In this document: piece after piece, positions 1 through 22,698 of the stretch
Layout of the letters: each line of letters starts with the position of its first letter
How positions within the stretch are numbered: the first letter of the stretch is position 1
DNA from: a virus
Reading direction: 5' to 3' (one strand)
Virus record (IMG/VR): IMGVR_UViG_3300050129_000012
Span: 1-22,698 of that record
DNA: 22,698 nucleotides
The notes under the pieces: model-generated
The model's input: the letters and a program-made list of their open reading frames with translations, nothing else
The model's database searches: none
What the model was told of the DNA's origin: nothing
Position numbers and translations under genes: made by a program

Positions 1-1
1 C

Positions 2-169
2 AAAAACGGCGGCGACTGGTTTTCGTCGGGCGAGAATTGCTCGCTCCAGCGCCGGCAATCGAGTAGGGGCACATCCCGCAAGGCCGCATCCGCCCACATC
101 GCCAAAATCCCTTTCCCGCTGGCGCAGCACATCGCCCGCTGTTTCCTGCCTGTCGAGGTGCCCGCGTGA
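2..169 (+). CDS. Unrecognised protein, C-terminal 55 residues only
   Basis: This frame is open from the left edge and stops with TGA at 167-169, so only the end of a larger protein is present. The visible part is basic in the middle and ends in an amphipathic stretch (IPFPLAQHIARCFLP). That ending loosely resembles the last helix of phage C5-cytosine methyltransferases, but no diagnostic motif is in view and I do not name it. The stop overlaps the start of the next gene by GTGA, which supports this frame as coding and suggests translational coupling. A second frame is also open here, so confidence is moderate. Confidence 0.45.
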   Translation, partial: KNGGDWFSSGENCSLQRRQSSRGTSRKAASAHIAKIPFPLAQHIARCFLPVEVPA

Positions 170-384
170 CCCCCAAACCGGACCCCTACACGACCGTCTG
201 CATCCACTGCCCCGGTGGCCCGAAGCGGAAGCCAAACGGCCTTTTTACCCCAGGCGAGCTGCAACGCCGACACCCCAAATGCCGCGCCTGCATCTCGGAT
301 ATCAACAGCCGGAGGGGCCGGGGTAGAAGCAGGACGATAGCCGGCGAGGTACGGGATTCACTGGGAAAACGAAAAAAAACTTGA
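166..384 (+). CDS. Small basic protein with a Cys4 zinc-finger pattern
   Basis: A 72-residue protein starting at a GTG that overlaps the upstream stop (GTGA). Two CxxC pairs are visible, C12/C15 (CIHC) and C39/C42 (CRAC), separated by 23 residues rich in Lys, Arg and Pro, followed by a very basic tail ending in KRKKT. The pattern suggests a single zinc-binding knuckle that could bind nucleic acid, as in many small phage accessory proteins. I do not recognise a named family. The end of the gene overlaps the A-tract and the -35 box of the promoter at 381-409. Confidence 0.55.
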   Translation: MTPKPDPYTTVCIHCPGGPKRKPNGLFTPGELQRRHPKCRACISDINSRRGRGRSRTIAGEVRDSLGKRKKT

Positions 385-409
385 CAGGATTTTCGGGGTG
401 TCATCGAAT
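381..409 (+). promoter_or_regulatory. Sigma70-type promoter candidate
   Basis: A perfect TTGACA (-35) at 381-386 is followed after exactly 17 bases by TCGAAT at 404-409, which matches four of six -10 positions. A run of eight A at 372-379 lies just upstream, where an UP element would sit. Transcription would begin near 416 and run into the Tat-signal gene at 528. It is the best -35 element I saw in the window. The -10 is imperfect, so activity is inferred. Confidence 0.5.
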
Positions 410-448
410 CCCGAATTGAGGACCAATCCCTCCGCTGCTGCTGGTAAC

Positions 449-467
449 CGGGGCTTCTCGAGCCCCG
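449..467 (+). other. Short stem-loop in the leader of the Tat-signal gene
   Basis: CGGGGCT at 449-455 pairs with AGCCCCG at 461-467 around a 5-base loop. It lies between the promoter at 381-409 and the ATG at 528. No T-run follows, so it is not an ordinary intrinsic terminator. It superficially resembles a tRNA T-arm but lacks the conserved loop bases and a matching acceptor stem. Confidence 0.3.
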
Positions 468-527
468 TCCAGCACTCCCGCTGCGAAAGTGCCGGGCTGG
501 TGTGCGGTAGGCGTAGCCATCGAAAAA

Positions 528-794
528 ATGAACAGACGGCGGTTTTTCTCACTCTTCGGGTTGGCTGCTGCTGGAGCAATCGTTGCGGCACCAAAGAGCT
601 ATTTCTTCGCGCCGGTCGGTGGCTGGCATAGGCCCGGATTGGTATGGCATCGGATGCCTAGCAATCTTCCGAGCACCCCATTCCTACAGTCGTCCGTAAA
701 AGGCGGCAGTCTGGTCCTCTCGTTACCCCAAGGCCCAGTAATCAGCCTTTACCCGAAAAGCGCTTGGCGCATCCTCGAAGATCTAGCCGGCTAA
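528..794 (+). CDS. Tat-signal small protein
   Basis: An 88-residue protein when started at the ATG at 528; longer in-frame starts upstream would only add residues before the signal. The N-terminus MNRRRFFSLFG followed by an Ala/Gly-rich hydrophobic stretch fits a twin-arginine translocation signal (RRxFF). The mature part contains KSYFFAP, then a Trp/Pro-rich region without a domain I can name. Small twin-arginine-signal proteins with a YFFAP-like motif recur in phage and prophage structural regions, usually without known function. No strong ribosome binding site precedes the start. Export is inferred from the signal; the role is unknown. Confidence 0.6.
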   Translation: MNRRRFFSLFGLAAAGAIVAAPKSYFFAPVGGWHRPGLVWHRMPSNLPSTPFLQSSVKGGSLVLSLPQGPVISLYPKSAWRILEDLAG

Positions 795-825
795 ATTCCA
801 ACCCACAACCGAGGGCCTAAAAAGC

Positions 826-1137
826 ATGGGAACGCGCTGTTACCCGCAAGTGGAAAACTGTCGCCTAGTCGAAGCTTTCACGGGCAGGCTTATTGCACGG
901 CTCACCCGCTCAGAAGGCGAAAGCATGGTGCGAGCAGGCACAGCTAGGCGCAACGGCCACAAGTACACCCTGATAACGCACCCGCACCCCTCAAACTCGG
1001 GAGAAACGGCCCCCTCGCTCATGAAGTACGACACCATGGTGGTCGCAAGCGGCGGCGCTCCGACGATCGAGGAATTCGAGCGGCTCGCGGGGTGGGGATT
1101 CCATGTGTCCCGGCCGCAGAGTCCGCAGCTGGCCTAG
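826..1137 (+). CDS. Unrecognised protein, 103 residues
   Basis: The ATG at 826 has a GAGGG site at 811-815. The protein is soluble, rich in Arg, Thr and Gly, with a central NGHKYTLITHPHP stretch and a C-terminal acidic helix (TIEEFERLAGWGF). I recognise no family. Its TAG stop at 1135-1137 shares the palindrome CTAG with the stop of the convergent minus-strand gene, so the two genes meet with a 4-base overlap, an arrangement that supports both reading frames. Confidence 0.5.
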   Translation: MGTRCYPQVENCRLVEAFTGRLIARLTRSEGESMVRAGTARRNGHKYTLITHPHPSNSGETAPSLMKYDTMVVASGGAPTIEEFERLAGWGFHVSRPQSPQLA

Positions 1138-1340
1138 ATTCTGTCCTGGCATTTGTGGCGGCGCATTTCGCGCGCGCCCAAGAAGGCCCCGCAGCCGTTC
1201 TTGCAGGGCCTCAACTTCGCAGGCCGACCGCCAAGCTGGTCGGGCTTCCGTCTCGCGGCATTACGCCGGGCGAGTTCCGAGGCCAAGAGCGGGTAGGGCA
1301 CGGTGCGGAGTTGCTCGCGGATGAGGTCTTCGTCGGTCAT
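1134..1340 (-). CDS. Small zinc-finger-like protein
   Basis: A 68-residue protein from an ATG at 1340. The first half is a charged helix (MTDEDLIREQLRT). The C-terminal part carries CKNGCG, then a helix, then HKC, which gives a C-x3-C-x12-H-x-C zinc-binding pattern. It is the second gene of a two-gene minus-strand unit: its start lies two bases after the stop of the gene at 1343-1636, so the two are very likely cotranslated. The pattern suggests nucleic-acid or protein binding; no family name is assigned. Confidence 0.55.
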   Translation of the reverse strand: MTDEDLIREQLRTVPYPLLASELARRNAARRKPDQLGGRPAKLRPCKNGCGAFLGAREMRRHKCQDRI

Positions 1341-1342
1341 GA

Positions 1343-1636
1343 CTAGAGCCTCCGTGCGGGAACAAAGCCGGCGCGTGCGACCGTGGACGGCGGGATGCGC
1401 TTATGGCAATGAGGGCACTTTATGCTCGGAGAGGCGCTGGGCTTAAAGCTGTGTTGCTGCATTTTTTCGCGGCGCAGACAGCCGCAAGATTTCGTGTCAC
1501 CCCCGCGAAGCTGAGTCGCCGTGGTCGTTATTTTATCCCCGCAGTCGCATTGGCACAGGTAGCGCGCATGCGGATGTGGACCTGGTGATGGGACGCGACG
1601 AAGCACGAGCAAGCGGGTAAAACGTGAGCCGCTCAA
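1343..1636 (-). CDS. Phage Cys-rich DNA-binding-like protein (CQCDCG / SCGC type)
   Basis: A 97-residue protein. The order of motifs, RFTRLLVL near the N-terminus, YLCQCDCGD in the middle, then a GGDTKSCGCL block, is the known signature of a small domain common in phages, often beside HNH or AP2 homing endonuclease domains and thought to bind DNA with zinc. A second zinc-knuckle-like pair, CPHCHKRIP, follows near the C-terminus. The only start that keeps the N-terminal motif is TTG at 1636; an in-frame stop lies eight codons further upstream. Function is inferred from the family pattern. Confidence 0.6.
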   Translation of the reverse strand: MSGSRFTRLLVLRRVPSPGPHPHARYLCQCDCGDKITTTATQLRGGDTKSCGCLRREKMQQHSFKPSASPSIKCPHCHKRIPPSTVARAGFVPARRL

Positions 1637-1707
1637 GTCGGCGGCCCGCGGCGCGGCGTCTCAATCATGAGAGCGCAAAGACGTTCATTGTCCTGGGGTT
1701 ATAAATA

Positions 1708-1725
1708 GAAACGCCTGCGCGTTTC
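1708..1725 (+). other. Perfect 7-bp stem-loop
   Basis: GAAACGC at 1708-1714 pairs perfectly with GCGTTTC at 1719-1725 around a CTGC loop. Read on the minus strand the hairpin is followed by a T/A-rich stretch (TATTTATAA) but not by a clean T-run. It lies in the poor region between the minus-strand unit and the recombinase remnant. It may be a weak terminator or a protein-binding site; the sequence does not decide. Confidence 0.35.
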
Positions 1726-1759
1726 CCCGGACCTGGCTGTTGCGGGACTCGAGGAGATT

Positions 1760-1951
1760 TTGAATGCGATACTCGTGTTCCTCCAACCGAAGCTCGCTCT
1801 TCTAGGATTCAAATTGGAGATATCGGCTGCGCGCATCACCCCCGATGTCGCCCAGGCAAAACGCGGAAAAGTGCCTATACCAAGTGGACTTCTCAGCGGC
1901 ATAAAGGGAGGGGTTACCCTCAAATCTACCGCAGACAAACCTAAAAACTAG
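1760..1951 (+). CDS. Doubtful small ORF, 63 residues
   Basis: A TTG start at 1760 has GAGGAG only three bases upstream; the frame is open further left to 1709 without a better start. The predicted protein has a hydrophobic N-terminal helix (ILVFLQPKLALLGF) and a Lys-rich tail. It has a plausible composition but no recognisable domain. The rest of the 1637-2085 interval holds only stem-loops at 1708-1725 and 2032-2058. Confidence 0.3.
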   Translation: MNAILVFLQPKLALLGFKLEISAARITPDVAQAKRGKVPIPSGLLSGIKGGVTLKSTADKPKN

Positions 1952-2031
1952 GTTCATCATTGTCGTCTCGGGTACAGACGGTGTAGGCCCTCGCAGAGAA
2001 GCGCTGATCACTCACAACACAGCAACGAAAA

Positions 2032-2058
2032 CGCAAGCTTCGCGCGAAGGCGCTTGCG
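2032..2058 (+). other. Nested palindrome before the recombinase remnant
   Basis: CGCAAGC at 2032-2038 pairs with GCTTGCG at 2052-2058, and inside lies a second perfect palindrome, CTTCGCGCGAAG at 2038-2049. The two folds compete. It sits 28 bases before the first codon of the truncated integrase, close to the probable deletion end point. It could be a terminator, an operator or part of an attachment region; no T-run follows. Confidence 0.4.
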
Positions 2059-2085
2059 AGGGGTCTACGGTCTCCTTGCATTGCT

Positions 2086-2451
2086 GTGGATTACTGTCAT
2101 TTTATCGCCTCGCTCGAACCCGAAGGGCGCCCGCCGAAAGAACTGCTCTTTCCGGGGCTGACGCCGGAACAAGTGACGGTCGCATTCATTCGCGCGTGCC
2201 AGGCCGCGAGCATCGAGGATTTCTCCCTCCATGACCTGCGGCACACGTTCGCGTCGCAGTTACGAATGAAGGGTGCCGACCTGCACACCGTCGGCCAACT
2301 GCTCGGGCACAAGGACCTTCGCATGACCGCCCGCTATTCGCACCTGAACCCTGAATTTCTAGGCGCCGCGGGCAGCAAACTCGATGACGTCTTCACGGAC
2401 CTCACCCCGTCCGACGGATTCAAATGGGTTGTCGAACCGATCTTCAAGTGA
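2086..2451 (+). pseudogene. Tyrosine recombinase (integrase), truncated to the C-terminal catalytic part
   Basis: The 121 residues contain the late catalytic motifs of phage integrases in order: HDLRHTFAS (His and second Arg), LGHKD (second His box) and MTARYSHL (nucleophile Tyr). Upstream of the GTG at 2086 the frame stays open to a stop at 2005 but shows no trace of the first catalytic Arg (TGLRxxE block), the catalytic Lys hairpin or the N-terminal arm and core-binding domains. A full integrase is roughly 300-400 residues, so more than half is missing and it cannot recombine. The remnant is followed within a few bases by a second broken gene, so this is an eroded junction. Confidence 0.8.
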
Positions 2452-2452
2452 G

Positions 2453-2849
2453 TCCGGCGGTGTTCACAAACCACATGGTTACGTCACGCCCAAAGAGGTC
2501 CCGAAGAAGCCGGTTACGAAGCTGGGAGACCTGTATCTCCTGGGCAAGCATCGGTTGCTGTGCGGGGACAGTACGAAGGCAAAGGACGTCGAGAGGGTGC
2601 TTGGTGGGCAATAAGCTGCACCCGACGCCAAAGCAGGTAAAGCTGTGGGCGGCCATGATTGAAGATTTCACCGATGCTGACGACCTAATATTCGAGCCAT
2701 TCGGCGGCTCGGGCACGGCCACGATTGCCGCTGAAAAGACCGGGCGGCGGTGCTCCAGCATAGAGATCGAGCCCAAGTATTGTGACGTCATCCGGTTGCG
2801 CTGGGAAGGCGCCACAGGCCAGAAGGCGAAGAAGGTAGCCGGTGGCTAG
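2453..2849 (+). pseudogene. DNA-modification methyltransferase with catalytic core deleted
   Basis: Two pieces of one well-known phage methylase (the type often fused to a ParB domain) lie in different frames. The first, ending at a TAA at 2612-2614, reads KLGDLYLLGKHRLLCGDST, the block normally just upstream of the DPPY motif. The second, from about 2605 to 2849, reads HPTPKQVKLW, then FEPFGGSG (SAM-binding) and the typical end RCSSIEIEPKYCDVI. The segment with the catalytic DPPY tetrapeptide between them is missing and the join is out of frame. Whether the second piece is still translated is unknown. It overlaps the following DUF5681 gene by eight bases. Confidence 0.8.
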
Positions 2850-3303
2850 CAAAAAGAAGGCCAAGCCCGCACAGGGCAACGTGGCGCGAAGTGCAGGCAA
2901 CCCTGGTAACAGGGAGCAGAACAGGGCAAAACGGCCTACCCAGAAGCAGCTAGACGCCCTGAAGGCGACGCAGTTCAAGCCCGGTGAGTCAGGAAACCCC
3001 TCGGGCCGCCCAAAAAGCCCCTTCACAGACGCCGCCCGCCGCCTAGCCGACCAGATAGTCAAGGCCGACGCGGAAAAGCGGACCTTTGCAGACCTGGCCG
3101 TCCGCGGCATGTACAACGAGGCAATTAAGGGCAACGTCCAGGCGTTCTCGGCGCTGGCTGACCGGTTGGAAGGAAAGCCGATGCAAGCCCACGAAGTCAG
3201 CGGTCCCGGCGGCGGTGCCATCCCGCTCACGTCGATGACCCCGGAAGAGAACGAGAAGCGCATCGCGGAGCTGCAGGCAAAGCACGGTGGATTCAAAGAG
3301 TAA
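2842..3303 (+). CDS. DUF5681-type protein, probable terminase small subunit
   Basis: A 153-residue basic protein from a GTG at 2842. Residues near 46-60 carry the hallmark FKPGESGNPSGRPK of DUF5681 proteins, and the second half has the block FSALADRLEGKP, also typical of that family. The C-terminus is a charged helix (TPEENEKRIAELQAKHGG). These proteins usually lie directly before the large terminase gene and are thought to act as the small, DNA-recognising subunit of the packaging motor; that position is kept here. The Lys/Arg-rich N-terminus fits DNA binding. The assignment as small terminase is inference from context. Confidence 0.75.
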   Translation: MASKKKAKPAQGNVARSAGNPGNREQNRAKRPTQKQLDALKATQFKPGESGNPSGRPKSPFTDAARRLADQIVKADAEKRTFADLAVRGMYNEAIKGNVQAFSALADRLEGKPMQAHEVSGPGGGAIPLTSMTPEENEKRIAELQAKHGGFKE

Positions 3304-3306
3304 AGC

Positions 3307-3372
3307 GTCATGCTATGCTGAGCCCGAGTGCGACAGGCTAGGGCGAAGCATGACATCCGCGCCCCGCTTTTT
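3307..3372 (+). terminator. Stem-loop with T-run after the DUF5681 gene
   Basis: GTCATGCT (3307-3314) is perfectly complementary to AGCATGAC (3347-3354), with an inner GCCC/GGGC pair (3322-3325 and 3341-3344). A competing fold pairs GGGCG (3341-3345) with CGCCC (3360-3364) and is followed by TTTTT at 3368-3372. The second fold looks like an intrinsic terminator and the first would disrupt it, an attenuator-like arrangement. The evidence is base complementarity only. Confidence 0.4.
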
Positions 3373-3395
3373 GTTTACTGGATAGAGGGAAGCTT

Positions 3396-3614
3396 ATGCG
3401 GAGTGTGATAACCCGAGAGGAAGTCATCGAGTCCGCGCTGCACTGGGGCCTGGATATGCGCGAATGGGAAGAAGTCCGCATCCAGCAAATCGTGGACATC
3501 GTAAACACCCCGATCGAGTTCCCCGCGTTGCCGCTGGGGATGAAAGTGGAGCTTGATCCATCGATGCCGGTCGGCGCACTGCGGTTCCACTACCCCCGCT
3601 ACCCAGGTGTCTAG
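3396..3614 (+). CDS. Small protein between the terminase genes, 72 residues
   Basis: The ATG at 3396 has a good GAGGGA site at 3385-3390. The protein is acidic in its first half (REEVIESALHWGLDMREWEE), then has a Pro-rich second half. I recognise no family. It is probably a late gene of the packaging cluster, since its stop at 3614 is followed immediately by the first base of the large terminase start codon, so terminase translation may depend on this gene. Confidence 0.6.
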   Translation: MRSVITREEVIESALHWGLDMREWEEVRIQQIVDIVNTPIEFPALPLGMKVELDPSMPVGALRFHYPRYPGV

Positions 3615-5441
3615 GTGGCCACCGCCTCAACCCTCAGCCCGGAAGAGTGGGAGGAATGGCGACAACGCAAGGAGTTGTCTCACCCGGTAGGTTTCGCCGA
3701 GAGATGGCTCGCGTCCGACGTCTGGGGCATTCAGAAAGACATTCTTGAGGCAATTGCCAGCGGCTCAAAAATAGCCGTGAAAGCCTGCCACTCCAGCGGA
3801 AAGACATACATCGCCGCAGTCGCCGTTCTGTGGTTTCTATCTCGCCATAGCGAGGCGATTGTTGTCACGACGGCACCCACGCACAACCAGGTCGAGAAGC
3901 TGCTCTGGGGAGAAATCCACTCGGCTCTGGCCAGATCGAGTTACCCGTTCCCGAAAGCGACCCTCACCGAGCTAAAGTTTGGCCCGAAACGTTACGCGCT
4001 CGGATTCACGACCAGCGTCACCAAGCAGGACGAAGGCGTAAAGTTTCAGGGTTTCCACGCTGAAAACATTCTCGTGGTTCTGGACGAGGCACCTGGCGTA
4101 GACGCAAAAATCTGGGAAGCCATCGAAGGCGCACGAGCCGGCGGGAACGTCTCCATCCTGGCGCTGGGCAATCCGACAATCGCATCCGGCCCGTTCCACG
4201 AATCCTTCCACGGTAACCGGGAGGCTTGGAAGCTATTCACAATCTCGGCTTTCGATACGCCGAACTTTGATGGCGTAAGCCTCACTTACCGGGGCGACGA
4301 TGGCAGGCCGGTTACGCTGGGGCACGGCAGTACGGACCTCCTGGACCTCAAGGAGGAAGAACTCGATACCAACATTCGCCCGTATCTCACAACGCGGCGG
4401 TGGGTGAAGGAGAAGTTCTTCGAGTGGGGGCCAGGACATCCGCTCTGGGAATCCCGCGTGTGCGGCAACTTCCCGGCGCAGGCTGAAGATGCGCTGCTAT
4501 CGCTGGCATGGTTGGAGCGTGCCAAGAATTCCGAACGCATAGGCGTCGGCAAAGTTACTGCTGGCCTCGACGTTGCTGGACCTGGCGAGGATGAGACGGT
4601 TCTCACAATTCGACGCGGTCCTCAAATCCTGTTGCAGAAGTCGTGGCCGCAAGCGGATCCACGTGGTTCGGTTATCGCAGAGTTGAATCCGTACAAGCCC
4701 GAACTCGAAGCCGTCAACGTTGATTCAATCGGCATCGGCTGGGGAATGTATCAGCATCTCCTGGACCATAAGTTTCCGGCGCGAGCGGTCAACGTCGGCG
4801 AAAGTCCGCTGGACGACGAGAAGTATGCAAACCGAAAGGCCGAACTCTATTGGGGCTTGCGGATGCGGCTGCAGGCTGGCGACATGTCCGGGCTCATGGA
4901 CGAACGCTGCATAGGCCAACTCGCCGGGATTCGCTATAAACACAATGCGCGCGGACAGGTCCAGATTGAAAGCAAAGACGACGCCCGGAAGCGCGGAGTG
5001 AAATCGCCGGATAGGGCGGAGTCGGTAATGCTCGCCTTTGCGAGTAATAATCAAACCTACGGACTCATCGAGTACATGAAGCAACTCGACAAGGATCTTA
5101 TGGCGAAGCGACTGTGCAAGAGAACGAACGGGCACGACAACGGGAAGAAAGAAAGCCCGCTAGGCTCGTTGAAAGGCGTGCTCGCCGAACCGGGCGACGA
5201 GATAGCGCCAAACATCAATCCGCTGGCGAAGACGAACGGGCACGCACCCGACGCTGAGACGCCCCATACCGACGAGAAGATCGCGGTTGACATCCCCAGC
5301 AACGTAGACCGGTGCCCGGAGTGCAAGAGCGTTCTTGTGCAGCGCGTGGCCGGCGGCAAGCGGTGCGGGCAATGCGCTCACCAGTGGCAGCAACCGGGCT
5401 TGCGAATGGGCCAGGTTAGCCCGGGGCAGTTGAGGAAATAG
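3615..5441 (+). CDS. terL: Terminase large subunit with C-terminal zinc ribbon
   Basis: A 608-residue ATPase-nuclease that packages DNA into the prohead. Visible motifs: Walker A KACHSSGKT (about 56-64), Walker B VVLDEA (D157, E158), coupling motif ALGNPT (183-188), and nuclease acidic residues in GLDVA (D319), NVDSIG (D370) and SPDRAES (D466). After about residue 480 the protein continues with a low-complexity linker and ends in a Cys4 zinc ribbon, CPEC (C567, C570) and CGQC (C584, C587), not usual in this family. The start is GTG at 3615, directly after the previous stop and with no ribosome binding site, which implies coupled translation. Confidence 0.92.
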   Translation: MATASTLSPEEWEEWRQRKELSHPVGFAERWLASDVWGIQKDILEAIASGSKIAVKACHSSGKTYIAAVAVLWFLSRHSEAIVVTTAPTHNQVEKLLWGEIHSALARSSYPFPKATLTELKFGPKRYALGFTTSVTKQDEGVKFQGFHAENILVVLDEAPGVDAKIWEAIEGARAGGNVSILALGNPTIASGPFHESFHGNREAWKLFTISAFDTPNFDGVSLTYRGDDGRPVTLGHGSTDLLDLKEEELDTNIRPYLTTRRWVKEKFFEWGPGHPLWESRVCGNFPAQAEDALLSLAWLERAKNSERIGVGKVTAGLDVAGPGEDETVLTIRRGPQILLQKSWPQADPRGSVIAELNPYKPELEAVNVDSIGIGWGMYQHLLDHKFPARAVNVGESPLDDEKYANRKAELYWGLRMRLQAGDMSGLMDERCIGQLAGIRYKHNARGQVQIESKDDARKRGVKSPDRAESVMLAFASNNQTYGLIEYMKQLDKDLMAKRLCKRTNGHDNGKKESPLGSLKGVLAEPGDEIAPNINPLAKTNGHAPDAETPHTDEKIAVDIPSNVDRCPECKSVLVQRVAGGKRCGQCAHQWQQPGLRMGQVSPGQLRK

Positions 5442-5459
5442 AAAGGCCAAAGCCAGCCA

Positions 5460-5738
5460 ATGATCGACGACCACGTCATCGGCGACATCATCGGCTTCGC
5501 CACAACCATTGCGGTTACAATCACCAATCAGATTTTCGTGGAACGCCGCGCCGACCGCGCGCGAAGGGCAGTCGCGCATACGGTGGTTGCGAGCGAGGCA
5601 AAGATAGCCACCGCCCTCGACGTGCATCAGTCCGTCGTGGACGGAAACCTCAAAGAGATTCGGGACACGGCGACGGCCAACAATAAGTCGATCGCTGTAG
5701 TCCAGGCCACGCTCGACGCCAAGGGAGGTTACGAATGA
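5460..5738 (+). CDS. Small membrane-anchored helical protein
   Basis: A 92-residue protein with AAAGG at 5442-5446 upstream of the ATG. Residues about 5-25 (VIGDIIGFATTIAVTITNQIF) are hydrophobic enough for one membrane segment, followed by a basic stretch (ERRADRARRA) and a long predicted helix. The layout, one N-terminal membrane helix plus a soluble coil, resembles some holin-associated or spanin-like phage proteins, but no diagnostic motif is present. It is the first of a string of ten tiny genes and overlaps the next by ATGA. Confidence 0.6.
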   Translation: MIDDHVIGDIIGFATTIAVTITNQIFVERRADRARRAVAHTVVASEAKIATALDVHQSVVDGNLKEIRDTATANNKSIAVVQATLDAKGGYE

Positions 5739-5899
5739 TCTTCATCCTACTGCTCGTGCTGATCGTCGCCGGCATCCTGATGTACGCGCTCTGCACCAGG
5801 GACAAGCTGGCCGAGATTGGCCGCATCATGTTCGGCATCGGGCTGTTCTTCCTGGCGTGGACGCTGTTGACCGGGCACGGGATTTCGCTGCCGAAGTAG
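5735..5899 (+). CDS. Tiny two-helix membrane protein, 54 residues
   Basis: The ATG at 5735 overlaps the previous stop (ATGA) and has a strong AGGGAGG site at 5722-5728. The protein begins with a very hydrophobic helix (FILLLVLIVAGILMYAL), a short polar turn (CTRDKLAEIGR) and a second hydrophobic helix (IMFGIGLFFLAWTLL). The turn and second helix match a pattern (KLAEIGRIMFF) I recall in many small phage membrane proteins of unknown function. A role in the membrane is inferred; a holin cannot be claimed from this alone. Confidence 0.65.
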   Translation: MIFILLLVLIVAGILMYALCTRDKLAEIGRIMFGIGLFFLAWTLLTGHGISLPK

Positions 5900-5902
5900 A
5901 TT

Positions 5903-5980
5903 ATGATCCTCGATGCCATCGCCTCGTTCTTGGGCGTTCAGGAGCAACCTGGGCGTGTGCGGTGCGTGCGGATGGAATGA
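5903..5980 (+). CDS. 25-residue micro-ORF resembling the start of the 6520 gene
   Basis: ATG at 5903, three bases after the previous stop, ends at TGA 5978-5980. Its first residues (MILDAIASFLGV) align with the beginning of the gene at 6520 (MLDGVLSFFGV), after which similarity ends. It may be a decayed duplicate or a genuine micro-protein. There is no convincing ribosome binding site. Confidence 0.35.
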   Translation: MILDAIASFLGVQEQPGRVRCVRME

Positions 5981-5989
5981 AGGTCAGGA

Positions 5990-6334
5990 ATGAGCGAAGT
6001 AGACCGACAATCCCCGGAATTACTGCAGGTCTACCTTTGGCATTACCGTAACGCAGCACCAGACTTGACCGTGCCGTTTCACCCCGAACTTGCTAAGAAC
6101 TTGCTGAAAAACTATGGCGCCCCGCCGACAGATTGGGCCGCCATAAGGACCTGGGACCAAGATTCTCGACACTATAAAATCGTGGAAATCGCCTCACTCT
6201 CAAACGAGGATCTGGTTGCTGAATACGCGGCAGAGGAAGCATCTGAAGACCGGAGTATTCCCGGGGACGATCCCAGCCCAAGGTATGAACTAAGGGCCGA
6301 AATTCTCAGGCGCATGGAGAAAGCCAAATGTTGA
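5990..6334 (+). CDS. Unrecognised soluble protein, 114 residues
   Basis: The ATG at 5990 follows an AGGTCAGGA site. The protein is acidic and soluble. It starts with SPELLQVYLWHYRN, has a PFHPELAKNLLKNYGAPPTDW stretch, and carries an acidic helix (EYAAEEASEDRS) before a basic C-terminal helix. I recognise no family. Its last codons overlap the next gene (ATG at 6328, stop at 6332-6334), so it belongs to the coupled string of small genes. Confidence 0.6.
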   Translation: MSEVDRQSPELLQVYLWHYRNAAPDLTVPFHPELAKNLLKNYGAPPTDWAAIRTWDQDSRHYKIVEIASLSNEDLVAEYAAEEASEDRSIPGDDPSPRYELRAEILRRMEKAKC

Positions 6335-6513
6335 GTATCGTCCTGCTGTTAATCGCGTTCATCTGCTTCGCGCTCGCGGCGTTTCGTCTTCCGCCGGACC
6401 CACACAAGATTGACTTTATCGCGGCCGGGCTAATGTTCTGGGTGCTGGCGATCCTGTTACCGGCTCTCGAATCGCTACCGCACTCCGCAGCGCTGCATCA
6501 CCACTGGCTTTAG
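6328..6513 (+). CDS. Small two-helix membrane protein, 61 residues
   Basis: Residues about 2-19 (LSIVLLLIAFICFALAAF) and about 30-47 (FIAAGLMFWVLAILLPAL) form two clear membrane segments joined by a short Pro-rich loop (RLPPDPHK), with a His-rich end (HSAALHHHW). It overlaps the upstream gene by seven bases. Small proteins of this shape are frequent in phage genomes; the family is not named and its function is unknown. Confidence 0.6.
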   Translation: MLSIVLLLIAFICFALAAFRLPPDPHKIDFIAAGLMFWVLAILLPALESLPHSAALHHHWL

Positions 6514-6519
6514 ATAGCG

Positions 6520-6771
6520 ATGCTTGACGGCGTCCTCTCCTTTTTCGGCGTAAACAAAATCCGCAACGCTGTGATCTTCGGGAAAAATCACTACTCCCCC
6601 ACCGCGGAGACGAACCTTCCCGGCGACGTAACTATCGCGGCATCGGATGAAAGCTGGTCGCTGATCGTCCGCGGCACCGGAAGGTTCGGCGGGGCAACCA
6701 AGCAAGAGGTCTACGTCGAGCAAATGGACTGGAACAACGCCGAAGTTGGAGACGCGTGGCCGCATGCCTGA
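6520..6771 (+). CDS. Unrecognised small protein, 83 residues
   Basis: ATG at 6520, six bases after the previous stop. The N-terminus MLDGVLSFFGVNK resembles the micro-ORF at 5903. The middle (SWSLIVRGTGRFGGATKQEVYVEQ) looks like short beta strands. The end overlaps the start of the next gene by eight bases. I recognise no family; the coupling and composition support it as real. Confidence 0.55.
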   Translation: MLDGVLSFFGVNKIRNAVIFGKNHYSPTAETNLPGDVTIAASDESWSLIVRGTGRFGGATKQEVYVEQMDWNNAEVGDAWPHA

Positions 6772-7168
6772 AAATACTCATTCCCTCCTCGCCGAATTGG
6801 TGGCAAAAGTGCGCTGCAAGCCTGAATGGTTCTTCAGGCTTCGAGATGAAGAAGGGGCTCTCAGGCTCGTCATAACCGTGGGCGGCTACGACTCTTACAA
6901 CGAGGGAGGTGGGCGGCTGCGCGTTGCCCATTGCTTTCCCGTTCCGATGGCTACATACAACGAAAAGAGCTGGTGCCGCTGGATTTTTGAGATGTGTCGT
7001 CGGGTTGAAAATCATGAGTTAGGCGAATGGTTCAAAGTTGGCGAGAAAAGACCCTTTGCCCCGTTACACGGCCCCGGCGAAGATCCCTATACCGTGCATG
7101 AATTCCGAGATAAAGTTGATGCGCAGACACTGCAAGACGGCTCTGTTGCGGAGGTAATCAAATGCTGA
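6764..7168 (+). CDS. Conserved-looking phage protein of unknown function, 134 residues
   Basis: The ATG at 6764 is preferred over an in-frame TTG at 6746 because it keeps the short overlap usual in this string. The protein has a distinctive C-terminal half: HCFPVPMATYNEKSWCRWIFE, then RVENHELGEWF and RPFAPLHGPGEDPYTV. I recall similar Trp- and Pro-rich blocks in hypothetical proteins of actinobacterial and acidobacterial phages, but with no assigned role. It overlaps the next gene by seven bases. Confidence 0.6.
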   Translation: MPENTHSLLAELVAKVRCKPEWFFRLRDEEGALRLVITVGGYDSYNEGGGRLRVAHCFPVPMATYNEKSWCRWIFEMCRRVENHELGEWFKVGEKRPFAPLHGPGEDPYTVHEFRDKVDAQTLQDGSVAEVIKC

Positions 7169-7332
7169 TACTTCTCATCGTTCTCCTGCTCGTCTTCGGA
7201 TTCGGCGGCTACCACTATGGCTGGCGAGGCCCGGCTGAAAACAGGAATCCTGTTGTCGGGTATGGCGGCGGCGGAATGTCACTGCTCCTGCTCATTCTCA
7301 TCATCCTGTTACTGGCGGGATATCTCCGGTGA
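7162..7332 (+). CDS. Tiny glycine-rich two-helix membrane protein, 56 residues
   Basis: ATG at 7162 with GGAGG at 7150-7154; it overlaps the upstream stop by seven bases. The protein has an N-terminal hydrophobic helix (LILLIVLLLVFGFGG), a Gly/Tyr-rich loop (YHYGWRG, GYGGGG) and a second hydrophobic helix (LLLLILIILLLAG). This resembles small Gly-rich membrane proteins of the DUF3309 kind, though I cannot confirm the family. It overlaps the next gene by GTGA. Confidence 0.6.
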   Translation: MLILLIVLLLVFGFGGYHYGWRGPAENRNPVVGYGGGGMSLLLLILIILLLAGYLR

Positions 7333-7544
7333 TAATCGAAGGCCCAAAGATAGACGCCAATGCCATCGCAGAGATCGTCGCTCGCCTTCGCGAATGCGCG
7401 GATAAGATTGAGGGCGGCGTTATCACCCTTCAAGGTGTTTGTTTTACCCGTGTCGGTATTACTGTAGACTTCGACCGAAACATGGAATATCCGATACCAG
7501 CGCTGACAGCAGGGCTGATCGATGCGGATCTGATTACCACATGA
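7329..7544 (+). CDS. Unrecognised small protein, 71 residues
   Basis: GTG start at 7329 overlapping the previous stop. The first half is a charged helix (NAIAEIVARLRECADKIEG), the second half probably strands (ITLQGVCFTRVGITVDF). No family is recognised. Overlaps at both ends (GTGA and ATGA) indicate a coupled operon gene. Confidence 0.55.
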   Translation: MIIEGPKIDANAIAEIVARLRECADKIEGGVITLQGVCFTRVGITVDFDRNMEYPIPALTAGLIDADLITT

Positions 7545-7831
7545 TCTGGACCTGGCTCAAGCTGGCGCTGGTGTTCGTGGGCCGGCTGTTGATACCGGGG
7601 CCGCCGCAGCCAGTCTTTCCGAAGATTGATCCGTGCGCGATGTGTCCATCGTGCGGCCACACCGACGGCGTCATCCGCGCCCACGATGAGCAGGGCAAGC
7701 CGCTAGTTCAGCATACCTGCAAAGTATGCCTCGCGAAATGGTACGAATTGCCGGTCCTGCGGACGAAGCAGCCCGCGCTCATCAACGCCAAAACGACCGA
7801 GGCAAAGCCTGAATTGGTCAAGCCGGCGTAG
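7541..7831 (+). CDS. Membrane-anchored zinc-ribbon protein, 96 residues
   Basis: The ATG at 7541 is chosen because it overlaps the previous stop by ATGA; the frame is open further upstream without support. An N-terminal hydrophobic helix (IWTWLKLALVFVGRLLI) is followed by a Pro-rich linker and a zinc ribbon with CPSCG and CKVC pairs about 25 residues apart, then a basic tail. This may be a membrane-tethered zinc-binding adaptor. Its last 14 bases overlap the 3' end of the convergent minus-strand gene. Confidence 0.6.
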   Translation: MIWTWLKLALVFVGRLLIPGPPQPVFPKIDPCAMCPSCGHTDGVIRAHDEQGKPLVQHTCKVCLAKWYELPVLRTKQPALINAKTTEAKPELVKPA

Positions 7832-8060
7832 TAGTCTTCTCGGGGCGGCTATCCAGGCGGCTGTTGTACTCAACTCGTTCTCGGAAGTAGTCCCAAAATA
7901 ACCGCTCGATCGCCGCCGAAAGCTGAAACTCGTCGGAAACCGTGTCCTCGGTTTCGCGGCTCAACTCATGTGCATCTTTGTAGATTCGCTTGAGCCGGTC
8001 GTCCTCCAGCTTAGCCACCGCAGCCTCTAGCTGGTCCTTGGTCATTTTTGTGTCGATCAT
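7818..8060 (-). CDS. Antisense helical protein, 80 residues
   Basis: Read leftwards from the ATG at 8060 against the late operon. The protein is highly charged and helical (LEAAVAKLEDDRLKRIYKDAHELS), with an aromatic C-terminal part (IERLFWDYFRERVEYNSRL). A TTG at 8075 would add five residues, but that would place the start upstream of the TATACT box. With the ATG at 8060 the message would have almost no leader. Placement between structural genes, opposite strand and own promoter fit a moron gene. Function unknown. Confidence 0.55.
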   Translation of the reverse strand: MIDTKMTKDQLEAAVAKLEDDRLKRIYKDAHELSRETEDTVSDEFQLSAAIERLFWDYFRERVEYNSRLDSRPEKTTTPA

Positions 8061-8066
8061 GCGGCC

Positions 8067-8072
8067 AGTATA
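8067..8072 (-). promoter_or_regulatory. -10-like box of the antisense gene
   Basis: On the minus strand TATACT lies six bases before the ATG at 8060, so transcription would start at or next to the start codon. No TTGACA-like -35 is present at 16-18 bases. The same spacing recurs at 18128-18133. The portal ribosome binding site (GGGAG, 8078-8082) lies immediately to the right. Confidence 0.45.
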
Positions 8073-8090
8073 CAAGCGGGAGTGATATGA

Positions 8091-10475
8091 ATGGCCAACT
8101 CACAGACCGCAATCATGCGGCCGCTTGCGGGGCTTGCTCGTGCGTTTGCGGCCATGCAGAGCAGGTTGTATCAACCGCCGCCGGTCACGATTGCGGGAGT
8201 AAACGAACAGAACTGGCCGAGCGCATTACAGCCGGTGCAGCCGGTAGGCCCTCCAGGCAGTCAGCCGCTGCTATGGTCGTTCTGGCAAGGCGTCAATCAA
8301 AATATTACCCCGCGGCCCGATGCGGAGCTAAGCTTTGGTCAACTCCGCGGGCTTGCAACGTATCCGCTGGCACGCATCTGCATTGAGAACATCAAGGACC
8401 AGGTCTCATCGCTGAAGTGGACTTACCAACTTCGGGAGACGCCGGGCGAATCGCTGAAGGATCGACGCAAGCGCCAGGAGAACGACAAAAACATCCCGAT
8501 GCTGGCCGAGTTCTTCGCGTTCCCGGACGGCGATACACCGTGGTCCGATTGGGTGCGCCCGCTGCTCGAGGATTTGCTGGTCATCGATGCGGGTTGCATC
8601 TTGGTTCAGCGAACGCTATCCGGCAAGGTCGTCAAGCTTCGCGTACCAGACGGCGCCGACATTTTGCGGCTGATCGACGACCAGGGCTATACGCCAGCAC
8701 CGCCATCACCGGCCTACACGCAGCTGTGGGAAGGCATCCCGCGTGTACTGCTGACGACAGACCAGCTTGTCTACCGGCCGCGAAATATCGTGCGCCGCGG
8801 CACGGTCGCATCCCAGCTTTACGGCTTCGGCCCGACGGAGGGCATTAGAACCGAACTCGAATGCGGCATCGAGCGCCTGCGCTACGTTCTGGCCTACTAC
8901 ACGGATGGCTCTGTACCCGGCATCGTGCAGATGGTGCCGCCGGGCGTCAGCGTGGACGCAATCCTCGAAGGCATGCAGTGGATGAACTCGGACCTCGCTG
9001 GCCAGCTTGCCAAGCGCCGGCAATGGCGCAACGTGCAGAGCTTTTCGGGCAATGTCGCCGAAGGGCCGAAGGACCAAGTCCACCAACTCAAGGAGCCCGT
9101 TCTCGCGGACGTTTACGACGACCTGCACATCCGCAAGGTAGCCTTCGCGTACGGGGCATCGGCACAGCGGTTGCTCCGCATGATGAACCGGGCCTCCGCG
9201 ATGGCCGGCCAGGAGGCAGCCCAAGAAGAAGGCACCATCCCCTGGGTGCAATGGCTCAAGGCGACGATCGACATCGTCATCCAGCGCAAGATGGGCTTGC
9301 CGGGTTACGAGGCGATTCCGGACACGGCGGTTGAACTCGATCCCACGAAGCAGATGGAAATCGATACTGGCTATGTGAAGTCCGGCGTCTTCACTATCAA
9401 CGAGCGGCGGGATATGCGTGGCGCCGAACCGCGGCCCGAGCCCGAAGCAAACGGCCTGATGGTCATCACGGCAACCGGCGCCATTCCGTTGGCTGGCGCA
9501 ATCGAGAGAACAGCCGAGCAGCACACGGCGGACATTCAGCCAGCGCCGACGCCGGTCATCTCGCCACCAGGCGGAGGTGGAGCGGCACCGAAGAAGCCGG
9601 CAGCTAAACCGGCCGCAAAAGCCGATGACGAAAGCGTAAAAAAAAAAGTAGCTGAAGCCCCGGCCATCAGCCCGGTGCCGCACACGCCGTCTTTGGCGCT
9701 GGCGAAGACCAAGCTTTACTCGCACGTCGCCCACTTCCTATTTGAGGCCGGGAAGAAAGCCGCAACGGTCAAGGTTGAGAAGCGGCTGCGCAAGGCAACC
9801 AACCCAACACCCGACGACATCGACCAGCTCGTCACCGCAGCACTCGGCGCGGTCAACTGGGAAGAACTGGTCGGCCTGACGGAGCCGGAGATTGAAGCCG
9901 CTGCGATCGAGGGCGCGAGAGTCGGGCTGGCCGAGGAAGGCATCGAGATCACGCCGGGCGTTATCCCGACGACGGAAGTCCGGGCGCTGATCAGCGAGGT
10001 GAACGCAACGGCCCGTGACTGGGCACAGCAACGCGCCGCCGAAATGGTGGGGATGAAGTATGTCGACGGCAAACTCGCTGAGAATCCAAACGCCAAGTGG
10101 CGTATTGATTTGGCAACCCGTTCGATGCTCCAACGCGACATTACTGCGGCGTTTGCAGGCAACACGCCACTCAGTGATTTGGCAGCAACGATTAGAGCAT
10201 CCGGTGCGTTTGACCAAGCCCGAGCCGATCTGATCGCGACGACCGAAGTCAGCAACGCCCAGATGCGAGGCAACGCTGAGGCTTGGCTGAAGAACGGCAA
10301 CGTCCAGGAATTCAAGTGGCAGCTGAGCGCGGACCACGTTTGCTGCGATGAATGCGACATCATGGCGATCAACAGCCCGTACCCGGTGGGGAAGGTCTTA
10401 GAGTTGCTGGACCAGCGCCACCCGCGTTGTCAATGCGCGGTGATCGGCACCAAGATTAAAGGCGTCGATTTGTGA
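8091..10475 (+). CDS. Portal protein fused to a MuF-like minor head domain
   Basis: A 794-residue fusion. Residues about 75-470 look like a phage portal (SFGQLRGLATYPLARICIENI, VYRPRN, YGFGPTEGIRTELE, a dodecameric ring through which DNA enters). A Pro/Ala/Lys/Gly-rich linker follows (about 488-545). The last 120 or so residues match the phage Mu gpF/minor head family: IATTEVSNAQMRGNAEAW, then CCDECD and HPRCQC. MuF proteins are usually separate genes just downstream of portal. The linker contains a run of ten A that could cause frame slippage to a portal-only product. The ATG at 8091 has GGGAG at 8078-8082. The next gene overlaps by GTGA. Confidence 0.85.
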   Translation: MANSQTAIMRPLAGLARAFAAMQSRLYQPPPVTIAGVNEQNWPSALQPVQPVGPPGSQPLLWSFWQGVNQNITPRPDAELSFGQLRGLATYPLARICIENIKDQVSSLKWTYQLRETPGESLKDRRKRQENDKNIPMLAEFFAFPDGDTPWSDWVRPLLEDLLVIDAGCILVQRTLSGKVVKLRVPDGADILRLIDDQGYTPAPPSPAYTQLWEGIPRVLLTTDQLVYRPRNIVRRGTVASQLYGFGPTEGIRTELECGIERLRYVLAYYTDGSVPGIVQMVPPGVSVDAILEGMQWMNSDLAGQLAKRRQWRNVQSFSGNVAEGPKDQVHQLKEPVLADVYDDLHIRKVAFAYGASAQRLLRMMNRASAMAGQEAAQEEGTIPWVQWLKATIDIVIQRKMGLPGYEAIPDTAVELDPTKQMEIDTGYVKSGVFTINERRDMRGAEPRPEPEANGLMVITATGAIPLAGAIERTAEQHTADIQPAPTPVISPPGGGGAAPKKPAAKPAAKADDESVKKKVAEAPAISPVPHTPSLALAKTKLYSHVAHFLFEAGKKAATVKVEKRLRKATNPTPDDIDQLVTAALGAVNWEELVGLTEPEIEAAAIEGARVGLAEEGIEITPGVIPTTEVRALISEVNATARDWAQQRAAEMVGMKYVDGKLAENPNAKWRIDLATRSMLQRDITAAFAGNTPLSDLAATIRASGAFDQARADLIATTEVSNAQMRGNAEAWLKNGNVQEFKWQLSADHVCCDECDIMAINSPYPVGKVLELLDQRHPRCQCAVIGTKIKGVDL
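9638..9647 (+). other. A10 slippage site in the portal-MuF linker
   Basis: Ten consecutive A cover the end of codon 516 (GTA) and three Lys AAA codons (517-519). A -1 shift leads to AGT AGC TGA with the stop at 9653-9655; a +1 shift leads to AAG TAG with the stop at 9649-9651. Either event, by ribosome or RNA polymerase slippage, would make a portal without the MuF domain. The run stands out in a GC-rich gene. Slippage is inferred. Confidence 0.45.
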
Positions 10476-10729
10476 AGGGTGAGCAGTGCTGGGTCCCTGA
10501 TTGCAAGGTCTGCGCAATAGCGCAGGAGTATCGCTTCTCGGCCAAGGACATCCACCAAATCGCGCTGATTTGCCTCGGCATGAACCGGAAGCAAATCCGC
10601 GCTGTTACCGCCGAGCTGTCCGACATCAGCCGGGAGCGCACGGCAGATATACGGAAGAAGCTGGGCGTTCGCACGGCGCATGGCATTCGGGCCTGGGCGC
10701 GCGAGCGTGGCTTGGCGACACACACATGA
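10472..10729 (+). CDS. Small HTH protein (GerE/LuxR-like) with N-terminal Cys cluster
   Basis: An 85-residue protein from a GTG that overlaps the portal stop (GTGA). It starts with three cysteines (C6, C11, C14) that may bind zinc. The middle to end, ALICLGMNRKQIRAV, then SRERTADIRKKLGVRT, has the layout of a GerE/LuxR C-terminal helix-turn-helix (recognition-helix region ending KLGVR), with one helix somewhat unusual. No receiver or ligand-binding domain is attached. It lies back to back with a second GerE-like gene and overlaps it by ATGA. A DNA-binding role is likely; its target is unknown. Confidence 0.6.
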   Translation: MKGEQCWVPDCKVCAIAQEYRFSAKDIHQIALICLGMNRKQIRAVTAELSDISRERTADIRKKLGVRTAHGIRAWARERGLATHT

Positions 10730-10974
10730 CCCCAACCCCAACCGGCGAGCGAGTTCTCGGTAAATTAACGGCCCGCCAACGCGAAGCGCTCACATGGCTC
10801 TGCAGCGGCCTAACCAACAAGCAGATCGCGGAAAAGATGGGCATCGGCGAACAGCCGGTTAAGAACTACATGCGCGTAATCCTGCTTATGGCGGGCATGA
10901 CCAACCGGCTGGAATTAATGATCTTTGCGTTTCGCCACGGCATGGTTGAATGTCCGTGCGGCTCCGATGATTGA
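10726..10974 (+). CDS. Solitary LuxR/GerE-type HTH protein, 82 residues
   Basis: Start at ATG 10726 (overlap ATGA). Residues about 14-56 are a clear GerE domain: LTARQREALTWLCSGLTNKQ, IAEKMGIGEQPVKNYM, the order seen in LuxR family DNA-binding domains (LTxRExEVLxLxAxGxxNKEIA, then the recognition helix). There is no N-terminal sensor domain. The C-terminus ends in a CPC motif. It probably binds DNA and may regulate late genes; that is inference. Tandem with the gene at 10472 in the middle of the head operon. Confidence 0.75.
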   Translation: MTPTPTGERVLGKLTARQREALTWLCSGLTNKQIAEKMGIGEQPVKNYMRVILLMAGMTNRLELMIFAFRHGMVECPCGSDD

Positions 10975-11122
10975 CCCCGACGAATACCTGGACGACCCGA
11001 AGATGCGGAAGTTCGGCAGGCTGTCGCGGCAGATGCAGCGCGAATGGCGCGAGGAGCGGGACACGACGGAAGACAAGTATCCGCGGCAGCGACAGGACGA
11101 CGATGACAGACAACCCGCTTGA
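10967..11122 (+). CDS. Tiny charged protein, 51 residues
   Basis: ATG at 10967 overlaps the HTH gene stop by eight bases. The protein is almost entirely charged and polar (KFGRLSRQMQREWREERD, ending QDDDDRQPA) and probably helical. No family recognised. It overlaps the following gene (ATG 11103) by 20 bases, so its existence rests on the coupled layout. Confidence 0.45.
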   Translation: MIDPDEYLDDPKMRKFGRLSRQMQREWREERDTTEDKYPRQRQDDDDRQPA

Positions 11123-11279
11123 TAACATCCCGACCCACAAGATGCCCGACGTTAAGCGGGTACCGCTGACCAGCGAGACGACCAAGAAGCCTGATCGCTG
11201 CCCGCAGTGCGGGATGCCGGCGAAGTCCGGCCTTGCGTGCGAGTTGTGCGGATACATTTTCGGGCTGGCTGAGAGGTAA
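11103..11279 (+). CDS. Small zinc-ribbon protein, 58 residues
   Basis: ATG at 11103. After a polar N-terminus the protein ends in a compact zinc ribbon, CPQCGMPAKSGLACELCG (two CxxC pairs 11 residues apart), and a short hydrophobic tail (YIFGLAER). Such mini zinc ribbons are common in this window (166, 7541, terminase tail). Function unknown; probable nucleic-acid or protein contact. Confidence 0.55.
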   Translation: MTDNPLDNIPTHKMPDVKRVPLTSETTKKPDRCPQCGMPAKSGLACELCGYIFGLAER

Positions 11280-11281
11280 AA

Positions 11282-11527
11282 ATGCAAGCTAGAGACTTCT
11301 CAATCGAGCATGGCGCCATCAACGGTGTTGGGTTCTACTTTGGAATCAAGAACCGCGATGGCTTTGCGGACGCGCTCATAAGGCTGGCTGGCCAGATACG
11401 CAGCGGTGAATTGAATCCGCAGAAGATCAGCGTTGCCGAAACCGCCACCTCGGACGACTACGTCATCCAGACAGTCACGATTGAGTTGTCCCCTTGCAAG
11501 ATTCAGGAGCCAGATATCGGAGCATGA
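11282..11527 (+). CDS. Unrecognised small protein, 81 residues
   Basis: ATG at 11282 with a good GAGAGG site at 11271-11276. The N-terminal half has IEHGAINGVGFYFGIKNRDGF followed by a helix (ADALIRLAGQIRSGE); the C-terminal half looks like strands. No family recognised. It begins three bases after the previous stop. Confidence 0.55.
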   Translation: MQARDFSIEHGAINGVGFYFGIKNRDGFADALIRLAGQIRSGELNPQKISVAETATSDDYVIQTVTIELSPCKIQEPDIGA

Positions 11528-11531
11528 CCAC

Positions 11532-11915
11532 ATGCTCTTCAACGACGGACAGCTAATGACCGAGCCCCAGCAAATCAACCTCACTGTAACCGCGCAAGGT
11601 AAGATCAAGAACGCGGCAGGCATCGCGCCCGAGATGCTCGCGCAACTGCAAAGCCCGGAAGGCGTGGCGCGCATTCGAAAGATGTACAAGGACGCGAACG
11701 GAACGGGCCGCCGCGACCTTCGCAAGAAAGAGAAGGCGCCGGAAGTAAAGGCCGAGCAGCGCAACTTCTCGGCAATGAAGCCGCCGGGCATGAGCAGCAA
11801 AGAGTTCCGCAGGCTTCGCCGGGCGACGCTGAAGAGTTACACTAAGCAGGCGCTCAAGATGCAAAGGGCGGAGCGCAATAAGTTTGCGGCGGCGTTGGGA
11901 TGCCAGAGTGGCTGA
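11532..11915 (+). CDS. Basic helical protein, 127 residues, ending inside the tRNA-like gene
   Basis: ATG at 11532 with GGAG at 11519-11522; an alternative start lies at the ninth codon (11556). The second half is strongly basic (RRDLRKKEKAPEVKAEQRN, then KEFRRLRRATLKSYTKQALK). No family recognised. Its last 22 bases, including the TGA stop at 11913-11915, lie inside the tRNA-like gene, so the stop codon is supplied by the tRNA D-loop. Confidence 0.5.
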   Translation: MLFNDGQLMTEPQQINLTVTAQGKIKNAAGIAPEMLAQLQSPEGVARIRKMYKDANGTGRRDLRKKEKAPEVKAEQRNFSAMKPPGMSSKEFRRLRRATLKSYTKQALKMQRAERNKFAAALGCQSG

Positions 11916-12001
11916 ATGGTGACCCGCGCAAGAGCTGGTCGGTGGACGCGCATAGGGGTCCAATACCGGGCGGCTCGCTGGTTCGAATCCAGTTCCCAGC
12001 A
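11894..12001 (+). tRNA. Class II (Ser-like) tRNA-like gene with abnormal anticodon region
   Basis: The outer parts are canonical. The acceptor GTTGGGA (11894-11900) pairs with TCCCAGC (11994-12000) with one U-G pair, discriminator A12001; positions 8-9 are TG; the D-arm CCA-GAGTGGCTGAA-TGG contains G18G19; the T-arm has the loop TTCGAAT (11982-11988) between GCTGG and CCAGT. CCA is not encoded. The 56 bases between D- and T-arm do not give a normal anticodon arm: the best stem is GACC (11921-11924) with GGTC (11937-11940) and no U33 can be placed. A long variable arm pairs GGAC with GTCC. At 108 bases it is longer than usual class II tRNAs. Amino acid not assigned. Confidence 0.5.
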
Positions 12002-12029
12002 CTGCCGCAAATGCAAAGGAGACAACGCC

Positions 12030-12197
12030 ATGGCCAACACGACACCGCCGGAAGTGAATCAGATTCAGGTAACGGTTCCGAACCGCGCGAGCAGCTCGGC
12101 AACGCTTCCGCTCAATCAGCCGGTGAATGTTAGCCGGCCGGTCATCGCGCCGCTGCCGTTCAGCCCCACCCCGATTACTCCGGTGCGGAGGAAGTAG
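12030..12197 (+). CDS. Small Pro/Thr-rich protein, 55 residues
   Basis: ATG at 12030 has AAAGGAG at 12015-12021, a strong site, so this start is preferred to longer open frames that run back through the tRNA-like gene. The sequence is low-complexity, rich in Pro, Val, Asn and Ser (LNQPVNVSRPVIAPLPFSP) and ends RRK. No family recognised. It may be a flexible structural or decoration peptide. Confidence 0.5.
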   Translation: MANTTPPEVNQIQVTVPNRASSSATLPLNQPVNVSRPVIAPLPFSPTPITPVRRK

Positions 12198-12200
12198 GCG

Positions 12201-12557
12201 ATGGCAGCGCGCCTCTGGCTCCTCTCGCTGTTTCTGGCCCTGCCCATGTGGGCGCAGACATACCCGTGCAAGATTATTGCGGACAGCGGTGGCATCAAAG
12301 ACGCCAAGTGCGTCGCACTCAAAATGGCTGCTATGGTACCAGCCTCGCTCTGCGGCGGCCCGGGCACAAGCTGCATGGTGGACGACGACCCCAAGCTCCT
12401 TGAGCAGCCGACTGTTGACGGCGAATATGAGCTTTATCTTCATACTCCGGATAGGGCCGAGACAGTGACCATGCCGGCGAATACGGTGTGCGAGTTCGCC
12501 GAAGACCATGTGGTGTGCCACATTCCGCCATCTTCCCCCAGTTCCGCATCTTACTAA
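12201..12557 (+). CDS. Secreted Cys-rich small protein
   Basis: A 118-residue protein with GGAGGAAG at 12187-12194 and ATG at 12201. The N-terminus (MAARLWLLSLFLALPMWAQ) is a typical Sec signal peptide with probable cleavage after about residue 18 or 19. The mature part has six cysteines, suggesting disulfide bonds in the periplasm. There is no lipobox, so it is not an Rz1-like lipoprotein. No family recognised. A secreted protein inside the head operon is unusual; it could be a moron acting on the host envelope. Confidence 0.55.
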   Translation: MAARLWLLSLFLALPMWAQTYPCKIIADSGGIKDAKCVALKMAAMVPASLCGGPGTSCMVDDDPKLLEQPTVDGEYELYLHTPDRAETVTMPANTVCEFAEDHVVCHIPPSSPSSASY

Positions 12558-12575
12558 CTCAGAGGAACCCTCACC

Positions 12576-13139
12576 ATGCAAGTATCCGACCCAGTCATCT
12601 ACAACAACATCTCGCCCGCACAGTTTGAATTCTTCAAGAACCTCGCCAAGGGCAAGGGCGCCAGCATCAACGGCAACAAGGACGACGTAACCCTCGACCT
12701 GATTCCGGTTGGCGTTGACTACAACCCAGACACCAAGGTGCTCACGCTTCGAGCCCAGGAACCCTTCTGGATTACACCTGGCGCCGTAACGGGAGCGCTG
12801 CACCAAATGGTCGCTCAAGCCGCTGCATCGAATCAGGAAACCAAGCCCGTCGAAGCAGTGAAGAGCAGTGGTTCGGCGAGATCGCCCGAAGGCGGACGCC
12901 TGCCCGAGCCGGCACCCAAGCCAGCGCTTGGACCATGGACACCGGATACCGTCTACATAACCGGATCGCAAGTCTATGGGGCTGGTTACGTCCAGCAGGC
13001 GACCCTCAAGCCCGGCGTCTCTAGCTGGACTTCAGGCAAAACCGCACCGGCATTCAGCGGCACCGCTGGCGGAACAGTCAACGAGGGCCCGGATATGGTC
13101 TGGAGAAACACAGGGCTTGCGCAGGCAAAAGCAGCTTAG
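12576..13139 (+). CDS. Probable virion decoration protein with a C-terminal W-Y-G-W module
   Basis: A 187-residue protein; ATG at 12576 follows AGAGGA. Residues 1-90 are a small globular region (VIYNNISPAQFEFFKNLAKG). A Pro-rich linker follows, then a 60-residue module at 121-180: WTPDTVYITGSQV ... QQATLKPGVSS ... VWRNTG. The same module, same length, is inserted in the connector protein at 18219 (27 of 60 residues identical by hand, no gaps). The pattern of W, Y, G, V, P, F, DG-like and W resembles carbohydrate-binding-like modules found in phage structural proteins. Surface exposure and glycan binding are inference. A strong terminator follows at 13163. Confidence 0.6.
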   Translation: MQVSDPVIYNNISPAQFEFFKNLAKGKGASINGNKDDVTLDLIPVGVDYNPDTKVLTLRAQEPFWITPGAVTGALHQMVAQAAASNQETKPVEAVKSSGSARSPEGGRLPEPAPKPALGPWTPDTVYITGSQVYGAGYVQQATLKPGVSSWTSGKTAPAFSGTAGGTVNEGPDMVWRNTGLAQAKAA

Positions 13140-13162
13140 CTAAGTAGTACGGCAATTTCAAG

Positions 13163-13188
13163 AAGGTCAGCTTTCGAGCTGGCCTTTT
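13163..13188 (+). terminator. Intrinsic terminator with UUCG loop
   Basis: AAGGTCAGCT (13163-13172) pairs with AGCTGGCCTT (13177-13186), ten pairs with one T-G wobble, around a TTCG tetraloop, followed by TTCC. The T-tract overlaps the stem end (four T at 13185-13188). It is one of the two best terminators in the window and separates the 12576 gene from the 13204 gene. Confidence 0.7.
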
Positions 13189-13203
13189 CCTTTGGAGCCA
13201 AAC

Positions 13204-14073
13204 ATGACGACATCCGTCACCGCTGCGGCAATTCAGAATGGCTCCGGGGGCCTGCTCTCCTCCGGCACTTGGAAATTCGCAGGGCAATCGCTAACTGTGG
13301 CCTCGGGCGCTATCTCCGGTCCGGTCACCGGCCCGTTTGGCGATGTGCTGATTACCGATGCCTCCGGGAATCATCTGCTGCACGTTCCGGATGTGAATAT
13401 CAGCGGCGCGGCGTTCGATTGGGACAATTACGTCCAGCCGTCCTGGATAACGTCTGATGGTCTGGGCGCACCGTATATCCTGGCCCAGCAGGGCGCGCAG
13501 TACATTCAGACAAATGCTCAGGGAGCGATCCGGTCCTGGGTGATGTCGTATGTCCAAGGGCTTGGCTTTTGGGTACTGCAGAGCGCTCCGCAGCCTACGC
13601 CGATACAGCAAGCCGCTTGGCAACCTCCCGCCGCATCGCAGCCGCTTATTCAGCGCGCATCCGTAAAGATCACGTCCGCCGAAATCCTGGCGATGACCAC
13701 GATTAACTCGAATCCCATCCAGATTGTGGCGGCTCCGGGTCCAGGGCTGGCCATCATCCCGCTGGCGCTCTTCTTCCAGTATCTTCCCGGCTCGATCGGC
13801 TACACCGACGGCGGGTTTACCTTCGGCATCTACCCGGCTGGCAATGCGGCCGATTCGCTTGTGTCGGGTGGCGTGACTGCAACCGTGTTGGGCATGGCAG
13901 GCACAACGCCGTTCTTCACCACGGAGAGCGACCTCGCGTTCTCGGACGACCTCAGCAAGATTGAGAATCTCGGCTACTCGTTCGGCTATGTCACCGACGT
14001 GGGCGCGGTTGTATCGGCCGGCAACGGCAACCTCGTGGTCACGATGCTGTATGACACGTTCCAGGTGAGCTAA
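13204..14073 (+). CDS. Probable head decoration or fibre-like protein, 289 residues
   Basis: The ATG at 13204 has GGAG at 13194-13197 and is preferred to an in-frame TTG at 13192. The protein is Gly/Ala/Ser-rich, of beta-strand character. From about residue 148 it shows a pattern I associate with phage decoration or fibre proteins: VKITSAEILAM, then PIQIVAAPGPGLAII and long strands. The N-terminal half has repeated GPVTGPFGDV-type turns. It lies just upstream of the protease and capsid genes, where decoration proteins are common. The end overlaps the protease start by TAATG. The function is inferred. Confidence 0.55.
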   Translation: MTTSVTAAAIQNGSGGLLSSGTWKFAGQSLTVASGAISGPVTGPFGDVLITDASGNHLLHVPDVNISGAAFDWDNYVQPSWITSDGLGAPYILAQQGAQYIQTNAQGAIRSWVMSYVQGLGFWVLQSAPQPTPIQQAAWQPPAASQPLIQRASVKITSAEILAMTTINSNPIQIVAAPGPGLAIIPLALFFQYLPGSIGYTDGGFTFGIYPAGNAADSLVSGGVTATVLGMAGTTPFFTTESDLAFSDDLSKIENLGYSFGYVTDVGAVVSAGNGNLVVTMLYDTFQVS

Positions 14074-15977
14074 TGGCGACAGCAGATTTCCTGAAGTTCC
14101 AGCAGTTCACCAAGGTTGAGGAAACCAAGGACGGTGCCGTCATCGTTTGGGGAATCGCCACCGAGCAAAAGCCGGACTTAGACGCCGAAGTCTGTGACTA
14201 CGACACGGCGGTCCCGGTCTACAAACAGTGGTCCGACGCCGCGGCAAAGCGCACGAAGAAAGCCGGCCAGGAAGTCTCGCTGGGAAATGTCCGCTTGCAG
14301 CACTCGCTCGACATCGGCGGCAAAGCGACAAAGATCGAGTTTGATGACGACGAGAAGGCCATCTATCTCGGATCCGTTCCGCTGAACGACCAAATCAAAG
14401 AAGACCTCCGCTCGGGCTATTACACCGGCTACTCACAAGGCGGCTCTTACGCCTGGCGCAAGTGCTCCGACTGCGGCAAGGGCCTTCCGCTCCAGCAGGC
14501 GACGAACTGGTGCGGCGACTGCAAGAAGAACGTCACCGTTCTCTACGGCCTCAGGCGGCTGTCCGAAGTCAGCTACGTTGACTCGCCCTGCAGCGGCGTC
14601 GGCTTCGAGTACGTGAAGTTCAATGGTTCCCGCGAGATAGTCAAATTCGCCAAACGAGGTAACGAAGAAATGAACCTATCGCCCGCCCAGATTCAGGAGA
14701 TTGCCGATGCGATCGCCAAGAAAGACGCCAAGACGAAGCGGGTTGCGGGGAAGGATCTCCATGCTTCCGACTTCGCGTATGTCGGGGATGAAAATGACAC
14801 GTCGACCTGGAAGCTCCCCATCCACGATGCCTCGCACTGCCGTAATGCGCTCGCCCGGTTCAACCAAACCGAAGGCATCCCGGCAGGCGAGAAACCAAAG
14901 GTAAAGGCCAAGATTGTCGCGGCCGCGAAGCGGTTCGGTGTCGAGGTATCCGACGAAGGCGAGACGAAGGCCTACCAGGATTTCATGGCGGCAATCAACA
15001 AGGCCGTTGAAGCCAAGGGTTTGAGCAAGGACCTCTATGACGTCTCCGAGCTCGCCAGGCTACTCAATAACCTCGCGTTCACCTATCAGAGTTCAGTCTT
15101 CGAGCGCGACATGGAGGGCGACGACTCAGATGTTCCCGACGAGCTAAAAGAGCTGCTCGAGGGAATGGTGGAAACATTCATCCACATGGCCGAGGAAGAA
15201 GCGCGGGAACTCGCCGCAGCCGTGGATTCAAGTAAGGCAGCAAAACCTCAACCCGAAGGAGGGTCTATGACCCCTGAAGAGAAAGTAGCAGCTGAACAGG
15301 CCGCAGCGACGGCAGAGCTGGCGAAGAAGAAGGGCATGGCTTCTCACTTCGCCAAGAGCGCGGCCCATCACGAGAAGATGGCTGCGCACCACGAGAAAAT
15401 GGCCGACCACCACGCAACCATGTGCGACGCCTGCAAAGCGGATGTCGGCGAGAAGGCTGACGTTGGCGATGAAACCCGCAATGCCGCTGTCGCGAATGCC
15501 CCTTACTATAAGGCGGCCGGCGCGCACCACAAGGCGATGGGCGCAACCCACGAGAAGTGCGCGAAGGCCCACGGCGCCATGGCGGAGCACTGCCACGGAA
15601 TGGCCGAGAGCCACGACGCCGAAGAGCACGCCAAGGTGAGCAAGGCCATCAAGGATGCCGATGCGGTGGAAGCCGCAAAGGAGCCGACGCCGGTGGTCAA
15701 GGCTGCTGCACCGCAAACGCTCGACGCCGATGTTGCTGCACAGGTCGAAGTGCACCGCGCATCGCCCGAGTACAAGCAGGCCATCAGCGACATTGCGAAA
15801 CGCAAAGTCGAGGAAGAGGTCGCAGCCCTTCGCGAGAAGACGCTGGCACCAGACGGCGTCCACCTGGTGGCCGCCGCAACCGGTGCGGACGGCATTCGCA
15901 TCGTCAAGCGCGATGGTGCAACGGACGGCTTCAAGTTCGCCTCGAATGAATCCACGGTTTCAAGCGCTGGCATCTAG
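14073..15977 (+). CDS. Prohead protease fused to a DUF6582-like domain and scaffold
   Basis: A 634-residue fusion. Residues 1-180 fit an HK97-type (U35-like) prohead protease or XkdF-like protein: LQHSLD (H77 as likely catalytic His), GYSQGGSY (S121 as likely nucleophile), LSEVSYVDSPC. A Cys4 knuckle (CSDC at 131-134, CGDC at 147-150) is inserted between the last two blocks. Residues about 226-295 (HASDFAYVGD, KLPIHDASHCRNALARFNQ) match the DUF6582-like block seen in phage genes. The C-terminal 236 residues are charged, coiled and His-rich, scaffold-like, with their own start. It matures the capsid before packaging; the catalytic residues are inferred from motif positions. Confidence 0.75.
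   Translation: MATADFLKFQQFTKVEETKDGAVIVWGIATEQKPDLDAEVCDYDTAVPVYKQWSDAAAKRTKKAGQEVSLGNVRLQHSLDIGGKATKIEFDDDEKAIYLGSVPLNDQIKEDLRSGYYTGYSQGGSYAWRKCSDCGKGLPLQQATNWCGDCKKNVTVLYGLRRLSEVSYVDSPCSGVGFEYVKFNGSREIVKFAKRGNEEMNLSPAQIQEIADAIAKKDAKTKRVAGKDLHASDFAYVGDENDTSTWKLPIHDASHCRNALARFNQTEGIPAGEKPKVKAKIVAAAKRFGVEVSDEGETKAYQDFMAAINKAVEAKGLSKDLYDVSELARLLNNLAFTYQSSVFERDMEGDDSDVPDELKELLEGMVETFIHMAEEEARELAAAVDSSKAAKPQPEGGSMTPEEKVAAEQAAATAELAKKKGMASHFAKSAAHHEKMAAHHEKMADHHATMCDACKADVGEKADVGDETRNAAVANAPYYKAAGAHHKAMGATHEKCAKAHGAMAEHCHGMAESHDAEEHAKVSKAIKDADAVEAAKEPTPVVKAAAPQTLDADVAAQVEVHRASPEYKQAISDIAKRKVEEEVAALREKTLAPDGVHLVAAATGADGIRIVKRDGATDGFKFASNESTVSSAGI
15267..15977 (+). CDS. Nested scaffold protein, in-frame internal start in the protease gene
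   Basis: Within the protease gene an in-frame ATG at 15267 (residue 399) is preceded by AAGGAGGG at 15256-15263, fully complementary to the 16S anti-Shine-Dalgarno, with a spacer of three or four bases. Translation from it would give 236 residues covering the helical, His-rich region and the Lys/Glu-rich tail that look like a scaffold. Lambda does the same with C and Nu3. A weaker internal start lies at 14670 (GAGG at 14656-14659, residue 200). Nested expression is an inference from this site. Confidence 0.6.
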   Translation: MTPEEKVAAEQAAATAELAKKKGMASHFAKSAAHHEKMAAHHEKMADHHATMCDACKADVGEKADVGDETRNAAVANAPYYKAAGAHHKAMGATHEKCAKAHGAMAEHCHGMAESHDAEEHAKVSKAIKDADAVEAAKEPTPVVKAAAPQTLDADVAAQVEVHRASPEYKQAISDIAKRKVEEEVAALREKTLAPDGVHLVAAATGADGIRIVKRDGATDGFKFASNESTVSSAGI

Positions 15978-15999
15978 GCGCTAACCCACTCCCTGCCCT

Positions 16000-16021
16000 G
16001 GGGCCGGCCATAAACGGCCCC
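16000..16021 (+). other. GC-rich stem-loop between protease and capsid genes
   Basis: GGGGCCG (16000-16006) pairs with CGGCCCC (16015-16021) around an 8-base loop. No T-run follows, so it is not a clear intrinsic terminator. It may stabilise the capsid mRNA 5' end or act as a processing site. Confidence 0.5.
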
Positions 16022-16029
16022 GCGTTCCG

Positions 16030-16085
16030 CCTTGTGCGGATAAACCCACCCAGCATCACCCCCGAAACAAAAGAGCCGCACAAGG
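16030..16085 (+). promoter_or_regulatory. Inverted repeat overlapping the capsid ribosome binding site
   Basis: CCTTGTGCGG (16030-16039) is the exact reverse complement of CCGCACAAGG (16076-16085), with a 36-base A/C-rich loop that looks unstructured. The 3' arm ends inside the AGGAG ribosome binding site (16083-16087) of the capsid ATG at 16095. A smaller competing hairpin (CCGC 16027-16030 with GCGG 16036-16039) could free the site. Either a translational switch or an mRNA clamp is possible. Confidence 0.5.
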
Positions 16086-16094
16086 AGAATGTTT

Positions 16095-17891
16095 ATGGAC
16101 ATGCGTGTCAGCTATGCAGGGCAGGGCTTCGATCCAACAGTAGAGAAGCTTTGCAAGCAAAATTCGGCGTACTTGACGAAATTCAAGGGAGCCGCAGCCA
16201 AGTCAAAGGATATGGCTTGGCTGCCCACCAACATCGACAAATTCAAGCGTGACACCTCGAAGCCGAGCAACTTCTTCGCGGCCATTAAAAAGGGCGTGGA
16301 GCAGGAATCGGAAGAGCGCCAGCGCACCGCCGAAGCCATCATGAAGCAGCTCGTCGCCGGAACTTACAACGGCGACCTGGGCTTCCAGAAGGCCGGCGTC
16401 ACGACCTCGCTCGGTTACAACTTCTACGACCTCCGCGGCCCGGCACTGTTGATCTATCCCGTCAACACGCCGTTCCGCAACCAGATTGCCCGCACAGGCG
16501 CTGTGAACGCCGGAACCGGCATCATGGCGAACTGGAAGTACACCTCCGCGGTCGGCTCGCAGTATGCGGGCGTCCCCGAAGGTCAACGCGCACAGCTCAG
16601 CGTGCCCAACGAGAACAACGCGGCCGCAACCTACAAGGCGCTCGGCGTTGAGCGCAACGTCACAGTAGAAGCAGAGTGGGCGGGCGAAGGGTTCACCGGG
16701 AACCTCTCAGACGAACACTTGCGCGGCCTGCAATCGCTATGGCTGCAAGAGGAAGGCATTCTCATCCTCGGCAACGACGGCACCGGCTCTCTGGGCCAGA
16801 ACGGGTTCGCACTTGGAACCGCGCCGGCTCCGGTCGCTGCGTTGGTTACCGGCGGCGCCGTCACCACGGCGACCCTGCTTACCGGCTATGTCGTGCTGCT
16901 TACCGCGCTCGGCAATCCGGTCAATGCGCAGTACGGCTATCAGGCAGCGCCAAGCGTGGCGGCCGGCCTCGTTCCGTCCTTCAGCTACAACGCTCCTGGA
17001 ACCGGAACCGCGGTCACCTACACGGGCGGCATGTCGGCAGTCTCGGCGGCCTCTAACTCCGTCACCACAACCGGCAGCACGCTTGCGGCGAGCTTCACCG
17101 TGAGCCCGGCTGCTACCGTAGGCTCCGGCGGATATCCAAACGGCACCTTCGGGTTCGCGTGGTTTATTAGCAAGAACGCCTCGCCCACCACGGCGAATGC
17201 GTATCTGACGGCCATCACGCAATTCCCCACCTTCACCCTCTTGGTCAATCCTCCGACCTCGGGTCAACTGGCGAATGCTACCGGGCTGAGCACCGACAAC
17301 AGCGCGCAGGCAACAGACTTTACCGGTCTGTTGAGCTGGGCGGCTACCTACGGCTATTGGAAGGATCTGGCCGGCGGAACGTTGACCGGCGCACAAGGCG
17401 GCCAATGCACTCAGGTTGAAGCCGCGCTCGAATACTTCTTCACGAAGTACCAGGCCGGCGTCGACGGCATTTGGGGGTCCGCAGACGCAATCAAGTCCTT
17501 CAGCGACACAATTCTCGCGAATGGCGGCCAAACCGCCAGCGGGTACACGGTCTACATGACCCGAGACAACCAGAACAACATCATCGGCGGCATGATCGTC
17601 TCGGGCTATACGAGCCGTTATGCCGTGGATTCTCCGATGGGCGCGAACGTGATCCCGTTGAAGATCCATCCCATGATCCCGCCCGGGACGCTGTATTTCG
17701 ACATCTCGAAGAACCCTTATCCGACCAGCCGCATTCCGGCAACGCGGGAAGTCTTCCTGATGCGCGATTACTACGGGTATGAGTGGCCGGCAATCCAACG
17801 CGCATGGAGCTTCGGCACCTACGCGAACGAGACCCTGGCTCATTACACACCATGGTTGACTGGGGTTATCACCGGCATCGGCACCAGTTAG
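16095..17891 (+). CDS. Major capsid protein (HK97-fold type), with a probable inserted domain
   Basis: A 598-residue protein. The ATG at 16095 is preferred because AGGAG (16083-16087) is seven bases away; the upstream ATG at 16089 is too close. The N-terminal half has features of phage capsid proteins (helical N-arm, then VTTSLGYNFYDLRGP, LLIYPVNTPFRNQIARTG, EAEWAGEGFTGNLSDEHLRG) and the C-terminal part ends with PLKIHPMIPPGTLYFD and REVFLMRDYYGYEWP. Residues about 250-385 are Gly/Ala/Thr-rich strands that look like an inserted decoration domain, which explains the large size. Position after the protease-scaffold gene supports the call. A terminator follows at 17899. Confidence 0.85.
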   Translation: MDMRVSYAGQGFDPTVEKLCKQNSAYLTKFKGAAAKSKDMAWLPTNIDKFKRDTSKPSNFFAAIKKGVEQESEERQRTAEAIMKQLVAGTYNGDLGFQKAGVTTSLGYNFYDLRGPALLIYPVNTPFRNQIARTGAVNAGTGIMANWKYTSAVGSQYAGVPEGQRAQLSVPNENNAAATYKALGVERNVTVEAEWAGEGFTGNLSDEHLRGLQSLWLQEEGILILGNDGTGSLGQNGFALGTAPAPVAALVTGGAVTTATLLTGYVVLLTALGNPVNAQYGYQAAPSVAAGLVPSFSYNAPGTGTAVTYTGGMSAVSAASNSVTTTGSTLAASFTVSPAATVGSGGYPNGTFGFAWFISKNASPTTANAYLTAITQFPTFTLLVNPPTSGQLANATGLSTDNSAQATDFTGLLSWAATYGYWKDLAGGTLTGAQGGQCTQVEAALEYFFTKYQAGVDGIWGSADAIKSFSDTILANGGQTASGYTVYMTRDNQNNIIGGMIVSGYTSRYAVDSPMGANVIPLKIHPMIPPGTLYFDISKNPYPTSRIPATREVFLMRDYYGYEWPAIQRAWSFGTYANETLAHYTPWLTGVITGIGTS

Positions 17892-17898
17892 TTCGGCC

Positions 17899-17932
17899 TG
17901 GGGCTTCGTCTCAACGGGGAGCCCCACTTTTT
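17899..17932 (+). terminator. Intrinsic terminator after the capsid gene
   Basis: TGGGGCT (17899-17905) pairs with AGCCCCA (17920-17926), a seven-base stem with a 14-base loop, followed by CTTTTT (17927-17932). It lies eight bases after the capsid stop. A strong terminator after the capsid gene would favour a separate, abundant capsid transcript. Confidence 0.7.
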
Positions 17933-17943
17933 CACCAAAAGCT

Positions 17944-17969
17944 GACGCGTGGTTTATGGATCACGCGTC
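17944..17969 (-). terminator. Stem-loop that may end the antisense unit
   Basis: GACGCGTG (17944-17951) pairs perfectly with CACGCGTC (17962-17969) around a 10-base loop. Read on the minus strand it is followed by AGCTTTTGG, a weak T-run. It lies between the capsid terminator and the minus-strand micro-genes, so it is a plausible terminator for that transcript. Confidence 0.4.
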
Positions 17970-18007
17970 TTCCCGCGGCGCGTCGACTTGCCCAGGCCGG
18001 CGCGCAT
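17954..18007 (-). CDS. 17-residue basic micro-ORF
   Basis: ATG at 18007 (minus strand) has GAGGA a few bases upstream; the ORF reads MRAGLGKSTRRGKTRDP and stops inside the loop of the stem-loop at 17944-17969. It follows the 34-residue ORF by eight bases. It is very basic. The short size makes it doubtful. Confidence 0.2.
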   Translation of the reverse strand: MRAGLGKSTRRGKTRDP

Positions 18008-18015
18008 GGGAATCC

Positions 18016-18120
18016 TCAGAGCAGGTAAATCGCAAGGGCAGCTAACGCCAATCCGGCTGCGGCGCTTACCAAAAGAAGCGTTACCCAGAATGAGATCGGA
18101 AACGGCTCGTCGTTATCCAT
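18016..18120 (-). CDS. 34-residue single-helix membrane protein on the antisense strand
   Basis: ATG at 18120, stop at 18016-18018. A short acidic N-terminus (MDNDEPFPIS) is followed by one strongly hydrophobic helix (FWVTLLLVSAAAGLALAALA) that ends at the C-terminus (IYLL). Perfect TATAAT lies seven bases before the ATG, so a leaderless message is likely. It sits between the capsid and connector genes on the opposite strand. Such a tail-anchored-like helix could act in the membrane, for example as a holin-like or superinfection-related peptide, but nothing proves this. Confidence 0.45.
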   Translation of the reverse strand: MDNDEPFPISFWVTLLLVSAAAGLALAALAIYLL

Positions 18121-18127
18121 GGCCAGA

Positions 18128-18133
18128 ATTATA
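18128..18133 (-). promoter_or_regulatory. Consensus -10 box of the antisense micro-gene
   Basis: On the minus strand TATAAT is perfect and is followed by TCTGGCC and the ATG at 18120, so the start site would fall at or next to the start codon. No -35 with good match was found 16-18 bases upstream. The same arrangement is seen at 8067-8072, also followed by a CTGGCC-containing spacer. Confidence 0.5.
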
Positions 18134-18158
18134 GATGCAGCAAACCGGAGGCCTCGCC

Positions 18159-18218
18159 ATGACGCTAAAGCCGATCATGACGTCAGTTGTCTTTTCGCAA
18201 CGCGGGCTGGTGCACTAA
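18159..18218 (+). CDS. 19-residue leader ORF before the connector gene
   Basis: ATG at 18159 has a GGAGG site at 18147-18151 with a seven-base spacer. The ORF reads MTLKPIMTSVVFSQRGLVH and stops with TAA at 18216-18218, directly before the ATG of the connector at 18219. The connector has no ribosome binding site of its own next to its start, so ribosomes may reach it by reinitiation. The peptide itself may have no function. Confidence 0.5.
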   Translation: MTLKPIMTSVVFSQRGLVH

Positions 18219-19340
18219 ATGCCGCCGAGTCCGATAGACCTCTGTACCTTGCAGCAAGTGCGTTCATGGATGCCCGGCGTTCCCGCACCCGACAACACGT
18301 CGACCGACACGGTAATCCAGGCGGCCATCACCGCCGCATCGCTCGACATGCTTCGCCGCACTGGCCGCGGTCCGCGCGATTGGCAAGTCCCGGCAACGTC
18401 GCCCTATAACCAACCGGTTCAGTACACCGAGACCTACGACGGCACGGGCACGCCGCGGATGTTTCTGCGCAACTGGCCGATTATCTCGGTCTCAAGTCTG
18501 ACAGTGTTCGGGAGCAACGTTCAGGCCTCGACTTCGCAAGCCTCGCCCGGCTACGTCATCGACGGCACAGCCAAGAGCATTTCGCTCATAAGCCCGTTTA
18601 GCGGGCCCGGAAACTGGTCAGGCAGCTACTACGGTACCGGACGCTGGCCGGCCTTCGGTCTGGGCATCCTGGCGCGATTCCCGGTGGGCGTGCAGAACAT
18701 CACCATCACGTATCTGGCGGGGTTCAATTCGCTGCCCGTCACCGAACTGCAGACCATTCCGACGCTGCCGAGTGCGTGGATAACCGCGACGGCCTACTCG
18801 AACGGCTCGCAGGTATTCGACGGCATTTACATTCAGACCGCCAGCCTCAAGGGCGGAGTAAGCAGCGGCATTTCGGGCGCATCGGTACCGCCGTTCAACC
18901 AATCGCCTGGCGGCATAGTTACGGACGGCCAGAACATCATCTGGACAAACAGCGGCTATCCGTACACGGTGAACGCAAGCGTTCTGCCGTGGCTGGCGGA
19001 TGGCGGCGTGACTTACTTCTCGACCGGCAACCCATTTGTGCCGGTCAATACGGCCCCAATCATCGGGCAGTATTTCATTCAGAACCCGGGCTCGTATCTG
19101 TTCAGTTCGTCCGATGCGGAACAGAAGATCCTCATGGCCTACACCGCAGCCGGGACGCCAGCGGATATCCAGCTTGCCGTGACGAAGATGGTCTATCTCA
19201 CGTACAAGCGCCGCGGCTGGGAAGGCTTGCGATCGACCTCGCAGAAGGATGTCGGCCAGACCAATTACTCGGCGTGGGAAGTCGACCCCACGGTTTTGCA
19301 GGTCATTGAGAACTACCGCAGAAGGGCACTGACAGGATGA
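18219..19340 (+). CDS. Head-tail connector with an inserted W-Y-G-W module
   Basis: A 373-residue protein. The first 50 residues (LCTLQQVRSWMPGV, then TDTVIQAAITAASLDMLRRTGR) follow the pattern of gp6-like head-tail connectors (DVKxWL, IxxASxxIxxxTGR). Residues 187-246 are the same 60-residue module as in the 12576 gene (WITATAYSNGSQV ... IIWTNSG). The C-terminal part (IQLAVTKMVYLTYKRRG, NYSAWEVDPTVLQVIENYRR) returns to connector-like helices. The inserted module probably faces outwards. The protein binds the portal and adapts the head to the tail; this is inferred from pattern and order. It ends by overlapping the next ATG (ATGA). Confidence 0.65.
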   Translation: MPPSPIDLCTLQQVRSWMPGVPAPDNTSTDTVIQAAITAASLDMLRRTGRGPRDWQVPATSPYNQPVQYTETYDGTGTPRMFLRNWPIISVSSLTVFGSNVQASTSQASPGYVIDGTAKSISLISPFSGPGNWSGSYYGTGRWPAFGLGILARFPVGVQNITITYLAGFNSLPVTELQTIPTLPSAWITATAYSNGSQVFDGIYIQTASLKGGVSSGISGASVPPFNQSPGGIVTDGQNIIWTNSGYPYTVNASVLPWLADGGVTYFSTGNPFVPVNTAPIIGQYFIQNPGSYLFSSSDAEQKILMAYTAAGTPADIQLAVTKMVYLTYKRRGWEGLRSTSQKDVGQTNYSAWEVDPTVLQVIENYRRRALTG

Positions 19341-19474
19341 CGACGCTGCATATCCTCGGTCTGACTGCTCTCATCCTGAGCATTGGCCTGTGTGCTGATT
19401 CGCTGGCGATATGGTTCCTCATTCGAAGAGTGCGCGAACTCGAAGCCCGCATGGACTGCAGGTGGGAGCCATAG
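19337..19474 (+). CDS. 45-residue single-helix membrane protein
   Basis: ATG at 19337 overlaps the connector stop (ATGA). One hydrophobic helix (HILGLTALILSIGLCADSLA) continues to IWFLI, then a basic, charged tail (RRVRELEARMD). It looks like a small membrane-anchored peptide with a short coil. No family recognised. Confidence 0.5.
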   Translation: MTTLHILGLTALILSIGLCADSLAIWFLIRRVRELEARMDCRWEP

Positions 19475-19485
19475 GGAGGAACCAC

Positions 19486-19833
19486 ATGAAAACAAAAGAA
19501 AAATCGAAGAGTAGGATCGCCAAACTTGAGCAGGAAATCGAGAAGTACCGCCTTGCCATTGCTTCCCAGCTTTATGGCAACTCTGGTGGGTGTGTGGCAC
19601 AACTACGAGCGACTGCAGCCGAGTTTGGCATAAACAAAGAAATGGGGACTTCAGATTACGGCGGCGATCCACGCGGGCGGCATCCAGAAAAATGGGCCAA
19701 GATAAGGCGTCTTCAGGAAGAGATGGCCGAAATCAATGCTCGATTCAGCGAGGAAGCGCAGAGGGAAGTTGCGAGAGTTCAGGCCAAGATCAACAAAATA
19801 TGGCAGGAAATGCAGTGCAAAGCGGTGGCCTAG
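19486..19833 (+). CDS. Coiled-coil protein, 115 residues
   Basis: ATG at 19486 is preceded by GGGAGGA at 19474-19480. The N-terminus is Lys-rich (MKTKEKSKSRIAKLEQEIEK) and both ends are long charged helices (AKIRRLQEEMAEINARFSEE), with a Gly-rich middle (YGGDPRGRHPEKW). A coiled-coil structural or assembly factor is likely. No family recognised. Its stop is directly followed by the next ATG. Confidence 0.6.
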   Translation: MKTKEKSKSRIAKLEQEIEKYRLAIASQLYGNSGGCVAQLRATAAEFGINKEMGTSDYGGDPRGRHPEKWAKIRRLQEEMAEINARFSEEAQREVARVQAKINKIWQEMQCKAVA

Positions 19834-20313
19834 ATGGGCACCGTCTCTTTCACCGTCGACACAACCGGCGTCGAGGCTGCACTGCAAGGCCGGGCCGACC
19901 GCATCATCCAGTCGCTCATCCGACGCACGACCGCGATCAACGAATCCCTTCAGGCGAAGATCACCGGCGAGAAGCTATCCGGCCAGGTGCTGCATCAGCG
20001 CACCGGCAAGCTCATCGGCAGCGTGCGAACCATCCCGGTAACGAATGACGGCAGCACCATCGCGGGTGGCGTGCAGGCTGGCGGGGGGCCGGCCTACTAT
20101 GCAAAGTTCCAAAATTACGGCACGGCGGGCCCATACGAGATTCGCCCGAAGGATCCCAAGGGTGTGCTGGCCTTCATGGTCGACGGCAAGATGGCATTTG
20201 CGAAGGTGGTCAGACATCCAGGGCTGCCGGCGCGCAACTTCATGGAGTCGACGCTTGAAGAGAGCCGCGCGGGCATCGTGGCGGCGCTTCAGGAGGCGGT
20301 TGACGAGGCGTAG
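19834..20313 (+). CDS. HK97 gp10-like head-tail joining / tail completion protein
   Basis: A 159-residue protein. The order VDTTGVEAALQG, then RTGKLIGSVRT, AYYAKFQNYGTAGPYEI (the YAxxxExGT-like signature of gp10/HK97 tail-component proteins) and PGLPARNFMESTLEE supports this family. Position after the connector and before the tail terminator is the usual one. It joins the tail to the head or completes the tail. The ATG lies on the base after the previous stop, and it ends directly before the 20314 ORF. Confidence 0.75.
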   Translation: MGTVSFTVDTTGVEAALQGRADRIIQSLIRRTTAINESLQAKITGEKLSGQVLHQRTGKLIGSVRTIPVTNDGSTIAGGVQAGGGPAYYAKFQNYGTAGPYEIRPKDPKGVLAFMVDGKMAFAKVVRHPGLPARNFMESTLEESRAGIVAALQEAVDEA

Positions 20314-20532
20314 ATGCCGATTAAGACTGTCTTCGGAGTCCATCCCACAGCACCGCACTCGTCGCTCGTCGAGGTAATGGACCACGCCCCGCGGGGCAAA
20401 GGCAACGGCAAAGGTTACCGTAGTGAATACCCTCAACCCGCGGCGGAAACAAAATTCTGTAGCCGCGGCAAGCATTGCTACTGCTTTAGCTTGCGCTGCA
20501 ACTGTTACTGCCACGGGGGCAACAGGAAATGA
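20314..20532 (+). CDS. Small protein with a C-terminal Cys/His cluster, 72 residues
   Basis: ATG directly after the previous stop and an ATGA overlap with the next gene; both support the frame. Residues 1-45 are a small domain (MPIKTVFGVHPTAPHSSLVE). The tail has six Cys and a His in 19 residues: CSRGKHCYC, then CNCYCH (C49, C55, C57, C62, C64, C66, H67), a metal-binding-like pattern. A second frame over the same DNA reads a signal-peptide-like hydrophobic stretch from GTG 20423, so the tail deserves a check. Function unknown. Confidence 0.5.
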   Translation: MPIKTVFGVHPTAPHSSLVEVMDHAPRGKGNGKGYRSEYPQPAAETKFCSRGKHCYCFSLRCNCYCHGGNRK

Positions 20533-20990
20533 CCCGTTACCCCCGCGAGGAAATCTTCGCCGCGCTCTTCGCCCAGGCCCAACTCGCCAGTACGGCCACG
20601 ACGCCGTTCGCGGTTCTGTCGCGCCGCTACGTGCCGTTCTCGGAGCGCACTAACCTCGAAGCCGCGGAACTCTACCAGGTCGAGCTGAATCAGAGCGGAA
20701 AACAAACGGGGCACTTCGGCCTGACCAAATGGGACATGAAAGCGCTTTGGGTTTGCTATTTCCCCGTAAACACGGACGACCTGAAAACGCCGACGTCGCC
20801 AACATTGAACAACTATCTCGACGCGCTCGAAGCCGCGTTGCAGCCGGTCACGGGTGCAGGCCCGAAGCAAACACTCGGCGGCCTGGTCAATAACGCCTTC
20901 ATTGACGGCGAAGTAATCATCGATGAAGGCCTGAACAGCGGACCGCCCGCACTTATCTCAATCCCAATCACCATCAACGTAGGTATGTGA
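20529..20990 (+). CDS. Tail terminator-like protein, 153 residues
   Basis: ATG at 20529 overlaps the previous stop (ATGA). The sequence begins MTRYPREEIFAALFAQ and later has FSERTNLEAAELYQVEL and LDALEAALQPVTG, followed by GGLVNNAFIDGEVIIDEG and a strand-rich end (SIPITINVGM). The order and spacing suit gpU-like tail terminators or minor tail proteins that cap the tail tube. It lies between the gp10-like gene and the tail tube gene, the standard place. Assigned by position and pattern. Confidence 0.7.
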   Translation: MTRYPREEIFAALFAQAQLASTATTPFAVLSRRYVPFSERTNLEAAELYQVELNQSGKQTGHFGLTKWDMKALWVCYFPVNTDDLKTPTSPTLNNYLDALEAALQPVTGAGPKQTLGGLVNNAFIDGEVIIDEGLNSGPPALISIPITINVGM

Positions 20991-21007
20991 AATTTAGGAG
21001 TAACCGC

Positions 21008-21199
21008 ATGCTGCAGTTTCCACACGAACAAATCGCATACGTCGCTTACATGCTCTGGCTCGCAGAAACCGAGATAGGCACTGTCGAGGACGCCGAAACC
21101 AACTGGTACAAAGCGGAAGAGCTCCTTCGTGCCGAAGCGGAGGAGGGCGCCGCAGTAGTGGAACAGGTAGCCGGCATCGAGGCAACCCCCGCAATCTAA
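21008..21199 (+). CDS. Small acidic protein before the tail tube gene, 63 residues
   Basis: The ATG at 21008 has AGGAG at 20996-21000 with a seven-base spacer, better than the in-frame GTG at 20987. The protein is acidic and helical (FPHEQIAYVAYMLWLAETE, AEELLRAEAEEGAA). No family recognised. A strong stem-loop lies just after its stop. Confidence 0.55.
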   Translation: MLQFPHEQIAYVAYMLWLAETEIGTVEDAETNWYKAEELLRAEAEEGAAVVEQVAGIEATPAI

Positions 21200-21215
21200 A
21201 TCGTTCTGTCAAACC

Positions 21216-21258
21216 GCGCGGAATTTTATTAGCAATGGGCACTAATAAGATTCCGCGC
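21216..21258 (+). other. 17-bp near-perfect stem-loop
   Basis: The arms 21216-21232 and 21242-21258 are reverse complements at 16 of 17 positions; the one difference is a T-G wobble. The loop has nine bases (21233-21241). It lies between the 21008 gene and the ribosome binding site of the tail tube gene. A short CTTTCG follows, not a good T-run. Possible roles are RNase III processing, mRNA stabilisation for the abundant tube protein, or a mobile palindromic unit. Confidence 0.65.
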
Positions 21259-21302
21259 TTTCGCCACATCACCCGACAAAAACTTCACAAGGAGTCACGC
21301 CC

Positions 21303-22067
21303 ATGGCACTCTACCCCGGTCTAGGCTTTGGCGCGGGCCAGCTGCTCGCAGCCCCTCAAGCTACCTCTGGCAATCCCGCCCCAAACCCCACGCCGCTGCA
21401 GATTGGCGCCGTGCAGAACGTAAAATGCACCTTCGGCGGAGATATCAAGGAGCTGTACAGCCAGAACCAGTGGGCCATCGACTCCGCAGTGGGCAAGCGT
21501 TCGATCAAGGGCAGCTTTGAGTTTGCCCAGATGTCGAACGAGTTCTTCTCGCAAATGTTCTTTGCCGATGCGGTCACTGTCGGATCAGTTGAGACGGCCA
21601 TCAACGAGCCGCACACGATTCCCGCCACGCCCTTCTCCGTAACCACAAACAACGCGGCGCACTTCACGCTCGACCTCGGCGTAACATACGCAGCGAGCGG
21701 AATACCGCTTCAGAACGTCGAAACGTTGACCGGGGGCGGCCAGTACACCTATGTTGAGTCCACCGGAGTTTATACGTTCGACGCGGCCGATACGCTCGTG
21801 CTGGTGCTCATCAATTACATGTACTCGAACTCGACGCTTGGCACGAGCATGGTTGCCGGCAATCATCCGATGGGCTGGGGCCCGGTCATGCAACTGGATG
21901 TCGTGTTCCCGTACGAAGGCGGCGGGATTGGATTCTTGTTTCCGAATGTGCGGTTGGGCAAGATCGACCTGACGACGAAGCTCGATGATTATTTAATGAT
22001 GCAAACTGACTTCCAAGCCTTTGTAGGTTCTGGAACGAGCCCGTTTACCTCATACCAAGCGTTCTAA
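21303..22067 (+). CDS. Major tail tube protein
   Basis: A 254-residue protein; ATG at 21303 with AAGGAGT upstream (21290-21296). It has beta-rich features of tube subunits: KCTFGGDIKELYSQNQWAID near the N-terminus, a VGKRSIKGSFEF strand (RxxxGS-like), a middle GTSMVAGNHPMGWGP, and an end KIDLTTKLDDYLMMQTDFQAF. That last pattern (KLDDFxxxxxDFxAF) is typical of tail tube proteins. It forms the inner tail channel. Position after the tail terminator fits. Confidence 0.75.
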   Translation: MALYPGLGFGAGQLLAAPQATSGNPAPNPTPLQIGAVQNVKCTFGGDIKELYSQNQWAIDSAVGKRSIKGSFEFAQMSNEFFSQMFFADAVTVGSVETAINEPHTIPATPFSVTTNNAAHFTLDLGVTYAASGIPLQNVETLTGGGQYTYVESTGVYTFDAADTLVLVLINYMYSNSTLGTSMVAGNHPMGWGPVMQLDVVFPYEGGGIGFLFPNVRLGKIDLTTKLDDYLMMQTDFQAFVGSGTSPFTSYQAF

Positions 22068-22077
22068 AGTATAGCCT

Positions 22078-22116
22078 GACTTACTAAGTCGAGTTACAAT
22101 GGAGGCTGAGTTACAA
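22078..22116 (+). repeat. Small repeats between the tail tube and HNH genes
   Basis: GACTT (22078-22082) and AAGTC (22086-22090) form a palindrome, followed by the direct repeat GAGTTACAA at 22091-22099 and 22108-22116, 17 bases apart. The first copy contains a -10-like TACAAT (22095-22100). It may be an operator or promoter for the homing endonuclease gene; no good -35 is seen. Confidence 0.35.
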
Positions 22117-22136
22117 CGCCGTTGGAGCGGCATCGC

Positions 22137-22673
22137 ATGACCCTGATTCAGCAGGATTCTCAGCCCCCACTCCCATTCTATCGCTTCATCAAACTAACCA
22201 AAGGCCAGTACGCGCTGGTCGATGAGAAAGACTATAAGCGCGTTGCCCGACACAAGTGGTGTGCGCAATGGGCACCCCGCAAAAACGGCGGTGGCGTTTA
22301 CTATGCCGTCCGCCATGTAAGGTTGGTACCCGGTGGGAAGCAACACCGGATCAGCATGCACCGCTTCATCATGAACGCACCGGACGGGCTCGACGTAGAC
22401 CACATCCGGCCCATGGACACCCTGGACAATCGCCGCTCTAATCTCCGCTTGGCCACAGAATCGCAGAACGCAATGAACCGCAGAATTCAGTCCAATAGCG
22501 AGACTGGCTGTAAGGGTGTTTCGCGCACCGCCAAAAGCGGCAACTACAGAGCGCGCATAACCATAAACGGCGAGGTGATTTGTCTCGGCACCCGTAAAAC
22601 GAAGAAAGCGGCGTCCGCGCTTTACTGGGAGGCCGCTCTCAAGTATCACGGCGAGTTCGCAAGACTCGCCTAA
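22137..22673 (+). CDS. HNH homing endonuclease with an AP2-like DNA-binding domain
   Basis: A 178-residue protein; the ATG at 22137 has GGAG at 22124-22127. N-terminal half: KLTKGQYALVDEKDYKRV, RHKWCAQW, then MHRFIMNAPDGLDVDHI and LDNRRSNLRLAT, QNAMNRR, the HNH core of phage homing nucleases (HxxW, DHI, NxRxxNLR, N). C-terminal half: GCKGVSR, YRARITINGEVICLGTRKT, an AP2-like beta domain that recognises DNA. It cuts specific DNA and promotes its own spread. It is free-standing and not inside an intron here. Its first part overlaps no other gene. Confidence 0.88.
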   Translation: MTLIQQDSQPPLPFYRFIKLTKGQYALVDEKDYKRVARHKWCAQWAPRKNGGGVYYAVRHVRLVPGGKQHRISMHRFIMNAPDGLDVDHIRPMDTLDNRRSNLRLATESQNAMNRRIQSNSETGCKGVSRTAKSGNYRARITINGEVICLGTRKTKKAASALYWEAALKYHGEFARLA

Positions 22674-22690
22674 CCCGAAAGGAAAATATC

Positions 22691-22698
22691 GTGGAACC
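22691..22698 (+). CDS. Possible start of the next gene, cut by the window edge
   Basis: GAAAGGAAAA (22677-22686) looks like a ribosome binding site, and GTG at 22691 followed by GAA may start the next gene. Only eight bases are present, so nothing can be said about the product. Confidence 0.25.

Follow-up and report, generated by a model that had tools for sequence, protein, structure and literature searches.

A ten-adenine run at the portal-MuF border of a phage gene as a predicted slippage site, and its counterparts among relatives

A run of ten adenines at the border between the portal and MuF domains of a phage gene is very probably a programmed slippage site giving both a portal-only and a portal-MuF protein, a reading for which there are as yet no mRNA or protein data. 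The run (A10, positions 9638-9647, forward strand) lies in the window, by which we mean the whole 22.7-kb virus record analysed here (22,698 nucleotides), within a forward-strand open reading frame (8091-10475) that stays in frame through A10 and encodes a portal-MuF fusion of 794 amino acids. With less assurance, we lean towards a wider proposal in which RNA-polymerase slippage and ribosomal frameshifting serve as interchangeable engines and have repeatedly replaced each other at this place, giving portal rings with a set fraction of MuF.

The product of 8091-10475 belongs to the portal family, which both its sequence family and its fold fit. The portal domain (about residues 70-469; 8298-9497) is recognised by PHROG 2662 (E 1.6e-49 over residues 71-785), by a Pfam PF04860 match that remains under its cut-off, and by Foldseek, which matches the fold to the solved portals of phage 812, HK97 and T5 with E values down to 1e-12. 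In an AlphaFold2 model based on a 30-sequence alignment, pLDDT is below 50 across residues 470-521 (9498-9653), a predicted disordered linker, and confident folding resumes at residue 522, where the MuF region begins (residues 522-794; 9654-10472). Assignment of this region relies on the AlphaFold2 model, on PHROG 115 (E 1.2e-9) and on a weak Pfam match (Phage_Mu_F, PF04233; 10131-10364, 22.1 bits against a curated cut-off of 29.6). According to the model, the A10 cut falls at the portal/MuF domain border, at the end of the disordered linker, which is where the preliminary description had placed it. Since the linker is disordered up to 521 and folding starts at 522, a product ending just after the run would comprise the complete portal and linker. 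Immediately 3′ of the MuF gene lie two small open reading frames (10472-10974) with a LuxR-type helix-turn-helix-like sequence.

The run reads GTA AAA AAA AAA GTA, and its placement at Lys codons 517-519 of a GC-rich gene, reported previously, proved exact. With a GC content of 61%, the gene encodes lysine by AAG 28 times and by AAA 9 times. The stops previously given for the two alternative frames were also confirmed, and both are met no more than 8 nt past A10. One added A (or a -1 shift) would yield a 521-residue portal-only product ending in VKKKSS at TGA 9653-9655, and loss of one A (or a +1 shift) a 519-residue one ending in VKKK at TAG 9649-9651. When the gene was shuffled among synonymous codons, A10 arose anywhere in it in 28 of 20,000 shuffles, and the sole other A run of at least eight in the window, A8 at 372-379, is outside any recognised gene. 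Another record contains an almost identical contig (L001; 8381 of 8382 nt over the overlap), which carries the same A10 and an intact open reading frame. The run fulfils the homopolymer criterion of at least nine A or T inside a coding region, and it also contains an A_AAA_AAA heptamer in the zero frame. No SD-like stimulator is present 5′ of 9638 in the window, and the 60 nt 3′ of A10 fold at -21.9 kcal/mol, a value for a GC-rich stretch that has no shuffle comparison for a single sequence.

Conservation of the run in homologous fusions had been proposed as a check, and roughly one in three independent relatives keeps it at the portal-MuF border. Eight scans of viral contigs yielded about 500 loci, portal and MuF profiles defined 192 discovery loci with both domains, and dropping portals at least 90% identical left 116 representatives. 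These comprise 39 with A9 or A10, 27 with an in-register heptamer, 39 fused without a signal and 11 split without a signal. Across the 33 kb of their linkers, A runs of six, seven, eight, nine and ten number 14, 10, 0, 21 and 18, with none longer than ten, and no A run of at least eight occurs in the 235 kb of the same genes outside the linker. The 39 runs of nine or ten in one and their absence from the other bear out the earlier judgement that chance is less likely, with an enrichment at the portal-MuF linker of more than 100-fold. The loci minus linkers (809 kb) contain one A9 and two T9. Synonymous shuffling of the 88 fused genes gave an expectation of 1.9 genes with A9 or longer and a maximum of 5 across 200 shuffles, against 23 observed. 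The runs typically lie about 190-220 nt 5′ of the MuF profile start. They occupy the three codon registers 14, 13 and 12 times and encode peptides as varied as VKKKV, SKKN, QKKT and EKKK; use of all three registers indicates that nucleotides are conserved and lysines are not.

The pattern recurred in a new sample from three more scans, seeded mostly with signal-less relatives and restricted to members less than 90% identical to all earlier ones. Its 22 representatives hold six A9 runs in 5.7 kb of linker, three in fused genes and three with MuF in the -1 frame, and the 137 kb examined elsewhere contain no further A or T run of at least eight. None of the six runs has an SD; the heptamer class had too few members there for a retest. 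In the 116-representative set, fused A9/A10 members also have a +1 stop close to the run (median 5 nt), which was not reproduced in the three fused members of the new sample and is therefore given no weight. Additional members were also sought in 369 bacterial genomes, where only the one already known turned up.

Two gene layouts, and switching between them, are observed among the 39 A9/A10 members. In-frame fusions account for 23, and in the 16 split members the portal frame stops soon after the run and MuF is in the -1 frame without exception. From these frames, the -1-split genes appear to require insertion of a single base to reach MuF. An independent MuF start was considered for them and rejected, as most lack an SD-bearing start codon just 3′ of the run. 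In L269 and L296, and in L380 from the new sample, a stop overlapping the first As of the run closes the MuF frame, so this frame opens only within the run. On the portal tree, layout changes at least eight times among A9/A10 members, and the pairs L191/L221, L039/L037, L023/L296 and L025/L017 differ in layout with the run kept in both partners. The portals of L025 and L017 are 97% identical, with a single base difference 3′ of the run; in the sister pairs it is bases adjoining the run that change the frame, and the run stays at nine or ten. Slippage near one half would give a similar product mix from either layout, as a review has said of dnaX (PMC5009743). Run-less split genes mostly resemble ordinary overlapping or neighbouring genes, unlike the split members with A9 or A10. 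In a further locus, a single TAA (L015:4525-4527) separates portal and MuF in the same frame, representing either readthrough or ordinary neighbours.

A run interrupted by AAG codons in homologous fusions had been put forward as a refutation. Neither interruption nor absence of the run refutes the proposal, since many such relatives carry a ribosomal -1 cassette instead. Near the A9/A10 spot, 27 of the 116 representatives have an in-register -1 heptamer (A_AAA_AAA, A_AAA_AAG, G_GGA_AAA/G or C_CCA_AAA/G). Linkers without A runs of eight or more have 31 heptamers in register 0 versus 13 and 5 in the others, the majority of the 13 arising as overlaps in A7G, and A7 is always in register (9 of 9). 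Shuffles of the 88 fused genes give about 12 heptamers where 28 are seen, and part of the matches is by this estimate attributable to chance. The 27 members were picked blind to flanking sequence, and whether stimulators flank the sites was observed directly. An SD-like sequence lies 6-18 nt 5′ of the heptamer in 17 of 27, often as AGGAGG 13-14 nt before it, compared with 1 of 39 A9/A10 members (p 5e-8 for heptamer versus A9/A10) and 6 of 39 fused signal-less members. Similarly, the median downstream fold z is -2.35 in the heptamer class versus 0.02 in the A9/A10 class (p 2e-6) and 0.15 in fused signal-less members. Four A7 members share one 11-pair hairpin stem in which 91% of pairs are kept and five pairs show two-sided changes, and slid controls keep 36-63% of pairs; each of the four was selected for folding this way, and the stem is thus supporting, not independent, evidence. 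As a class, heptamer, SD and predicted hairpin make up a dnaX-type ribosomal -1 cassette, to the extent that sequence features can identify one. The heptamer members are fused in 26 cases and split in one. The 715-residue portal of a prophage in the well-studied Neisseria gonorrhoeae (L343:2402-4549), matching in length that given for NGO0496 (PMC1931599), has an in-register G_GGA_AAG at its portal-MuF border, and a Herbaspirillum phage-plasmid portal-MuF gene has A_AAA_AAA. In about a third of relatives (39 of 116) the fusion comes without any recognisable signal, so a dual product is either not universal or has other sources.

Our proposed mechanism starts with RNA polymerase on A10, which would generate an mRNA population mixed in length. 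Messages with the run unchanged or altered by a multiple of three would encode the 794-residue portal-MuF fusion, and those with one extra A (the expected main class) or another change that is not a multiple of three would stop immediately and give a portal plus linker of 519-521 residues. Portal rings could then be assembled from plain and MuF-bearing subunits, which would keep MuF sub-stoichiometric at a genetically fixed level and anchor it at the portal vertex. Among relatives, the two products would be reached by three routes: an A9/A10 run in a fusion that continues in frame 0, an A9/A10 run followed by MuF in the -1 frame, and the dnaX-like ribosomal cassette. Slippage itself is an inference, as are the choice of RNA polymerase over the ribosome as its main engine here and any role in the virion. 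The preliminary description had suggested two products in a set ratio, so that each dodecamer would bear just a few MuF domains. Comparison among relatives supports the two products, and the low number per dodecamer has not been shown; dnaX-like slippage would give a ratio nearer 1:1, and the actual ratio is unmeasured. That a limited MuF number per portal ring is the purpose is an inference from SPP1, in which each capsid holds 1-2 copies of gp7 (PMC5576092).

The main alternative is that ribosomes, and not RNA polymerase, make both products by a -1 frameshift on the A_AAA_AAA inside A10, which we regard as unlikely but still worth entertaining. The heptamer is indeed in register in the window, the same gene family has ribosomal cassettes, and split members are invariably -1. 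In addition, ribosomes can slide on AAA runs (PMC4363877), which leaves the engine unsettled. Set against this, A9/A10 members lack the SD (1 of 39) and the hairpin (z about 0) of their ribosomal relatives; their runs are nine or ten long though seven would suffice for a ribosome, with length eight missing; their register is free where that of A7 is fixed; and free change of the MuF frame is confined to them. The lack of stimulators, free register, missing eight and free layout switching fit polymerase slippage better than a ribosomal shift. Bacterial slippage is reported to be efficient at nine A or T, and the RNA:DNA hybrid spans 9-10 bp (PMC5009743); the threshold of nine seen here would agree with both. 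Among transcriptional changes in A/T runs, insertions predominate; most add a single base, and they become more frequent the longer the run (PMC5574713). On this analysis, RNA polymerase would be the likelier engine in A9/A10 members including the window, and the ribosome in the cassette-bearing relatives.

Two further readings are much weaker. One holds that A10 merely encodes a linker rich in lysine, or is a homopolymer that arose by chance, and that the fusion is the sole product. The fused representatives without a recognised signal do mean that fusion alone can work, yet this account is improbable given the enrichment at one site, the free codon register, the avoidance of AAG within the run of a gene that prefers it, and the split relatives, which require a shift to make MuF. 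Marginally less probable still is phase variation, in which changes in DNA tract length would make the fusion present in some virions and absent from others. Tracts of A9 or A10 are mutable, and the tree shows fused layouts alternating with split ones, but a DNA contingency tract, which we tried as an explanation and rejected, would be expected to show varied lengths and all frames. Lengths are instead only nine or ten, never eight nor eleven and above, the out-of-frame members are 16 of 16 in -1 and never +1, and the frame shifts in sister pairs come from bases beside the run. Assembly or sequencing error, to which homopolymers in metagenome contigs are prone, can practically be discounted as the source of the run or the frames, because the site recurs across many samples, the window's run is repeated in a second contig, and named records carry the site (A9 in Thermoanaerobacterium phage THSA-485A, A7 in Herbaspirillum).

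The slippage proposed for the window's A10 has its closest parallel in Thermus thermophilus dnaX, where a nine-base run, with a stop in each alternative frame, gives the two products tau and gamma (PMC5009743). Both have 9-10 A in a fused reading frame and nearby stops in both alternative frames, and the full and truncated products predicted here would likewise share an N-terminus (PMC5009743). Unlike Thermus dnaX, the present gene is a phage structural gene, its mRNA heterogeneity and product ratio are unmeasured, and some relatives keep MuF in -1. The heptamer relatives resemble E. coli dnaX (SD, A_AAA_AAG, stem-loop) in having an SD 13-14 nt 5′, an in-register heptamer, a hairpin beginning about 5-8 nt 3′ and a predicted shifted product that is the shorter of the two. 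E. coli dnaX differs in that the window has no SD and the A9/A10 class no hairpin excess, and the genes are unrelated. Virion genes yielding two lengths in a set ratio are also known from lambda G/GT, the T3/T7 capsid, phage A2, PSA and SPP1 17.1/17.1* (PMC5009743, PMC6316719), but the genes concerned encode tail chaperones, tail tubes or capsids, and their shifts are ribosomal. Portal and MuF act together in the portal-MuF fusions of Arthrobacter phage Sonali and Microbacterium phage clusters EA and EB, and in SPP1 as gp6 with gp7 (PMC5576092, PMC7302621); these are described as plain fusions or separate genes, with no shift site reported. The literature searched contained no account of a shift site between portal and MuF, and PRFect mentions MuF-like genes just in passing.

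If the proposal is true, it explains how MuF is kept under twelve copies in phages with fused portal-MuF genes, as it is in separate-gene phages such as SPP1, and it brings a virion gene into the small set of cases in which transcriptional slippage is put to productive use. It would also supply a natural family for comparing polymerase slippage with ribosomal frameshifting, swapped repeatedly at one site. Many portal-MuF genes annotated as encoding one protein would then be mis-described, as would some apparently frame-broken metagenome portals.

Several minor observations concern the window and its relatives. At 2086-2849 the C-terminal part of a tyrosine recombinase lies beside the C-terminal part of a DNA methylase, and the two resemble truncated remnants; an HNH/AP2-like endonuclease frame (22122-22673) stands at the end of the structural cluster. 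In L002 and L003, whose portals are 63% identical to that of the window, the portal frame ends at about residue 505 with no MuF found adjacent, and MuF has been lost or relocated in these close relatives, an observation that weighs against the slippage proposal. Three other loci (L036:5103-5808, L034:2052-3251 and L064) have an inserted segment after the A9/A10 run and a MuF N-terminal stretch. In L034 and L036 this segment bears 2H-phosphoesterase-like motifs (PHCTVLWGF, PHVCVAYL), a putative identity.
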